Shown: positions 1-64,000, counted from the first letter of the stretch. The stretch is DNA of 64,000 nt from Candidatus Omnitrophota bacterium (GCA_029570205.1 JAKQSI010000032.1:1-64000), one strand, 5' to 3'. Numbers and translations are program-made. Notes: a model not told the origin generated them from the sequence alone.

Positions 1-232
1 TGACAGGCAGGGACGCCTGTCCTACTGGGGTGACAGGCAGGGACGCCTGTCCTACTGGGGTGACAGGCAGGGACGCCTGTCCTACTGGGGTGACAGGCAG
101 AGACGCCTGTCCTACTGGGGTGACAGGCAGGGACGCCTGTCCTACTGGGATGACAGGCAGGGACGCCTGTCCTACTGGGGTGACAGGCAGGGACGCCTGG
201 GGTGACAGGCAGAGACGCCTGTCCTACTGGGA
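1..232. repeat. 30-bp tandem repeat array, 8 units
   Basis: There are six full 30-bp units from position 1, a shortened 22-bp unit at 181-202, and a last full unit at 203-232. Units are near identical, with G/A changes only. Each holds a 6-bp inverted repeat, ACAGGC and GCCTGT, separated by 6 bases, so each copy can form a hairpin. The unit length is divisible by three, which leaves one frame open by chance. Related single copies occur near 18953, 28660-28750 and 38768. There are no unique spacers, so it is not a CRISPR array. The array may continue beyond the window start. Confidence 0.95.
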
Positions 233-415
233 AGGGTGAGCTTTCTCAGGAGCGAAGCGTGGCAATGTCATTGTTCGAACAAGCAAGCCTGAGATCGCCA
301 CGTCGCAGCCCTTCGCAGACTCCGGGCTGCTCCTCGCGATGACGGGTCAAGCACGGTCTCGGTGGGCCATGCTTTCTTGACGCAATCACCGGCCCCGCCG
401 GTCTCATGCTCGCTA
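233..415 (+). repeat. dispersed repeat element, copy A
   Basis: This non-coding stretch shares several blocks, in the same order, with 28540-28815. They include a block around GGAGCGAAGCG, one reading GCCTGAGATCGCCAC, one reading GCAGACTCCGGGC followed by GCTCCTC, and one reading CAATCACCGGC. It directly follows the 30-bp array here. In the other copy, units of the 30-bp family lie inside the element, so the two repeat types travel together. I see no transposase and no clear terminal repeats. It is probably a short non-autonomous element or an extragenic repeat family. Confidence 0.7.
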
Positions 416-526
416 TATAAGGGTAATGTCCTGACGGAGCCTGTACCGTTCCTCGCGCGAGGGTTTGTCGAATGATACCCTGCGGATACAATCATGTCCG
501 ATCCGCTGCATTGTAAGGACCTTCGA

Positions 527-1528
527 ATGAATCAGAATGTTGTCAAAGTTGCGGTGATAGGCGCGGGATCCCTGGGGCAGCATCACGCAAGAGTGTATGC
601 CGAGCATCCCGATGCTCAACTGGCAGGGATTGTGGATGTGGACAGGGCACGCGCGGAGGAGATTGCCTCGAAATACCGGACCCGCTTCTGTGCCTCCATT
701 GATGAGTTGGACTCGGTGGATGCCGCCAGTGTTGTTGTTCCGACAGAGCAGCACTTTTCTGTCGCTTCCCGGCTGCTGGAACGAGGGGTCCATTGCCTGG
801 TTGAGAAGCCGATGACTCTCTCGACGGAAGATGGCGAGGCGCTCTGCCGCCTGGCCGAGGAGAAGAACCTTATCCTCCAGGTGGGTCATATCGAGCGGTT
901 CAATCCGGCGGTGATGGCACTTAACGAGGTTTTGGAGAATCCGCTGTTTATCGAGGCGCATCGTCTCGGCCCCCCGGCGCCGCGTGTGAAAGATATCGGT
1001 GTGGTAATGGACCTGATGATTCACGACCTGGACCTGATTCTGGCCCTGGTGAAATCGGAAGTCGTAACTCTGGATGCCATCGGAGTGCCCGTTCTGACAC
1101 CCAAAGAAGACATTGCCAACGCCCGGTTGCGATTCGCTTCCGGGTGTATTGCAAATGTCACAGCCAGCCGGATCACAGTCGGACGGCAGAGGAAAATCCG
1201 TATTTTTCAGCCCAACGCCTATCTCTCGCTGGATTACCTGGCCCCCAGCCTGGAGGTTTATCGCAAGGCAGAGGATGGAGACGGAAAGCCGCGAATCGAG
1301 TATGAACAGGTCCATATCGAGTCGCGCGAACCGCTTGAAACAGAACTGTCCTCGTTCCTGGAGGCTGTGCGCGGCGAGCATCCGCCGGTGGTGAATGGGC
1401 GGGATGGCTTACGCGCGCTGCACCTTGCGGAATCCATTACCCGATCCATTAACGAGCAATTTGCGCGATGGCCCATTGAGGCACAAACACCCCCGCTCCC
1501 GTCGGGACAGGGCTGGGGGGGCCAATGA
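527..1528 (+). CDS. Gfo/Idh/MocA oxidoreductase, probable UDP-GlcNAc 3-dehydrogenase (GnnA-like)
   Basis: Predicted NAD-dependent sugar dehydrogenase of 333 residues. The N-terminal Rossmann motif VAVIGAGSLGQHH is followed by the family motif EKPMTLS, with VGHIERFNP and a DLMIHDLDLIL stretch in the substrate half. These features match the branch often found in lipid A gene clusters (UDP-GlcNAc 3-dehydrogenase), but the exact substrate is inferred. I chose the ATG at 527; an in-frame ATG at 494 would add 11 residues. Its stop overlaps the next start (ATGA), making it the first visible gene of a four- or five-gene glycan operon. The last residues, rich in Pro, Gly and Gln, come from a low-complexity C/G-rich stretch that may be a repeat remnant. 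Confidence 0.85.
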   Translation: MNQNVVKVAVIGAGSLGQHHARVYAEHPDAQLAGIVDVDRARAEEIASKYRTRFCASIDELDSVDAASVVVPTEQHFSVASRLLERGVHCLVEKPMTLSTEDGEALCRLAEEKNLILQVGHIERFNPAVMALNEVLENPLFIEAHRLGPPAPRVKDIGVVMDLMIHDLDLILALVKSEVVTLDAIGVPVLTPKEDIANARLRFASGCIANVTASRITVGRQRKIRIFQPNAYLSLDYLAPSLEVYRKAEDGDGKPRIEYEQVHIESREPLETELSSFLEAVRGEHPPVVNGRDGLRALHLAESITRSINEQFARWPIEAQTPPLPSGQGWGGQ

Positions 1529-2685
1529 ATCCGCAAACCCTGTTGGTAATCATTCCCGATCGCCTGAGTGAACTCGTCTCCAAAGGCGAAATAACGCCAC
1601 GGTACTACAATCCCGGAAACCTGTTTCAGAATGTGCATATTCTGATGGTAAACGACGACCGGGTGAATCCGGCGGATTTGCAGGAGACAGCAGGCGATGC
1701 GAATCTGACAATTCACAATTACCCGGCCGATCTGCATCTTTTCTACCGCAGCCTTGGATGGAGACCGTTCTTCTTAAGGGGTTGGGCAGAACCTGCCGTC
1801 CGGTTAGCCGAAGAAATCCGACCCGCATTGATTCGATGCCACGGCAATAAGCTGAACGGCTACCTGGCGAGTCGGATCAAGAAGGCGCTTGGTATTCCGT
1901 ACGTAGTCTCGATACACATCAACCCCGATGAAGATATCAAGGGACGAGCGACTACCCGTCAACAGAGATTCTACCTCCGTGCCATGGAGGCCGTCGGGAG
2001 AGTGACCCTTCGGAACGCAGACCTGGTCATGCCGGTCTACCAGCCGATTGTTCCGTACCTGAAGCGAATGGGCGCGGAACGCTTTGAAGTAGTCTATAAC
2101 ATATTGAACGAGAACCACCTCCAAAAGAAAGATGACTACCGCCTTCATCATCCGGTTCGGATTGTCTCGGTCGGACGACAGATCAGGGAGAAGAATCCCG
2201 ACAATATCATCCGTGCCGTTCAAGCGCTGCCCGATACGCATTTGACCCTGGTCGGGCATGGTTCCTATCATGAGTACCTTCGGAACCTGGTACAGGAACT
2301 CGGATTGCAGGACCGCGTCGATTTCCGCCCGGCGGTCCCGAACAGCGAATTGTGCAGCCTATTGCCCGAATTTGATATTTTTGCCGTTCACACGGAGTAC
2401 TGGGAGATCAGCAAATCCGTTCTCGAGGCCTTACTGACCGGGCTGCCGGTCGTTATCAATCGCCGAGTCGGAGAACCGGTTCCGGAACTGGAAGGCGATT
2501 TTGTCCTGAAGGTCAACAATACTGTGGAAGAATACACCGCTGCACTGAAACGCTTAATTGAAGATGATATATATCGCGAACAACTTGGCCGCCGCGCCTA
2601 TGAACATGCCCAGGAACACTGGTCCCCAAAGAAAATGGAGGCGCGTGTCGTGGAAATCTACCGGAAGTTGATGAAACCGGCATGA
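1525..2685 (+). CDS. glycosyltransferase family 4 (GT-B fold)
   Basis: 386 residues, with an N-terminal acceptor domain and a C-terminal GT1/GT4 nucleotide-sugar-binding domain. The latter includes RIVSVGRQIREKNP, the THLTLVGHGSYHEYL strand, and a late glutamate pair in EISKSVLEALLTGLP, the usual E-x7-E position. It should transfer a sugar from a nucleotide donor onto a glycan or lipid carrier on the cytoplasmic side. It overlaps both neighbours by 4 bp (ATGA), so it is translationally coupled between the dehydrogenase and the 2-epimerase. Donor and acceptor cannot be told from sequence. Confidence 0.9.
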   Translation: MNPQTLLVIIPDRLSELVSKGEITPRYYNPGNLFQNVHILMVNDDRVNPADLQETAGDANLTIHNYPADLHLFYRSLGWRPFFLRGWAEPAVRLAEEIRPALIRCHGNKLNGYLASRIKKALGIPYVVSIHINPDEDIKGRATTRQQRFYLRAMEAVGRVTLRNADLVMPVYQPIVPYLKRMGAERFEVVYNILNENHLQKKDDYRLHHPVRIVSVGRQIREKNPDNIIRAVQALPDTHLTLVGHGSYHEYLRNLVQELGLQDRVDFRPAVPNSELCSLLPEFDIFAVHTEYWEISKSVLEALLTGLPVVINRRVGEPVPELEGDFVLKVNNTVEEYTAALKRLIEDDIYREQLGRRAYEHAQEHWSPKKMEARVVEIYRKLMKPA

Positions 2686-3803
2686 TCCTGTCTCCTCCCG
2701 TTCTTATTCATCTTGTCGCGGGTGCGCGCCCGAACTTTATGAAGATCGCGCCGCTGTATAAGGCGTTGTGCGCGGAGCCGGAATATTTCCGCCCGCAGAT
2801 CGTCCACACCGGCCAGCATTACGATGCGAATATGTCGGAGACTTTCTTTCGGGAGTTTCAACTACCGGAACCTGATCTGTACCTGGGAGTCGGTTCCGGA
2901 AGCCATGGGCAACAAACCGCAAAAGTTATGACGGCGTACGAAGAAATCTGTCTGCGACAGCCTCCACAGCTGACAGTTGTAGTCGGCGATGTCAACTCCA
3001 CGATGGCGTGCGCGATTACCGCGAAGAAGCTGAATTTGCCCGTGGCCCACCTCGAAGCCGGACTGCGCAGCCGTGACCGCACAATGCCCGAGGAAATCAA
3101 TCGTGTAATTACCGATACCATCGCCGATATTCTGTGGACCCCTTCACCCGATGCGGACGACAATCTGAAACGCGAAGGAGTTTCGGAGAACCGCATCCGA
3201 CGGGTCGGGAATATCATGATCGACACGTTGCGGATGAATGAAACCGCTGTTCAATCCCGAAAGAAGTACCTGGAATTCGGACTGAAGCCGAAGCGTTATG
3301 GAGTAATGACTCTCCATCGTCCTTCCAATGTGGATCGGAGAGAACCGCTGGAAACTATTGTTCACGCTGTACGGACCTGCTCCGAACAACTGCCGATTGT
3401 CTTCTTGATTCATCCAAGAACGAAACATCGGCTGGAAGAATTCGGCCTCTGGCAGGATTTGGAAAGATGCCCCAATGTTCATCGGGCGGAGCCGCAGGGA
3501 TATGCGGATTTCCTGAGCCTGGTGTTAAACTCCGCCTTTGTAGTTACAGATTCCGGTGGCATACAGGAAGAGACAACTGTCCTCAACATCCCATGTCTTA
3601 CGCTACGGGAGAACACGGAGCGGCCGATCACCATTCTGCAAGGCACAAACGAGCTGGTGCGTGCGGACACGCTTTTGAACTGTCTTTCCGGAATTCTTAG
3701 CGGCAAATGGAAACAGGGGACTGTGCCGGATCTGTGGGATGGAAACACATCCGCGCGGATTGTACGGCATCTCAAAGAGATTATTGCGGCGTCTGTCTCA
3801 TGA
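2682..3803 (+). CDS. wecB: UDP-N-acetylglucosamine 2-epimerase (non-hydrolysing)
   Basis: 373 residues, the usual length for the family that interconverts UDP-GlcNAc and UDP-ManNAc. Typical segments are GARPNFMKIAPL at the N-terminus, the TGQHYDANMSETFF loop, VVGDVNSTMA, HLEAGLRS, PEEINRVITD, TLHRPSNVD, and the nucleotide-binding DSGGIQEE followed by a TERPIT-like turn. The product would feed ManNAc or ManNAcA into a surface polysaccharide. It sits between a GT4 and a deacetylase with 4-bp overlaps on both sides. The nucleotide-sugar dehydrogenase at 39891-41228 could act on the same pool, but lies 36 kb away. Confidence 0.95.
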   Translation: MILSPPVLIHLVAGARPNFMKIAPLYKALCAEPEYFRPQIVHTGQHYDANMSETFFREFQLPEPDLYLGVGSGSHGQQTAKVMTAYEEICLRQPPQLTVVVGDVNSTMACAITAKKLNLPVAHLEAGLRSRDRTMPEEINRVITDTIADILWTPSPDADDNLKREGVSENRIRRVGNIMIDTLRMNETAVQSRKKYLEFGLKPKRYGVMTLHRPSNVDRREPLETIVHAVRTCSEQLPIVFLIHPRTKHRLEEFGLWQDLERCPNVHRAEPQGYADFLSLVLNSAFVVTDSGGIQEETTVLNIPCLTLRENTERPITILQGTNELVRADTLLNCLSGILSGKWKQGTVPDLWDGNTSARIVRHLKEIIAASVS

Positions 3804-4702
3804 ACTTGCAGATTCTAAAGAACGCTATTCGGTCTCCGCGTCAAACCGCGCTGCAAGTCATTGCGCGGAGACAACCGACGTGGCTATTTCGAAACTACGT
3901 TTGCCTGGCGCGAAAACAGGGACTTACTCGACCGACACTGATACTATCTTTTGACTGTGACAGAGACCGCGATGCCGAGGCCGCTCTCGATGTAACCGGG
4001 CAGTTAATGGAGATCGGTATTTGTCCTGTGTTTGCAGTTCCGGGGACTAATCTTGAGCAGAACGGAGATATTTATCGGGAAATCGCATTGAGGGGTTGTG
4101 AGTTTATCAACCACGGGTATCTCCCTCATGCATACTGGGACGACGAGAATGCCCGATTTGAAAGTTGCACCTTTTATCATGAAATGCGTCCGGAGGACAT
4201 CGCGGAGGATATCCGTAAGGGGCATGAAACGCTGGTAAAGATATTGGGCAAGGCTCCAGACGGATTTCGAGGTCCCCATTTTGGCACGTTTCAAAAGAAA
4301 TCCCAACTGCGATTTCTTCATAGAACTTTGCGCGACCTGGGTTACCGCTATTCCTCCTCGACAACCCCATGGTATGGATTTCTTCATGGCCCGCTGTATC
4401 GCACACAGTCGGGGATTGTGGAAATCCCCGTATCGGGATGTTTCGATGCGCCGTTGAATATTCTCGACTCCTGGTCCTTCTTCTCCGGAAGAAAGGAGCG
4501 ACTCACCCCGCAAGACTACCGTGATCAACTGGTAAAAATGGTAGACTATTTTGCCGCCGGCGATTCTCCGGCATTGCTGAATTTTTATGCCGATCCATCG
4601 CATGTCGCGGGACGGAGTGAGTTCTTCGACGCGATGTGTTATGCTTCGGAACGGATTCACATTTGGCGGAGTTTCCAGGAGATGCTGGATTCGAATGGCT
4701 GA
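3800..4702 (+). CDS. polysaccharide deacetylase-like protein (NodB fold)
   Basis: 300 residues. The NodB-type motifs are visible: the first acidic motif SFDCDRD near residue 50, a metal-binding-like NHGYLPH, and FRGPHFG corresponding to the RxPHG motif. This suggests metal-dependent removal of acetyl groups from an amino sugar in a glycan or lipid-linked intermediate. The start at 3800 overlaps the wecB stop (ATGA); an upstream in-frame start at 3707 would run far into wecB and is unlikely. There is no signal peptide, so it probably acts on a cytoplasmic precursor. Its 3' end overlaps the short gene that follows. Confidence 0.85.
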   Translation: MNLQILKNAIRSPRQTALQVIARRQPTWLFRNYVCLARKQGLTRPTLILSFDCDRDRDAEAALDVTGQLMEIGICPVFAVPGTNLEQNGDIYREIALRGCEFINHGYLPHAYWDDENARFESCTFYHEMRPEDIAEDIRKGHETLVKILGKAPDGFRGPHFGTFQKKSQLRFLHRTLRDLGYRYSSSTTPWYGFLHGPLYRTQSGIVEIPVSGCFDAPLNILDSWSFFSGRKERLTPQDYRDQLVKMVDYFAAGDSPALLNFYADPSHVAGRSEFFDAMCYASERIHIWRSFQEMLDSNG

Positions 4703-4952
4703 GACGGTGTACCTGTTTCATACCTGGCCGGTCACGCAGAAAGAAATGCGGGATCTTTTTTCGCCTTTCAGCCGGGAATTGCGGATCAAGGTATTGGGGA
4801 CGGATTTGGAGGGATGTTTTCAGTTCCTGATGCCGGGTTTGCGCGATTACATTCCGACCATTGTAAAGAAGTCCTGGGCGCGACGCTGGGGCTGGAGTCT
4901 GTGGATTTATGGGAAATCCCGTGCGCCAGACCCAAGCCGGTCTGCGGGGTAG
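4695..4952 (+). CDS. short ORF at the end of the glycan operon, possibly a truncated gene
   Basis: 85 residues, starting inside the last codons of the deacetylase gene as the earlier operon members do. The N-terminal part (VYLFHTWPVTQKEM, then IKVLGTDLEG) looks like real protein with alternating hydrophobic segments. The C-terminal part is rich in Arg, Pro and Ser and stops just before the convergent pseudopilin gene. I do not recognise a family. It may be the 5' remnant of a glycan-operon gene cut by a rearrangement, since 4814-4970 is open in a second frame. Alternatively it is a genuine small protein. Confidence 0.4.
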   Translation: MAETVYLFHTWPVTQKEMRDLFSPFSRELRIKVLGTDLEGCFQFLMPGLRDYIPTIVKKSWARRWGWSLWIYGKSRAPDPSRSAG

Positions 4953-4971
4953 GCCACGAGAACATATTTAT

Positions 4972-5607
4972 TTATTCCCAAAAATCGCCGCCGATATCGT
5001 GCTCATAAGTTCCATCGACATCGCGGAGTTTCCGGGATTTCCAGATATCCCCGCTGGAGGCCAGCCCGTTGCTGGAACTATAAGGGATGGCATTCCGGTT
5101 CGGACGCCAGTCTCCGTAATCGCCATCCGGTCCGGCAGCAAAAATCAGGTAGTGACTGCCGATCGTATTTGAACAATTAAAATCCTCGTAACCATAAAAA
5201 ACGCCTCGCCCGAAAGGATCATACGGGATGGAGCTGATGTAGTTGACCGGTGTGGTCAACAACTGCCAGATCCGCCCGTCGAAGTGAAGTGAATCAATTT
5301 CCACCATGGTCTGACCCACGGCGTTCGGGGTCAAGCCGAAAGGTCGCCAACCCGTGGGGAAACAGCATTTGTCGGTGTTGTCGCAGTCGTTGCCGTCGAT
5401 CGGCCAAAGACCGCTGTCCATCTGGCGTGTGACCGCCTGTTGATCCAACATGCGGACATCCGCCTTGGTCCGCGCGAGTTTCGCCCGGATTTGTGCGTTG
5501 AGGAAATTGGGAACGGCGATGGCCGCAAGGATACCGATGATCGCAACGACGATCAGCAGCTCGATCAGGGTAAAACCGACTTGATGGCGATTCCCAGCCG
5601 GACACAT
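4972..5607 (-). CDS. type II secretion / type IV pilin-like pseudopilin
   Basis: 211 residues from the ATG at 5607, which is preceded by a strong AGGAGGT ribosome-binding site. The class III signal is clear: a short basic leader ends at Gly11, followed by FTLIELLIVVAIIGIL, with Glu at +5 and a long hydrophobic helix. The globular part includes an AAGPDG motif common in GspG-like proteins of candidate phyla. It would be cleaved by prepilin peptidase and assembled into a pilus or pseudopilus, or be anchored alone in the inner membrane. No other pilus gene is nearby, so it is an orphan. It converges with the glycan operon. Confidence 0.85.
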   Translation of the reverse strand: MCPAGNRHQVGFTLIELLIVVAIIGILAAIAVPNFLNAQIRAKLARTKADVRMLDQQAVTRQMDSGLWPIDGNDCDNTDKCCFPTGWRPFGLTPNAVGQTMVEIDSLHFDGRIWQLLTTPVNYISSIPYDPFGRGVFYGYEDFNCSNTIGSHYLIFAAGPDGDYGDWRPNRNAIPYSSSNGLASSGDIWKSRKLRDVDGTYEHDIGGDFWE

Positions 5608-5952
5608 TGTGCGATACCTCCTGAAGCGTCGCAGACTTTCGATGCAATGGAAACCCAATCGTAATACGAAATGGTTTTTCATTATAGTACACCACCTGTT
5701 CGCCGGCGATCCCGCAACGTGGCCCGGAAAGTGTGCGGAGGCGCTTGGCGGGAAAGGGAACAGCTCCACAGTCGAACTAATGATACAGATAGATATTGTT
5801 TTCTAAAGAAATGACTTGAAAGAAATCAAAATAACAGGTAAAACATGACAGGGGTACGTCAAAAACCAAACGGACAAACGGGGCAGTTTTCGAGCGGATC
5901 CAACAACAGGAAGAACCGATAACCATAATATCTAATGGAAGGATAAACCGTT
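5608..5952. other. intergenic region between divergent pseudopilin and cysK
   Basis: About 345 bases between two divergent genes. It is A-rich near 5800-5850 and should hold the promoters of both. I see no clear hexamer pair, riboswitch or repeat. An AGGA ribosome-binding site precedes the cysK ATG. Confidence 0.5.
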
Positions 5953-6909
5953 ATGGCAAAGATATTCGATGATAACAGCCGCAGTATCGGGAACACCCCG
6001 CTGGTTCGACTCAACCGAATCACCAGGGGATTTCCGGCGACAGTGATCGCCAAAATTGAGGGGCGGAATCCGGCCTATTCGGTGAAGTGTCGTGTCGGCG
6101 CAGCAATGATCTGGGCAGCGGAACGAGAAGGCCGTCTCAAACCGGGTTCGCGGGATGTCATAGTGGTGGAACCTACCAGCGGCAATACCGGTATTGCCCT
6201 GGCCTCTGTCTGCGCGCTGCGCGGTTATCCGCTGTTGCTGACCATGCCGGAGACGATGTCGATTGAGCGCCGCAAAATGCTTGCCGTATTCGGGGCGCGG
6301 TTGGCGCTGACCGATGGGGCGAAGGGTATGGACGGTGCGGTGGCCAGGGCCGAGGAGATTCTTGCCTCGGATCCATCCAGGCATTTCATGCCGCAACAGT
6401 TCAAAAATCCGGCCAATCCGGAGGTCCATTACAAGACCACCGGCCCGGAGATCTGGAACGACACGGACGGCAAGATCGATATTTTCGTATGCGGTGTCGG
6501 CACGGGGGGAACCATCACGGGTGTCACTCGCTATATCAAAGAGAAACAGCACAAGCCGATCCGGTCGGTTGCAGTGGAGCCGGCCCGTTCGGCTGTTCTC
6601 ACGGCCATCCGCTACGGTGAGGAGCCGAAACCGGGTCCGCACAAGATTGAGGGGATTGGCGCAGGGTTCAAACCGGATGTTCTTGACCTGAGCCTGATCG
6701 ATGACATCGCGACCGTATCCGATGAAGAATCGTTTGAATATGCGCGCCGTCTTCATCTTGAAGAGGGAATTACCTGCGGCATTTCCAGCGGTGCGGCAGT
6801 GGCCGTGGCCTGCCGATATGCGACTCTGCCGGAGAACAGGGGGAAGTTAATCGCGACCATTCTGCCCGATGCCGGCGAGCGCTACCTGAGCACGGCGCTG
6901 TTCGAGTAA
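5953..6909 (+). CDS. cysK: cysteine synthase A (O-acetylserine sulfhydrylase)
   Basis: 318 residues, the normal length for this PLP enzyme, which makes L-cysteine from O-acetylserine and sulfide in the cytoplasm. The PLP lysine is Lys45 in [11 protein letters not shown]. The substrate-binding loop [11 protein letters not shown] is near 73-83, the phosphate-binding loop GTGGT at 183-187, and the late GISSGAAVA motif is present. The VKCRVG form resembles the CysK branch more than CysM. It is monocistronic, with no sulfur genes beside it. The last residues (TALFE) match the usual end of the family. Confidence 0.95.
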
Positions 6910-7084
6910 AAGAGTCGGCAACACTACGAAAAGAACAACAGGAAAATGAGTACAACAGACCGGCAGGCCTCGCTCTTCATCGAATTGGAAGATAGTGAAG
7001 ATATCCGGGCCGACATTGACCGGGGGTTCCGGAAATCGGTCTTATGAGTTGACCGGCAAGATAACAGAGAAATGAGGGTGGGGG

Positions 7085-7140
7085 TAAGTCTATGAATTCG
7101 CCCCTGTGTGTCTTCTCCAATCGTTGGGGGAGAAGGTTCT
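7085..7140. repeat. dispersed palindromic repeat (CCCC...AATCGTTGGGGGAGAAG type)
   Basis: The stretch with CCCCTGTGTGTCTTCTCC, AATCGTT and GGGGGAGAAG is the inverse of a related copy at 39826-39870. It lies in the 250-base gap between cysK and the convergent BtuF-like gene. The rest of that gap holds only a 33-codon ORF (6946-7047) that I do not trust. Confidence 0.55.
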
Positions 7141-7160
7141 GGGCCGGTTTGTGGGTAGGA

Positions 7161-8027
7161 TTACCGCCCGTCCGTGCAGGATTGAGATTTCTGTTCGTTT
7201 AAGTCCGGATGCAGGCGCTTGCAAATCATATCGACCGATTTCACAAAGGAAGAGAAACAGGGAAGTGTTACCTGGGGGGACTTAATCAGAATGAACTCGC
7301 ATCGGCTAAGCGGGGGAAACTGGGAATAGACGGGTTTGCGCTCCTCCAATGAGGCTACTTCTGAGAGAATGAGAATCACCTCCGGTTTGCGGGCAATTAC
7401 GGATTCCATGGATACAATGGGATAGGCAACAGGGGAATCCGCGAAAATATTTTCCCCGCCTGCCCTTTCGACAATGGCATGAGCGAATCCCCTGGAGGAC
7501 ACCGTCATCAACGGCCTGTGCCAGATCTCGATAAACACGCGCCTTTTCGGATGATTTTCAAGACGCTTGGCAACGGTTTGGAGTTGTTCCTGCCATTCCC
7601 GGAGTTTTTGTTCGGCGCGCGGTTGAACATGGAGACGGTCGCCCAGTGTCAGGAACGCTTTCTCCAAATCCTTTTCGGTTCGAGAAGGTCCCAGAGCGAG
7701 AATCGGGATTCCCAATTTTTTGATTCGATCTATCGTCGTGGGTTTGTTGGACTCCACATCCGCGATGACCAATGTGGGCTGAAGGCGCGCAATACGCTCC
7801 AGGTTGGGAGCCATCTGAGAACCGATGATTTCCGCATTGGCGGCATCCGCCGGCCGCTTGCAGAACTCGGTCATGCCGACCAGAGATGAGCCGAGTTCCA
7901 GGTCTGCGATCATTTGTGTCCCGGATGGAACCAGGGAGACAATGCGGTGTGCCGGACTGTCCGGCTCGCAGAAGAGCATGTCCGCTACTGGGAGAAGAAA
8001 AAGAAAGAACCATATAGTTCTATGCAT
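7161..8027 (-). CDS. BtuF-like periplasmic corrinoid/metal-chelate binding protein
   Basis: 288 residues. A hydrophobic signal segment (FFLFLLPVADMLFC) is followed by a helical-backbone metal-receptor domain. IVSLVPSGTQMIADLELG is the typical first strand and helix, then EIIGSQMAPNLERIARLQP, LVIADV, the long interdomain helix near 120-160, and SMESVIARKPEVILIL. These match the BtuF/FepB class, which hands cobalamin or siderophores to an ABC importer. The start at 8027 overlaps the upstream stop as TGATG, indicating coupling. It is the third gene behind a cobalamin riboswitch, which makes B12 or a related corrinoid the likely ligand. No BtuCD genes follow. The Cys after the signal is not in a canonical lipobox. 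Confidence 0.85.
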   Translation of the reverse strand: MHRTIWFFLFLLPVADMLFCEPDSPAHRIVSLVPSGTQMIADLELGSSLVGMTEFCKRPADAANAEIIGSQMAPNLERIARLQPTLVIADVESNKPTTIDRIKKLGIPILALGPSRTEKDLEKAFLTLGDRLHVQPRAEQKLREWQEQLQTVAKRLENHPKRRVFIEIWHRPLMTVSSRGFAHAIVERAGGENIFADSPVAYPIVSMESVIARKPEVILILSEVASLEERKPVYSQFPPLSRCEFILIKSPQVTLPCFSSFVKSVDMICKRLHPDLNEQKSQSCTDGR

Positions 8028-9436
8028 CAATGTATCCACCACAAGTCCACGCCGACATTGGAAGGTACTCCCTCACGATACACGATAGACCTTTCCCCCT
8101 CGACGCTCCAATCCAGCCAAAGAACAAACATCCCATTTGTCTGCGGATTTACCGCGATTGCCGGAGTCCGAGCATCCGACTCCACGCGGCTGAGCGGTAC
8201 CTGGGATTCTATCGATAGATCGCCCGGACGGAGAACTGTGTACATCACCCGGTATGCTCCGCCGATGTCCTCCTGCCAGACAATATGCGCCCGGCCGGTT
8301 GAATCGAAGGCAAGATTCGGCTGTGTAGCATCTGCACGGCCTTGACTGACGCGAACCGGGCCGGACCAATTCCCGTCGAATGGTCGATATTGGAAATAAA
8401 TCTGTTTCTGTGTGTCCGCTCGTTTTGAATAGACCAGGCCCAGATTCCCCTGTCGGTCTGCAGCCAGACGGTGCGGATCGAGGAACGAGCCTCCATCTTC
8501 CGCCACCTGCTCCGAAGGCCCCGCTATTCCATCCGCTGAGACCGTGCATCCCCGCAACTCGAAACTCCCCTGCCATCCTTCGACAAATCCCCAGAGAAGG
8601 TAGACATCACCGCTCGGAAGACCGGCCGGAGAGGGCATCCAGTTTGCGGTGTAGGTCGAACCGGACTCAATGGAGGTGATTCGAAACGGTTCAATCCCGA
8701 CTTGCGGGGGAAATTCGCCGGAAAGGGCGCTGGAACGGAGATAGACATCCGCCGCGTTGCCGTCCAGGGTAAAATCATACCAGGCGATATGGACCCGACC
8801 GTCCGGCCCGACTGCCAACTGGGGGGTATACCCGTTGTCAGCCAGGTTCCCCGCTCGCGTATCGGTAATCCGAATATCCGAAACGGAGAATGCGCCATTC
8901 GCCGGTTTACAGTCATAATAGATCTCCGTGTTATCCATCCAATGCCCGGCAAGTGTGGTGTGTCGGTAATCGTGCCAGACCACATGCACAGTGTCCTCGG
9001 AATCTACGGCCAGGCAGGGATGCCTGCCGCCGCCGATGTCAGCATTGTCCACACGGACCGGGGGAGAGACGTCCCCGCCGGGATCGACCATGCAATACCA
9101 GACTTGGTTCTGAGGTGGAGACCCGGTTTGATCGCGAACCCCGTACACCAGGTGAAGCCGCCCCATGGAATCGACTGCTGCGGTTCCATGCGTGTTGACC
9201 GGGAATTCAATCGAAGCCTCATCGCGCAGGATTGTGATTTCCTGGCCGAAATCGACAGCCCAAGCGGGGGAAACAAGCAGGGGAATGAGGACGACTAGCC
9301 AATTGCGGATTGCGGATTGGGGATTGCGGATTGGGGATTGCGGATTACGACCATCCGCCGCAGGGGCGGGTCTGTGACCCGCCCTTGCGTGATCTGCGTC
9401 AAGAGCCACCAACAGGTTGATCGATAGAAAATTCAT
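8027..9436 (-). CDS. secreted seven-bladed beta-propeller, possible corrinoid-capture protein (BtuG-like role)
   Basis: 469 residues. Seven repeated blade motifs of the type 'hydrophobic-D-x-x-G-x-hydrophobic-H-hydrophobic-W/Y' occur near residues 88-99, 143-154, 208-220, 271-282, 324-336, 376-387 and 426-441 (for example GRLHLVYG, TVHVVWHD, GRVHIAWYD, GRAHIVWQE), so a seven-bladed propeller is likely. It lies between a transcobalamin-like protein and a BtuF-like protein under a cobalamin riboswitch. BtuG of Bacteroides, a surface B12-binding propeller, is a functional parallel; homology is not shown. The signal peptide appears interrupted: MNFLSIN is separated from WLVVLIPLLVSPAWA by 38 residues encoded by repeat DNA. 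Confidence 0.75.
   Translation of the reverse strand: MNFLSINLLVALDADHARAGHRPAPAADGRNPQSPIRNPQSAIRNWLVVLIPLLVSPAWAVDFGQEITILRDEASIEFPVNTHGTAAVDSMGRLHLVYGVRDQTGSPPQNQVWYCMVDPGGDVSPPVRVDNADIGGGRHPCLAVDSEDTVHVVWHDYRHTTLAGHWMDNTEIYYDCKPANGAFSVSDIRITDTRAGNLADNGYTPQLAVGPDGRVHIAWYDFTLDGNAADVYLRSSALSGEFPPQVGIEPFRITSIESGSTYTANWMPSPAGLPSGDVYLLWGFVEGWQGSFELRGCTVSADGIAGPSEQVAEDGGSFLDPHRLAADRQGNLGLVYSKRADTQKQIYFQYRPFDGNWSGPVRVSQGRADATQPNLAFDSTGRAHIVWQEDIGGAYRVMYTVLRPGDLSIESQVPLSRVESDARTPAIAVNPQTNGMFVLWLDWSVEGERSIVYREGVPSNVGVDLWWIH
9299..9416. repeat. repeat inserted in the 5' end of the propeller gene
   Basis: Two parts are visible. At 9299-9348, units of ATTGCGGATTG/ATTGGGG recur in tandem, translated on the minus strand as NPQSAIRN-type repeats. 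At 9360-9390 there is a palindrome, GGGCGGGTC and its complement around TGTGAC. Together they encode 38 in-frame residues splitting what would otherwise be a normal signal peptide. The length is divisible by three, so the reading frame survives. Confidence 0.7.
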
Positions 9437-9448
9437 CTTCGGTCCCCT

Positions 9449-10300
9449 TTACCGGATGTATGCGTTGAAGAATGAGACGTCCGATGTCGGCTGAAAGATT
9501 TCCGCGCGGGAAATCGGGGGCTGAGTCACACCATAAATGCCAAAGAAGTATCCGTGAACGTCCTGGTCACGTGCGATAGAATCCGGACCGATATATATGG
9601 ACCATTCAAAGAAGTCTTCCGAATTGAGGATACTGAACTGCCAGAACGGCTCATCCCAATCGCCGAAACAAGTTTCAGCGGGATACCCTTCGCCGTCAAT
9701 GGCGCAAAAGGCAATTCCCCACCCGAAATCCCGCCAGACTACATCCACACCAGTGCGGAATAGCAGCTGTATTCCGGTTATGGTTTCACCATGAAATGGA
9801 ACGACCCGGACAACCCGTTGCCCATCGCTGTGGTCGATTACCACGGCGGCTTGGCTGACAACCTCGCACACATCGGCAAAGGTTCGGTCGGGCGGGAGAG
9901 TTCCTGAGGATGGTGGTCCATAGACAAATCCGAAGACATCCCCATGAACGGCGATCACCGCAGAAATCGGCGTGTCCAGGAGTTCCCAGCCGTCGTCGAT
10001 CCGGCGGTACAGGTTCCAGGTCGGCCCGTCCGGATCGCCGGGGCACAGGGTTGGATTCGTTTGTCCATCATTGTGCAGGTAACAGATAAAAGTACCTTGC
10101 TCGGTTTCCGACAAGACTTTGGGAAATCCCGACCGTTGCAGGATTTCCGTCAAAGGCAGGCTTTCTTCCTCGAATTCGACACAGCGCGTGATTATTTCGC
10201 CGGTTGAGTTCCGGATTACGAGTCCGGCCATGTTGATTGCCCAGGCCGGTCCGACAATGATTGTGAAGAACAGGAATAGAAATGAGGTACACCGCTTCAT
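9449..10300 (-). CDS. secreted protein with two tandem DUF4430/transcobalamin-like repeats
   Basis: 283 residues from the ATG at 10300, with a clear signal peptide ending near GPAWA. Two internal repeats, about residues 25-136 and 150-262, align over their whole length. Shared positions include a Cys, then DG, a second Cys, GD, a Trp, VHG, a Phe/Gly-rich strand, and a closing Pro-Pro. The order 'early leader strand, helix, Cys pair, Trp, acidic/His-Gly turn' resembles DUF4430, which includes the C-terminal cobalamin-contacting domain of transcobalamins. This is a judgement from pattern, not a search. It is the first gene after a cobalamin riboswitch and terminator, and is followed 12 bases later by the propeller gene. 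Probable role: binding corrinoid outside the cytoplasm. Confidence 0.65.
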   Translation of the reverse strand: MKRCTSFLFLFFTIIVGPAWAINMAGLVIRNSTGEIITRCVEFEEESLPLTEILQRSGFPKVLSETEQGTFICYLHNDGQTNPTLCPGDPDGPTWNLYRRIDDGWELLDTPISAVIAVHGDVFGFVYGPPSSGTLPPDRTFADVCEVVSQAAVVIDHSDGQRVVRVVPFHGETITGIQLLFRTGVDVVWRDFGWGIAFCAIDGEGYPAETCFGDWDEPFWQFSILNSEDFFEWSIYIGPDSIARDQDVHGYFFGIYGVTQPPISRAEIFQPTSDVSFFNAYIR

Positions 10301-10378
10301 CTTTCCGAAACGCTCCTCTCGGTAAGTTTGTGGGGAACGTGGAGGGACAGACCGGCGAGATTGGTTTGCAAGGGCAAC

Positions 10379-10408
10379 AAAAAACCCCGGTGACCTCTGT
10401 AGCCGGGG
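10379..10408 (-). terminator. riboswitch-linked intrinsic terminator
   Basis: On the minus strand, CCCCGG (10408-10403) pairs with CCGGGG (10390-10385) across a 12-base loop and is followed directly by six T. It lies between the cobalamin aptamer and the first gene of the operon. That is where an expression platform that stops transcription when B12 is bound would be. Confidence 0.85.
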
Positions 10409-10472
10409 CATCCGATGGGTACTTTTCCATCCGGTATGCCACACTCTCAGTCCCCGAAGAGGTGACATCGTT

Positions 10473-10640
10473 CCGAGGGGCAGGTTTCCTGGCTTCCGGG
10501 CCTGGACCTAATTCCTCGCCTTCTCATCCGAATCGGACAATGGCGCGTGAGGTTTCGTTCCCGGTTACAGTGGCGGGACCGCACCGGCTTCTCACCGGCT
10601 TCCCTTTTATTTGCCTCGCGGCAAACACCACTCGAAATAT
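10473..10640 (-). promoter_or_regulatory. cobalamin (B12) riboswitch aptamer
   Basis: The minus strand carries the hallmark elements in the right order: AAGCCGGTGAGAAGCCGG, then GCGGTCCCGCCACTGTAA, a variable arm, GAGAAGGCGAGG, and the B12 box GAAGCCAGGAAACCTGCC. It lies 170 bases upstream of the secreted DUF4430-like gene, with the terminator in between. By established behaviour of this class it should repress the operon when cobalamin is plentiful. The 5' boundary is approximate. Confidence 0.93.
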
Positions 10641-10726
10641 GTCGAAGTGGGATAGTACCGCACACATGGTGGAAAGCAAGGGAAGGGGGAAATCCGGAAA
10701 TTCCAAATCCACCATCCGCCATTCCT

Positions 10727-12547
10727 TTATCCCGTAATCTCTTCCATCTGCCTCATCCCCGCGCGTGCCGGATACACAGTCGCCGCTACCTGAAGCAGCA
10801 GGAAAAACGTCAACAAGAATGTGGAGTTTACATCGAGAACATCCCACACCCCGGTCACCGGGAGGCGCTGAACAAGCCAGTCCTCCGCCGATCCCGGCAG
10901 CGCCATCCGCACCCATGAGCAGCCGAATCCCGCCGCGATAATCAGCACGCCTTCCCAGCCGTGCCCGTCCAGGAATGAGGCCCCTTCCATCGGCAGGATA
11001 TTCATCATCAACCGAGCCAGAATCGCCGCGCTGAACGCCAGGTACGACAGGGTCAGCGTCATTGACACCAGCGCCCCCGCGCTGGAGGAAACATCCGCCG
11101 CGCCCGCCGCATCAAAACGCGGATACACCGCACCCAGCCCCACTGTGCAACTCGTAAACCCCAGCGAAAGAATCGCCACAATCACCATCGCAATCCCGGA
11201 AAACGGCTGGCCCAGGTGAAGTACCCGGTTCAAAATCACCGTCATGATCTCCCCAATCGCCAGAATCCACAGAAAATGACAGGCGTACTTCCCCAGAAAA
11301 TACCGCGAAATCCCCACCGGACTCTTGCGCACCGCCCAGAAGGCTGTCCCCTCCAGGCTCATGGCGGGAAAGGCATACCGCAGCGCCAGGGTCGCCTGCA
11401 CAAATCCCAAAAGAAGAATGTTGAAAAATGAAATGATCGACCGGAGCCGGTACGCCTGGTCCGGAAACGAAATGTCCCGCACTTGCACCACGTATAAGGC
11501 CACCAGGGCCATCAGAAGCAGAAACTGCCCCCACTGGCTGAAATCACGCCGAAAAATAAACCATTCTTTAATGAGCAACGAGCGGAACCAGTGCGGCAGC
11601 ACGGTAAACGGAAATCTCAATCCAAACCGCTGGATATAGGACCGTCCACGTTTCACCGATCCGCGTTCCATGCAGGAAAGCCAGGCCGACCGGTACGTCC
11701 GGTCTCCCAGGAACCACAGGAACGTCAGCAGAAGCCAGGCGGTGGAAACCAGCAGAAGGATCGGAAGAATCACATCCGGTTCCCGCCCCTCAATTGCAGA
11801 CTCCACCAGATCCGACATCCAATAGCTCGGAAGATACAGGTTGGAGGAAATCCGCAGATTTGCCAGCGCCTCTCCCAGGTGTTCCTGAAGAGATTCCGCT
11901 GTCCTGGCCTCGGAAATCCATGCTGCTGCGATCCGCCCCCACCAGATAAAGAGTATCGCTCCCCCCAGGGCAAACACCGCGAAAAACCGCTCGCGTCTTC
12001 TTCGCCCCACAACCTGCCAGGCCAGCAGCAACATCGCCAGCATCCCCAACCCGGTCGCAATCAACAGGTACGGAATCACTCCCACAACCGCCAGCGGATA
12101 AAACGACCAGGGCGCCTGACGGCCTCGCCCGTAAGCAAACAGAATCGTCAGCACAAAAATGGCCGCCATCCAGCACCCCTTAATCAACCCCTCGGCCGCC
12201 TGCGGCCCGAACACCTGCCCCGATGACAACGGCGAGTGGTGCAGCAAAGTCAACTCCCGCGATTGGAACAGGTGAGAGTATGTGTTCACCAACTGGGTCA
12301 GCACAATCATCACAAACAGTGTCATCAGGCCGAACGCAAAGGACCGCTTCACAATCAACGGCCCCACAATATCAATCGCCATCAGGTTGACACACAACTG
12401 CTTGATCCCCACAAAACAAATCACCGCAAAAATCCCCAACAACGCCAGAAAACTCACCGCTCGGATAAACGAATCCAGGTTGAAGCGCCTTAAAGTCCGC
12501 CGCGCCAACAACCACTTTATCCTCAACACCCGATTTTCAAGCATCAT
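10727..12547 (-). CDS. ABC-2 type transporter permease-like membrane protein
   Basis: 606 residues with about 12 hydrophobic segments in two blocks (near 28-120, 130-215 and 255-275, then 355-600). Between them is a cytoplasmic stretch rich in Arg. The N-terminal half has SRELTLLHHSPLSSGQVF, typical of large putative ABC exporter subunits that work with a separate ATPase. No ATPase gene is adjacent, so its substrate is unknown. The stop lies about 90 bases upstream of the cobalamin aptamer in the same direction; I see no evidence that it belongs to the B12 unit. The start is the ATG at 12547; an ATG two codons in would also fit. Confidence 0.75.
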   Translation of the reverse strand: MMLENRVLRIKWLLARRTLRRFNLDSFIRAVSFLALLGIFAVICFVGIKQLCVNLMAIDIVGPLIVKRSFAFGLMTLFVMIVLTQLVNTYSHLFQSRELTLLHHSPLSSGQVFGPQAAEGLIKGCWMAAIFVLTILFAYGRGRQAPWSFYPLAVVGVIPYLLIATGLGMLAMLLLAWQVVGRRRRERFFAVFALGGAILFIWWGRIAAAWISEARTAESLQEHLGEALANLRISSNLYLPSYWMSDLVESAIEGREPDVILPILLLVSTAWLLLTFLWFLGDRTYRSAWLSCMERGSVKRGRSYIQRFGLRFPFTVLPHWFRSLLIKEWFIFRRDFSQWGQFLLLMALVALYVVQVRDISFPDQAYRLRSIISFFNILLLGFVQATLALRYAFPAMSLEGTAFWAVRKSPVGISRYFLGKYACHFLWILAIGEIMTVILNRVLHLGQPFSGIAMVIVAILSLGFTSCTVGLGAVYPRFDAAGAADVSSSAGALVSMTLTLSYLAFSAAILARLMMNILPMEGASFLDGHGWEGVLIIAAGFGCSWVRMALPGSAEDWLVQRLPVTGVWDVLDVNSTFLLTFFLLLQVAATVYPARAGMRQMEEITG

Positions 12548-12627
12548 TCAATCCCTCAGCGTCCATGTCCCTTCCGTCCCTACTATCCTCTCCATCCTAT
12601 CTTTTTCTTCAATTCGTAATTCATAAT

Positions 12628-13044
12628 TCATTCTTTCCTCTTCTTCCTCCTCCACCGCCCCTTCACGTAGTTCCGAAACTTTTCAAAGTCCTCAAACTCC
12701 CTGTACGCTTTGGGAACCCCTTCGCTCACCGTCCGATAATCGCAATTCTCCGTCTCGTATTGACGGCAGGCTTCCGGGCGATGCTCGTATATCCCGCACG
12801 TGGAATCTTTCCGAAGATACCGGCAGCGCGCGTTCATTCGCACCATCCAGCATTTTTTCTCCACCAGGATCCCCACACCTTCGTGAATCATATACCACCG
12901 GATATTGTCGAGGTCCTCATCGTCCTTCGGCTCTTCAATCTCCACCGTGATATATTTGCAACACAAGGCTTTGCATTTCGAGCATAGTGTTTCCTTCCAT
13001 CCGGCGCTCCCGCTTCCACTCGTCTTCCCCGGCAACTTCTTCAT
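12628..13044 (-). CDS. YkgJ-family cysteine cluster protein
   Basis: 138 residues from the ATG at 13044, which follows an AAAGGA ribosome-binding site. The N-terminal motif CSKCKALCC (Cys 21, 24, 28, 29) is followed by further cysteines and CGIYEHRPEACRQY, the pattern of the YkgJ / UPF0153 group thought to bind zinc or an iron-sulfur cluster. The C-terminus is strongly basic (RWRRKKRKE). Function in this family is not firmly established. It precedes the ABC-2 permease by about 80 bases on the same strand and may be co-transcribed with it. Confidence 0.85.
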   Translation of the reverse strand: MKKLPGKTSGSGSAGWKETLCSKCKALCCKYITVEIEEPKDDEDLDNIRWYMIHEGVGILVEKKCWMVRMNARCRYLRKDSTCGIYEHRPEACRQYETENCDYRTVSEGVPKAYREFEDFEKFRNYVKGRWRRKKRKE

Positions 13045-13192
13045 TCCTTTCCTTTCTGTCTCTCCTCCGCCATGGAAAAGTGACATCGCATTCTGCGGGT
13101 TGCACGGACGGGATGCAAGGGACGAGAATCAGCTTCCGTCTTCCTCGCCGAGAAGTCTTACAAAATCCTCCAAAAAAACAGGCGAAATCCGG

Positions 13193-13221
13193 TTGACAAC
13201 GGTCTACAGGCAATCTATAAT
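13193..13221 (+). promoter_or_regulatory. sigma-70 consensus promoter
   Basis: TTGACA at 13193-13198 and TATAAT at 13216-13221, a perfect consensus pair with a 17-base spacer. It would give a transcript starting near 13228 with a 5' leader of about 245 bases before the gene at 13475. The leader holds an unused AAGGAGGTG near 13319, and I recognise no structure in it. Confidence 0.85.
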
Positions 13222-13474
13222 ACTGTTATTCAATACCACATTTGAGATTTTGGTTCAACAGGCGCTTGATTTGTAAGAACTTGCACTGTGGTGCGCGTCG
13301 ATAGAGACATGGGGAAGAAAGGAGGTGTTTTCAACTCTCTGGAAATTCGATAAAGACCGACTTAATTCCCTTATTATGGGAATCAAACGAGGCTTTCCAA
13401 CAGCATTTAACAGAAGGTCGAAGAAGTCTCTTTGAAGTCTCTTTGTGAGACGATAGAGAACAGGAGAAACAAAT

Positions 13475-14944
13475 ATGAGACACCTCGGAATTCTCGTTTT
13501 GTCGGTGGTATTACTCACCGGATTGGCGACTCAATCCTTCGCACAGGTAATGGAAACCCCGGAAGAAGCCGGCATTACCCCCATCACAGGCGATATTCCG
13601 CTGCTCCGTGGCTATGGCGGTTCACACCATTTCGCGGCAGCCTGGCTCGCCATGCTTGGCGATGGAACTCCCCTCGTAGTCATGCCGAACCCAACCCTGG
13701 AAGAACAGCTGCAACACGTCGCAATCCTGAATGTGTTGGACCGTAAGGGCAACGTGGTCGCAGAACGCGCCGGATTCCAGGACGACAACGGCGTTCCCAT
13801 TATGGCCTACTTGGGCGGGGATCCGCGTGGTGTAGCCATTGACGCTCGCGGGAATCAATATGCCGTCGTCATGACAGCACAACCTTACCCCCCTGTCTAC
13901 ACAGGGGGCGGTGTGATCTCCGCTTTTGCCGGCGTAGGCACCGGCGGTGGCGACTCCGGCGTTCCCATCATCCAGGTCTTCAATGCCGATGGAACCAAGT
14001 CCTCCAATATCGTCAACATTATGGGAAAAGGTACTCTTTTTTCCGACAGCGGACAGGTTCAGGGACGTGCCTGCGTCTTCTTGAGCAATGGCAATGTCGC
14101 ATTGAACTTCTGGGATAAGAAAACTCCCACCGGCGGTGTGACCGGTGATCGTTGGCCGGGATATGAGGGAACCGGGCAGGTCGTCGGAGTCTCCGTGATT
14201 TCTCCCAACGGCAGCATTGTGGTTCCCCCGACACCGATCAGCACCCCTGTTGCGGGGGCCAATGCCCAAACCATGCGCGGCGTGGCGGCTGGCGAAGGTT
14301 GGTTCTGCTGCCGATTTCAGGATGCGGACGGGGTTGTGAAATACTCTATCTTCAATAACGCCGGTTCGAGAGTCCGCGATATCATCCCGGCGGACGTGAT
14401 CGACGCCGCGATGGAAGGCGGGTTGGGTACAGCCATCGCCGGTGGACGGGGTGACAGCGAGCTGATCTACGGGCAAGGTGAATTCTTATATGCAATCGGT
14501 AAAGCCAATGGGGCCACTTTTGTGATGAAATTCAACGCCTTGGCCGGAACCCTGGTCAAAATCACGGAGGCCTCGCCTGCTGGAAACCAGGGCGAGCGCA
14601 TGGACATCTGCGCCGATGCCAACGGAAATGTTTTCGCCATGTGGGGCGATGTTTCCGGCGGCGGGCTGGTTGCCCTCGGACGGCTCTTCGATGCCAATCT
14701 CGATCCTGTAACTCCGGAGTTCTCTGTCTTTGAGCATCAGGTCCTTTCCGGCAACACCGACACCTGGAAAGATGTCAGCTGCCGTATGGACACCGGGATT
14801 ATTGTCGCCTCTTGCCACACAACCGGTCTGCCGGACAACGAAGCGACACCCGGTCTCGGCAATCTCCCGCTCGAACACTGCGTGCGAATCCTGGCCAACC
14901 CGCTTGGTCCTTCTGCAGTGCAAGGCAACTGGGAACTGTACTGA
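13475..14944 (+). CDS. secreted protein of unknown function with W-x-L-Y end
   Basis: 489 residues. The signal peptide is LGILVLSVVLLTGLATQSFA followed by Q. The mature part alternates Gly/Asp turns with hydrophobic strands (GVAIDARGNQYAVV, GRACVFLSNGNVALNFW, MDICADANGNVFAMWGD), suggesting beta-propeller-like blades. It ends in GNWELY, and two other secreted proteins in this window end in WSLY or WSIY. It has its own consensus promoter, an AGGAG ribosome-binding site and a strong terminator, so it is a monocistronic and probably well expressed gene. I do not recognise a family. Confidence 0.8.
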   Translation: MRHLGILVLSVVLLTGLATQSFAQVMETPEEAGITPITGDIPLLRGYGGSHHFAAAWLAMLGDGTPLVVMPNPTLEEQLQHVAILNVLDRKGNVVAERAGFQDDNGVPIMAYLGGDPRGVAIDARGNQYAVVMTAQPYPPVYTGGGVISAFAGVGTGGGDSGVPIIQVFNADGTKSSNIVNIMGKGTLFSDSGQVQGRACVFLSNGNVALNFWDKKTPTGGVTGDRWPGYEGTGQVVGVSVISPNGSIVVPPTPISTPVAGANAQTMRGVAAGEGWFCCRFQDADGVVKYSIFNNAGSRVRDIIPADVIDAAMEGGLGTAIAGGRGDSELIYGQGEFLYAIGKANGATFVMKFNALAGTLVKITEASPAGNQGERMDICADANGNVFAMWGDVSGGGLVALGRLFDANLDPVTPEFSVFEHQVLSGNTDTWKDVSCRMDTGIIVASCHTTGLPDNEATPGLGNLPLEHCVRILANPLGPSAVQGNWELY

Positions 14945-15002
14945 GCAACACCGCTCTGCAGCGCTGAATAACACGGCGCAGTTTCGCTTTTCGTAATCCC
15001 CG

Positions 15003-15037
15003 GGGGAGGATGCCCACCCGGCATCCTCCCCTTTTTT
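15003..15037 (+). terminator. intrinsic terminator after the secreted protein gene
   Basis: The 11-base arm GGGGAGGATGC (15003-15013) pairs with GCATCCTCCCC (15021-15031) around a short loop and is followed by six T. Confidence 0.92.
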
Positions 15038-15192
15038 CTTCTCTTCCTTCTTTCCCTCTTCTTTTTCGTGTCTTCTTCGTACTTTCATGATTCTCTCTAC
15101 CGCGTCTCTTTCTCTAAATCTAATTCTCCCCGGCGATTCCCCAAGTCGCGTATTTTTGCAGATAATAACCCCTGAAATCGAACGATATGGGA

Positions 15193-15222
15193 TTGACATG
15201 TCAACGGTACTTTCTCTAAAAT
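15193..15222 (+). promoter_or_regulatory. probable sigma-70 promoter
   Basis: TTGACA at 15193-15198 and TAAAAT at 15217-15222 with an 18-base spacer. It is upstream of the short leader ORF and the secreted protein at 15384. Confidence 0.6.
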
Positions 15223-15286
15223 CGCCTGCGCCGTGGATTGTCACTCCCGCCCGGATCCGACAGGATTGAAGGAGGGAACTTTATCA

Positions 15287-15370
15287 ATGGCAATACCGGC
15301 ATATAGAAAGAACGCATATTTGTCACACGGAAAACAACCGTTCCAAGCAACGGTAAAGATTCAATCATGA
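15287..15370 (+). CDS. possible 27-codon leader peptide
   Basis: The ATG follows a very strong AAGGAGGGA ribosome-binding site, better than that of the long gene behind it. The 27-residue product is basic (MAIPAYRKN...KIQS). Its stop overlaps another ATG (ATGA at 15367). The main gene starts 14 bases later. It could be a translated leader that helps initiation downstream, or chance. No attenuator-like hairpin is visible. Confidence 0.35.
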   Translation: MAIPAYRKNAYLSHGKQPFQATVKIQS

Positions 15371-15383
15371 AAGGTTATCCGCT

Positions 15384-17168
15384 ATGTTACAAACTTTTGC
15401 CTGGACAATTCTGATGCTTCTCATGGCCGTATCGGTGCAGTCTCAGGTGCTGTTGGACGAAAACTTCGATGCTGCCGCAGGAAATGATTTTGAGGATGTC
15501 ATCGACTTCAGCGGCAATCCGGTTCGGCCCGGTGAGATATTCACCATTGCGCCGACCGGCTGGACGGTTCGAACGGAATTACGCCCGGAGGAGGATACAT
15601 TCAGCGCCGCTTTCCCGTATCCCGGTTGGGTTTCACTTTATGACTATGAATGGGATACCCAGGGCGGCGAACGGGAGAATAGTCCGGAAGGCTTTTCGGG
15701 CGGGTTGATGATTGTTGATTCCGACCTGTTCGGCAGCTTGGGCGCGAAAAGTTGGCTTTACAGCCCGATTCTCAATCTGCCCAGCGGGAAAAATATGGTC
15801 GTCGTCCAATTTGACAACCATTACAGGCACAATGATAACCAAGTGGCCTCCCTTCAGGTATCCTGGGATGGCGGCCATGTGTTCCAGCCCGTGTTTCAAT
15901 GGGATGACAGCAACCGCAACGACAACCAGAGTTATATCGGTCGCGAGATTTTTGCCATACCCGTTCCGACAGGCGCAGAGACAGTGCAATGGGCTTTCGT
16001 TTTTGCGGGCGATAGCGATCAGGATGGGTATTACGATTTCGACTGGTATTGGGCCTTCGACAACGTTCTCATATCGGCCCAGGATATTTCCTCGCCGAAT
16101 ACCCCGACGCTGAAAGTCTCGTTGGTCAATCCGGGTCAATTCGATTCGGGCATTTTTCTGGAAGGCCCTGCTTTTGTGAGCGGCGCGGGCGCCACGCACG
16201 AAAAGACCCATTGGGAATTGGCGCTGGATTCTCTGTTTACGCAGATCATCTATTCTTCTGAAACCACGGAACACTTGACCGAGCTGGCGCTTAACGCAAA
16301 CGTGGCGCCGATCGGCAGAGTCATCTATGCCCGGGTGCGATATATCGACAACAACGGCGCAGCTTCCGAGTTTTCGAGCGCACAAACGTTCAATGTCTCC
16401 CCTCCCGCCGGAATGAGACCTCTCTTTGTGGAGGACTTCGAATCCACGAACGAGGGATCTCTGCCCAGCAACTGGCGACAGATCAGCTTCAACGGCGACA
16501 TGACCGGCGACCCCGTTATGGACATGGCGGCTTCCTGGGTTGTCGTAGAAGCGTCAACCCTGGCAACCTTTGGCAGTGAGCGCGTCAATCGCCCGGTGTT
16601 CGAGGGAAAGAGCGTCTATGCCAACTCCGATGGTTTCTCACCGTTCCAGGAAAGCCATCTCTTTACACCGCCCATCAACCTGAGCGGTGTAACAAATGTC
16701 TGGCTTACATTCTGGAGCAACTATGTTCAAAACCAGGACAACATCGGGGTATTGGAATACTCCATCAACGGCGGAAACCTCGATGAAAACCACATTGTCA
16801 CCGGAACTTGGCTGCCCATCGCGTACATGATGGATCACTTCGATATCGTGTTTGACACCGGCGGGAATCCTCTGGCCGAGCAGACTTTCACGGACACGAA
16901 TCTGGCGGATGGAACCGGCCACCCATACGCTTACTTTGTTTTCGCGCAGCCGTTCTCATCTCTGGATGCCTATCTCTCCCCGCGCATTGATGACGACAAG
17001 ACGGAGGGCAAGCGGTATGAACGCTGTCGCCTGAGCGCAGCGGACAACCAATCCAATGTGGTCATTCGCTGGATGAATATGGGAACCAACAGCTGGTTCT
17101 GGGGCGTGGATAATGTCATCATCTGGGGCGATGATGGAACCTCGGTCGCCGACTGGTCGCTTTACTGA
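15384..17168 (+). CDS. large secreted protein with two jelly-roll-like domains and W-S-L-Y end
   Basis: 594 residues with an N-terminal signal (TILMLLMAVSVQSQ). Two similar domains are visible. The first runs about 22-235, starting at VLLDENFD and ending at WAFDNVLI. The second runs about 345-590, starting at LFVEDFES and ending at WGVDNVII. This start-and-end pattern is common in MAM/LamG-like carbohydrate-binding or adhesive jelly rolls. A fibronectin-like linker lies between them. The last residues are DWSLY. Secreted; the ligand is unknown. It is followed by a terminator. Confidence 0.8.
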   Translation: MLQTFAWTILMLLMAVSVQSQVLLDENFDAAAGNDFEDVIDFSGNPVRPGEIFTIAPTGWTVRTELRPEEDTFSAAFPYPGWVSLYDYEWDTQGGERENSPEGFSGGLMIVDSDLFGSLGAKSWLYSPILNLPSGKNMVVVQFDNHYRHNDNQVASLQVSWDGGHVFQPVFQWDDSNRNDNQSYIGREIFAIPVPTGAETVQWAFVFAGDSDQDGYYDFDWYWAFDNVLISAQDISSPNTPTLKVSLVNPGQFDSGIFLEGPAFVSGAGATHEKTHWELALDSLFTQIIYSSETTEHLTELALNANVAPIGRVIYARVRYIDNNGAASEFSSAQTFNVSPPAGMRPLFVEDFESTNEGSLPSNWRQISFNGDMTGDPVMDMAASWVVVEASTLATFGSERVNRPVFEGKSVYANSDGFSPFQESHLFTPPINLSGVTNVWLTFWSNYVQNQDNIGVLEYSINGGNLDENHIVTGTWLPIAYMMDHFDIVFDTGGNPLAEQTFTDTNLADGTGHPYAYFVFAQPFSSLDAYLSPRIDDDKTEGKRYERCRLSAADNQSNVVIRWMNMGTNSWFWGVDNVIIWGDDGTSVADWSLY

Positions 17169-17201
17169 ATCGTTCAACAATCGGAATCCATTTCGGTAGA
17201 T

Positions 17202-17241
17202 AAAAAGGGGGGTGGCTGTGCCCACCCTCCTTTTTCTTTTT
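17202..17241 (+). terminator. intrinsic terminator
   Basis: GGGGGGTGG pairs with CCACCCTCC (one G-T pair) around a loop of about five bases, followed by TTTTTCTTTTT. It closes the 15384-17168 unit. The remaining 330 bases to the next gene show nothing I can identify. Confidence 0.8.
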
Positions 17242-17575
17242 GTCGGCAGGCGCCGCAAATCTTTTCCGGTTGACCCCGTTTCTGCAGCATCGTCTTTTGT
17301 CCTTCTACTATGGGGGCACATGCTGCTATGTTTTTCACGCCGAACATGAAAGAACCCGACTTCCGGCTTTGGAAAGGAACTCATCGACCGGGCCGGTGAG
17401 GATAGCGACGACGGTATCGCGACACCTCCGTGCCGTATCTCCCGAGCATTGTGAGTATTCCCTTTGCCGTGTTGAGTTCCCAAGTCTATCATTCGTGGGA
17501 TTAAAGGATTGTCATGATAAAGAAAGAGAAGTATCATTGGGGGCGAGCGGCAAGTCGGAAGAGAAAGGCAGATCA

Positions 17576-18949
17576 ATGGGACACAGGCAGCAAATACTTT
17601 CTGTTATGGTTTCAGTGATGATTATCTTCTGTACAACCCAGGTTGTCCACGCGCAATTTCGCGCGGGTGTTGCGTCGGCTGTAATCACACCGCAGACGAG
17701 TATCTGGATGTCCGGGTATGGCTCGAGAGACAAGCCATCCCAGAGTGTCGTTCAGGGTCTCTATACCAAGGCGCTGGCCATTGAGGACACGGGCGGAAAA
17801 CAGGTCGTGTTTCTGACCACGGACATCATAGGCTTGACGGCGGAACTGAGCGACAACGTTGCCGCACGAGTCTCGGAGAAAACCGGTTTGCCGCGTTCGG
17901 CGATCCTGTTGACCGCGTCCCACACACATACCGGGCCGGTTGTCGGTGAAAACCTCAGAAGCATGTACGATCTTCCGGCCGAAGAATGGGAGAAAATCCG
18001 TGGCTACACGCGGGACCTGGAAGACAAAATGGTAAACGTGATTCTGAGCGCGTTGGAACAGCTTGAACCGGCGAAGATGGAGCGCGGCAACGGCAGGGCC
18101 GGATTTGCCATGAATCGCCGACTCTTTGTGCCCGGCCAGGTGGTCATGCGCGACAATCCGATCGGGACGGTGGACCACGACGTCCCGGTTCTGAAGGTTA
18201 CAGACGCGCAGGGCGATGTGAAGGCGATTCTCTTCGGTTACGCCTGTCATAACACAACATTGAGCGATTACGGGATCTGCGGCGATTACGCCGGGTATGC
18301 ACAGGAATACCTGGAAAAACGACATCACGGCGCTGCGGCCCTTTTCTTCGCGGGCTGCGGCGCGGATGCCAATCCATCTCCCCGAACAGGACTGGAATAT
18401 GCCCGGCAACATGGAGAGGAACTCAGCCAGGCTGTCGAAACAGTACTGAATGAGCCGATGACGCCGGTAGACGGAACAATTTGCACGGCGTTTTCCAGTG
18501 TCTATCTTCCGCTTACCGCCGCTCCCACACGGGAAGAGCTACAGAAGCAGCTCGAAGATAAAAACCGTTTCATACGAAACCGCGCAAAGTATCTTCTGGA
18601 AACGCTGGAGCAGAACGGGAGCATTCCGGACCAGCATCCCTGCCCCGTGCAAGTGTGGGGAATTGGAAAGGATTTCCTGATCATCGCGCTCGGCGGTGAA
18701 GTGGTGTCGGATTATTCCCTGCTGTTCAAGTATCAGTTCGGCAAAGACCGCACATGGGTAGCCGCTTATGCCAATGACACGCCGGCCTACATTCCGACGA
18801 TTCGGCTAATTCGGGAAGGAGGCTATGAGGTTGAGGAATCCATGATCTACTATGGCTTGCACGGTCCCTGGAAACAGGAAATCGAGCCGATTCTCACAGA
18901 AGAAGTAAATCGGTTAGTGAAAGAGGTCCGGCAGGCGGGGCAGAAATAG
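17576..18949 (+). CDS. secreted neutral/alkaline ceramidase-like hydrolase
   Basis: 457 residues from the ATG at 17576, preceded by AGAAAGG; longer upstream starts would put non-coding sequence before the signal peptide (VMVSVMIIFCTTQVVHA). Typical segments are AGVASAVITPQ at the mature N-terminus, the metal-site motif SHTHTGP, FGYACHNTTL with CGDYAGYAQEYLE, and FFAGCGADANPSP. These match the N-terminal domain of neutral ceramidases, which hydrolyse the amide of ceramides. Such secreted homologues are frequent in Planctomycetes-like genomes, and the natural substrate may be another N-acylated compound. The usual C-terminal domain is short or absent. Confidence 0.8.
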   Translation: MGHRQQILSVMVSVMIIFCTTQVVHAQFRAGVASAVITPQTSIWMSGYGSRDKPSQSVVQGLYTKALAIEDTGGKQVVFLTTDIIGLTAELSDNVAARVSEKTGLPRSAILLTASHTHTGPVVGENLRSMYDLPAEEWEKIRGYTRDLEDKMVNVILSALEQLEPAKMERGNGRAGFAMNRRLFVPGQVVMRDNPIGTVDHDVPVLKVTDAQGDVKAILFGYACHNTTLSDYGICGDYAGYAQEYLEKRHHGAAALFFAGCGADANPSPRTGLEYARQHGEELSQAVETVLNEPMTPVDGTICTAFSSVYLPLTAAPTREELQKQLEDKNRFIRNRAKYLLETLEQNGSIPDQHPCPVQVWGIGKDFLIIALGGEVVSDYSLLFKYQFGKDRTWVAAYANDTPAYIPTIRLIREGGYEVEESMIYYGLHGPWKQEIEPILTEEVNRLVKEVRQAGQK

Positions 18950-18952
18950 ATA

Positions 18953-18985
18953 AATGGCAGGCAGGGACGCCCGGCCTGCCGGATG
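18953..18985. repeat. single copy of the 30-bp repeat family
   Basis: GGCAGGCAGGGACGCC followed by CGGCCTGCC is a diverged, self-complementary copy of the unit seen at 1-232. Confidence 0.6.
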
Positions 18986-19084
18986 TTGAGTTTTTCCCTC
19001 ATTGGATATGGAGGTCTGCTCTGCATTTTCCGTCGCCCTGAACTCTCTCCCGGAGGCGAAAGGGTAAAAGCGGACTGGGCAAGA

Positions 19085-19306
19085 TCAGCTATTGTTCGCA
19101 CTCTGTTCCGCTCCTGCCTCAGAAAGAGTCCTTACACGCAGATCGACTTCATCAAGATACGCCGAGCATTTCTTAATCAGTTCCATGCCTTCCACAAACG
19201 AAGCCTCCATCTCGCGCAAAGTCATTTCGCCGGAATCGAAAGCGGCGACGATGCGCTCCAGCCGTTCCATTGCTTTTTCGAACTCGAAGGTCGTTTCCTC
19301 AGTCAT
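19085..19306 (-). CDS. xseB: exodeoxyribonuclease VII small subunit
   Basis: 73 residues, the usual size. The motif FEKAMERLERIVAAFDSGEMTL, with LREMEASFVEGMELIKKC after it, is diagnostic. It forms the multi-copy small subunit of the nuclease that degrades single-stranded DNA from both ends. The ATG at 19306 overlaps the xseA stop (ATGACTGA), so translation is coupled. Confidence 0.93.
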   Translation of the reverse strand: MTEETTFEFEKAMERLERIVAAFDSGEMTLREMEASFVEGMELIKKCSAYLDEVDLRVRTLSEAGAEQSANNS

Positions 19307-20666
19307 TCTGATCCTCACAACATGATTTTTGCATCGGGTCCGACAGGATAGCCTGGGCGCCGAATTTCCCATCGCGCACGTGAATGCCAAGCCGGTCTCC
19401 GGGCCGTACCTGCCGTGGACTGAAAATGATTTCCCGAGTATCGGTTCGCTCACAGACCGCAAATCCGCGTCTCAGCGTGGCCTGCGGATGGAGGACCTCC
19501 AGACGTGCGGCGATGGTTTGCGTTCGGTGACGCATGTCCTGAAGCCGTCGCCGCGTTCCGTTCAACAGGCGATGCGTCCATCCCTGCACCGCCATTCGAT
19601 CCGTCTCCAGCCGGTTCCGCAACTCCCGGTTGATCCGGTCGGCGAAACCATCCAGACGCTGCCGGTATTGTTCCACCAATGCACGCGGATGATATCGCTG
19701 AAGCGAACGGTGGAGATTCTCCATTTGCACGGCAAGGCGATCCAGTTCCGTGCGGATATGCTTTCTCAGGTCGGACCGAAACTGCAAGAGGACCGCCCGG
19801 TGCCCTTTGAACAGATCGACCAGCAGCAGGGCCGCCGCGGAGGGAGTCGGCGCACGCATGTCCGCCACAAAGTCGGCAATGGTAAAATCCACTTCGTGCC
19901 CCACCGCACTGACCACCGGCGTCCTGCAGGACGCAATGGCCCTGGCCACAACTTCCTCGTTGAACGCCCAGAGATCTTCCAGTGATCCGCCGCCCCGCAT
20001 GGTAATCAACCAATCCAGCCCCATGCGATCGAGGTCCCGCAATGCCTGGGCAATCTCAGACGGGGCCTCCACCCCCTGAACCCGGCAAGATGCAATAACG
20101 ATTTCCAGCGGCAGATGATGTTCTCGTGCAATTTTTAAAAAATCCTGGATGGCTGCGCCAGTGGAAGACGTTGCGATTCCGATCCGCCTGGGGAAAGGGG
20201 GTAAGGGTTTCTTTCGGGCCTCGTCAAAAAGCCCTTCCTGTTGGAGACGTTGCTTCAGCTCCTCGAATCGTCGTTGCAGCAGCCCCAGACCGGCCAACTG
20301 AATCTCTTCCACAACCATTTGGTATTGACCGCGTGGAGGGTAAATCGTCAGACGCCCGGTACAGCGAACCGCCTGACCGTCCCCCAGGCTCAGGCGACCG
20401 AGACGACGCATGTCGCTCTTCCAGATCACACTTTCCAGAACGGCGTTTTCATCTTTCAGGCGGAAGTAAACATGACCGGCGCTGGAGACTTTCCAGCCGG
20501 AGATTTCCCCCTCCACGATCACGTGGGCATAGTCCTCTTCCAGCAGGAGTCGCAGTTCCTCTGTAAGTTGGGAAACCGTATATACGTGCGGGGTCCGATC
20601 GATCATCTCAAAGAGATCATGCGCTTCGCCGGAATCTTGTCGGGAGTTTTTTCTCATCAAATTCAC
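19299..20666 (-). CDS. xseA: exodeoxyribonuclease VII large subunit
   Basis: 455 residues. The N-terminal OB fold (YTVSQLTEELRLLLEEDY, VEGEISGWKVSSAGHVYF) binds single-stranded DNA. The catalytic part has IGIATSSTGAAIQDFLKI, ITMRGGGSLEDLWAFNEE and VSAVGHEVDFTIADFVADMRAPTPSA split across the core. The long helical C-terminus (about 290-410) would carry XseB subunits. It is followed by xseB with an 8-base overlap and preceded by ymdB and rny, giving a nucleic-acid turnover cluster. The first residues (MNLMRKNSRQDSG) are poorly conserved, so the start could be a few codons later. Confidence 0.95.
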   Translation of the reverse strand: MNLMRKNSRQDSGEAHDLFEMIDRTPHVYTVSQLTEELRLLLEEDYAHVIVEGEISGWKVSSAGHVYFRLKDENAVLESVIWKSDMRRLGRLSLGDGQAVRCTGRLTIYPPRGQYQMVVEEIQLAGLGLLQRRFEELKQRLQQEGLFDEARKKPLPPFPRRIGIATSSTGAAIQDFLKIAREHHLPLEIVIASCRVQGVEAPSEIAQALRDLDRMGLDWLITMRGGGSLEDLWAFNEEVVARAIASCRTPVVSAVGHEVDFTIADFVADMRAPTPSAAALLLVDLFKGHRAVLLQFRSDLRKHIRTELDRLAVQMENLHRSLQRYHPRALVEQYRQRLDGFADRINRELRNRLETDRMAVQGWTHRLLNGTRRRLQDMRHRTQTIAARLEVLHPQATLRRGFAVCERTDTREIIFSPRQVRPGDRLGIHVRDGKFGAQAILSDPMQKSCCEDQND

Positions 20667-20678
20667 CGCCCTGCCCGT

Positions 20679-21458
20679 CTACAACGGAATCTGCATTCGC
20701 CGGATGCTTCGCGACGCACCGGTTTCCGGGTCGATGTCTACAAGCACTGCCGAGAACCGCACATCACCGCGCGCCACATCTGCTTCGTACGGATGGATCT
20801 GCATCAGTCGCCGCAGACCGGATTCCAGTTCGATCCCGATCACCGAGTGGTGCGGCCCTGTCATCCCCACATCGGTAAGATATGCGGTACCCTTTGGAAG
20901 GATGCGCTCATCGGCGGTCTGAACATGCGTATGCGTGCCGATCACCGCAGACACCCTGCCGTCCACATAATAGCCGAAGCCGATCTTCTCCGAAGTGGCT
21001 TCCGCGTGAAAATCAATAATAAACCGAACATCCGTTCGGGCTTCATACTGCCGGATCAGTTCGTCGATCTTCCTGAACGGACAGTCGCAGGGCGGCAGAA
21101 AGATCCTCCCGCAGAGCTGCGTGACAACGCAGGTGGTTCCGAGGTGCGAAAACTCCGCTGAACCTATCCCCGGATTTCCGGGGGGGAGGTTGAGCGGTCG
21201 GATCAACCTCTTTTCGCTGTTGATGATTTGATGGATTTCCTTGTTAGAGAAGGTGTGATTGCCCAGTGTGATCACATCCGCACCGGCGCCGAAGAGTTCG
21301 TCGGCGCATTTCTTGTTGATGCCAAGACCCGCTGCCGCGTTCTCTCCATTGACAACGCAGAGATCGACATTCTCTGCCTGGCGAAGGTCGGGCAGAATCT
21401 GTTTGACTGCTCGGCGGCCCGGGCGTCCGAAGACATCGCCAACAAATAGAAGACGCAT
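20679..21458 (-). CDS. ymdB: YmdB-family metallophosphoesterase
   Basis: 259 residues, matching the family of 2',3'-cyclic nucleotide phosphodiesterases. Metal-binding motifs are visible: LFVGDVFGRPGR at the N-terminus, VVNGENAAAGLGI, TLGNHTF, IDFHAEATSEK and GTHTHVQTADE. In other bacteria this gene stands next to rny, as it does here, and influences RNA turnover or developmental choices. It is 12 bases upstream of xseA and on the same strand as rny, with 250 bases of repeats between. Confidence 0.93.
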   Translation of the reverse strand: MRLLFVGDVFGRPGRRAVKQILPDLRQAENVDLCVVNGENAAAGLGINKKCADELFGAGADVITLGNHTFSNKEIHQIINSEKRLIRPLNLPPGNPGIGSAEFSHLGTTCVVTQLCGRIFLPPCDCPFRKIDELIRQYEARTDVRFIIDFHAEATSEKIGFGYYVDGRVSAVIGTHTHVQTADERILPKGTAYLTDVGMTGPHHSVIGIELESGLRRLMQIHPYEADVARGDVRFSAVLVDIDPETGASRSIRRMQIPL

Positions 21459-21487
21459 AAGACGATTTGGCGTAACGAGTTTGAGAT

Positions 21488-21712
21488 TTTCTCACCCCAA
21501 CCCTCTCCCAGAGGGAGAGAGAGAAGAGGGCGCTCTCCCAGACGAAGTGCAGGGGCAATTCATGAATTGCCCCACGTCCGTCATTCCGGCGAAGGCCGGG
21601 ATCCAACGGCCATGGGCGAGACGCCCATGCTACAGGTGTACCGGCGTAGGGGCGGACGGCTGTCCGCCCACAAATCACCGGCAAGATGCCGGCGCCACCC
21701 AAAGCCTGATGG
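21488..21712. repeat. cluster of four different dispersed palindromic repeats
   Basis: The gap between rny and ymdB is filled by short repeats, each seen elsewhere. They are CCCTCTCCC/GGGAGAGAG at about 21496, a palindrome GGGGCAATTCATGAATTGCCCC at about 21552 (22 bases), CATTCCGGCGAAGGCCGGGA at about 21582, CATGGGCGAGACGCCCATG at about 21610, a GGGCGGAC/GTCCGCCC pair at about 21651, and CGGCAAGATGCCGGCG at about 21679. The order looks like serial insertion of unrelated small elements in one permissive site. Confidence 0.8.
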
Positions 21713-21713
21713 C

Positions 21714-23279
21714 TCAGTGAGCATAGGCCACTGCGCGCGTTTCCCGGACAACGGTCACCTTGATCTGCCCCGGATACTCCATTTCCTCTTCGATTTTTTT
21801 GGAAATATCGTAGGCAAGTTTGACGGATTTCTGGTCGTCGATCTCATCCGGCTCGACCATAATGCGCACTTCCCGTCCGGCCTGGATGGCAAACGCGCGT
21901 TCCACACCGGGGAACGAGTCGGCGATGGTTTCCAGCTGTTCCAGGCGCTTGACGTAGGTATCGAGAACCTCCCGTCGGGCGCCCGGCCGCGCCGCCGAGA
22001 CGGCATCCGCTACCTGAACCAGAACGGCTTCCACGGTTTCCGCCGGGACATCCTCGTGGTGGCTGGCGATGCAGTTCACCACCTGCGGTTTTTCGCCGTA
22101 TCGCTTGGCGATTTCCGCCCCGACCACCGCGTGGCTGCCGTCTCGCTCGGAGGACACGGCTTTACCCAGATCGTGCAACAAAGCCCCCCGTTTTGCCAAC
22201 TCCACATTTGCGCCCAATTCCGCTGCCATACTGCTCGCCAGAAGCGTGACCTCACGAAGATGCGGGATCATGTTCTGACCGTACGAGTATCGGAACTTCA
22301 TTCGTCCGAGCAACTTAATCAACTCCGGATGCAAATCCATCACTCCGGCCTCGAAGGCCAGGTTCTCGCCGGTTTTCTGGATCAGCTCTTCAATCTCTTT
22401 GGTTACTTTGATGTGCAACTCTTCAATCCGCCCCGGATGGATACGCCCATCGGCAACCAGGCGTTCCAGTGTAATTCGCGCTATCTCCCGTCGAACCGGA
22501 TCGAAGGCGGAGAGTACTACGGCTTCCGGGGTGTCATCGATAATAAGATTTACTCCGGTCAGCGATTCGAAAGCACGGATGTTTCGCCCCTCCCGCCCGA
22601 TGATCCGACCTTTCAGGTCATCGGATGGAAGCGAGACGGTGGAAATACTCATTTCGGAGACATGCTCCGTCGTGCTTCGCTGGATGGCCGTGGCCAGAAT
22701 CCAGCGTGCCTCACTGTTGGCCTTTTCGCGCGCTTCTTCCGTGATCGTCTTAATCACCTTCGCGGCCTCACGAGTCACATCCGCCTCCAGAGATCGGAGG
22801 AGCAACTCCTTGGCCTCGTCGGTTGTCAGACCGGAAATCTTCACCAACCTCGAGCGTTCCTCTTCAATGAGTTGCGCCAATTCGGTTGCGCGGGATTCGA
22901 TCTCTTTGTTTTTCTTTTCGTTGTTTCGCAGCAGCTGTTCCGCCTCCCGTTCACGGGCGTCAACCTGTTCCGTCCGCTTATCGAGATGCTCTTCGCGCCG
23001 ATCCAGTTTGCGCTCCTGTTCCTGCAGTTCACGCCGCCATTCCTTGGATTCGGCCTCCAACTTGGACTTTTCCCGAAACAACTCGTCTTTGACAGCTATT
23101 TCGGCTTCCTTCTTGATTGTGGCGGCCTCCTTGGTTGCTTCGTCCCGGATCCGTTCGGCGAGAATGTTTGCATCGGCGATCTTGCCCCGCCACACGGATT
23201 TCACGATTAATAAAGCCAGGACAATGCCCAGCACGAGGCCTCCGGCCACGCAGGCCGCCAGTATTATGAATTCCTGCAT
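21714..23279 (-). CDS. rny: ribonuclease Y
   Basis: 521 residues from the ATG at 23279; a TTG six codons upstream overlaps the ribosome-binding site and is unlikely. Order of parts: N-terminal membrane anchor (about 5-25), a long charged coiled coil (about 30-200), a KH domain with GRIIGREGRNIRAFE, then an HD domain with LLHDLGKA and ASHHEDVPAE. It is an inner-membrane endoribonuclease that starts mRNA decay. The ymdA/ymdB pairing with the downstream phosphoesterase is conserved in many phyla. The C-terminal TVVRETRAVAYAH matches the usual end. Confidence 0.96.
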   Translation of the reverse strand: MQEFIILAACVAGGLVLGIVLALLIVKSVWRGKIADANILAERIRDEATKEAATIKKEAEIAVKDELFREKSKLEAESKEWRRELQEQERKLDRREEHLDKRTEQVDAREREAEQLLRNNEKKNKEIESRATELAQLIEEERSRLVKISGLTTDEAKELLLRSLEADVTREAAKVIKTITEEAREKANSEARWILATAIQRSTTEHVSEMSISTVSLPSDDLKGRIIGREGRNIRAFESLTGVNLIIDDTPEAVVLSAFDPVRREIARITLERLVADGRIHPGRIEELHIKVTKEIEELIQKTGENLAFEAGVMDLHPELIKLLGRMKFRYSYGQNMIPHLREVTLLASSMAAELGANVELAKRGALLHDLGKAVSSERDGSHAVVGAEIAKRYGEKPQVVNCIASHHEDVPAETVEAVLVQVADAVSAARPGARREVLDTYVKRLEQLETIADSFPGVERAFAIQAGREVRIMVEPDEIDDQKSVKLAYDISKKIEEEMEYPGQIKVTVVRETRAVAYAH

Positions 23280-23299
23280 CGGTATATCTCCCTTCAAAT

Positions 23300-24907
23300 C
23301 TATCTTGAACGCGGACGGTCGTACTCGACACGCCGCGATGGTGTTCCTTCGGCTGGCCCCGATACCTGGGCAACCGCCGCCTGAATCATCCCGCTGACAT
23401 CCCCCGCTGTCAGGGTTCTATATCCTTCTCTTCCAGCCAACAAGTCGGCAGCCAATCCATGCAGATAAACTCCTGCATAAAGCGCGTCTTCCGGACCGCA
23501 GCCTTGTGCCAACAACGCCCCCACAATCCCTGAAAGAACATCCCCCATGCCCCCGGATGCCATCTCCGGCCCCCCCGTCGGGTTCACCACCAGCAGTTTG
23601 CCGGAAGCGGCCACCACGGTAGCGGCTCCTTTCAAGGCGACCGGTCCACGCAACGCCATATAAGCGCGACGTGCCCATCCCCAGCGATCCATCTGGATTT
23701 CACTGGCGGATGCGGCATCGAGAAGACGCGCCAGTTCACCCGGATGCGGAGTCGCGGCCCATGGGTAAGGTCGTGAACTCAGTAATTCCGGTGTCAGGGC
23801 GTTCAATCCGTCTGCATCAATCAGAATTGGAATCGGCAATTCCGCGACCAGACGCCTTACAACGGATTTCGTTTCTTCCTGTTGAGACAAACCCGGGCCG
23901 ATCACAGCCGCGGTGAATCGGTGAGACGATTCCAGGACACGCGCAGCGGCATCCTCGGCCAGGGTTCCGTCAATTGTCTCCGGCAGGGGAAACAGCAAAG
24001 CCTCCCAGAGAGAGGCTGCCGCGATCGGGATCAGCGAGACCGGCATGGCCAGAGTGACCAGACCTGCCCCGGCCCGGCAGGCGGCACGCGCACACAACAG
24101 CGCCGCGCCCGACATGTTTCGCGATCCCGCAATGACACAAAGATGGCCTGCTGTTCCCTTATGGCAAGAAGTTGTTCGCTTTGGAAGGATTGCGGCGATA
24201 TCCGCTTCTTCCGGGATCGCCGCATCATGCGGCGCTTCATCCAAAAGTGAAACAGGGAATCCGATATCACGGATCGCCAAATCTCCACGGAAGTTGATTC
24301 CAGGCGGCAAGAAATGACCCACTTTCGGTAATCCGAATGTCACGGTAAGCGTTGCGGAAACCGCCCCGCCGTCCACTGCACCGGTATCCGCATTCACCCC
24401 GGATGCGATATCCACCGAAACAACGGGCGCATGGGCCGCGTTCATTTCCGTAATCGCGATGGCCGCAAGTCCTTTTGGCGCCCCGCTGATTCCGGTCCCC
24501 AGGACGGCATCCACAACAACAGTTGCCTGCCGGATACTTCGACGCAAAACGTCGGCCCCGGTTCTTTCGTCCAAGGCAATGGGTCCGAGGCCCTGTTCGA
24601 GGAGTCGTTGATAGCTCGTTTTCGCATCTCCCCGCAGGCGATCCGGTTCTGTCGTCATCAGAATCACGGGCTTGAATTCCGCAGATGCCAGACGGCGCGC
24701 AATGACAAAGCCATCCCCACCGTTATTGCCCGCGCCGCATACTACGGCAGGACAGGTACAGTCAAAACCTCGCGATGGGTCCCAAAGGACTTGTGTAAAC
24801 GCTTCTCCGGCCCGTTCCATTAAATACAGCCCCGCGACACCCCAGCACTCCTGCGCTGCTCGGTCGATGGAAGCCATCACGGAGCCGGTCACAATCGGTA
24901 TGGACAT
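23300..24907 (-). CDS. nnr: bifunctional NAD(P)H-hydrate epimerase/dehydratase
   Basis: 535 residues joining two repair activities. The epimerase part is about 1-215 (MERAGEAF, VVCGAGNNGGDGFVIAR, DAVLGTG, SVDIASGVNADTG). The ADP-dependent dehydratase part is about 235-515 (HKGTAGHLCVIAGS, SGAALLCARAACRAGAG, IGPGLS, LIDADGLNAL, TPHPGELARLL, SGGMGDVLSG). It converts damaged hydrated NADH/NADPH back to the normal form. It ends 20 bases before rny and may be co-transcribed with it. Confidence 0.95.
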   Translation of the reverse strand: MSIPIVTGSVMASIDRAAQECWGVAGLYLMERAGEAFTQVLWDPSRGFDCTCPAVVCGAGNNGGDGFVIARRLASAEFKPVILMTTEPDRLRGDAKTSYQRLLEQGLGPIALDERTGADVLRRSIRQATVVVDAVLGTGISGAPKGLAAIAITEMNAAHAPVVSVDIASGVNADTGAVDGGAVSATLTVTFGLPKVGHFLPPGINFRGDLAIRDIGFPVSLLDEAPHDAAIPEEADIAAILPKRTTSCHKGTAGHLCVIAGSRNMSGAALLCARAACRAGAGLVTLAMPVSLIPIAAASLWEALLFPLPETIDGTLAEDAAARVLESSHRFTAAVIGPGLSQQEETKSVVRRLVAELPIPILIDADGLNALTPELLSSRPYPWAATPHPGELARLLDAASASEIQMDRWGWARRAYMALRGPVALKGAATVVAASGKLLVVNPTGGPEMASGGMGDVLSGIVGALLAQGCGPEDALYAGVYLHGLAADLLAGREGYRTLTAGDVSGMIQAAVAQVSGPAEGTPSRRVEYDRPRSR

Positions 24908-25001
24908 TCAGAGACGTCCGGACCGTTCCCAAATGAGGAGAAAAGGTCTAGAGACTGATGGCGATGTCACGAAAAAAAGGCGCAGAGACCCGCAAAACGC
25001 C

Positions 25002-25310
25002 TTAGAGCTCGGTTTCCTGAACGATATCTCCCGATAGAAGATCGTGAATAAACGCCACAATGCTGACTATCGTGAACCCTAAGGCCATTGTGTAAAAGAA
25101 GAAACTCAGTCCCATATCATCGCCGTTCAAATACGCGGCGACGGTACGCTGAAGCCAACAGAAAACCCAGAAAAACAGATTGGCAAAGAGATAATCCCAA
25201 GCCGTAAATCGCTGATGACTTACGGGGCCGGCCTTCTCCCGGGCTTTGGGGACCGCTTCTCGACTTTCAATAGGCTGTTCTGCGCGTTTCTTGCGTTTTT
25301 GTTTTGACAT
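25002..25310 (-). CDS. small membrane protein of unknown function
   Basis: 102 residues. The first 30 are highly basic (SKQKRKKRAEQ). Two hydrophobic helices follow, near 42-60 and 70-92, and the end is acidic. This suggests a two-pass inner-membrane protein with its N-terminus in the cytoplasm. I do not recognise a family. It lies about 90 bases upstream of nnr on the same strand and about 250 bases downstream of ppdK. Confidence 0.6.
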   Translation of the reverse strand: MSKQKRKKRAEQPIESREAVPKAREKAGPVSHQRFTAWDYLFANLFFWVFCWLQRTVAAYLNGDDMGLSFFFYTMALGFTIVSIVAFIHDLLSGDIVQETEL

Positions 25311-25467
25311 TGTCCGGCTCGATCAAATGTTATCAGTCTTCAAACCTGAGACCTTCCATCCCCCGCGAGGTTGGTGAACGTGTCGTTTCCTTTCTGGATT
25401 CTATGTAAGACCCCGATCGGATAAACGGTCGGGGGGTATTCCAAAACACCGGTTGGCCAGGCAATTT

Positions 25468-25493
25468 CTTCCTCCCGCCGAGGCGGGAGGAAG
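25468..25493. other. perfect 12-bp hairpin downstream of ppdK
   Basis: CTTCCTCCCGCC and GGCGGGAGGAAG are separated by only two bases. It lies 67 bases past the ppdK stop. There is no T-run on either side, so it is not a classical intrinsic terminator. It may protect the 3' end of the mRNA. Confidence 0.55.
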
Positions 25494-25559
25494 ATCGTTG
25501 CATGTCCAACTTATTTTCACATGTCCGCCTGTGGGTTTCAACCCCCGGAGAGCGGATTC

Positions 25560-28331
25560 TCAATGTTTCTTTTTCGCAGCCGCTTTCTTCCCGGCTTTGC
25601 TCTTTTCGGTGTCGGCCTGTTCCTCAACCACCGCCTGGGCTAATGCCAAACGGGCGATGGGAATTCGGAACGGCGAGCAGGAAACATAGTTCATGCCCAC
25701 CCTGTGGCAGAACTTGACCGATTCCGCCTCGCCTCCGTGCTCACCGCAAATCCCGACCTTGAGGTTCGGACGAGCGCTTCGACCCCGTTCAATCCCTATC
25801 TTAATTAACTCCCCAACCGCCTCCACATCCACTGTCTGGAACGGATCGGCAGGCAGAAGGTTATGCGCTAAATAATGCGGGAGAAATCCACCGATGTCAT
25901 CCCGCGAAAACCCGAAGGTCATCTGGGTCAGGTCATTGGTGCCGAAGGAGAAGAACTCGGCCACCGTGGCGATCTTGTCGGCGGTCAAGGCGGCACGGGG
26001 AATCTCGATCATCGTCCCGAACATGTGCGGAATGCTCCGCATCCCGAACTTCTTCCGGGTTTCATCATAGACCTTCTGGGCGATCTTGAACTGATCCTCC
26101 AGTTCGCTCACCATGCTGACGACCGGAATCATGATTTCCGGGAAAGCCTTTTTCTTGTTTTTCAGCAGTTCTGCAGTCGATTCGAGAATCGCGCGAATCT
26201 GCATTTCGCTTACTTCGGGGTATGTAACGCCGAGACGGACTCCACGATGCCCCATCATGGGGTTGTTCTCGTGCAATCCTTCCGCGCGTTTCTGCAACTC
26301 CTCCAAATCCACCTTGAGGCTCTTGGCCAGACGTTCCTGGGCCTCCGGCGCATTGGGCACAAACTCATGCAGCGGCGGGTCCAGCAGGCGGATGGTGACC
26401 GGATTGCCCCCCATCACTTCGAGGGTACTCTTAATGTCATGTTTGACAAACGGAAACAGTTCGGCCAGCGCCTCGCGACGTTCCTCCTCTGTGGTGGACA
26501 TAATCATTTTGCGAAGGAGGAAAAGCGGCTCGTCGGACCCCTCACCGTAAAACATGTGTTCGATACGGAAGAGACCGATCCCCTCCGCGCCGAACTGCAT
26601 TGCTTTCGACGCATCGGCAGGCGTGTCGGCATTTGCACGAACTTTCAGTTGGCGAACCTTGTCGCAAATCTTCATAAACGCCGTAAACGCCGGATTGTCT
26701 TCTCCCGGATCCACCAGAGGAAGCTGACCTTCGTAAACCACACCTTTTGTACCGTTCAGAGTTACCCAGTCTCCTTCGCGATAAACTGAATCATCTGCTC
26801 GGAACAATCGATGTTCCTCGTCCACCTCTATATCCCCGGCGCCCACAATGCAGCATTTCCCCCAACCTCGCGCCACAAGCGCCGCATGACTGGTCATCCC
26901 GCCGCGTGAGGTCAGAATTGCTTGGGCTGCGCGCATCCCCTCTACATCTTCCGGATTCGTTTCGCCGCGCACCAGAATAACTTTCTTGCCCGCCTTCGCC
27001 CACTCAACCGCGTCATTCGCGTTGAAAACGATCTGTCCGCGCGCACCGCCCGGTCCCGCCGGAAGGCCCTTCGCAATTTTCTTTGCCCCGGCTTCCGCTT
27101 TCGGGTCTACAATGGGGTGCAGCATTTCATCGACCTGCGCGGGGGTCACACGCATAACCGCCTCCTCTGCACTGATGAGGCGTTCCTTGCACATATCGAC
27201 AGCCATCCTGATCGCCGCCGGACCGTTCCGCTTCCCTACACGGCATTGAAGCATCCAGAGCTTGCCTTCCTGGATCGTGAACTCAATGTCCTGCATATCC
27301 CGATAATGCTTCTCGAGCAGTTTCTGGATCCTGTCCAGCTCCTTGTAAATCTTCGGCATTTTGACTTCCAGCGAATCGAGATGCCGGTTGTGATCCGTTT
27401 TCCCGACCTCATTGATGGGATTGGGAGTCCGAATTCCCGCCACCACATCTTCCCCCTGGGCGTTCGGAAGCCATTCGCCATAAAAGACTTTTTCTCCCGT
27501 TGCCGGATTTCGTGTAAATGCCACACCGGTCGCCGAGGTTTCACCCATGTTTCCAAACACCATGGCCTGAACATTCACTGCCGTTCCCCACTCATCGGGG
27601 ATGTTCTCGATGCGACGATACGCGACAGCGCGCTTTCCGTTCCAGGAGGCAAACACGGCGCCGATTCCGCCCCAGAGTTGATCCATCGGATCCTCCGGAA
27701 ACGGTTTTCCCAGAGCTTCGAGGACCTTCGCTTTGAAAAGTTCCACCAACTCCTTCAGATCGTCGGCGGACAACTCGGTATCCAGGGTCACCCCGCGATC
27801 CTTTTTCATCTTGTCCATGACTCGTTCCAGCTGAGCGCGAATCCCCTGTCCTTCGGCGGGCTCGATTCCGGCGGCTTTCTCCATCACCACATCGGAATAC
27901 ATCTGGATCAGTCGACGTTGCGCATCGTAAACAAAACGGGGATTCCCGGTTTTCCGAATCAACCCCTCTCGTGTCTTGTCATTGAGACCGATATTCAGCA
28001 CGGTTTCCATCATACCCGGCATGGATTTTCGTGCGCCGGAACGGACTGAAAGCAGAAGGGGATTCACGGGATCTCCGAACTTGGCGCCCATGATTTTTTC
28101 AACCTGCGCAAGCGCTTTGTCAACGGTTTCTTTCAATCCCGGTGGGTATTTCCCCTTATTTTTGTAAAAAAAGGTGCAGACTTCCGTGGTAATAGTGAAT
28201 CCTGCGGGAACAGGGAGACCCAAACCGGCCATTTCAGCCAGGTTTGCGCCCTTTCCACCGAGCAGGTTCTTCATCTCCGCCGAGCCTTCCGCCCGGCCTC
28301 CGCCGAAAGAATATACATATTTGGTGGCCAT
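25560..28331 (-). CDS. ppdK: pyruvate, phosphate dikinase
   Basis: 923 residues, slightly longer than the usual 870-900 because of a Lys/Ala-rich tail after residue 905. Order: ATP-grasp domain (GGKGANLAEMAGLGLPVP, SVRSGARKSMPGMM), the phosphohistidine domain with SRGGMTSHAALVARG (catalytic His), and the PEP/pyruvate TIM barrel ending in GICGEHGG, with the catalytic Cys. It interconverts pyruvate, ATP and phosphate with PEP, AMP and pyrophosphate, and can serve glycolysis or gluconeogenesis. It is monocistronic, with repeats upstream. The tail is positively charged and unusual. Confidence 0.97.
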   Translation of the reverse strand: MATKYVYSFGGGRAEGSAEMKNLLGGKGANLAEMAGLGLPVPAGFTITTEVCTFFYKNKGKYPPGLKETVDKALAQVEKIMGAKFGDPVNPLLLSVRSGARKSMPGMMETVLNIGLNDKTREGLIRKTGNPRFVYDAQRRLIQMYSDVVMEKAAGIEPAEGQGIRAQLERVMDKMKKDRGVTLDTELSADDLKELVELFKAKVLEALGKPFPEDPMDQLWGGIGAVFASWNGKRAVAYRRIENIPDEWGTAVNVQAMVFGNMGETSATGVAFTRNPATGEKVFYGEWLPNAQGEDVVAGIRTPNPINEVGKTDHNRHLDSLEVKMPKIYKELDRIQKLLEKHYRDMQDIEFTIQEGKLWMLQCRVGKRNGPAAIRMAVDMCKERLISAEEAVMRVTPAQVDEMLHPIVDPKAEAGAKKIAKGLPAGPGGARGQIVFNANDAVEWAKAGKKVILVRGETNPEDVEGMRAAQAILTSRGGMTSHAALVARGWGKCCIVGAGDIEVDEEHRLFRADDSVYREGDWVTLNGTKGVVYEGQLPLVDPGEDNPAFTAFMKICDKVRQLKVRANADTPADASKAMQFGAEGIGLFRIEHMFYGEGSDEPLFLLRKMIMSTTEEERREALAELFPFVKHDIKSTLEVMGGNPVTIRLLDPPLHEFVPNAPEAQERLAKSLKVDLEELQKRAEGLHENNPMMGHRGVRLGVTYPEVSEMQIRAILESTAELLKNKKKAFPEIMIPVVSMVSELEDQFKIAQKVYDETRKKFGMRSIPHMFGTMIEIPRAALTADKIATVAEFFSFGTNDLTQMTFGFSRDDIGGFLPHYLAHNLLPADPFQTVDVEAVGELIKIGIERGRSARPNLKVGICGEHGGEAESVKFCHRVGMNYVSCSPFRIPIARLALAQAVVEEQADTEKSKAGKKAAAKKKH

Positions 28332-28499
28332 TGGATACTAGCCGCTCCCTTCGTTAATTTTGTGGGATTGTTGCTTCTATCTCGGATAACAACAAACCAT
28401 TATGATATACCATATTGCGTCCGCCAGAGAAGATTGCCTTGGTCCGGGGTTTTTCTGACGCTGGACTCTATTGACAACGGAGACCGCGTTTCAATCATC

Positions 28500-28830
28500 G
28501 AAACCTTCTCACTGCCTCACCCCTCAGTCGCTTACAGGCGTCATTGCGAGGAGCGAAGCGAGGTGGGAATCTCATCGTTGAAGCGCGGAAGCCTGAGATC
28601 GCCACATCCCGGTTCTTTGCAGACTCCGGGCGGCTCCTCCTAAGAAAGTTCGCCCTTCGACAGGCACGGAGGCCTGTCCCACTGGGCAGCTGCCCAGTAG
28701 GCCAGGCGTCCGGCAGCTGCCCAGTAGGCCAGGCGTCCCTGCCTGGCAAAGAAGGGCGGGGAGTATGCTTTTTTCACCCAATCACCGGCTCCGCTGGAGT
28801 TGCGCTCGGGACTTGAAAAGGCTCTTTCTT
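28500..28830 (+). repeat. dispersed repeat element, copy B, with 30-bp-family units inside
   Basis: Blocks matching 240-415 in the same order are interrupted at about 28655-28750 by three units related to the 30-bp tandem repeat, in the opposite orientation (CAGGCACGGAGGCCTGTCC, then two close copies of CAGTAGGCCAGGCGTCC). This explains most of the 620-base gap between ppdK and the next gene. Confidence 0.7.
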
Positions 28831-28856
28831 TTTCGCAAGTATTTGTGAGCATTTTT

Positions 28857-28916
28857 CATTGGACATCTATTGACTTCTGATCCCTTTCCGGTTATTCTGT
28901 CCATAGATGTCCAATG
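28857..28916. promoter_or_regulatory. perfect 14-bp inverted repeat enclosing a promoter (probable operator pair)
   Basis: CATTGGACATCTAT at 28857-28870 and its exact complement ATAGATGTCCAATG at 28903-28916 are separated by 32 bases. The left arm touches the -35 hexamer, and the right arm covers the expected transcription start. A further ATGTCC follows at 28918. A dimeric repressor bound to each arm, perhaps the encoded HTH protein itself, would block the promoter. Confidence 0.7.
28870..28898 (+). promoter_or_regulatory. sigma-70 promoter of the HTH-EIIA gene
   Basis: TTGACT at 28870-28875 and TATTCT at 28893-28898 with a 17-base spacer, placed between the two arms of the inverted repeat. 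Confidence 0.65.
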
Positions 28917-28953
28917 GATGTCCCTTATCGAGAAACTTCGCGGAGAAAGTCCA

Positions 28954-29646
28954 ATGAATCTCACCGTTAAGGACGCTGCTACCCTGCTCCAGGTTTCGGA
29001 GAAGACCATTTATCGATGGATCCAGAAGGGAATCCTTCCCGCCTATCGCCTTCAGGACCAATACCGCTTCGTCCGTGGTGAATTACTTCAATGGGCCGGC
29101 GCGCACCGGGTGAATGCCTCCGAGGCCATATTCACCGATCCCCATGTCGACGAATCTCCCTCTCTCCGCCTTTCGGATTCCCTCGAACGCGGAGGCATTT
29201 ATTACCGCATTGAGGGCGAAGATAAGGAAACAGTCATCAAAATCGCTGTCCACATGCTCCGTCTACCGGAAGATGTGGATCGCGATGTCCTTTATCGAGC
29301 GGTTCTCATCCGCGAGAACCTGGCATCTACCGCTATCGGAAACGGAATTGCGGTTCCCCATGCCCGATACCCCGTGATTCAACAATTCGAATCCCCCGCG
29401 GTCGGACTGTTTTTTATCGAGCAACCCGTTGATTTTGGAGCCTTGGATGGCCTGCCGGTTTCGGCCATGTTTCTGGTCGTAAGCCCGACAGTAAAAGGCC
29501 ATTTGCAGCTGCTCTCAAGAGTTTTCCATCTCTTACGAAAACCCGAATTCGTGAAACTGTTGCAGGATCAATCTTCACGGGAACAAATCTTGCGGATGAT
29601 CCGCGAGTTGGAGGGACAAATGGAAAGAGTGGGCCATGCTTCCTGA
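28954..29646 (+). CDS. HTH-PTS EIIA(Ntr) fusion regulator
   Basis: 230 residues. The N-terminal 50 form an excisionase/MerR-type helix-turn-helix (LTVKDAATLLQVSEKTIYRWI, split here as LTVKDAATLL and QVSEKTIYRWI). Residues about 75-225 form a PTS EIIA domain of the PtsN type, with the phosphorylatable His136 in NGIAVPHARYP. This combination suggests a DNA-binding regulator controlled by phosphorylation. I chose the ATG at 28954; the ATG at 28918 would be almost at the transcription start and lies in the operator arm. No EI, HPr or EIIBC gene is present here. Confidence 0.85.
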   Translation: MNLTVKDAATLLQVSEKTIYRWIQKGILPAYRLQDQYRFVRGELLQWAGAHRVNASEAIFTDPHVDESPSLRLSDSLERGGIYYRIEGEDKETVIKIAVHMLRLPEDVDRDVLYRAVLIRENLASTAIGNGIAVPHARYPVIQQFESPAVGLFFIEQPVDFGALDGLPVSAMFLVVSPTVKGHLQLLSRVFHLLRKPEFVKLLQDQSSREQILRMIRELEGQMERVGHAS

Positions 29647-29703
29647 AAAGAATTTGTGAGCGCATCGGTTTCATGCTTATATCGTTTTTGGAGGTTTTAC
29701 TCA

Positions 29704-29931
29704 ATGAGCGCAAAAAACGCCACGAATAATCACATGGTCAGTGTCCGCCGGGGGCAGACAGTTCGATACCCGGATCACAGAGGGATCATCCGAGCGACCG
29801 TCGAGCAGATTCGCGAAATTCGGACTGCCCGCAGTGTCGAGCAGTTCACCGGTCTCGATAAGGAGATTGTCCTCACCCTCCAGATGGATGACGGGATGGT
29901 ATCCGCTCGTCCCTGGCAGGTGATTTTCTGA
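29704..29931 (+). CDS. small conserved-looking protein of unknown function
   Basis: 75 residues from the ATG at 29704, preceded by TTGGAGG. The sequence has an SH3-like alternation of strands (MVSVRRGQTVRYPDHRGI, VLTLQMDDGMVSARPW), with no signal peptide and no membrane segment. It follows the HTH-EIIA gene by about 57 bases on the same strand and is closed by a terminator, so the two may form an operon. Function unknown. Confidence 0.65.
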   Translation: MSAKNATNNHMVSVRRGQTVRYPDHRGIIRATVEQIREIRTARSVEQFTGLDKEIVLTLQMDDGMVSARPWQVIF

Positions 29932-29968
29932 CACGGACGGTTGAATCAAGTATCTGCCGGGGGATCAC

Positions 29969-29995
29969 GGCCGGGTTCCCCGGCCGGACCTTTTT
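29969..29995 (+). terminator. probable intrinsic terminator
   Basis: GGCCGGG (29969-29975) pairs with CCCGGCC (29979-29985) and is followed after five bases by TTTTT. Confidence 0.65.
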
Positions 29996-30083
29996 CTGTT
30001 CGGGATGAGTCGGCCTGTCGGCACTCGATTCACACCACAAATTCGGTATAATCCGCAGGCGATTCCAAGACAGGGAAAGGCCG

Positions 30084-30896
30084 ATGTCACGTTTTCGTAT
30101 TCTGGGTGTCCTGCTCTGCCTTCCGGTTCTGTCGTGGGCGCATAACTTGGACCCACGATCGATCGACCGGTATTCCGAAATCCTTCTCTCCCCCGAAAGC
30201 GGACGGCTTTATTATGTTCTGGTTTACGGGCAAAACGGCACGGATTACGCCATCCGTATTCTAAAACCGGATGCCACAGGCCATGCCGCCCCCGAACTCC
30301 AGCGGATTTATCTGGAACAGCGCAACAAGGAATACCTTCCCAATCAACGGCTTCAAATCCACTCACAGGATGTTCCGCTCCGGTATATCGGCGGGGTTTC
30401 GGGAATGTCGATCGGACACGGTGGGATGCTTGTCAACCGCTCGGTGCTGATTTACGAATTCAATTATCCGGACGGAATGCCGCGTGATCAGAAAGTCCCT
30501 TTTCATTATGAGGATAACAATTTCGCTCGGCTGTTTTCCTGGAAACAGATCCGTGTTGTGGGGTTGCAGGGCGTGCAGGTGTATGGTCTTCGCCCGTATG
30601 AGAACCTGACGCCTTATGATTACACGATGCTCGATACCGGCGGACTGTTGCCCGCAACTCGCTCGGTTTCGCTGGAGATCACTGTTCCGTCATCACCGGT
30701 GGCCGATGCCACTCCCGAGGTCTCCTTTGCCGAAGCCTTAATGGAGGTTGGAGTTCCCACGTCGCCGGACAGAGAAATGACTTTGCTCAAGAAGTTCTTT
30801 TTGGTTCTTGTCCCGACAGCCGTTCTGGCGGCAATCATCCTGATTGTTTTCAACCGTCGGAAAGCCCACCGAGAGCAAATCGCGTTCAAACCGTAA
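30084..30896 (+). CDS. secreted or membrane-anchored protein of unknown function
   Basis: 270 residues with a signal peptide (ILGVLLCLPVLSWA, mature start at His). A long extracytoplasmic domain follows, then a C-terminal transmembrane helix near 235-258 with a basic tail (NRRKAHREQ). So it should be a bitopic membrane protein with its domain outside. The opening HNLDPRSIDRYSEI resembles the leader region of accessory proteins near metal permeases, but I cannot assign a family. Ribosome-binding site AAAGG. It stands alone between a terminator and the arylpyruvate operon. Confidence 0.65.
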   Translation: MSRFRILGVLLCLPVLSWAHNLDPRSIDRYSEILLSPESGRLYYVLVYGQNGTDYAIRILKPDATGHAAPELQRIYLEQRNKEYLPNQRLQIHSQDVPLRYIGGVSGMSIGHGGMLVNRSVLIYEFNYPDGMPRDQKVPFHYEDNNFARLFSWKQIRVVGLQGVQVYGLRPYENLTPYDYTMLDTGGLLPATRSVSLEITVPSSPVADATPEVSFAEALMEVGVPTSPDREMTLLKKFFLVLVPTAVLAAIILIVFNRRKAHREQIAFKP

Positions 30897-31048
30897 CAGT
30901 CGCTCCCCGCTCACTCCGGTTTCCTTGATCCTCTCCCGTTCTTCGCGTATTGTTTTCGATTCGGTTCATTGGAGTATCCTATTCTTCAAATCTGCGTACC
31001 GACCGAACTCGGAAATCCATTCCCACAGTATGATTTGAATTGAAATCG

Positions 31049-32806
31049 ATGATTGAATCCGTTCGAAAAAACGAGGCTCTCTTGTCCGGGAATGAGGCGA
31101 TTGCACGGGGCGCGTATGAAGCCGGAGTGCGTGTCGGCACGGCCTATCCCGGTACTCCCAGCACCGAGATCCTGGAGAACCTGCGAACCTATCCGGGGGT
31201 GAACGTGGAATGGTCGGTGAACGAGAAGGTTGCGGTGGAAGTCGCTTCCGGGGCCTCATTTTCCGGGGCACGGGCCATTGTTGCCATGAAACATGTCGGC
31301 CTGAATGTGGCCGCCGATCCCCTCATGACATTGGCCTATACCGGAGTGGGCGGGGGCATGGTGGTTGTCACGGCGGACGATCCGGGGATGCATAGCTCCC
31401 AGAACGAGCAGGACAACCGCTTCTTTGCCCGTTTTGCCGGAATCCCCATGTTTGAACCCGGCGACAGTGATGAGGCCCGTCGCCTCACACGCGCAGCATT
31501 CGATCTGAGCGAACGATTCGACACCCCCGTGCTGTTGCGGGTAACCACGCGCATTTCACATTCCAAGGGCATTGTGAATCTGGAGGAACCGGAAACACGC
31601 CCCGGCGCCCAGCGGATTCCGCTCTCTCCGCCGAAATATGTCATGCTGCCCTCGTTTGCGCGGCAACGGGCCGTCGTCAAATTGGAGCGTCTATCCGGCC
31701 TTCGTCGGGAAACAGAGAAATGGGTTTTTTCCGAGAAAGGAACCGGAGATGGGAAAACGGGAGTCATCACATCCGGCGTCTGTTACCACTATGTGCGTGA
31801 GGTCGCGCCGGACCTTGATATCCTTCGTCCGGTGATGACTTATCCTTTCCCGGACGAGTCTGTAAAACAATTTGCCAAAACTCACGAGAAAATCTTAGTT
31901 ATCGAGGAACTCGATACATATCTCACAGACCAGGTACGCGCGCTGGGGATGGAGGTACAGGATCTGGGGTCCTGGTGGAAATTGGGGGAGCTGGACCCGG
32001 ACCGGGTCGCCAAAATGCTCGGGAAGCCGGTTTGCGAGATTCCGGTAACGGAAGGGTGGCCCGCTGCCGCGCCAGTGATGTGTCCGGGGTGTCCGCACCG
32101 ATCCACCTTTGCCGTCCTGAAAGAACTCGGAGTCGAGGCGACCGGCGATATCGGCTGCTATACCCTGGGAGCCTTGCCGCCTCTAAACGCCATGCACACC
32201 TGCGTAAACATGGGTGGAGGGGTCTCACATGCCTTTGGGATCGAAAAAGCGCACGGGCCATCCGCCTCAGAGACCACTGTCGCCGTGATCGGCGATTCCA
32301 CATTCCTGCATTCCGGGATCACCTCGTTATTGGATATCGTTTACAACGGAGGAACGACGACAACAATCATCCTGGACAATTCCACCACCGCTATGACCGG
32401 CCGACAGCACCATCCCGGAACCGGGTTTCGCCTGGATGGAACCCCTGCGCCCGCGGTCGATCTGGAGACGCTGTGCCGGGCGCTCGGCGTAAACGACATC
32501 CACACAATCGGCGCCTATAACCTCGACCTTCTGCGCAGAACAATTAAAGAAGCACTGGCCCGACGGGAACCGTCCGTCATTATCGTGAAAACTCCGTGTG
32601 TCCTTCTCAAGCGCGAACACAAAATGCCCTATCGGATCGACCGGGATATCTGCTCCGACTGCGGGAGCTGTACAGACTTGGGATGCCCCGCAATCTGTGA
32701 AGGGGATGATGGCAAGTATATCGACCCGGTTTTGTGTGTCGGCTGTGACTTATGTCGGCAGGTGTGCGAATTGGAAGCAATTCAGGTAATCGAAAAAGCA
32801 TTATGA
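31049..32806 (+). CDS. iorA: indolepyruvate ferredoxin oxidoreductase, alpha subunit
   Basis: 585 residues from the ATG at 31049. The N-terminal pyrimidine-binding half has GAYEAGVRVGTAYPGTPSTE, and the TPP-binding half has GDIGCYTLGALPP and IGDSTFLHSGI with ILDNSTTAMTG. At the C-terminus is a ferredoxin domain with two cysteine clusters (CSDCGSC and CVGCDLCRQVC) for two 4Fe-4S centres. The enzyme oxidises aryl pyruvates from aromatic amino acids to aryl-acetyl-CoA and reduces ferredoxin, and is oxygen-sensitive. It overlaps iorB by 4 bases. It implies at least part-time anaerobic amino-acid use. Confidence 0.95.
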   Translation: MIESVRKNEALLSGNEAIARGAYEAGVRVGTAYPGTPSTEILENLRTYPGVNVEWSVNEKVAVEVASGASFSGARAIVAMKHVGLNVAADPLMTLAYTGVGGGMVVVTADDPGMHSSQNEQDNRFFARFAGIPMFEPGDSDEARRLTRAAFDLSERFDTPVLLRVTTRISHSKGIVNLEEPETRPGAQRIPLSPPKYVMLPSFARQRAVVKLERLSGLRRETEKWVFSEKGTGDGKTGVITSGVCYHYVREVAPDLDILRPVMTYPFPDESVKQFAKTHEKILVIEELDTYLTDQVRALGMEVQDLGSWWKLGELDPDRVAKMLGKPVCEIPVTEGWPAAAPVMCPGCPHRSTFAVLKELGVEATGDIGCYTLGALPPLNAMHTCVNMGGGVSHAFGIEKAHGPSASETTVAVIGDSTFLHSGITSLLDIVYNGGTTTTIILDNSTTAMTGRQHHPGTGFRLDGTPAPAVDLETLCRALGVNDIHTIGAYNLDLLRRTIKEALARREPSVIIVKTPCVLLKREHKMPYRIDRDICSDCGSCTDLGCPAICEGDDGKYIDPVLCVGCDLCRQVCELEAIQVIEKAL

Positions 32807-33285
32807 ATATCGAGAAAACGCAAAGTATTCTGTTTGCCGGTCTCGGCGGCCAGGGGATTCTTGTAGCGAGCGGGATCACCGCCCTGGCGGCGTTCCACGC
32901 CGGATATGATGTCAAACAGAGCGAGGTCCACGGCATGGCACAGCGGGGGGGAAGCGTCTCAAGCCAAATCCGTTTCGGCAAGAAAGTACACAGCCCGCTC
33001 ATTCCACAGGGAACCGTGGATATCCTGGTGGCTGTTCACCCGCGTGAAAGCGCCCGAAACCGGTCTCAGGTCCGCCCGGGGGGAGTAATTATCGATCCGT
33101 CCATCCCAAATGCCGAGGAAGAATTGAAAAATAAGTGGGGCAACCTGTATCTGCTCGGAGTTCTGTCTCATTATCTCCCGTTTTCTCCCGAAGCATGGCA
33201 TTCAGCCATCCGCTCCGTGGTTCCGCAGAAGTATTTGGAAGTCAACATGATGGCCTTTGCTCGTGGAACCGACCGTATTCTATAA
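32803..33285 (+). CDS. iorB: indolepyruvate ferredoxin oxidoreductase, beta subunit
   Basis: 160 residues. SILFAGLGGQGILVASGI at the N-terminus, then KQSEVHGMAQRGGSVSSQIRFG, are the family signature of the gamma-type 2-oxoacid oxidoreductase domain. It is shorter than many IorB proteins (about 190-200), with a compact C-terminus. The ATG overlaps the iorA stop (ATGA), so the two subunits are made together. It is followed 18 bases later by paaK. Confidence 0.93.
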   Translation: MNIEKTQSILFAGLGGQGILVASGITALAAFHAGYDVKQSEVHGMAQRGGSVSSQIRFGKKVHSPLIPQGTVDILVAVHPRESARNRSQVRPGGVIIDPSIPNAEEELKNKWGNLYLLGVLSHYLPFSPEAWHSAIRSVVPQKYLEVNMMAFARGTDRIL

Positions 33286-33303
33286 CAGGACTGGGGTTGC
33301 ATT

Positions 33304-34635
33304 ATGATCTGGAACAAAGAGATGGAATGTCTGCCTCGTGAGGAGCGCAGGGCTTTGCAGCTCTATCGCCTTCGCCGGACACTCCGCCGCGTGTACGAGA
33401 CCATTCCGGCATACCGTCGAAGGTTCGATGAGACAGGCGTGACACCCGATGATCTCCATCATCTTGAAGATCTCCAAAAGTTTCCGTTCACCTCAAAGAA
33501 CGATCTTCGAGATAACTATCCGTTTGGCCTGTTCGGCTCACCCCTCAAAGATGTCGTCCGCATCCATTCCTCCTCCGGAACCACCGGCAAACCGGTGGTT
33601 GTGGGGTACACAAGGGAGGATGTGGATATCTGGGCGGAAAGCGTCGCCCGCGCAATTTTCTGCTCGGGTGGCGGTCCCGATGACATCATCCAGGTCGCGT
33701 ACGGATATGGACTGTTCACAGGCGGGCTGGGTCTCCATTATGGGGGAGAGAAAGTGGGAGCCACGGTGGTTCCTATCTCCGGGGGCAACACGAAACGCCA
33801 GGTGATGCTGTTTGAAGACTTTGGTGTCACCATACTTGCCTGCACCCCCTCGTATGCCCTTTGCATCGCGGAGATGATGGAGGAAATGAAGGTGGATCAC
33901 AGCAAGTTGAAACTGGGCGCCGCGATATTGGGCGCCGAACCGTGGTCCAACTCCATGCGCAACGAGATCGAACAGCGGATGGGCGTGAAAGCATACGATA
34001 TCTATGGCCTCTCCGAAATCATCGGGCCGGGAGTCGGTTGCGAGTGTGAGTGTCAGGACGGCCTGCATATTTGTGATGACCATTTTATCCCGGAAATTGT
34101 AGACCCCGACACCGGCGAGGTCTTGCCCGAAGGCGAAAAAGGGGAACTCGTATTCACCTGCGTCACCAAACAGGCATTCCCCACCATCCGGTTCCGCACC
34201 CATGACATCAGCCGCCTTACCTCCGAACCCTGCCGGTGCGGACGAACGACTATGCGAATGGAACGAATAAGCGGACGAACCGATGACATGCTGATTATTC
34301 GCGGCGTAAACGTCTTTCCGTCGCAAATCGAAAGCGTTCTCATGCAAATCGAGGAAACCGAACCTTATTATCTGATTGTCGTCGACAAGCGGGGAACTTT
34401 GGATGAGTTGGAAATCCGCGTGGAGGTAAGAGAACAAATCTTCTCCGATGAGGTCCGGAAACTGGAGGAATTGCAACGCAAAATCCGCAGGGAAATTGAA
34501 AGCGTCTTGGGCATCAGCGCGGTGATTCGTCTGGTCGAACCGAAAACGATTGAACGAAGCATCGGCAAGGCAACACGGGTTGTGGATCGAAGGACGCTTG
34601 AAAACGGACCGGAAACAGGAGGTAAGGCGTCATGA
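33304..34635 (+). CDS. paaK: phenylacetate-CoA ligase
   Basis: 443 residues, the normal length. AMP-binding motifs are visible: [16 protein letters not shown] (P-loop), [12 protein letters not shown], a Cys-rich insert ([14 protein letters not shown]), FRTHDISRL and the hinge [18 protein letters not shown]. It activates phenylacetate or other aryl acetates to the CoA thioester. Next to iorAB it can also run as an acid-forming, ATP-generating step from aryl-acetyl-CoA. It overlaps the ACT gene by 4 bases. Confidence 0.95.
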
Positions 34636-35063
34636 AGTTACGACAGATTTCTATTTTCCTGGAAAATCGGGCGGGACGGTCGGCGGAAATAATCGGGATT
34701 CTGGGCCGCGCCGGCGTCAATATCCGGGCAATCGCCCTGGCGGATACCGCCGACTTCGGCATTATCCGCCTGATTGTGGACAAGACCGACAAGGCCCTGG
34801 AAGCGCTGAAAAATGAAGGGATTACAGTTAAAGAAACCCAGGTGATCGCCGTTGAAATCCCGGATCGACCGGGCGCGCTGGCGGCGATTCTCAACATTCT
34901 CGGCAAGGCAGGAATCAACGTGGAGTATCTGTACGGATTTCTCGACCGCGTCGAGGACAAAGCCATTATCGTTTTTCGTTTCGAGGATATCGACCAAGCG
35001 CTCAGGATTCTCACGAAGGAAGGATATCAGGTCCTGAACGGGAGTCGCGTTCATGACATGTAG
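34632..35063 (+). CDS. tandem ACT-domain protein
   Basis: 143 residues made of two ACT domains (about 1-68 and 71-143). Each starts with a typical strand-helix unit ([20 protein letters not shown] and [20 protein letters not shown]). ACT pairs bind amino acids. Genes of this type commonly accompany iorAB and paaK, so it probably senses aromatic amino acids and adjusts this pathway, but no catalytic domain is attached. It is coupled to paaK by ATGA. Confidence 0.9.
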
Positions 35064-35195
35064 GTCAACCGGGAACCAGGTGAAATGAAAGAGATGCGTA
35101 CTCTTGAGGAAAAATTGAACCCACAAGGGGTTGAACTTTCTCAGGTTTTGAGTAATGATTCCGCCGATTCTATCGTCAGAAACAGGGGGAACACC

Positions 35196-36764
35196 GTGAG
35201 ACTGCGAAAATCGTGGCTGTACAAAGCAGGACTGATCGCGATAGCAGCGTGTCTGCTATCTCCCGGCGGAGTGTGGGCGGATCGAATAGAAGATCTCGAG
35301 TCTCGAATCAAGGCTTTAGAGGCACAGCTGCAGGAACTGAAAGCCGCGCTGGAACAGCAAAAACAAGCCGCACCCCCCGCACCTCCCGTGCCACCGGCGC
35401 CTCCCGAAGGAGGAATGCAGCTGGGCGGTATCTCCAAGACCCTGAAAATCGGTGGCGACCTCCGCTTCCGTCCTACCTATGCCGAAAACCTCTGGGACTT
35501 CGATGATAACGGCTGGGACATTCCCGGATTGCCGGACGACACACGGGAGTATTATCGGTTCCGGCCGAGAATCTTTTTTGACTGGCAGATGAATGATGAT
35601 ATGCATGCCTTTGTCCGACTCCTTAAAGAGTGGTACTACGGCCAGGACAACGAGATGCCGGGCTACGATGTCGAGGCAAAAGATGTTGCCTTCGACATCG
35701 CTTTTGTGGACTGGGATAACGTTTTCAATATGGGAATCAACACCCGAATCGGTCGACAGGAGCTCATCTACGGCGAGGGATTCGTGATTATGGAGGGGAC
35801 TCCGTTCGATGGTTCGCAGACATTCAGCTTTGATGCGATCAAGTTGTCCTATCCGTTCGAAAACGGAAATATCGATGTGTTCGCCGCAAAAACACATGAA
35901 AACGATATCCAATATGCGGATGACGAAGATTTGTACGGGGTCTATACCAAATACAATGTCAACGATAACTGGGGAATCGAGCCGTATATCCTCTATCGGA
36001 ATAAGAACGATGAACCCGACTATACATCAAACCGAATTGATCTTTCGCCAAAAGAGCAGACATTGTTGTTGGGCGCCCGGACCACCTTCCAGGCGGACCT
36101 TTTCGGAGGAACAACCTTCAGTATGGCTGCGGAAGGTGGAAAAGAGTGGGGCGAAATCGATTGGACGAACTATGATGCCCGAATCGCAAACTTGCCCGCA
36201 AATCCCAATGTGACAGCGCACCCGTTCCAGCATGGCGACAGCCAGGGGGAGGAAGATCGGGATGCGTGGGGTGGCTTGATCTGGGGCCAACTCAAGCAGA
36301 ATAACTGGATGTGGACCCCGTCGCTTAAGGCCGGCATTTCCTACATGAGCGGCGATGACCCCGACACCAGCGACTATGAAGGCTGGGATGATTTCTATTC
36401 CGAATCCGCGAAATACAGTGAACTGCTTCTGTACACAATGTATGATGGCTTTAAATTTCGTACAGGAGAGAATGACCCCACTCTGGGAACCTGGACAAAT
36501 ATGATTCTCCCCGAATTGGCGATCAACTTCAGCCCGACCGAACGCCTGGGGCAAATGCTGCGGTATACCTATTTCATGGCGGACCAGAAAAATGGTCCCA
36601 ATGACGGCGATGAAATGGGACAGAGCCTCCAGTGGTTGACCACATACAAGTTCAATGAATTCCTAGATGGTCACTTCCTGGTGGAATACTTTACTCCGGG
36701 CGATTACTTTGTCAATGACGATGATGCCTGGTTCATCCGCTTGCAGCTGATGTATAAGTTCTAA
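35196..36764 (+). CDS. outer-membrane porin, alginate-export-like family
   Basis: 522 residues if it starts at the GTG at 35196 (ribosome-binding site AGGGGGA); an ATG at 35085 would place 37 hydrophilic residues before the signal peptide. Order: signal LIAIAACLLSPGGVWA, a coiled coil (DRIEDLESRIKALEAQLQEL), a Pro-rich linker, then a beta-barrel of about 400 residues with aromatic girdles ending in LQLMYKF, with a C-terminal Phe as outer-membrane barrels need. The coiled coil may span the periplasm. It follows the ior-paaK-ACT genes at short distance on the same strand, so it may import or export aryl acids, which is an inference from position. Confidence 0.8.
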   Translation: MRLRKSWLYKAGLIAIAACLLSPGGVWADRIEDLESRIKALEAQLQELKAALEQQKQAAPPAPPVPPAPPEGGMQLGGISKTLKIGGDLRFRPTYAENLWDFDDNGWDIPGLPDDTREYYRFRPRIFFDWQMNDDMHAFVRLLKEWYYGQDNEMPGYDVEAKDVAFDIAFVDWDNVFNMGINTRIGRQELIYGEGFVIMEGTPFDGSQTFSFDAIKLSYPFENGNIDVFAAKTHENDIQYADDEDLYGVYTKYNVNDNWGIEPYILYRNKNDEPDYTSNRIDLSPKEQTLLLGARTTFQADLFGGTTFSMAAEGGKEWGEIDWTNYDARIANLPANPNVTAHPFQHGDSQGEEDRDAWGGLIWGQLKQNNWMWTPSLKAGISYMSGDDPDTSDYEGWDDFYSESAKYSELLLYTMYDGFKFRTGENDPTLGTWTNMILPELAINFSPTERLGQMLRYTYFMADQKNGPNDGDEMGQSLQWLTTYKFNEFLDGHFLVEYFTPGDYFVNDDDAWFIRLQLMYKF

Positions 36765-36882
36765 GCCCAAAAGGATTTCGAAACAGGTGGGGGTTGATCG
36801 TTCCCCCCCCAACATCGGCGGAGCCCACGTGCCAATGTCATTCAGTTAAACATTCCTGTAATTCACCAGGGAAACGCCCGGA

Positions 36883-37015
36883 ACCGTCATTCCGGCGAAA
36901 GCCGGAATCCAGGCCATAGCCTGGTGTCCCATCATTCCAGCGAAAACCGGAATGACGTACCTTAAGTTAATGCGTAGGGGGGGTAGGGCGGGGTTGAGTC
37001 CTGCCCCCACCCCCC
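36883..37015. repeat. dispersed repeat: CATTCCGGC/GCCGGAATG palindromes plus tail
   Basis: The CATTCCGGCGAAAGCCGGAA unit appears twice (36885 and, diverged, 36930). It is followed by CTTAAGTTAATGCGTAGGG and a G-rich stretch. The same arrangement recurs at 48543-48790. A further copy of the first part is at 21582. Confidence 0.85.
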
Positions 37016-37042
37016 AGCAGGTGAAAGTTTGACGTGATCGAC

Positions 37043-38392
37043 TTATAGATGCCAGCCTTTCCGATATTTCATCCGAACATACTGATTGGCCTCCGAGTTA
37101 TTCGTAACCCGCATATTCGGGCCGTCCCACAACAGCTTGCCTTCGCAGCGCAGGCACAGATTGCCGAGAAGAACCCACTCTGTAAAAGGTCCGCTGTAGT
37201 CAAAATTGGAGCACGCCGGAGGTCCGCCCATGCAGGCCTGGAGCCAATCGCGTGCGTGGTCTTCGCCGGGCGCTCTGGGAATCAGCGGTTCGGGTTCTTT
37301 GTATTCCTTTGCCAGTGATTCCGGGAAGATCTGCGGATTGCCGCCATACGTGCCGATGGCGATCACTCCCTTCTCGCCGATGAAGAGTGAACCGTTATCC
37401 CCATCGGCCAGCTTAATCCCTTCCGGGATCTCTTTTGGACGTTTCGGCAGGTTGCCGCCGTCATACCAGTATACTGTCACCGGGGCCATGCTCTCGCGCG
37501 CGGGGAATTCATACCGAATAATCGATTTATTGGGCGCAGTCTGCTTGTTCTTCCCCTCTTGCGAAACACATTCCACGCTGATCGGATATTCCAACAGCAA
37601 TGCCCAGTTCGCCGGGTCGAGAATGTGGCATCCCATGTCCCCCAGCGCACCGGTCCCGAAATCCCACCAGCCACGCCAATTGAACGGTGCATATTTCGAA
37701 TTATAGGGCCGATACGGGGCCGGTCCTATCCAGAGATCCCAGTTGATATCCTTGTCATCCGGGATGGGTTCCTCCGGCAGGGGTTCCGGAATCCCCTGGG
37801 GCCAGATCGGGCGGTCAGTCCAGGCGTGGACTTCCCGAACATTTCCAATAATCCCCGACCAGATCAGCTCGCAGAACTTCCGAACATCATCACCGGAATG
37901 CCCCTGATTGCCCATTTGAGTTGCCACCCCGTACTTCCGGGCCGCCTCTCTCAACATCCGGGCTTCATAAATCGTATGGGTCAGGGGTTTTTGTACATAC
38001 ACATGCTTGCCCATCTTCATGGCCATCATCGCGGCCACAGCATGGACATGGTCAGTTGTGGAAATGGTGCATGCATCGATATTCCGTTCCTCTTTTTCCA
38101 GCATATCCCGAAAATCCCGGTACCGTTTCGCTTTCGGATACCGTTCGAACGTAGGCCCTCCCTGGACCCAGTCCACATCGCAAAGCGCCACGATATTTTC
38201 GGAACGGCAATTGTCGATATCGCTGCTGCCTTTGCCGCCGACTCCGATTCCCGCAATGTTCAGTTTTTCATTGGGGGATCGATAGCCCGTTTTGGATAGT
38301 TTCGGCCTGCGCGCCGGTGTGGCGCAGCCCGCCAGGGCCGTCGCCGCTGTCCCGGTCAAGAACAACCGACGTGTGATCTTGGTGTGTCCCAT
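37043..38392 (-). CDS. Tat-exported Gfo/Idh/MocA oxidoreductase
   Basis: 449 residues from the ATG at 38392, with a GAGGAGAG ribosome-binding site. The twin-arginine signal TRRLFLTGTAATALAGC includes a lipobox-like AGC, so it may be a periplasmic lipoprotein. The Rossmann motif is IAGIGVGGKGSSDI. The catalytic lysine region is VYVQKPLTHTIYEARM, and the substrate domain has WDLWIGPAPYRPYN and GTGALGDMGCHILDP. Such exported dehydrogenases act on sugars or polyols, with the cofactor bound before export. It is divergent from a Tat-exported aldo/keto reductase, suggesting a joint periplasmic sugar pathway. Confidence 0.88.
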   Translation of the reverse strand: MGHTKITRRLFLTGTAATALAGCATPARRPKLSKTGYRSPNEKLNIAGIGVGGKGSSDIDNCRSENIVALCDVDWVQGGPTFERYPKAKRYRDFRDMLEKEERNIDACTISTTDHVHAVAAMMAMKMGKHVYVQKPLTHTIYEARMLREAARKYGVATQMGNQGHSGDDVRKFCELIWSGIIGNVREVHAWTDRPIWPQGIPEPLPEEPIPDDKDINWDLWIGPAPYRPYNSKYAPFNWRGWWDFGTGALGDMGCHILDPANWALLLEYPISVECVSQEGKNKQTAPNKSIIRYEFPARESMAPVTVYWYDGGNLPKRPKEIPEGIKLADGDNGSLFIGEKGVIAIGTYGGNPQIFPESLAKEYKEPEPLIPRAPGEDHARDWLQACMGGPPACSNFDYSGPFTEWVLLGNLCLRCEGKLLWDGPNMRVTNNSEANQYVRMKYRKGWHL

Positions 38393-38812
38393 GCTGCTCT
38401 CCTCTCGTTTTCGCCTGATATCGGCACATCGGGGTATCTGCCCGGCTCTGTGCCTCAACGATGTTTGAAGATAACGCGGAAATCCGACGGGGAAAGATGA
38501 TACCACACTCTTCGGCGCGGATACACCGGCGCTGGGGATTTTTCAACCGTTCGCACATCCGCCTTCGCCAAGGCGTTTTCCGGTTCAATACCTGCCTTGA
38601 GATCGATATTGAATCCCCTATCGCTGTGCCCGATCATCCCGAATGTTCAAGACGGGAGATATTCGGCCGCGCCCGGATTTCCGGCGCAAGATCGCGCTTG
38701 GTCGATTGGGCATGAGAGGCAGCCCCACCTTGCCGATTCCGACTCCCGCCCTGATAGTAGTAAGTTAGGCGTCCCTGCCTGGCGATTACCTTTCTCCATG
38801 GAGGACAAACAC
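38393..38812. other. intergenic region between two divergent Tat-exported oxidoreductases
   Basis: About 420 bases. Part of it (38755-38785) carries a single copy of the 30-bp repeat family (AGGCGTCCCTGCCTGGCGA). The rest must hold both promoters, but no clear hexamer pair stands out. I see no gene. Confidence 0.5.
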
Positions 38813-39808
38813 ATGAACAACCCAGAATCAACCCGGATTTCCAGGCGTGATATTCTGCGCACCACAGGCGCATCCATCTCCTATGCCCTTCTGTGTGGAG
38901 CCGTCCCCGATGAAATCCTTGCACAGTCCGGCCCGAAAAAAGTCCCGACACGGATACTCGGGCGCACCGGTGTGCCGATCTCCTGTATCACATTGGGCAC
39001 AGGGCATTTCCGGGCAAATCTGGGCATCACGGCCGATGATGTCCGCAACATGGTAGACCACTGCCTCGAATTGGGCGTCACCTCCATCGACACAGCCTTG
39101 AACTATGAGGAATCCCCGGAATACCTGGGCCAGGCAATCAAACCCCACCGCGATCACATTTTCCTCGCCACAAAAGCCGAAAACCCGACTTATGACGGAT
39201 GCTGGGGACAGCTGCGGGAAAGCATGAAAAAATTACAGACCGACCATTTCGAACTGGTCTATATCCACGATCTCGGTTTGGAGGGATTCAAATCGGAAGT
39301 AGAGGATGTTCTCGGCCCGAAAGGAATGCTCGCCGCTCTGGTGGAGGCGAAAAAACAGGGAATCGTCGCCCATATCGGCTGTTCCGCGCACTTTTTCCCG
39401 TCGCGATTTCAGCCGTTTCTGAAGTGCGATGAAATCGATGTCGCCATGCCCGCCGTCAATTTTGTCGCCAAACACATCTACAACTTCGAGGAGCGCGTCT
39501 GGGCGCCCGCACAAAAGAAAAACCTCGGCCTCATCGCCATGAAAATCCTCGGCGGCCCCGCCGACTGGACCAAAGGAACCGCCCGCCTGTCCGGTCAAGA
39601 CTACGAATCCGCCATTCGGTACGCCATGGAACTCCCCGGCATTTCCTCGCTGAATATCGGAGTTCGTAATTTAGCCGAACTCGATCGGGCCGCCGAAACG
39701 GTAATGAACTATAAACCCTTTACCGATGAGGAACGGAAACAACTCGAAACAAGGGGAAAAGAACTCGGCAAAGCGTGGGGCGCAGTTTACGGAGAACCCA
39801 CAACTTGA
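38813..39808 (+). CDS. Tat-exported aldo/keto reductase
   Basis: 331 residues from the ATG at 38813, behind GGAGG. A twin-arginine signal (SRRDILRTTGASISYALL) precedes the barrel. Family motifs are LGRTGVPISCITLGTG, the catalytic Asp-Tyr pair in SIDTALNYEESPEYLG, a Lys in FLATKAE, and YIHDLGLEG; a later VGVRN-like strand is GISSLNIGVRNLAELD. It should reduce or oxidise a sugar or keto compound outside the cytoplasm after folding with its cofactor. It is divergent from the Gfo/Idh protein and close to the end of the nucleotide-sugar dehydrogenase gene. Confidence 0.88.
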   Translation: MNNPESTRISRRDILRTTGASISYALLCGAVPDEILAQSGPKKVPTRILGRTGVPISCITLGTGHFRANLGITADDVRNMVDHCLELGVTSIDTALNYEESPEYLGQAIKPHRDHIFLATKAENPTYDGCWGQLRESMKKLQTDHFELVYIHDLGLEGFKSEVEDVLGPKGMLAALVEAKKQGIVAHIGCSAHFFPSRFQPFLKCDEIDVAMPAVNFVAKHIYNFEERVWAPAQKKNLGLIAMKILGGPADWTKGTARLSGQDYESAIRYAMELPGISSLNIGVRNLAELDRAAETVMNYKPFTDEERKQLETRGKELGKAWGAVYGEPTT

Positions 39809-39825
39809 GATGGCCGAATCCCCCC

Positions 39826-39870
39826 CCATACTTCTCCCCCAACAATCGGGGGATACACAGAGGGGCTTGA
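39826..39870. repeat. dispersed repeat, inverse copy of 7085-7140
   Basis: CTTCTCCCCCAACAATCGGGGGATACACAGAGGGGC-type sequence, here starting at 39829, matches the complement of the copy after cysK. Confidence 0.55.
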
Positions 39871-39890
39871 ACTTGCGAACCGTATCCCCC

Positions 39891-41228
39891 TCACGCCCTG
39901 ATAATTCTCTCCCGTGCTTCGGTAACGGATCGCGTCGCGTTTCGGGTATCAATAACCAACTTCGCGTGACGAACGACCTCCTGGTAGTCGATACAGGAAT
40001 GATCGGTTAGAATCAATACCGCATCCGCCTCGGCCAGGCGCTCCGGTGTCAGCGGAACCGAGGACAAACCCAGATCTCCGTGTCGGCCCGTCGGGAAATG
40101 CGGAATATACGGGTCATGGTACGAAACATCGATGTGCCATTCCCGTAACAGTTCGACTACTTTAATCGCCGGGGACTCGCGCGGATCATCCACATCACGT
40201 TTGTACGCCATCCCCAGGACGAGAATTTGCGCCCCCGCAATGGAAATCCCCCGCAATGCCAGCGCCTTGACGATTTTCCCGACTACAAAACGCGGCATTC
40301 CCGTGTTGACCTCCCCGGCAAGTTCGATAAACCGCGTGGCGAATCCGAACTGCCGCGCTTTCCAGGTGAGATAAAACGGGTCGATGGGAATACAATGCCC
40401 TCCCCAGCCCGGCCCCGGATAAAAGGCATGGTAGCCGAATGGTTTGCTGGAGGCCGCCTCAATCACCTCCCAAATATCCAGTCCCATCCGGTCCGCCAGG
40501 ATTTTCAATTCATTCACCAGCGCGATATTCACCGCCCGATAGATATTCTCCAGCAGCTTGGTCATCTCGGCCGCCGCGGTACTGGACACGGGTACAATCT
40601 TCTCAAACACCCGCCCGTAAAAGGCTTCCCCCACCGCGAGACATTGCCGGGTAATTCCGCCGAGAACCTTCGGAATCGTGCGCGTATTGTAATGCGCATT
40701 CCCCGGATCCTCACGCTCCGGCGAGTAGACCAGAAAGAAATCCTGCCCCACCCGCAGCCCGCTTTCCGAAAGACGCGCCAGCAGCAATTCCTCCGTCGTC
40801 CCCGGATACGTTGTACTTTCCAGGATGACAATCTGCCCGCGCCGAAGATGCTCGCCGACCGATTGCCCGGTCGCCTCCACATAGCTCAAGTCCGGCTCAC
40901 GATACTCGTTGAGCGGTGTAGGTACGCAAATAATAATTGCATCTACCTCTTTAAGACGCGCATAATCCGTCGTTGCCTGGAACTTCCCGTCTTTCCGCGC
41001 TTCCTGAATTCGTTCTGCCGGAAAATGATGAATATAGGATTCCCCGCGATTGAGACGATCCACTTTCTCCCAGTCCACATCGAATCCCAGGGTCCGATAC
41101 CCCGCCTTCACCATCAGCATGGCCAGCGGAAGTCCTACATACCCCATGCCGATAACCCCGACCCCGGCCGTGCCGTTCTCAAACCGTTCAATCAACTCTT
41201 TCGCGTTGGGGGTGACCGATTGCGTCAT
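39891..41228 (-). CDS. nucleotide-sugar dehydrogenase (UDP-GlcNAc/UDP-ManNAc 6-dehydrogenase type)
   Basis: 445 residues from the ATG at 41228, which has GAGGTG 7 bases upstream; a GTG three codons earlier is less likely. The motifs are GVIGMGYVGLPLAMLM, CVPTPLNEYREPDLSYV, ESTTYPGTTEE, YSPEREDPGN, a lysine/asparagine pair in TKLLENIYRAVNIAL, and the catalytic Cys in GPGWGGHCIPIDP. It makes two NAD-dependent oxidations to a UDP-uronic acid. The EREDPGN and GGHCIP forms resemble the WbpA/WecC branch. It may use UDP-ManNAc made by the wecB gene at 2682-3803. Confidence 0.9.
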   Translation of the reverse strand: MTQSVTPNAKELIERFENGTAGVGVIGMGYVGLPLAMLMVKAGYRTLGFDVDWEKVDRLNRGESYIHHFPAERIQEARKDGKFQATTDYARLKEVDAIIICVPTPLNEYREPDLSYVEATGQSVGEHLRRGQIVILESTTYPGTTEELLLARLSESGLRVGQDFFLVYSPEREDPGNAHYNTRTIPKVLGGITRQCLAVGEAFYGRVFEKIVPVSSTAAAEMTKLLENIYRAVNIALVNELKILADRMGLDIWEVIEAASSKPFGYHAFYPGPGWGGHCIPIDPFYLTWKARQFGFATRFIELAGEVNTGMPRFVVGKIVKALALRGISIAGAQILVLGMAYKRDVDDPRESPAIKVVELLREWHIDVSYHDPYIPHFPTGRHGDLGLSSVPLTPERLAEADAVLILTDHSCIDYQEVVRHAKLVIDTRNATRSVTEARERIIRA

Positions 41229-41287
41229 TGCATACACCTCACAATAATAGAATACGATTCGTTCTCGGACCGTAACGAGGCAAGAAT

Positions 41288-41614
41288 ATGGCCGATCCGT
41301 TGACCGTGGAAGACCTGGAGGACCTTCGGAATCGCGGGTGCGTTCTTGTCATCCGCCGGGAATTGGCGCAAACTCCGGAAATCTTTGAAAGAAATCTTCT
41401 TCTGCGTGGCCTGGCCATTTTGGGCGCTCTGTACACCCCGGAAAGCGAACAACTTTCGCAACAACTGTTCCGTGCCCGCATCTATAACAAACGGATCCCA
41501 TCCCAGGTAACGTTGTCGGAGGAAGATGAGGAAATGATTTTGTTCCCCATCGAGGATCTTGGCGAGCAGCGTTATGTGATCGCTCTGGCCCCCGTTGAGG
41601 AAGGGGCGGAATAA
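41288..41614 (+). CDS. small acidic protein of unknown function
   Basis: 108 residues, rich in Leu and Glu, without a signal peptide or membrane segment. It has a central helical stretch (ERNLLLRGLAILGALY) and a C-terminal strand pair (YVIALAPVEE). It lies 59 bases from the divergent dehydrogenase and 13 bases before the membrane glycosyltransferase gene, so it is likely co-transcribed with the latter. I do not recognise a family. Confidence 0.6.
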   Translation: MADPLTVEDLEDLRNRGCVLVIRRELAQTPEIFERNLLLRGLAILGALYTPESEQLSQQLFRARIYNKRIPSQVTLSEEDEEMILFPIEDLGEQRYVIALAPVEEGAE

Positions 41615-41627
41615 ACAAGGATTCTTA

Positions 41628-42884
41628 ATGGACCAACTTTTTGACATGGAAATTGCGGCCAACCGCCCGATCCGAAGAATGGGGATCGGGTTCCTCTTAT
41701 TTGCCTGCCTGCTCGGGTATGTTCTTCGCTTCGCATTTCTGGTTGAAGGTTCACAACAGTTCAGCGCGGAGCTGGGGGATCAGCAGCGGTATCTCGCAGA
41801 GGCCCGGAATCTCCTGGAACACGGAACCTTCGCCATTTCCATCGACCAGGGTCCCACGGCGTTTGATGGTCCGGGCTACGCGGTCTTTCTGGTTCCGTTT
41901 CTCCGGTTGTTTCCAGAGGTATATGTCGGTCCGGCAATGGCGGGGCAGGCCGTGGTTTCCCTGCTGACTGCCTGGCTGCTCGCTCAACTCACCTGGCGGA
42001 TTACGCAAAGTATCTTGGCGGCACGCATCGCGCTTCTCTGGTGGTGTATCTATCCGTTCTCTATTTTTTACAGCGCGTTTCTGCTTTCCGAGACTCTATA
42101 CACGGCTGTCCTGTGCGCCTCCGTATTCTGCGCGTATGGATTTATGCAGAACCTGACATCCCGGTCTGCCATCGTATTCGGGATCGTGCTGGGCCTGACA
42201 TCCCTGGTTCGTCCTACCGTGAATTTCTGTATTCTGTTTCTATTCCTGGCGGTACTTATTTCGTGCTGGGATCGTCGAAAAGAGGCCATCCGGGGGCTGG
42301 TCATGGCCGGAATCGCGCTGGCCGTTGTTCTGATTCCCTGGACCGCAAGAAATTACGCGGTTTTCGGGCGGATTTTGCCGGGCAGCACACAAGCCGGACG
42401 AATGCTGTTCCTGGCAAACAATCCCGACAATAAGACCGGATATGTGGTGATCCCGCGCGATGCCGTTCCTCCCTCACCGGAATTCGGCGAAACCGAACTG
42501 CAATACAATGAGCGCCTGGGCGCGCTGGCAAAAGAATTCATCCGTGAAAATCCGGGACAGTTTGTAAAGCTGTGCCTCCTACGGCTTATCGTTTTCTGGT
42601 GGCCGATGCCCGTGTATGAAAAGTTTTCCTCCTTCCCGCTGGTTCTGTTGAGCCTGCTCACTCTTCTTCCCCTTTTCGGAGCCGCTTTGGGAGGGGTTGT
42701 GATGTTAAAAAAGAAATGGAAATTATTGTTGCCGATTCTCTCGGTAGTTCTCTCTACCTGGCTGCTCCATCTTGTGTTCGGAGTGTCGATGCGGTATCGT
42801 TTCCCCATCGAATCCCTCCTGATTCCCCCCGCCGCCTATTGCCTGTCGGATTGCATCCACAGATATCGTTCCGGCAGAATGTAG
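41628..42884 (+). CDS. ArnT/PMT-like membrane glycosyltransferase (GT-C)
   Basis: 418 residues with about 10 hydrophobic helices. The first extracytoplasmic loop after TM1 holds acidic residues near ELGDQQRYLAEARNLLEHG, the position of the catalytic Asp/Glu in GT-C enzymes, followed by GPGYAVFLVPFL. Two more features are SGxSMRYRFPIES-like GVSMRYRFPIES near the end and WTARNYAVFG in the middle, common in this superfamily. It would transfer a sugar from a polyprenyl carrier to a protein or lipid on the outer face of the inner membrane. Start at ATG 41628, ribosome-binding site AAGGA. Confidence 0.8.
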   Translation: MDQLFDMEIAANRPIRRMGIGFLLFACLLGYVLRFAFLVEGSQQFSAELGDQQRYLAEARNLLEHGTFAISIDQGPTAFDGPGYAVFLVPFLRLFPEVYVGPAMAGQAVVSLLTAWLLAQLTWRITQSILAARIALLWWCIYPFSIFYSAFLLSETLYTAVLCASVFCAYGFMQNLTSRSAIVFGIVLGLTSLVRPTVNFCILFLFLAVLISCWDRRKEAIRGLVMAGIALAVVLIPWTARNYAVFGRILPGSTQAGRMLFLANNPDNKTGYVVIPRDAVPPSPEFGETELQYNERLGALAKEFIRENPGQFVKLCLLRLIVFWWPMPVYEKFSSFPLVLLSLLTLLPLFGAALGGVVMLKKKWKLLLPILSVVLSTWLLHLVFGVSMRYRFPIESLLIPPAAYCLSDCIHRYRSGRM

Positions 42885-43093
42885 CCGCCCCCCCCCGGAA
42901 ATCCCCCACCCTTTCCCAGATTGGGACATTTCGAGTCACAGATTGCGCAACACGCTCGACAAAGAGCGGGGCATCTTTGAGTCAATCTCTATTGCTCGAC
43001 CGGGCTTCCGTCCAAAAAGGCGCATCGCGCCTGCCTTCATCGGCCCAAAAATGTACTGCATGTCTAAATGGAGGTGTCCGGTGTAACGGCGCG

Positions 43094-43324
43094 TTATGTC
43101 AATATCCGTGCTTTTTCGTACAGGAACTTCGGGGCGATATCGGCCCCGTTGGGCCAGGTCAGCGTGCGAAATTCGGGATGTACCGTGAACCGCTGGAAAA
43201 ATGCCTGATTTTTCAGCGGTTCGAAAATCTCCCCGTGCAACTCGTCTTGAAAATCCACATCGCCCTCGGTTCCGTCGGTAAAACGAACGTGAATGATAAA
43301 ATCCTGCAAGTAATGCGCTTCCAA
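43094..43324 (-). CDS. DUF2442 domain protein
   Basis: 76 residues. The pattern YLQDFIIHVRFTDGTEGDVDF, split as YLQDFIIHV and RFTDGTEGDVDF, then EVHPEFRTLTWPNGADIAP-like TVHPEFRTLTWPNGADI, is typical of DUF2442. The only usable start in frame is TTG at 43324, because a stop codon lies 12 bases upstream. In other genomes such proteins often pair with a DUF4160 protein and are suspected toxin-antitoxin parts. No partner is readable here, so it may be a stranded antitoxin remnant. Confidence 0.65.
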   Translation of the reverse strand: MEAHYLQDFIIHVRFTDGTEGDVDFQDELHGEIFEPLKNQAFFQRFTVHPEFRTLTWPNGADIAPKFLYEKARILT

Positions 43325-43578
43325 GTTCGCCGGAACTTATCATCAAATAGGCGCCTGGCACTATCATCGACCGCAACCCGGAAGGGCCGGCACAAATCTT
43401 TTCACCTTTCGAATCGGAATATACACCTTCATCCACCCATTCGTCAATCAGGTTTCACGGGCTTTGCCGTGCCTGAGAAACCGAGGCAACCGCCGGGCAG
43501 CCCGATTGTCGGCTTCCAGCTGACATCCCGTATGCGGGAAGGTAGGATAAGAAAGATTGATCTGTTCAGGCTGAGCCG

Positions 43579-44820
43579 ATGTATTCCAAGACCTTGTATT
43601 TCCTGACATTCGTTCTCCTTGTGGTGATCGGCCTGTTGCTTCTGTGGGCAGTCCGCGTGCACGAGGAAGCTATTCGGCAGATTCCACGGATCCTGGCGCG
43701 TGAGTTCCCCGCGCTGGTCGCTCGTGAAATCCCACCTGTGCTGGATGGGCCGGGGAACACACTCGATTCCCTGGCCATCGAGATTCAGCAGGATTATCCG
43801 TTTGTCCAGGAAATTGTCGTATTCAAGTTCCGCGAGGGGCATGGTCCCATCGCCGTCTATCCGCCGTTCTTCTCCCAAACTCACCCGGATTTTCTTGAAA
43901 AACACCTGGAAGAGTATGAGGCCGTACCGCTTCGCTTCATGTCGATGCCCGTCGGAACCGTCTACTTTCGCCTGGACCAGACACGTCGACGCCTGTTCAA
44001 TACCGCCCTCATCGGTGTCCTCGCGCTGCTCGTGGTCTATTCCGCCGTCGGAGTAAGAATACTCCAGAAAACCTCTGCGCAAGTAATCAGTAAAACCGTC
44101 GCCCTGGAGGAAAAACAGCGACAGCTGCTCCACTTGGAACGATTATCCCTCGTGGGCCAGGTCACAGCCGGTCTCCTGCATGATCTCAAAAAGCCTCTCC
44201 TGAACATCCGCGATGAAGCGGCCGGTCTCCAGGACACCCAGGCCCGAAATGCCATTCTGGCCGAGGTGGACCTCTTTCTCCACATGCTGCGTGGCCTTCA
44301 GCTCGAGGGATTCCTGAATCGTTCCGAAAGCAAGGCAGAGTTTCTCGATCTCGGAGAGGTAATCGAACGATCGATTCGACTGGTCAGCTACGCCCGGAAC
44401 GCCGTGGAAGTCCAGCGGTCCATACCGGAAAGTCTCCCCTTCCTGCTCGGACAGTTCCATCAACTTGTTCAGGTCTTTTCCAACATCCTGTTGAATGCAT
44501 TCGAGGCGCTCGATGGGAAAGGAACCGTCCGAATCTCTGCCCGACAGGGGGTATTTCTGCACCAGGGAGTGCAAACTGCCATGGTTGAGATCGTGATCGC
44601 CGATAATGGCCCCGGTATTCGCCAGGAACTGCTGGACCGGATATTCGAGCCGTTTTTCTCTCCCGGCAAAGGCAGCACCGGACTGGGTTTGTACACCTCA
44701 AAGTCCATTATTGATGAAATGGGTGGAACAATTCACGCCGAGAGCGAAATCGGCAAGGGAACACTCTTTATCGTGCGCCTGCCCATCGAGGAGCAAGATC
44801 TGCAGGCGGAGGGCAAATAG
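43579..44820 (+). CDS. sensor histidine kinase (orphan)
   Basis: 413 residues. TM1 is about 5-25, a periplasmic sensor of about 110 residues follows, and TM2 is about 141-160. The phosphoacceptor His201 is in GLLHDLKKPLLNI, where the usual Asn is replaced by Lys. The ATPase domain has NILLNAFEA (N box), IADNGPGI (G1), FEPFFSPGKG (F box) and GLGLYTSKSII (G2). It should phosphorylate a response regulator not encoded nearby; the closest candidate is the CheY-like protein at 49903. A convergent sigma-factor gene follows. Confidence 0.9.
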   Translation: MYSKTLYFLTFVLLVVIGLLLLWAVRVHEEAIRQIPRILAREFPALVAREIPPVLDGPGNTLDSLAIEIQQDYPFVQEIVVFKFREGHGPIAVYPPFFSQTHPDFLEKHLEEYEAVPLRFMSMPVGTVYFRLDQTRRRLFNTALIGVLALLVVYSAVGVRILQKTSAQVISKTVALEEKQRQLLHLERLSLVGQVTAGLLHDLKKPLLNIRDEAAGLQDTQARNAILAEVDLFLHMLRGLQLEGFLNRSESKAEFLDLGEVIERSIRLVSYARNAVEVQRSIPESLPFLLGQFHQLVQVFSNILLNAFEALDGKGTVRISARQGVFLHQGVQTAMVEIVIADNGPGIRQELLDRIFEPFFSPGKGSTGLGLYTSKSIIDEMGGTIHAESEIGKGTLFIVRLPIEEQDLQAEGK

Positions 44821-44824
44821 ATAT

Positions 44825-45090
44825 TGTGGCATCAACTCCCTCTCCCACCGGGGCCAGGCGCGGGTTGAATTTACGTAGCTGTCCGGTAGACCCCGTGCTG
44901 ATGTGGGGGGGGTGGGGAAGGGAGAGAATGTCGGAAGGCGAGGCGGACCTGCTCCCCGAAAACTGGACCGGTGAAAATGTCAGGATCTCCTGAGAACCAC
45001 CAGCCGCCTTGCCAAGGAAGAGCAGATCGGTCGCCCATCCTCCCAGGGGGAAAGGAGAGGGTTTCGGAGAACCAACGTCTCTCCATTCGG
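44825..45090. repeat. dispersed repetitive sequence between the kinase and sigma genes
   Basis: Contains CTCCCTCTCCCACCGGGG and a later block with CCTTGCCAAGGAAGAGCAGATCGG-type palindromes. It has no coding potential I trust. It fills the gap between two convergent genes. Confidence 0.4.
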
Positions 45091-45098
45091 TCGTCAGT

Positions 45099-46478
45099 TC
45101 AATTGAGAAACGACTTAATGGCCACCGCACGCCGTGGATGTCGCATTTTGCGAAGGGCACGAACCTCCAGTTGTCGAACCCGTTCGCGGGTCACACCAAA
45201 ACGCTCGGCGATTTCATCCAGAGTCAGAGTTTTGGTTCCGCCGATTCCATACCGAAGTCGCAGAATAACCTCTTCACGTTCCGGCAGGGTTTTCAGCAAA
45301 TCATTCAAGCGATCATAAAGCATGGTCGACTCGACATTTTCCCAAGGCATGACCGCATTTTCATCGGGGATCATGTGGCCGACCACACTTTCACCGTCAT
45401 CTCCCAGGGGAGTTTCCAGTGACACGTGGCTTTGCATAACCTTTTTCAATGTCTGAATCTGATCCGGCCTGATTTCGATCGTTTCCGCCAATTCGTCATC
45501 AAACGGCTCACGCTGGAGTTCCTGACGCAGTTTGTCGTTGGCAACTCGCATTTTGGTCAGAATGTCGACCACATTCGCCGGAAGACGAACGGGACGAACA
45601 TGGGAGGTAATGGCTCGTCGGATGGTCTGACGAATCCACCAGACTGCATACGTGCTGAACTTGCAGCCTTTCCGGTGATCGAAACGATCGACCGCTTTCA
45701 TAAGACCAAGGTTCCCTTCCTGGATCAGATCCAACATATCCAATCCATGATTGCGGTACCGTCTTGCAACAGAAATCACCAGGCGAAGATTCCCCTGGAC
45801 CATTTTTTGTCGGGCGTCGTCCAACTCTACCCACCCATCGCGAATGGCCTTTTTCGCTTTTGGTAACAAGGGATCGCCAGTCTTTCCTCTCAAATTGAGA
45901 ATATCCCGACCGATTTCCTCAAGGCGGCAGGGATCGAAGCGCAAATCCGAGAGGAATTCCGAGACCTCGTCGGCCTTACGGTTTCGGGTGTTCTCAGAAC
46001 GAATGGAAGATTTGCCGAGCTTATCAAGGGTTCCCTGAACAAGGCGCAAACGTTTGAGAATCTCTTCATTCACCGCATTGCCCCCCTCGGGACCCGAAAA
46101 AACGATCTTGTCGGTTGAAATCTCGCCACTTAAAGCGTTCCCGATCTCATGGGCCAGAGCCTTGCTTCCCTCGCGGGTCATGGCGATACCCCGGAGGATG
46201 GCTTTTCGGCCACGCTCGATCTGCTTGGACAACTCGATTTCTTCGAACTTGCCGAGAAGCGAATGCTGTCCCATTTCGTGAAGGTATGTCTGTATCGCTG
46301 AACCGGAAGCGGGATCATTCAATGAACTATGCTGATCACCGTCCGGGCCATTGTCCAATTCGTCTTCGGTGATATCGAATACCCGGCTTTCCAACTCGAA
46401 ATGGTCGGATTCCAGATCAAAACGACCCTCCGAATGGCGGCTTTTCTTACGATGTTGTCTCTCGTCTGTGACTTTCAT
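45099..46478 (-). CDS. sigma-70 family RNA polymerase sigma factor (group 1/2)
   Basis: 459 residues. Region 1.2 is about 60-95 (AIQTYLHEMGQHSLLGKFEE). Region 2 has NLRLVISVARRYRNHGLDML, DLIQEGNLGLMKAVDRFD and FSTYAVWWIRQTIRRAI. Region 3 follows, and region 4.2 has LDEIAERFGVTRERVRQLE. Region 1.1 is absent; the first 55 residues are charged. The stretch after region 2 (HVRPVRLPANV) differs from the usual primary-sigma form, so it could be the principal factor of a divergent lineage or a group 2 factor. The start is certain: AAGGAGGAAGAA precedes the ATG. Confidence 0.9.
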   Translation of the reverse strand: MKVTDERQHRKKSRHSEGRFDLESDHFELESRVFDITEDELDNGPDGDQHSSLNDPASGSAIQTYLHEMGQHSLLGKFEEIELSKQIERGRKAILRGIAMTREGSKALAHEIGNALSGEISTDKIVFSGPEGGNAVNEEILKRLRLVQGTLDKLGKSSIRSENTRNRKADEVSEFLSDLRFDPCRLEEIGRDILNLRGKTGDPLLPKAKKAIRDGWVELDDARQKMVQGNLRLVISVARRYRNHGLDMLDLIQEGNLGLMKAVDRFDHRKGCKFSTYAVWWIRQTIRRAITSHVRPVRLPANVVDILTKMRVANDKLRQELQREPFDDELAETIEIRPDQIQTLKKVMQSHVSLETPLGDDGESVVGHMIPDENAVMPWENVESTMLYDRLNDLLKTLPEREEVILRLRYGIGGTKTLTLDEIAERFGVTRERVRQLEVRALRKMRHPRRAVAIKSFLN

Positions 46479-46499
46479 TTCTTCCTCCTTAACCCAACG

Positions 46500-46800
46500 T
46501 CCGTCAATACGTTCCCGGTAACGATATCACAAATAGTTTACCTTGTCAATAATATTTATCTGTTTCATCCATCTATTTTTCTTGTTTGTCAAATTGGCTC
46601 AATATTGAAACGTTGTATTCCTATTTTGACACAATTCCGAGCCATTTCTAAAGAAGTTTGCGAACGCGAAACTTTACTATCTTTATTGAGCGACAGCATA
46701 ACTTTATGTTTTTTTGCCGGTTGCGTGAGAACAGGGATTATTCTCATTTTTAGAATCGGCAACCTTTTATTCCATACTTACACAAGTTCTATGCCATATT
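46500..46800. other. AT-rich region upstream of the sigma-factor gene
   Basis: About 300 bases are much richer in A and T than anything else in the window, with many T-runs. Two TTGACA-type hexamers occur on the minus strand (at 46549 and near 46592), and several TATTTT-like stretches. It looks like a complex promoter region rather than a gene. The 165-codon ORF across it on the plus strand has no convincing protein character. Confidence 0.55.
46521..46549 (-). promoter_or_regulatory. probable promoter of the sigma-factor gene
   Basis: Minus strand TTGACA (46549-46544) and TATCGT (46526-46521), 17-base spacer, about 43 bases upstream of the ATG. Confidence 0.6.
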
Positions 46801-46872
46801 GTGGGATAAGTTGGGAGGGGCGTTGAAGCAGGAAGAGATGGAACGAGCATCCCCAAAAGCGTTCAGAACGAA

Positions 46873-46903
46873 AACGGGCCTGGCAGAGGCTGCCAGGCCC
46901 GTT
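46873..46903 (-). terminator. intrinsic terminator of the beta-helix gene
   Basis: Perfect 14-bp stem AACGGGCCTGGCAG / CTGCCAGGCCCGTT with a 3-base loop. On the minus strand the last TT of the stem continues into TT (CGTTTTCG). It lies 20 bases past the stop of the secreted beta-helix protein. Confidence 0.88.
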
Positions 46904-46923
46904 GGAAAGACTGTCCGAGATTC

Positions 46924-48381
46924 TCAATAGATGGACCATTCGATAACGGGGGTCTGCGGCGATCCCTGGAAACCGATAGGGGTTCCGCCCTCCCCGGCAG
47001 TCCTGACCGGGGAATCCTCCGCCAATTTAAACCCATCCCGCGTGAATGTTTCAACATCCACACTCGGATTCACGAATTTCGGGTCTACCTGTTGATTGTT
47101 TTCACTGATTACATTTGTAAACGGTTCCGAATCGACAAAAACATTGCAGTATCTTGCAGTCAAGGCATTGGCATCAAAATTGGCCGGATCGTTGATACTG
47201 CCGTTGTACAGTCCGCGGCGGCCGACGACATTCGAATTGGTTATGGTCAAGACCATCGGTTCGCCGGTGCCGACATCAACCCGGACCTCATAAGGGGAGG
47301 CAGCTGTCAGAGCATTGTGGTAGAATTCGCAGTGATCGACGGTGACGATTGTCTCAATTCCGCTGTCGTGAAGCCACAATCCTTCTTCTTGGTTGCCGGC
47401 TACAATACATCCCGTCAGACTGACTTGCCCATTTTCAATCTCCATGCCTTGTTCCTTGCCGCCGACAAAGGATGAGTTCTCGATAATCCCGATAACGGGG
47501 CGTGTACCGAGCGTTCCATCCACAGACACGTGGAGACCGTCAGCCGTGGATGCCAGCACTGTGCAATTCCGAACGACATTGTAACCGCCACCCAGTTGAA
47601 TACCGCCGTCACAGTTGATGATCGTATTGTTCTCGATCAGGTTGCCGGGTCCCTGGGCGGCCATCGGACCGATACTCTCCGGGTAGGCTCCGTTAACGAC
47701 TTGAATGCCGGTCTCCTCGCAATTCCGAACAGTGCAACCGCGAATGGTAACCGAGGGATCCGTGGGAGCATTTGGTTGGGCTTTGGAAATGAGGGGACCA
47801 AAATTTGTTTCTTCAATCAGGCAGTCCTCAATAAGAACATTCACGGGCGCAGTCTGCATCCCGATCACTAAGATGCTTTGGTTTTGTGCCGGATAGTCGA
47901 TCCCCATGCCGCCGGCCCCACGGACTGTGCAGTTACGGACAGTGATGTTGCTGCAATCGATCAAGGCGACAATGGAACTGGCTCCCGCCATGTTTACGGA
48001 AGTTGTTTGGTTCTCGAAAGTGATTCCTTCAATGAGGACCCCCTGACAGCCGAAAAACACGGCTCCCAGATAGTCCGTCCCCGGAAGTCCCAACGGGTCA
48101 AGTCTCGCCATACCGTTTGCCGCACGAATCGTTGGGGTCTGTCCTTCGGCGGCCCGCAACGTGAACGAGGCGGCAAGGCCCGCCACTGCGCCCGCAGTGA
48201 GATCTTCCTCGTACGTGGCGCTGTCGCCGATGACAATTGTGTCGCCGTTGCGGATGGCTCCCAGCGCCATGGCCACACTGGGCACATCGCCCGTACCGTC
48301 CCTTTTCACCGTAATTGTGGCTGCCGTCGCCGTTGAAACAAACATGGACATGGCAAGAAGAACAACGACACAAGTTCTCAT
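46924..48381 (-). CDS. secreted right-handed beta-helix protein with W-S-I-Y end
   Basis: 485 residues with a signal peptide (VVLLAMSMFVSTATA). It opens like DUF1565/pectate-lyase-like proteins (ITVKRDGTGDVPSVAMALG, then IRNGDTIVIGDS). It then shows many parallel beta-helix turns such as DCSNITVRNCTVRG, DPSVTIRGCTVRNCEETGI, LIENNTIINCDGGIQL and VVRNCTVLASTADGL. Such folds bind or cleave polysaccharides; no catalytic cluster is evident. It ends EWSIY. It is monocistronic, with its own promoter and terminator. Confidence 0.85.
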   Translation of the reverse strand: MRTCVVVLLAMSMFVSTATAATITVKRDGTGDVPSVAMALGAIRNGDTIVIGDSATYEEDLTAGAVAGLAASFTLRAAEGQTPTIRAANGMARLDPLGLPGTDYLGAVFFGCQGVLIEGITFENQTTSVNMAGASSIVALIDCSNITVRNCTVRGAGGMGIDYPAQNQSILVIGMQTAPVNVLIEDCLIEETNFGPLISKAQPNAPTDPSVTIRGCTVRNCEETGIQVVNGAYPESIGPMAAQGPGNLIENNTIINCDGGIQLGGGYNVVRNCTVLASTADGLHVSVDGTLGTRPVIGIIENSSFVGGKEQGMEIENGQVSLTGCIVAGNQEEGLWLHDSGIETIVTVDHCEFYHNALTAASPYEVRVDVGTGEPMVLTITNSNVVGRRGLYNGSINDPANFDANALTARYCNVFVDSEPFTNVISENNQQVDPKFVNPSVDVETFTRDGFKLAEDSPVRTAGEGGTPIGFQGSPQTPVIEWSIY

Positions 48382-48450
48382 GATTTCTCATTATTCCTTT
48401 CCGGTTGTTTTACGGGTCCGGTCATATTCCAGGACCGACCGACAAACCCG

Positions 48451-48479
48451 ATTTTAGAGCGGGATCAACGGTCTGACAA
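48451..48479 (-). promoter_or_regulatory. sigma-70 promoter of the beta-helix gene
   Basis: Minus strand TTGTCA (48479-48474) and TAAAAT (48456-48451), 17-base spacer, about 70 bases before the ATG. Confidence 0.7.
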
Positions 48480-48539
48480 GATAGCAATGGGAAAGATAAA
48501 AGGACACGTGTCGCTTTCCCCGGCGGGACAGGGAGCGTA

Positions 48540-48790
48540 TGCCGTCATTCCGGCGAAAGCCGGAATCCAGGCCCATAGTCCAGCGTTGCGTCATTCCGGC
48601 GAAAGCCGGAATCCAGCGATCGAATGTAACATTGCGCAAGCGGAGTTCCGCAGCAGGTTCTTCTCGGAAAAAAACGATACGATCCCAATGCACCACCCTG
48701 TAAGGCAATGTGAACTCCCTTTTTCTGTGTTCCGGCTTTTGCCGGAATGACGACATCTTAAGTTAAAATGCGTATGGGAGGGGCTTGACC
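48540..48790. repeat. dispersed repeat, second full copy of the 36883-37015 type
   Basis: CATTCCGGCGAAAGCCGGAA occurs at 48544 and 48593, and a facing copy (TTCCGGCTTTTGCCGGAATG) at 48730. These are followed by CTTAAGTTAAAATGCGTA and a G-rich run. The last part is coding: it supplies the stop codon and final codons of adenosine deaminase. Confidence 0.85.
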
Positions 48791-49777
48791 AGTCCCTGCC
48801 CCGATGTTCGGGTCTTTTTCAGCCAAAAACGCCGCTCCAAGAGCGTTCCTTTGAATCTGCCGCAGGTCCTCCATACTCAAATCAAACGTCTGCGCAAAAA
48901 GAAAGCACTCCTGTGAAAGTGTCGTTTTGAAAAACGATGGATCATCGGTTCCCAGTGTGACCGGAATCCCTGCCCGGCTGTATTTCCACGCCGGATGCTC
49001 CGCCAGTGAGGAGACTACTCCCAGGGCGAGATTGCTTGTCAGGCACATGTTCAGTGGAATCCGGTGTTCGGCAAGGTATTCGACCAGTTTGGGGTCCTCT
49101 CCGGCGCGAGTCCCGTGATCGATCCGCTCGGCGTCCAGTCGTTCGAGTGCGCCCCAGATTGAGGGCGGCCCGGCTCCTTCGCCCGCATGAACTGTCCGAT
49201 GCAATCCCATCTCCTTCGCCCTTCGGTATGGAACCACAAAGAGTTCGGGCGGGTATCCCTCGCCTCCCCCCAGGCCGACCCCCACCACCCAGGGTGATGG
49301 ATACTGTTCCATCAGGTCCAGAAGTTCCATCCCGCGATCCGGGCCGAGATTCCTCACCATGTCCATGATATAGCGCGCTTCCGTTCCCCCACGTTGCTTG
49401 GACCGCTCCGCCGCGCGCTCCAATTCGCATAGCAGGGCAGGGTAGGGAATCCCCGCTCGAATAAACTTCCGTGGAGCCAGTGTGATTTCCGCATACAGCA
49501 CATTTTCTTCCGTGAGACGCCGGAGAAGGTCGTCCGCCACAGCGCCTATATCCGCCGCGGTCCGTATAAAGCCGGATACGAACATGAATTGCTGAAAAAA
49601 CTCTTTCGGGGTGGAAAATTGCATCAGGGAGCGTGCCGCGGAAACAGATGGGACCTCTCGTTCCAGGCCGTTCCGTTTGGCAATCTCATAAAGACATTCC
49701 GCCGAGATCGCTCCTTCCAGGTGAAGGTGCAGATCGACTTTCGGCATCCGTTGGCATTGATCGAGAGAAACCGTCAT
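48758..49777 (-). CDS. add: adenosine deaminase (or closely related aminohydrolase)
   Basis: 339 residues, the usual size. Zinc-site motifs are in order: KVDLHLHLEGA near 13-23, TVHAGEGAGP, RIDHGTRA and TLGTDDPSFF. It deaminates adenosine to inosine in purine salvage; the adenine deaminase branch of the family cannot be excluded. The last dozen residues (GQAPPIRILT) are encoded by a dispersed repeat and replace the natural end. The start is ATG 49777, with another in-frame ATG at 49747. It is divergent from the CheY-like gene. Confidence 0.9.
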   Translation of the reverse strand: MTVSLDQCQRMPKVDLHLHLEGAISAECLYEIAKRNGLEREVPSVSAARSLMQFSTPKEFFQQFMFVSGFIRTAADIGAVADDLLRRLTEENVLYAEITLAPRKFIRAGIPYPALLCELERAAERSKQRGGTEARYIMDMVRNLGPDRGMELLDLMEQYPSPWVVGVGLGGGEGYPPELFVVPYRRAKEMGLHRTVHAGEGAGPPSIWGALERLDAERIDHGTRAGEDPKLVEYLAEHRIPLNMCLTSNLALGVVSSLAEHPAWKYSRAGIPVTLGTDDPSFFKTTLSQECFLFAQTFDLSMEDLRQIQRNALGAAFLAEKDPNIGAGTGQAPPIRILT

Positions 49778-49816
49778 GGCTCTTGTTCCGGCTCATCGGC
49801 CTGGGTGAGCGTATCA

Positions 49817-49846
49817 TTGACTCTGGGGTTTATTTTTACCTATAAT
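49817..49846 (+). promoter_or_regulatory. sigma-70 promoter of the CheY-like gene
   Basis: TTGACT at 49817-49822 and a perfect TATAAT at 49841-49846, 18-base spacer. The expected start near 49853 leaves a 50-base leader. Confidence 0.78.
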
Positions 49847-49902
49847 TATTGCGGACGTACAGATACTTGGTCGTTTCCGGCCTCAATACGGAGATCCGCG
49901 CA

Positions 49903-50265
49903 ATGGGAAAAAAGGGTTTGATTGTTGACGATGCGGCGTTCATGCGCATGATGCTCAGGGAGATTCTCACCAAAGGAGGCTATGAGGTTGCCGGAGAAGC
50001 CGTGAACGGCAAAGAGGCCATTGAGATTTATCGGAACGTGTCTCCCGACTTTGTCACCATGGATATCACTATGCCGGATATGGATGGCATCGAGGCCCTC
50101 AGAGAAATCAAAAAAATAGATGCCAATGCGGTTGTCATCATGTGCAGCGCCATCGGGCAGCAGGCTAATGTCCTTGAGGCCATTAAAACCGGGGCCAGGG
50201 ACTTTATCGTCAAACCGTTCCAGCCCGAACGGGTCCTCGAATCCATCAAAAAAACTGTCGGATAA
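49903..50265 (+). CDS. CheY-like response regulator, receiver domain only
   Basis: 120 residues from the ATG at 49903, with GGAG upstream. The receiver pocket is complete: Asp9-Asp10, phosphoacceptor Asp54 in TMDITMPDMDG, Ser82 and Lys104 in FIVKPF. The sequence around DAAFMRMMLREILTKGG and the FIVKPFQPERV end are of the chemotaxis CheY type. There is no output domain and no chemotaxis gene nearby. It could serve motility or act as a shuttle for the orphan kinase at 43579. Confidence 0.92.
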   Translation: MGKKGLIVDDAAFMRMMLREILTKGGYEVAGEAVNGKEAIEIYRNVSPDFVTMDITMPDMDGIEALREIKKIDANAVVIMCSAIGQQANVLEAIKTGARDFIVKPFQPERVLESIKKTVG

Positions 50266-50321
50266 CCTCCCAACCTTCCCTATTCTTTCCTCTTTCTTTT
50301 TCTTAATTTTCAGTTTCCATC

Positions 50322-50350
50322 TTGACTTCCCCCACAATCTTGCCTAAAAC
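50322..50350 (+). promoter_or_regulatory. probable promoter of the acetyltransferase gene
   Basis: TTGACT at 50322-50327 and TAAAAC at 50345-50350 with a 17-base spacer, 33 bases before the ATG. Confidence 0.55.
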
Positions 50351-50382
50351 ACCCGGGTCATTTTTTTCAGGATGGATTCAAC

Positions 50383-51399
50383 ATGCGCGTTTGTCTCGTT
50401 CGAAATGAAAAGAATCTCACAGTGTGGGAGTCCCGCATCCGCTCCCATCTGTCGCAGGGCCGGGTCGGTAAATGGGGGTATTTGGCAAATCCCCGCCTGG
50501 ATGACTTCCACTGGAGTCGTCTGCTGGGTCTCTGCAAAGCGGAGGGTCAGAAAACCTGGCGCTGCATGGAGAACTCCGAGCCGATTCTTTTCTTCGGATT
50601 GGCGCCCCATTCCTCCCACTCGAACCTTTTTGGTTTCCCCGTGGGGAGAGTTGCTCCGCTTGTTCTCCTGTCTTCCAGTTTTGAATACACCTGTACCGCT
50701 CTGAAACACATTCCATCAAAAGCAAAATCCTGCGGATTCCGACTCCTCTCCCTTCGAATCTCCACCGATGAGCATGTGCTCAATTTTGCTCTCTCCACAT
50801 ACGGCTGGAACCATGTCGGGACCTCTATGAAGCTCGCCATCGAGTGTGATTCCTGGCTGGACCGCTGCCGGCAGTCCGGAAATCCCATGGTGTATGAGTC
50901 CTACCTGTCCCAGACCTTCGATTCTGTTCATATTCGAACCGCTGTGAAATCTGATATTCCCGACCTGTCGCGGATCATTGTCTCTGCGCATCGCCACAGT
51001 CATTTTTTCAATGATCCCCTCCTGCCGGATGCCGCAAGAACCGCCTTGTTCCCGGATTGGGTCGCCAAGTCGGTAAATGGCAGCATGGACCTGGTCCTGG
51101 TGGCTTGCCGGGAAAATCGTCCCATTGGTTTTGCCTCGTGTCTTGTCAGCAAAGGACTTCGTTCCTACCTCAATCACGAGGTCGGTGTCCTGGATTTTGT
51201 GGTCGTGGATCCTGACATCCAGGGGAAAGGGATCGGCAAAAGGCTCCTGAATGCCGCTTTTGCCTGGCTTTTTGAACGCTGTCCCATCGTGGAATTGCGC
51301 ACCATGGCCGACAATATCCCGGCTCTTCGCACCTACTGCCGGCTGGGTCTGATCCCGGCCGCCACGGACCATCATTACCACTACTGGCTGGGGTCCTGA
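50383..51399 (+). CDS. GNAT-family N-acetyltransferase with extra N-terminal domain
   Basis: 338 residues. The C-terminal 150 form a GNAT domain with the acetyl-CoA loop in VVDPDIQGKGIGKRLL and a following helix. The first 180 residues look like a second, degenerate GNAT-like fold (GWNHVGTSMKLAIECD at its end), as in two-domain members of the family. Substrate unknown. It has its own likely promoter and lies between the CheY-like and HNH genes on the same strand. Confidence 0.78.
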   Translation: MRVCLVRNEKNLTVWESRIRSHLSQGRVGKWGYLANPRLDDFHWSRLLGLCKAEGQKTWRCMENSEPILFFGLAPHSSHSNLFGFPVGRVAPLVLLSSSFEYTCTALKHIPSKAKSCGFRLLSLRISTDEHVLNFALSTYGWNHVGTSMKLAIECDSWLDRCRQSGNPMVYESYLSQTFDSVHIRTAVKSDIPDLSRIIVSAHRHSHFFNDPLLPDAARTALFPDWVAKSVNGSMDLVLVACRENRPIGFASCLVSKGLRSYLNHEVGVLDFVVVDPDIQGKGIGKRLLNAAFAWLFERCPIVELRTMADNIPALRTYCRLGLIPAATDHHYHYWLGS

Positions 51400-51495
51400 C
51401 AACCTTCCAACACATTACCCATGGATTTGTCTGGACTTTCCGTCCGACATGCGCCATGATTCTTGACGATTTCCTTTTAAGCAGGAGACCGTGCA

Positions 51496-52044
51496 GTGAT
51501 CGATTCATGTCGTGTATTGGTTCTCAATTCAACTTACGAGGCAATTAACGTTTGCACGGCTCGTCGTGCCCTCAAGCTGCTTTTCTGCGGTATTGCCCAT
51601 GCCGTTGAGGATTCCCCGCGTGTTGTTTTTTCTCCCAGTTCTCAGTTCAGACTGCCGGAGGTGATTCGACTTCGGCGGTATGTCCGGATCCCGTATCGGC
51701 CCGTCCCGTTCTGCCGCAAGAACATCCTTCTGCGCGATTCGTTTCGTTGCCAGTATTGCGGTGTGCAGAAAAGCCCCGATCATCTGACCATCGATCACCT
51801 GGTCCCGCTTTCGCGTGGCGGCACTCATGACTGGACAAATGTCGTCACCGCGTGTAAAAGCTGTAATCATCGCAAGGCCAGTTACCTGCCGGAGGAAGTT
51901 GGCATGAGGCTTTTGGCACGGCCTCGGACTCCGAATCTGCCGACTTTTTTGCAGCTGGTCCGCATTCAGGGCGAGGGACGTGCGAGTTGGCGGAAATATC
52001 TCTTCTTTGATTATACCGAATCGACGGAAGATGTTGCAGTTTGA
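51496..52044 (+). CDS. HNH endonuclease-like protein
   Basis: 182 residues starting with GTG at 51496, behind AGGAG. The HNH motif is complete: zinc Cys85 and Cys88 (CQYCG), Asp100-His101 in TIDHLVPLSRGG, Asn115, then Cys120 and Cys123 (CKSCNHRK). The N-terminal part (VLVLNSTYEAINVCTARRAL) is the conserved start of a widespread group of stand-alone HNH proteins found outside mobile elements. Its role in the cell is not established. It ends 11 bases before tRNA-Arg. Confidence 0.88.
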   Translation: MIDSCRVLVLNSTYEAINVCTARRALKLLFCGIAHAVEDSPRVVFSPSSQFRLPEVIRLRRYVRIPYRPVPFCRKNILLRDSFRCQYCGVQKSPDHLTIDHLVPLSRGGTHDWTNVVTACKSCNHRKASYLPEEVGMRLLARPRTPNLPTFLQLVRIQGEGRASWRKYLFFDYTESTEDVAV

Positions 52045-52055
52045 CACCCATTTAT

Positions 52056-52129
52056 GCGCCTGTGGCTCAGGTGGATAGAGCGTCGGTCTCCGGAACCGAA
52101 GGTCGCGCGTTCGAATCGCGCCAGGCGCG
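52056..52129 (+). tRNA. tRNA-Arg (CCG)
   Basis: A full cloverleaf is visible: acceptor GCGCCTG/CAGGCGC with discriminator G, D arm GCTC/GAGC, anticodon stem TCGGT/ACCGA with loop CTCCGGA (anticodon CCG, reading CGG), and T arm GCGCG/CGCGC with loop TTCGAAT. CCA is not encoded. It marks the left side of the accessory region at 52573-62242. I looked for a second copy of its 3' end as an attachment site and found none in the window. Confidence 0.95.
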
Positions 52130-52572
52130 TGTTGATTTCCCTGGACTTACGACATTTTCCCCAGTGGGAGCGCCATCCGCTCCTTCCCGTTTGTCCCATT
52201 CAAGGCCCCCCTCGGAGGCGAGGTCTGTCTGTTGCTCTCTCCCGGAAGCCCCATCCGGCCCTTTTGGGGTGCGGGTTTCCGAGAGCGAGGGAGCGCTTCC
52301 CGCATTGCCATACGCGTTGTCCGGATTCGGATTGCATATCCCTGCCGCGCACTATCTGGACTGTCTTTATGGAGGTTCTTGTCCGTTGTATTACCAAGAC
52401 ACAGGCATCTTGCCGGTGAATATTACCCATTTCTCGCCACTTCGCTGTCTTCTGCCACTGTGCATTCTGACCGCGGCCAAGGCATTCGATCCGGCTTTCT
52501 TTCTGTAAATTCTTGAGAATATCGTTCGATAATATCCTTGGAGAGCGACACATCCCACATTGAGCCGCTTCA
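52130..52572. other. gene-free stretch downstream of tRNA-Arg
   Basis: About 440 bases with no convincing ORF on either strand and no RNA structure that I recognise. It includes a short repeat-like piece CAAGACACAGGCATCTTGCC near 52400. This is where an integrated element could have left a scar. Confidence 0.4.
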
Positions 52573-53181
52573 TCATATAGCGGTTTCCTCCCGTTGCATT
52601 TCAAACAGGCCCGGACATTCTTCCTTACCGACGTGCTTCCCGTGGAGGCGCCTCAAGTCCACCACAGCTCCATATCGGAGAAACACCTTTTCAAAGAGAT
52701 CATATCGATACCCCCAGTAGACCATGGCACAGGACATCGGCGCACCTTTGCCGCTATCTTGTCCATGAACAAGAAATCGAAGGCGCGTATCGTAGAGGAA
52801 TGCAACAGCGGTTGCCGCACCCCATACGTGGAGTTTCCAGTGCCGGGTGTTTGTGGCTACGGGCACAAGCGCCAAGACTTCGGCGCCGTACTTTAGATGC
52901 GCCTGTTCGCATTTTCGAAGCCAATCACGAATGGTCGTCTCTCGCTGTCTATCTGCCCCATAGGGTGGATTAACGAATATCGTGCGGTAGTTCCAATCCG
53001 CCCTCAGCCCATCGATTTCGGGCAGGACGAATTCCACTCTTGCGTGCACGATTGAATGTTCATTGGAGCATGGATCCAGTTCGATGGTTCCGCCAAAGAA
53101 GTTGCGAATTGCGTTGACATACTTCGGCGGGGTGCACCAGTCGCGGCTAAGACACGATACATTGTTCCGTCCAGCAGTCAT
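52573..53181 (-). CDS. phage-type DNA N6-adenine methyltransferase
   Basis: 202 residues from the ATG at 53181 with GGAGG upstream. The pattern DWCTPPKYV, TIELDPCSNEHS and the catalytic NPPYG (71-75) matches the Dam family found in phages and mobile elements. It methylates adenine in a short target. It lies about 120 bases downstream of the broken restriction endonuclease gene on the same strand, so it is the likely protective partner. Confidence 0.85.
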   Translation of the reverse strand: MTAGRNNVSCLSRDWCTPPKYVNAIRNFFGGTIELDPCSNEHSIVHARVEFVLPEIDGLRADWNYRTIFVNPPYGADRQRETTIRDWLRKCEQAHLKYGAEVLALVPVATNTRHWKLHVWGAATAVAFLYDTRLRFLVHGQDSGKGAPMSCAMVYWGYRYDLFEKVFLRYGAVVDLRRLHGKHVGKEECPGLFEMQREETAI

Positions 53182-53303
53182 GCGCCTCCCACCTTCCTCC
53201 AATCTTTGCCCGCCAAACGATGAAGATCGGACACGAGTTCCCTCAATCTACAGCCAGGCGGAGCAATCACATTGAACCAGGTTTCGACCTGGGATTCGTG
53301 TGT

Positions 53304-54310
53304 TTAGAAATATTTTCGCAACGACTCGTCCGCAGCCATACCGATTCGAACCTTCGTGAATCTGTTCCGGCCCCCTTTTCCGGTATAGCTTGCGAGGAAT
53401 GCCTCTCGCGCCGGATTCAACTCTCGAGTTGGATTCAGTAGAAGCCTGTCGATAAACCATGATAGGCCTTCATCCGTGAGGAAGATCAACCAGTCATAGG
53501 ATTGGGCAAGAACCCGCAATTCTTTGTTGGGATTATCCGAGGTGAACCAATTCCCATGATTGCTGACAACACCGACAGTGAGGATGAATTCACGGAGAAA
53601 CTCCGGTCGTGAGCCTTCAATCACCTCCTTGAGGACCCGCGCATAGAGGCCGGTGTGGAAATTCCCGTCGGGCAGTTCGAGAACACCTTGGAATTGACCA
53701 TTGCGCAAACGTACCTTTTGAAGGGCTGACACCATTCGAGCCACATAGGCCTTTGCTTGGCTTTCTCAATAGTCTGTGGCCCCTTTCGCATCCCTTGCTC
53801 CACCCCCACGCGCTTACATTCGAATATCGCGAATGGGTGATGAAAAAGATCACATACGGTCACACCACATTTGGAGGATCTTATCTTGTCGAGATGAGCC
53901 ACGAGGATACCCGTACGGTCCTCTGCGAGTACGCAAGCGTTGCGCTTCACATGATCCGTCGATAGGAGTTGCACGGACTTGAACTCTTTTGCTTTCGGGA
54001 ACGAAAAGTCTTTCTTGAGTTTCGCAGGTGTCAGCGGAAGACCGGCGACATTGAGCGTAACCGTCTGGCGTGTATGGATTGGATGAAGCGAAAATTCCAC
54101 ATTGTGCAGTATATCAGGATTGGCAAATTCGGGAATCGAACGCTCGATGACGATATGATCTCGGAGATCCCACGCAAGCAGAGTGTAAAAAGTCATCAGT
54201 TCAACAAGCGTGCCGAGCGCTCGTCCTGCCGCTTTCTTCCGGTCTGAGGCGTAGCCGAAAACGGATTCGGCCAGAGTCTTCTGAAGAACATCTACCGATC
54301 TGAATGCCAT
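53304..54310 (-). pseudogene. type II restriction endonuclease, frameshifted
   Basis: Two ORFs in different frames together read as one protein of about 335 residues. The first (54310 down to about 53750) has ASDRKKAAGRALGTLVEL and a PD-(D/E)xK-type site in FAIFECKRVG (Glu164, Lys166), then PQTIEKAKQ. The second continues AYVARMVSALQKVRLRNG down to the stop at 53304. The frame changes at about 53748-53753, within CAAAGGCC read on the minus strand, consistent with one lost base. The gene starts 36 bases after ftsH. Either the enzyme is inactive, or there is a sequencing error. Confidence 0.8.
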
Positions 54311-54345
54311 GTTGCCCACTCCCGGTCTTTGTTCGTTCTACCCTG

Positions 54346-56331
54346 TCAACGTTGATCGACTTCCCCGGAAGTCGAATCGGGCGACGGTTCGGACTCTGAA
54401 GGTTGGGTGAAATCTTCCGGCGATCCTTTCTCGGAAACGATTGCAGACTTTTCCGCAACAGGTCTCGATTCAACCGGCTGATTCTCCTCATCAGCGCTTT
54501 CCGCATGTGCCCCCGGACCGAGAATCGCCTTGACTTCCTCTACCTGCAGAACCTCTCGTTCCAAGAGGGCAGTGGCCAGTGCATCCAGCCTGTCGCGATG
54601 TGTTTCCAGAATACTCCGCGCAACCGCGTGACATTCATCAACCAGGTGGCGAACCTCTTTGTCGATTTCGAACGCGATTTCCTCGCTGTAGTCTTTATCT
54701 TTATAGAAGTCCCGTCCGAGGAAAATCTGGTTTTCGTTCACCCCGAAAGTAAGCGGACCCAGTTTTTCGGACATCCCGAATTGACAGACCATTTTGTGCG
54801 CAATGTTGGTAACCCGTTCCAGATCATTCTGAGCGCCTGTGTTGACATCACCGAAAACCAGTTCTTCCGCGACCCGACCTCCGAGAAGTCCGGCCATCCG
54901 GGAAAGCAACTCGGTTTTGGTTGTGAGATAGCGATCCTCGGTAGGCAGGTGCATGGTATACCCCAACGCCCGTCCGCGCGGAAGAATCGAGACCTTGTGG
55001 ACAGGATCACAGTCCTTGAGAAAGTGCATCACAACAGCATGACCCGCCTCATGGTAGGCGACAATCCGTTTTTCGCGATCGTTGATGGCTCGGCTCCGTC
55101 GCTCCGGCCCGGCGGTTACCCGTTCGATCGCTTCTTCGAAGTCGGACATGTCGACGGCGTTTTTATTGAGTCTGGCTGCCAGCAGGGCCGCCTCGTTCAC
55201 GGCATTTTTGATATCTGCGCCGGAGAACCCCGGCGTTCGTCGGGCCAGCAGGGCCAGATCGACATTCCGTGCCAAAACCACATTCCGGGTATGAACCTTG
55301 AAAATCGCCTCCCGGCCTTTGAGATCCGGACTGTCCACGACAATCTGACGGTCGAATCGTCCCGGACGAAGAAGCGCCGGGTCCAAAACATCCGGACGAT
55401 TGGTGGCCGCGATGAGAATCACTTCATCGTTGGAGTTGAAACCGTCCATTTCGACGAGCAGCTGGTTGAGAGTCTGTTCGCGCTCATCGTGGCCGCCCCC
55501 CACGCCGGCGAAACGCTGCCGACCGACGGCGTCGATTTCATCCATGAAAATCAGGCACGGCGCGTGTTTTTTACCCTGTTCGAACAAATCGCGTACACGC
55601 GATGCCCCTACACCGACAAACATTTCCACGAAGTCGGAGCCGCTGATGCTGAAAAACGGCACGTTCGCTTCCCCCGCGACAGCGCGCGCCAGAAGCGTCT
55701 TGCCGGTTCCCGGTGGACCGTGCAACAGCACCCCGCGCGGGATCTTGCCGCCCAGTCGCTGAAACTTCTGCGGATCTTTGAGAAATTCAACTACTTCTTG
55801 CAGTTCCTCTTTCGCCTCGTCGCAGCCCGCCACGTCATCAAAGGTAACTTTCGGTCCCCCTTCCTGCTGGAGCCGCGCTCGGCTTTTTCCGAATGACATG
55901 GCCTTGGTTCCACCGATCTGCATTTGACGCAGGATGAAAAACCACACCCCGATCAGCAACAACACCGGGAAAACATTCAAGAATGCGCTGAACAGCCAGC
56001 TGCTTTGAGTAGAAGCCTCATACTGAAGGGACGGATTAATTTCTTTCTTGTAAGTGGCGAGACGGTCCCGGATGCTCTCGGAGTATTCCGGCAGGATATG
56101 GACCTGGAATTCCCGCTCCGGCTCGGTTCCGTCCGGTCCATCCGGATCGTATTTCCCCTGGATACTGTCGAGGGAAACAACGACATAAGTCAGCACACCA
56201 CCTTTGCCGTCCAGGAGTTCATCGAACTGGTCCAGTTTCATTCGGACCAGCGGGGTCTCCTGCACAAGGTGGACGACCACAATGATGACGATAAGCAGCA
56301 GCCCGTAAAACAGAACGGTTCGATTGAACAA
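54346..56331 (-). CDS. ftsH: ATP-dependent zinc metalloprotease FtsH
   Basis: 661 residues. TM1 is about 7-24, a periplasmic part follows to 110, and TM2 is about 112-134. The AAA domain has Walker A GPPGTGKT (205-212), Walker [13 protein letters not shown] and the SRH region [19 protein letters not shown]. The protease domain has HEAGH (427-431). The C-terminal 50 residues are Ser/Glu/Pro-rich. It degrades membrane and regulatory proteins. The only start that keeps TM1 is TTG at 56331, with GAGGT upstream; an internal ATG at codon 31 would lose the anchor. Confidence 0.96.
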
Positions 56332-56506
56332 GTAAGTACCTCAAGGTTTCGGTTGCCTCACAGGCCCCACGATTCGCACCGGGGAAAAACGAAACAGCCC
56401 CGCATTTCCCCCGGATTATATTTCATTCTTATGGTAAACTTTTCACAAAGCAATATCAAGCAGAATGGCCAATCCGCCCCGGGGACACGCCACACGGGAG
56501 GACAGT

Positions 56507-56959
56507 ATGAACTTTCCGCTCAAGAAAGTGATTGTGTATCTAGCGATTCTCATTGCGGTCTGGTACGGATACCGGCGTTTGATGGACCTGCCGGTAACCT
56601 GTGTAGCCTTTGTCGAACCCACTCTCAAAAAAGGACGTCCAAATGTCCTTGAGATTCTCCTGTCTAAAGTTGTGGACAGCCGCCGGGAACTGACGGGTAA
56701 CGATCCGTACAAGGTGTATGCCTTTGCCGGGGATAAGGACCGACTCGAATCGGTCTCGTTCACCCATAACGGTCAACCTGTTCCTTTCAAAGTTGATCCG
56801 GAAACGGAGACCAGTTCGGTTGAAGTCGACGGGGACACGGAACCGGGGTTACACACTTATGTTCTGAAGGCGCGTGACACCAGGGGACACGAATCTGTTG
56901 CCAGGCTGATTATCAACATCAGACTGGTGCCGATTGTCCCGGTGGGCGGGGTGATGTAG
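56507..56959 (+). CDS. membrane-anchored protein with an Ig-like extracytoplasmic domain, unknown function
   Basis: 150 residues from the ATG at 56507, behind GGAGGA. One N-terminal hydrophobic helix (VIVYLAILIAVWYGY) could be an anchor. The rest looks like an Ig-like or bacterial tandem-type fold (SFTHNGQPVPFKVDPETE, GLHTYVLKARDTRGHES), a pattern common in C-terminal domains of glycoside hydrolases. It is divergent from ftsH. No family assignment. Confidence 0.65.
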   Translation: MNFPLKKVIVYLAILIAVWYGYRRLMDLPVTCVAFVEPTLKKGRPNVLEILLSKVVDSRRELTGNDPYKVYAFAGDKDRLESVSFTHNGQPVPFKVDPETETSSVEVDGDTEPGLHTYVLKARDTRGHESVARLIINIRLVPIVPVGGVM

Positions 56960-56983
56960 GGCATCCTGGGGGACTCGACATTT

Positions 56984-57012
56984 TCCTCACCCCGGCCCTC
57001 TCCCGGAGGGAG
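56984..57012. repeat. dispersed CCCTCTCCC/GGGAGAGGG palindrome
   Basis: CCCTCTCCCGGAGGGAGAGG-type hairpin. Related copies are at 21496, 44840 and 61028. Confidence 0.75.
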
Positions 57013-57088
57013 AGGGGGATTGGGATTGCTCTTGCAGAATGGGAAGGGACCGACAGGGCTTATAGGACCCATACGATCCATAAAATAC

Positions 57089-59002
57089 TCAGAAAAACGC
57101 GATCTCCGGTGGGGGCGAGACAGGAGTTCCCGCAAGGTTGAGATGCGCATAAAGCGCCCACGCAAGAGCATAGACCGTATCGTCATGCACTGTCCGGGAA
57201 CCTTCCGGGTGCCCGAACGAGAACCGTCCGGTCGCCTCACGTCGATACTGAAAGGCCTTCAGTTCGGAGATCAGAGTCTCTGAGACATCGAGCGGAATCT
57301 CGATCTCTTTCCGACGGAACAGGTTATACAGCGTATTGAAAATAATTTGCTGGGTGGCAGCGGTCGGCGCGATCAGTTCCGTTTGCACCCCCAAAGCGGT
57401 CAGGTAGTCCGCAAGGCTTTTGCCCTGGTATTGCTCGACAGCCGCGTGAGCAATGCCGTACCTCTCCACCAGACGCGCGGCCTCACGGTGGATTTCATTG
57501 GTATCGGCGCGGGTCAGACGGACAACATCGATGACCCGATATCGTAATTGCGTTTCTTCCTCGGATTGCACATAAGGCCACGGAAGATTCTCCTCGGCTT
57601 CCATAGAGACTCCATACCTCGCCAGGACCGCCAACGCCGATGCATCATGGGAATCGTCGTAAGACAGGGCCAGGTCCGCGCCGAGGGTGGCCATTTCTCC
57701 CTCGCCGAGTTGTTGTGCCGCGTGGGGCACAATCATCGGGTCAATCAACCCGGCAAACAGGCTATGGCTACCCTCTACCCACTCCGCCATCACCTCGGCG
57801 CGGAACTCCAGTTCTGTGCGTGACCGTCTCAGCCGTTCGATTTCTTCTTCCCGAATTTCCGGATTGACTGTACTGGGCCATTGAAAAGAAATGATGTCAT
57901 CCCTCTTCTCCTGGCCGTCCCGGAATAACGGGTACACCCAGGAATGGACCGAGGACGGAGAAGAGACAATCGCCATCCGCCCCTGGTCTTTCTCTGTAGT
58001 AATCATGGCGTACTCGACAGCGGCGCGGATTTCCTCGCCCTGTTCCATATAACAGGCCTCATCCAGGATTACGGAAAGGCTGCCGGTCGTCTCATCGGAT
58101 TTGCACGGATGATACCCGCGAATAGTCGCTGCTTTTGCAGGCAGGAAAATGATTCGAGACTTGTTCCGGAGAGTGATCCGTTCGGCGCCGGATTCGGTAA
58201 CAAATTTTTTCAAGTCCGATGAGTCCAGCAGATCGAGCATCCTCTTGCCGAATTCCGAGCACATCCGCACCCCCGAGGACACAACCAGCACAGTGTGATT
58301 GGATTTACGGCAGGCGGTATAGAGCGCGAATACCCTTGCCGCCATCGATTTGCCCGCGCCGCGACCGGCCATCATGATCACGACCCGGTGAGGCGCATTG
58401 CAGAACTCCACCTGGTGAGGGTACAGAGTCACCCCAAGGGCCTCACGCGCGAAGGTCGCGGGATCGGCCAACCGACCCAAAGGGATGCTATCGGCTTGTT
58501 CGTTGATTTTCGACGTCGTATGCTGCTCGATTTCCTTGAGGAGCCGCATCAGGATGGTGGTCTGCTGCGCGCGGGTTTTTCGAAGCGCATCACGTTCTTT
58601 CGGTTCGAGGCCGCCCCAACAGAGTTCCCGGTCGATATCGGCGAGGGTCTGTTCGGTGGCGGCGAACTGTTCAATCAGCGGCAGTAAGAGCGCGTTGCAT
58701 CCGGTCATCTGTTCGAGTTCGCGAATGCGGGTTTGCAAGGGTACCTCATGGTCCATTCCACCTTGCTGCGCCGGCGGTTGCAAGCGAAGCCGGATGAGTC
58801 GCTGCCCGCGTTGCAGCCTGTATTCCACAATCCGTTCGCTTGCTTTCAGAATCACGAGTGTGCGGCCGATGGTGCGTCGATCTCGTTGGATCTCTCTGGC
58901 CAGTTCGCGGATATGAAACTGGACCATGCCTATCTCGTCGCAATGGCTGTTCAGCCATCGGCTGACAAGGGTTTCCGTTGTGGGGGCTTGTTTTGTTCTC
59001 AC
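57089..59002 (-). CDS. terminase large subunit-like protein with N-terminal winged helix
   Basis: 637 residues from the GTG at 59002, which has AGGAGAAA upstream; an ATG-type start at 59155 would add poorly coding sequence. An HTH region (about 10-60: FHIRELAREIQRDRRTIGRTL) is followed by a helical linker. The ATPase has Walker A MAGRGAGKS (about 212-219) and Walker B VILDEACYM (about 312-319). The RNase H-like nuclease has GADLALSYDD (about 441) and a late HDDTVYALAWAL. This is the packaging-motor layout of tailed phages, but no portal, capsid or tail gene is present. The added HTH domain is unusual. Confidence 0.8.
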   Translation of the reverse strand: MRTKQAPTTETLVSRWLNSHCDEIGMVQFHIRELAREIQRDRRTIGRTLVILKASERIVEYRLQRGQRLIRLRLQPPAQQGGMDHEVPLQTRIRELEQMTGCNALLLPLIEQFAATEQTLADIDRELCWGGLEPKERDALRKTRAQQTTILMRLLKEIEQHTTSKINEQADSIPLGRLADPATFAREALGVTLYPHQVEFCNAPHRVVIMMAGRGAGKSMAARVFALYTACRKSNHTVLVVSSGVRMCSEFGKRMLDLLDSSDLKKFVTESGAERITLRNKSRIIFLPAKAATIRGYHPCKSDETTGSLSVILDEACYMEQGEEIRAAVEYAMITTEKDQGRMAIVSSPSSVHSWVYPLFRDGQEKRDDIISFQWPSTVNPEIREEEIERLRRSRTELEFRAEVMAEWVEGSHSLFAGLIDPMIVPHAAQQLGEGEMATLGADLALSYDDSHDASALAVLARYGVSMEAEENLPWPYVQSEEETQLRYRVIDVVRLTRADTNEIHREAARLVERYGIAHAAVEQYQGKSLADYLTALGVQTELIAPTAATQQIIFNTLYNLFRRKEIEIPLDVSETLISELKAFQYRREATGRFSFGHPEGSRTVHDDTVYALAWALYAHLNLAGTPVSPPPEIAFF

Positions 59003-59274
59003 GGAAATCGTTTCTCCTATTATTAGAGGGAATCGGCGCAGAAAGGGGGATTTTGATGCGCGGGTGGCCGGTGTGATGAATCGAGACGTAGCGGAAGGAT
59101 GGATACGGGGCGGGGTATTGAAATACAAACCGTCAATGACATTGAATGCCTTCATTTATGGGGTGAAGCAAGCACAACCGAGCATTTGAAGAACGGTGGA
59201 TGGACGCTTCCGGGAAACCATGCAAGAATGAATTGTGTGAAGGGAGTAACCGACAATGAAATGTGAGTATCACA

Positions 59275-60300
59275 ATGCAAAGAAAGCTTTTTGACGATCC
59301 GGTCTGCTCCATTCCGCCGAGAAATGGCGAGACCCGCGAACCTTATGGTCGGATTGATGCTGATCCGGAGACCCATGCCAAATTACTGGCCTATTGTCGG
59401 TTACGGCCAGGGGAAGTCTGGTTGGATTCGGAGAAAGGGCATCGGGTGGGTGTGCTGGATGCAACGAATGTCGAACATGTCGCAGGAGTTGTGGGGGAAG
59501 ATAGACCCGCGCTTTTCGTAAACGATCCGCCTTACAACGTGGCTGTCGGGAATTCGAATACGTGCAATCTTCCAAAGACGGAACTATCCGCCTACATGGT
59601 TTTTTCGAGAAAATGGGTGGAGAACTGCGCCAGAGTTATGGGCGATAACGCCCACTTTTACGTTTGGCTAGGGGCTGATGTTCGCGACAATTTCCAGCCT
59701 CTGCCGGATTTCATGATTATGATGCGTGATATTCCTCAACTGAAGCCGCGCAACTTTATCACACTGCGCAACCAGAGAGGCTATGGAACCCAGAAAAACT
59801 GGATGTGGGTGAGACAGGAACTACTTCATTACATCCATGGCGATCCCGATTTCACCGTGCAGTACACCAATATCCCAAAGATCCTCCGAGGTTACTACAA
59901 GAACGTGAACGGCAAGATAACGGAGAACATAGAGCGCAGTAAATCGGGTAATATCCGTCCCGGCAACGTGTGGGTAGATGTGCAACAGGTGTTCTATCGT
60001 ATGGAGGAGAACGTTCCGGGATGTTACGCGCAGAAGCCCCTCAAGGCGATCGAGAGAATTCTGCTGTCAAGCAGCAAGGCCGGCGATTGTGTCTTGGATT
60101 GTTTCTCCCACTCAGGAACCACACTGATCGCAGGAGAGAAACTTGGCCGACGGGTTGTGACCTGCGATATCGATCCTGTATTTGCCGAACTGACGATCAG
60201 GCGGCTTGAGCACTACCGAAAAACCGGAAGAACGGGATGGCAATGGCATAATCCGTTTCCTGAGATGGAGCAAGTCTATGACGCAGCGGCAACTGCGTGA
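59275..60300 (+). CDS. DNA methyltransferase (beta class, N4-cytosine or N6-adenine)
   Basis: 341 residues from the ATG at 59275. The catalytic motif NDPPYN is at 83-88 and the AdoMet motif in LDCFSHSGTTLIAGEKLGR at about 274-292, the order typical of beta-class enzymes. It should methylate the target of the endonuclease that follows, whose start lies 23 bases inside this gene. A 12-codon ORF (59256-59294) with a better ribosome-binding site overlaps its start and may reduce its translation. Confidence 0.9.
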   Translation: MQRKLFDDPVCSIPPRNGETREPYGRIDADPETHAKLLAYCRLRPGEVWLDSEKGHRVGVLDATNVEHVAGVVGEDRPALFVNDPPYNVAVGNSNTCNLPKTELSAYMVFSRKWVENCARVMGDNAHFYVWLGADVRDNFQPLPDFMIMMRDIPQLKPRNFITLRNQRGYGTQKNWMWVRQELLHYIHGDPDFTVQYTNIPKILRGYYKNVNGKITENIERSKSGNIRPGNVWVDVQQVFYRMEENVPGCYAQKPLKAIERILLSSSKAGDCVLDCFSHSGTTLIAGEKLGRRVVTCDIDPVFAELTIRRLEHYRKTGRTGWQWHNPFPEMEQVYDAAATA

Positions 60301-60997
60301 ATACCTGGACGCATTCATCAGAACACTCGGACAGCAGGACAGAGATTTCCTTGATGCTCGTCTGCAATCCCTCGCTTCCGTATTCCCGTTCAACGAGTAC
60401 GAGTATATCCTTATGTTTCTTCGGGATCGGTCGGTGATCTCCTTCCAAGAGTATGAAGATTTGAGGAACAGGTATGTCTCGGCCAACCGATACTTGAACC
60501 TTTTTGGCCTTGCTCCTCGGATATTCGGCCAGATCTGGGGCGAACAGCATCTCAGGGATCTGGATTCGAGGTTCAGGAAAGCGGATAAAACTGTCGATAC
60601 GGATCATGAAGGACAGTATGATCTGTGGATCGAAGGTGTCCGCGTTGAAGTAAAGGCGGCGCGGGCAATCGACACGAAAAAACGTGGAGACTTGGTTTCT
60701 AAGGCCCTGAGAACGGATTCGGAACGCCCATTCTGGATGAATTTCCAGCAGTTGAAATTGGATATCTGTGATGTGTTTGTGTTCCTGGGTGTGTGGGTGG
60801 ACGCCATCTGCTATTGGGTGTTGTCCCACAATGATGTGAAGAACAGTCCTTACCTCAGTCACCAGCACAGGGGAGGCATCGAGTATCAGATCGGGATCAA
60901 CCACAAGAACATTTCCGCGTTTGAGAAGTATCTTGTTGACCCCCCTCATGTCGCGGAAAAAGTGATCGCACTTGGCCAGCGGAATGGAAGGCGATGA
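60278..60997 (+). CDS. type II restriction endonuclease (PD-(D/E)xK-like)
   Basis: 239 residues from the ATG at 60278, with GGAG upstream. The catalytic site is in GQYDLWIEGVRVEVKAARA, with Asp115, Glu124 and Lys126. It overlaps the end of the methyltransferase gene by 23 bases, so synthesis of the nuclease depends on prior translation of the methyltransferase. Gene order and overlap are typical of intact restriction-modification pairs. The target site cannot be read from the sequence. Confidence 0.8.
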   Translation: MTQRQLREYLDAFIRTLGQQDRDFLDARLQSLASVFPFNEYEYILMFLRDRSVISFQEYEDLRNRYVSANRYLNLFGLAPRIFGQIWGEQHLRDLDSRFRKADKTVDTDHEGQYDLWIEGVRVEVKAARAIDTKKRGDLVSKALRTDSERPFWMNFQQLKLDICDVFVFLGVWVDAICYWVLSHNDVKNSPYLSHQHRGGIEYQIGINHKNISAFEKYLVDPPHVAEKVIALGQRNGRR

Positions 60998-61140
60998 ACC
61001 CTGCGCAACCACAGGGGGATTGCCGCCCCCTCTCCCGGCGGGAGAGGGTTGGGGTGAGGGTCTTCTTGCGTTGAATCGGCACTCTATCGTTGTATGATTC
61101 CTGCGGCACCCACAGGCGGATTGCCCCCGCGCAAGAGGGG
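60998..61140. repeat. dispersed palindromic repeats
   Basis: CCCTCTCCCGGCGGGAGAGGG is at about 61028-61048. It is flanked by two copies of a GCGCAACCACAGGGGGATTGCC / GCACCCACAGGCGGATTGCC-like piece (61003 and 61106). Together they fill the gap after the endonuclease. Confidence 0.65.
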
Positions 61141-61250
61141 GATTAATCCGGCATGATTGCCGGACCATAAATCACGGTTAAAATGACCGCACCTTGGGCG
61201 AGGGAATACGGTGTTGGGAAGGAATTTCTGTTCTGGCTACTCAATCATCG

Positions 61251-61652
61251 ATGAACCAAAGCACAAGGAATGCGATCTTCGCTATTGTGATAGTCGTCAC
61301 AATCGTGGCTGTCCCTTACGGGTGGCTCTTTTTTGGCCCCATACTCAAAGACTATCTACAGCGCACGGAATTCAATTCAGAGATCTGGAAAGACACAAAA
61401 ATAGCACATAAGCCGCCGTACCCTCGTATCAGAATAGTGGATGACCTCCTTCGCCGGAATATGCGGATGGGCATGAACCGGGAGGAGGTTGTGGTGTTGC
61501 CTGGTGAATGCGACCAGAAACGTTATGGGGAGGATTATTTTGTATACTTCCTGGGGCCGGAACGATCTTTAATTCCTCTTGATTCGGAGCGGCTGATAAT
61601 GAAATTAGATGCGAACGAGAATGTTTGCGAGGTTTTAATCCGTACTGATTAA
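61251..61652 (+). CDS. small membrane-anchored protein of unknown function
   Basis: 133 residues from the ATG at 61251. One N-terminal helix (AIFAIVIVVTIVAVPYGWLFF) is followed by a charged domain of about 100 residues, probably outside the membrane. The sequence RMGMNREEVVVLPG resembles the SmpA/OmlA-type 'mgMsreeV' turn, so it may be a small BamE-like fold. No clear ribosome-binding site. It is convergent with the toxin-antitoxin pair. Confidence 0.55.
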   Translation: MNQSTRNAIFAIVIVVTIVAVPYGWLFFGPILKDYLQRTEFNSEIWKDTKIAHKPPYPRIRIVDDLLRRNMRMGMNREEVVVLPGECDQKRYGEDYFVYFLGPERSLIPLDSERLIMKLDANENVCEVLIRTD

Positions 61653-61691
61653 GCGTCCAGGTTGGGAAAGATGGGCCTGCCGGGCGCTGAA

Positions 61692-61931
61692 TCACCTCCT
61701 CTCGACCAAATGCAGATTTGCCGCGACCGGAATTTCAAACAAGTCCCGGCGCATGAGACGAGAGGAAAAGAACAGGACTTCCAGGTTCTCGACCTCACCG
61801 GTAGTCGGATTCAAACGTGCAATCACATCGTCGTTCAGCTCTTCGGATTCCTGCTCTGGGTATGGGGGAATCTTGTCGATATGAAGAATGTCGCCTTCTC
61901 GGTCATATTTGAATGTCAGTTTCGTGTCCAT
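61692..61931 (-). CDS. DUF2283 protein, probable antitoxin
   Basis: 79 residues from the ATG at 61931, with AGGAGAAAC upstream. The typical DUF2283 layout is LTFKYDREGDILHIDK, then ELNDDVIARLNPTTGEVENLEVL. The start lies inside the last codons of the upstream nuclease-like gene, so the two are translated together. Proteins of this type are often the second gene of type II toxin-antitoxin-like pairs. Confidence 0.8.
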   Translation of the reverse strand: MDTKLTFKYDREGDILHIDKIPPYPEQESEELNDDVIARLNPTTGEVENLEVLFFSSRLMRRDLFEIPVAANLHLVERR

Positions 61932-62242
61932 TCGGTTTCTCCTGCCGTCAAATTCTGCGTGCGATATGCGGTGACAATCCAATGCCGAGTTCGTTCCGCC
62001 TTCTCCGTGATGACAACGACAACAACGTACTTCCCACCGGGAAGGCTGTCGAACCACCGCGCGAACAGACATGCGTCAGAGCAGCGTAGACTGCGTCGAA
62101 CACGGTCGGGATCTTCCAACGTCCCCGCGATGAGTTCATAGCACCTGGGAAGCATATCCGGATGTCTTTCAACAATGTGTTTCATCCGTTCATCAGTCAA
62201 TGCAACTTGACTGCCCAGATATGGACATGACAGAAAAGGCAT
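61916..62242 (-). CDS. RelE/barnase-like nuclease, probable toxin
   Basis: 108 residues. VALTDERMKHIVERHPDML, EDPDRVRRSL, LFARWF and KYVVVVV with WIVTAYRT define a small nuclease-fold family related to the barnase/EndoU/RelE-like group. It probably cleaves RNA when freed from its partner. The toxin gene comes first and overlaps the DUF2283 gene by 16 bases, the reverse of the common antitoxin-first order. Confidence 0.75.
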   Translation of the reverse strand: MPFLSCPYLGSQVALTDERMKHIVERHPDMLPRCYELIAGTLEDPDRVRRSLRCSDACLFARWFDSLPGGKYVVVVVITEKAERTRHWIVTAYRTQNLTAGETEWTRN

Positions 62243-62349
62243 TCTGAACCTTCATTTTATCAATATAGTATATCAGCAAATAGACCAGGAGATCGGAAGC
62301 GTTTTCTGGAGTACGGTCCGGGGAGGGATACCGTGGTGTTCCGTGCCCC

Positions 62350-63324
62350 CTACTTCTTCAGCTCCTGCATCCTTTCATACATCTGTCGAAGCGAACCGGC
62401 AGCGCGAACATCGCTTCCGGAAATGAGGATTCGATACCCGTCTTTCAACCGTTGCTCGACCGATTTCTCATCCGCCCCGACAATCAACGGCACATGGTGC
62501 TTCTTGCAGGCTTCGCTGACGGCCTGAAATCCTTCCATCACCTCCGGATGTTTCATATCCCCATCCACGCCGCAGCTGAAACTGTAATCGTAAAGCCCGA
62601 AAAAGATCGCACCGACACCGGGGACAGACAGAATCTCGTCGATGTTCTTCCTGCCCTCTTTGTCTTCAATCATCAGGATTGCCAGCAGATCGCCGTTCGG
62701 GTCCAGCGGCCAGACATCGGCGCGGGACACGTATTCCTCCGAGGTCAATCCCCACAGATAGGCGCACATGTCCGGTGAGGCCCCCCGTTTGCCTTTCGGC
62801 AGAGGCTGCGGATCGCCTTTCGGCTGGGGATACCGGCACGCCGAAATAACCCGCTGTGCGTCCTTCGCATTGGTGCAGTGCGGCACAATCACCCCAAACG
62901 CCCCGGCATCCAAAACCTGCTTGATATACGGTTCAATCGGACCGGCGGCATCGCACGGAATCCGCACCCACGGCGCAATGCTCGGCTGCAAACTCCCCGT
63001 CTCCAGGACCTCCCGTTTTGAATGAAACGCCATCAGGATCGTCTGCAAGCGCTCGATATCGAACGGCAGATGCTCCATGTCGATCAACACATAGTCGATC
63101 ATCGGGGTCTTGAGGCCGGTATCGCGGTCTACATGCGCATTGGACTCCACCAGCCCGACGGCCGTATAAATCGACATCGACTTAAACCAGCTTCCCAGTG
63201 CGACTTGGTTCCGCTCCAGCTTCACGATTACCTTGTTCAAATGCTCGTCTGCCTGTCCCAGTACCGGGACCGATATTGCGGTCAGGACTGCCGAAATCAC
63301 GATATGCATTCTCTGAATCAACAT
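62350..63324 (-). CDS. HpcH/HpaI-family aldolase with a signal peptide
   Basis: 324 residues. The aldolase core is clear: ALGSWFKSMS, DYVLIDMEHLPFD, the metal-site MIEDKEG and FFGLYDYSFSCG, with ISGSDVRAAG near the end. Known members are cytoplasmic, metal-dependent aldolases for 2-keto-3-deoxy acids. Here a signal peptide (MHIVISAVLTAISVPVLGQA) comes first, so it seems to be exported. There is a Pro/Lys/Gly-rich insert (PKGDPQPLPKGKRG) near residue 180. Start ATG 63324 or 63309. Confidence 0.82.
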   Translation of the reverse strand: MLIQRMHIVISAVLTAISVPVLGQADEHLNKVIVKLERNQVALGSWFKSMSIYTAVGLVESNAHVDRDTGLKTPMIDYVLIDMEHLPFDIERLQTILMAFHSKREVLETGSLQPSIAPWVRIPCDAAGPIEPYIKQVLDAGAFGVIVPHCTNAKDAQRVISACRYPQPKGDPQPLPKGKRGASPDMCAYLWGLTSEEYVSRADVWPLDPNGDLLAILMIEDKEGRKNIDEILSVPGVGAIFFGLYDYSFSCGVDGDMKHPEVMEGFQAVSEACKKHHVPLIVGADEKSVEQRLKDGYRILISGSDVRAAGSLRQMYERMQELKK

Positions 63325-63508
63325 GGGTTCGTATCTGCCTCGTCTTCCTGAGAATCACCCAGTACGATACTTGCATCCACCTTGATGCGCACGGTTCATA
63401 CCGTGCCTACTGCCGTCCGTTCGGTCCATGTCCGTCCTCACTCTGGGTTACAAAACCCGACGATTTGTGAAAAAGTATCGGTAGTTGGACCGCAGGAGGT
63501 TCCTCACA

Positions 63509-64000
63509 ATGCCAGGCAAAGTTTTCTCTCTTCTCATCCTCTTATCCGTCCTGTCCATTCCCATCCGGCCCTTTGCGCAAGATGAGTTCCCTGTGCCCAT
63601 TATGATGGCGGAAAAAACCGGCGAGGTCCGCGCCGTTGTTGTTCCCGATGAGGGAATTGCGGGGCAGTACGGAACTTGGACCGTCACCTGCACCGTCGGC
63701 AAGAGCGGCATTCAAACCGGCGGCGGGATTCGGGTGCAACTGCCGGACTCGTTCCACGCCGGGCCGCGCAATTCCGCCAATCCGCTCCAGGCAACCGATC
63801 CTGCAGGGGAACACTATGTCCGTGCTGTATGCTCCTGCCCGGATGTTATCCTGAAAACCACCGTCGAAGCGCAGACGGATGGCTTGCTTGTGAAGCATTC
63901 AAAGGTGTCACTGGATGGGCGTTATGCACGGAATGTTTTTGTGGTTCGCACGATTCTTGAGAAAGGTACGCTTCAGGAAGGCGACACCATTTCGGTGATC
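63509..64000 (+). CDS. secreted protein, cut by the window end
   Basis: 164 codons are visible, open to the last base. The ATG at 63509 has an excellent AGGAGGT ribosome-binding site and is followed by a signal peptide (VFSLLILLSVLSIPIRPFA). The mature part begins with beta-strands, GIAGQYGTWTVTCTVG, IQTGGGIRVQLPDSF and LQEGDTISVI. This pattern is seen at the N-terminus of DUF3604 proteins, but the decisive part lies outside the window. Divergent from the aldolase gene. Confidence 0.75.
   Translation, partial: MPGKVFSLLILLSVLSIPIRPFAQDEFPVPIMMAEKTGEVRAVVVPDEGIAGQYGTWTVTCTVGKSGIQTGGGIRVQLPDSFHAGPRNSANPLQATDPAGEHYVRAVCSCPDVILKTTVEAQTDGLLVKHSKVSLDGRYARNVFVVRTILEKGTLQEGDTISVI

Follow-up and report, generated by a model that had tools for sequence, protein, structure and literature searches.

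A cobalamin riboswitch operon encoding a transcobalamin-beta-like tandem protein, a secreted propeller and a BtuF-like receptor in a Candidatus Omnitrophota bacterium

Riboswitch, terminator and the three genes

The window, a 64,000-nucleotide stretch of DNA from a Candidatus Omnitrophota bacterium (GCA_029570205.1, JAKQSI010000032.1:1-64000), contains an operon on the minus strand that consists of a cobalamin aptamer, a terminator and three genes, here designated P1, P2 and P3 (Table 1). P1 and P2 are separated by 12 nt, and the stop codon of P2 overlaps the ATG start of P3. A first-pass annotation had placed a B12 aptamer with its B12 box, a terminator and a one-strand gene set with short gaps at 7161-10640. 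Each of these elements was recovered, and the coordinates were right to within 7 bases.

Table 1. Features of the riboswitch-led operon in the window
Feature	Position	Strand	Basis
Cobalamin riboswitch aptamer (RF00174)	10462-10647	-	Full model 1-189, 113.4 bits against a gathering score of 31.5
B12-box-like sequence AGCCAGGAAACCTGC	10480-10494	-	Read from the sequence
Intrinsic terminator between aptamer and P1	about 10379-10409	-	7-pair stem, 12-nt loop, T run
P1, secreted, two transcobalamin-beta-like domains (DUF4430-like by fold)	9449-10300	-	Signal peptide, residues 1-21
P1 domain 1	9908-10237	-	Fold match spans mature residues 1-110
P1 domain 2, homologous to domain 1	9524-9862	-	hhalign E 7e-22
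P2, secreted beta-propeller	8027-9436	-	Signal peptide; Pfam BNR_4
P3, BtuF-like periplasmic binding protein	7161-8027	-	Peripla_BP_2 (PF01497), 84 bits

The aptamer is a member of RF00174 by the covariance model, and the terminator lies about 50 nt 3' of it. At each of the eight P1 loci compared, a hairpin with a T run, varying in sequence, follows the aptamer at a distance of about 40-55 nt. With its terminator, the window riboswitch is predicted to exert transcriptional control. A generic terminator scan did not pick up the window terminator because the loop limit of the scan is 8 and the loop here has 12 nt. Riboswitches directly ahead of a pilin-like gene, described below, have no convincing terminator; these may act on translation.

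The two halves of P1 align to each other with 99.4% probability and 28% identity (hhalign, E 7e-22), while the column-reversed control gave nothing. Judged by this alignment, P1 is a tandem duplication, and together with the signal peptide it bears out the duplicated secreted domain seen earlier. No Pfam family matches P1 or its orthologs, no NCBIfam family matches P1, none of the eight P1 orthologs matches Pfam DUF4430 (PF14478) at E values up to 10, a P1 profile gave only chance hits against PDB sequences, and a search of a viral fold library yielded no match. Because the sequence and profile searches gave nothing, the relation of P1 to transcobalamin rests on fold. Fold matching was done on domain 1 of an AlphaFold model built from seven orthologs (pLDDT 84.9, pTM 0.79), with domain 2 included via its homology; Foldseek was also run. 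The nearest PDB folds are 3u7z (Z 13.1 over 96 residues), 2bb6 (Z 12.7) and 3kq4 (Z 12.7). The beta domains of transcobalamin, intrinsic factor and haptocorrin score Z 11.7-12.7 over 95-98 residues with an rmsd of about 2.0 A, and the next unrelated fold scores Z 5.6. Domain 1 is predicted to have the beta-domain fold of transcobalamin and DUF4430, far above other folds. The proposed DUF4430 or transcobalamin kinship of P1 stands at the level of predicted fold (Z about 12-13) and falls at the level of the family profile. P1 is not a member of the animal transcobalamin family, as its model comprises two beta-type domains and no alpha-alpha barrel. The entry 3u7z, which we take to belong to DUF4430, is titled only as a putative metal binding protein in the PDB.

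The model of P2 (pLDDT 84.4, pTM 0.88) is a complete propeller, and propeller matches span the whole chain, in agreement with the propeller called earlier. The best fold match is the CylK propeller (Z 37), followed by polysaccharide lyases and glycoside hydrolases (Z 29-30), with lectins and YncE tied at about 29. Two seven-bladed propellers, YncE and a designed protein, are among the structures that P2 resembles. From the enzymes among its best matches, P2 could be a lyase- or CylK-like enzyme that frees corrinoid from a matrix or carrier or modifies it, with P1 as the carrier. We consider this quite unlikely, as identities to these propellers are only 10-13%, a range in which propellers match widely, and scores nearly as high come from YncE, lectins and WD40 proteins.

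BtuG2 is a seven-bladed lipoprotein that is bound to BtuB (PMC6143338, PMC10404256). The earlier likening of P2 to BtuG extends no further than a generic propeller: P2 has a BNR_4 assignment, and CylK, sialidase, lectin and lyase folds are its best matches. BtuG is absent among the matches listed, which speaks neither for nor against kinship. A lipobox was sought in the sequences of P1 and P2 and none was seen. With no lipobox in P2 and no TonB barrel (PF00593) found in its genome, P2 may act like BtuG, but we do not call it one.

P3, a Peripla_BP_2 protein, is most similar to BtuF; it scores 118 bits against the BtuF equivalog model, under the cut-off of 234, so the BtuF-like protein reported earlier stands with this reservation. 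Its genome has two cobalamin riboswitches. The sole FecCD permease above cut-off in the genome lies on another contig (C120) behind the second riboswitch and is followed by a BtuD-like ATPase; no BtuF is found in that operon. The same split between BtuF and BtuCD is seen in the congener G002. As the C120 operon lacks a BtuF and the window has one, the BtuF-like protein of the window most likely works with the C120 BtuCD in trans.

Conservation in relatives and a co-regulated pilin-like protein

The comparison covered 14 genomes of the phylum (G000-G013), nine of them from the order; G000 is the genome of the window and its congeners extend to G002. P1 is present as a single copy in all nine genomes of the order. 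P1 is directly preceded by a cobalamin riboswitch in the window, G001 and G003-G008, and that of G002 is truncated by the contig start. In G011, of the same class, a frame-broken P1-like gene stands behind a riboswitch. Nearly every genome of the order has one P2 ortholog, which adjoins P1 in seven of the nine; the exceptions are G001, where the contig ends, and G005, where P2 is located beside the other riboswitch. In G012 and G011 a riboswitch likewise precedes P2, and P1 is not part of that operon. BtuF as the third gene is restricted to the genus of the window, and in G003, G004 and G006 BtuF stands in an ordinary operon behind a riboswitch. Hence, of the three-gene order read from the window, riboswitch-P1 is kept across the order and P1-P2 in most of its genomes, with BtuF confined to the genus. 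Beyond the genus, what is conserved is riboswitch-P1(-P2).

In the window's genome, the second riboswitch and BtuC flank a gene for a protein with the prepilin N-methylation motif of type IV pilins and pseudopilins (N_methyl, PF07963 above cut-off). It represents a subfamily, usually with one copy per genome, that has its own globular domain with a GCGPAANGYWSG-type motif. Members were found in cobalamin riboswitch operons in 13 of the 14 genomes of the phylum. The gene is ahead of BtuCD in G000-G002, ahead of CobT in G003 and G007, after P2 in G011, after P1-P2 in G006 and G008, and alone behind the riboswitch in G004, G005, G010, G012 and G013. A CobN-type chelatase is encoded near it in G008, and LarB/LarC-like genes follow it in G312 and G025. 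In G009 a riboswitch is followed by a pilin-like gene of the ordinary kind that does not belong to the subfamily, and this was treated as chance.

As the profile of this subfamily was built from riboswitch-linked members, its association within the phylum is partly circular. The independent test is given by G010 and four genomes outside the phylum, in which the members were found by the profile alone. In a profile search of 337 genomes, these four genomes yielded full-length members at 154-207 bits, and ordinary pilin-like proteins scored at most 85 bits. All four outside members lie behind a cobalamin riboswitch; the rough chance of this is about 4e-10, with the proviso that three of the four come from one family and are not fully independent. 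One of them, in G279, belongs to an operon with the order riboswitch, BtuF, BtuC, BtuD, a secreted protein, a P2-like propeller and the pilin-like protein. This operon links most of the parts on evidence separate from the window. A chance neighbourhood, or run-on genes with no B12 function, would fit the variable gene order among relatives. We regard this explanation as extremely improbable in view of the conservation of P1 across the whole order and of the riboswitch linkage of all the outside members. Our search of the open-licence literature found no relevant link of a cobalamin riboswitch to a pseudopilin, prepilin or pilin-like protein.

Corrinoid capture and the outer-membrane step

CobJ/CbiH was above cut-off in none of the 18 carriers and relatives, and the weak hits resemble siroheme methyltransferase. 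On this ground these organisms probably scavenge corrinoids. The TonB barrel PF00593 was found in none of G000-G002, G010, G012, G013 and the four outside genomes; it is above cut-off in seven genomes (G003-G006, G008, G009, G011) and doubtful in G007. The idea of a whole phylum without TonB receptors was rejected because seven relatives have them. No TonB barrel among the matches listed is beside a cobalamin riboswitch. The proposed independence from an adjacent BtuB agrees with the lack of any TonB barrel found in the window's genome. All of these are draft genomes, so that incompleteness or divergence could account for the apparent absence of TonB barrels and CobJ. Secretins are present in all 18 genomes.

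We believe that the operon is probably devoted to corrinoid scavenging, with P1 and P2 as exported capture proteins that are made at low B12 and feed BtuFCD. The predicted fold of P1, the riboswitch and the linkage to BtuF/BtuCD favor the capture role that the first-pass annotation had suggested. When cellular B12 is low, the riboswitch would stop terminating and P1, P2 and the BtuF-like receptor would be made. P1 most likely binds corrinoid, perhaps clamped between its two domains; in transcobalamin, the alpha domain and the beta domain form such a clamp. The most likely roles of P2 are binding of corrinoid or of its carrier, or docking of P1 at the surface. BtuF would then take the corrinoid in the periplasm and pass it to BtuCD, which would come from the other riboswitch operon together with the pilin-like protein. 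Several observations weigh against this scheme: P1 holds only the beta-type half of transcobalamin, proteins lacking a known ligand share the DUF4430-type fold, the closest folds of P2 are enzymes and lectins, BtuF is outside the operon beyond the genus, and some relatives have TonB receptors.

The ligand might also be another compound needed when B12 is scarce, such as a cobalt chelate or a different tetrapyrrole. Cobalamin riboswitch regulons can reach beyond B12 uptake and include cobalt transport or B12-independent substitutes, and the LarB/LarC-like genes and the CobN-type chelatase beside the pilin-like gene would suit such a ligand. The transcobalamin-type fold of P1 and the repeated linkage to BtuF/BtuCD argue against it, and we hold it to be very unlikely.

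How captured corrinoid would cross the outer membrane is the more speculative part of the scavenging scheme. Since the pilin-like protein is co-regulated, a pseudopilus/secretin route suggests itself: P1/P2-type proteins would capture corrinoid, and the riboswitch-controlled pilin-like protein with a secretin would bring the corrinoid, or the proteins themselves, to BtuFCD independently of TonB. We put this route forward tentatively and think it unlikely as it stands. Fibre-linked uptake of macromolecules has been speculated for Planctomycetes (PMC5394234).

The same components can be read in the opposite direction. P1 and P2 would bind corrinoid, the crossing would use an ordinary porin or an unrecognised barrel, and the pilin-like protein would be a type II secretion pseudopilin that exports P1 and P2. 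Export of this kind explains the data as well as or better than uptake by a pseudopilus and secretin. It agrees with the N_methyl motif and the weak GspG similarity of the pilin-like protein, with the signal peptides and missing lipobox of P1 and P2, with the secretins in every genome examined, and with the position of the pilin-like gene in G006 and G008, where it immediately follows P1-P2. The pilin-like protein is, however, also encoded with BtuCD, with CobT or alone, with no adjacent P1-P2, and it occurs in genomes where no P1 was detected (G010, G012, G013 and the outside group). Taken together, we view export as a serious possibility, if a somewhat doubtful one.

To our knowledge, nearly all descriptions of B12 uptake across the outer membrane concern BtuB and TonB. 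The present operons place a transcobalamin-fold protein, a propeller and a pilin-like protein under B12 control in several genomes that are apparently unable to build the corrin ring, some of which also lack a detectable TonB receptor. This suggests an undescribed route of B12 capture for bacteria unable to make B12. If confirmed, it would be a bacterial equivalent of the B12 carriers of animals, would assign a function to one of the numerous pilin-like proteins that lack an explanation in genomes of this kind, and would offer a testable model of nutrient capture via pilus-like structures.

Comparison with known systems

Like transcobalamin, intrinsic factor and haptocorrin of animals, P1 is exported and, going by its model, is a presumed cobalamin carrier whose domain 1 corresponds in fold to their C-terminal beta domain. 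It differs from them in being bacterial and riboswitch-controlled, and in its tandem of beta-type domains without an alpha-alpha barrel, with 11-16% identity and no family match at the sequence level. The bacterial DUF4430-type protein RUMGNA_00854 (PDB 3u7z) is the closest solved fold, yet P1 is outside Pfam DUF4430.

With the BtuG-BtuB-BtuH system of Bacteroides (PMC6143338, PMC10404256, PMC13398666), the window shares a riboswitch-controlled secreted propeller and other proteins, there B12-binding, ahead of BtuFCD. Neither BtuB nor a TonB barrel was found in the genus of the window, P2 is a BNR_4 protein and not a lipoprotein, and the operon has a DUF4430-like protein instead of the DUF4465 binder. 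The window's genome adds the co-regulated pilin-like protein, of which the BtuG and DUF4465 papers searched make no mention.

As in the BtuF-BtuCD system of E. coli, the genome encodes a BtuF-like protein and BtuCD, each led here by a riboswitch, but the parts are split across two operons and P3 is below the BtuF equivalog cut-off. With type II secretion and type IV pilin-like proteins, the co-regulated protein shares the N_methyl motif and a weakly GspG-like N-terminus, and it is set apart from them by its own globular domain and its linkage to cobalamin riboswitches.

Pilin-like proteins and the riboswitch

In the genome studied, a gene for a pilin-like protein separates BtuCD from the second cobalamin riboswitch, and the riboswitch-linked subfamily to which its product belongs has members in 17 genomes. 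An ordinary pilin-like protein, outside this subfamily, is encoded close to the P1-P2-P3 operon. Two genomes, both outside the phylum, carry a cobalamin riboswitch followed by genes for a LIC_13355-like secreted protein, a pilin-like protein and LarB-/LarC-like proteins, the last assigned by eye.

Coordinates of features, in window or locus numbering
Feature	Location	Position (strand)
Pilin-like gene beside BtuCD	L022 (contig C120)	7789-8613
Ordinary pilin-like protein	window	4972-5769 (-)
LarB-/LarC-like neighbourhoods	L113	7279-9814
	L114	6113-9932
Propeller-like protein in P1's place	L077	8455-9855
	L080	about 8800-10100
	L082	2417-4526
Tandem repeat	window	9302-9340
Second subfamily copy with neighbouring genes, relative G008	L117 (contig C47)	1-6938

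Secreted proteins P1 and P2

In one family of the class, P1 is replaced by a different secreted, propeller-like protein, encoded first after the riboswitch, in which no Pfam domain was found at the three loci. The region encoding the signal peptide of P2, the secreted beta-propeller protein, contains an ATTG(C/G)GGATT tandem repeat (RNPQSPIRNPQSAIRN) that does not recur in the rest of the window.

A second copy in a relative

The second subfamily copy of G008, from the same order, lies close to a contig end, with a P2 paralog, a MotA/TolQ/ExbB protein, DUF2149 and a CobN-type chelatase encoded downstream. This gene set is reminiscent of hmuSTUV-like clusters.
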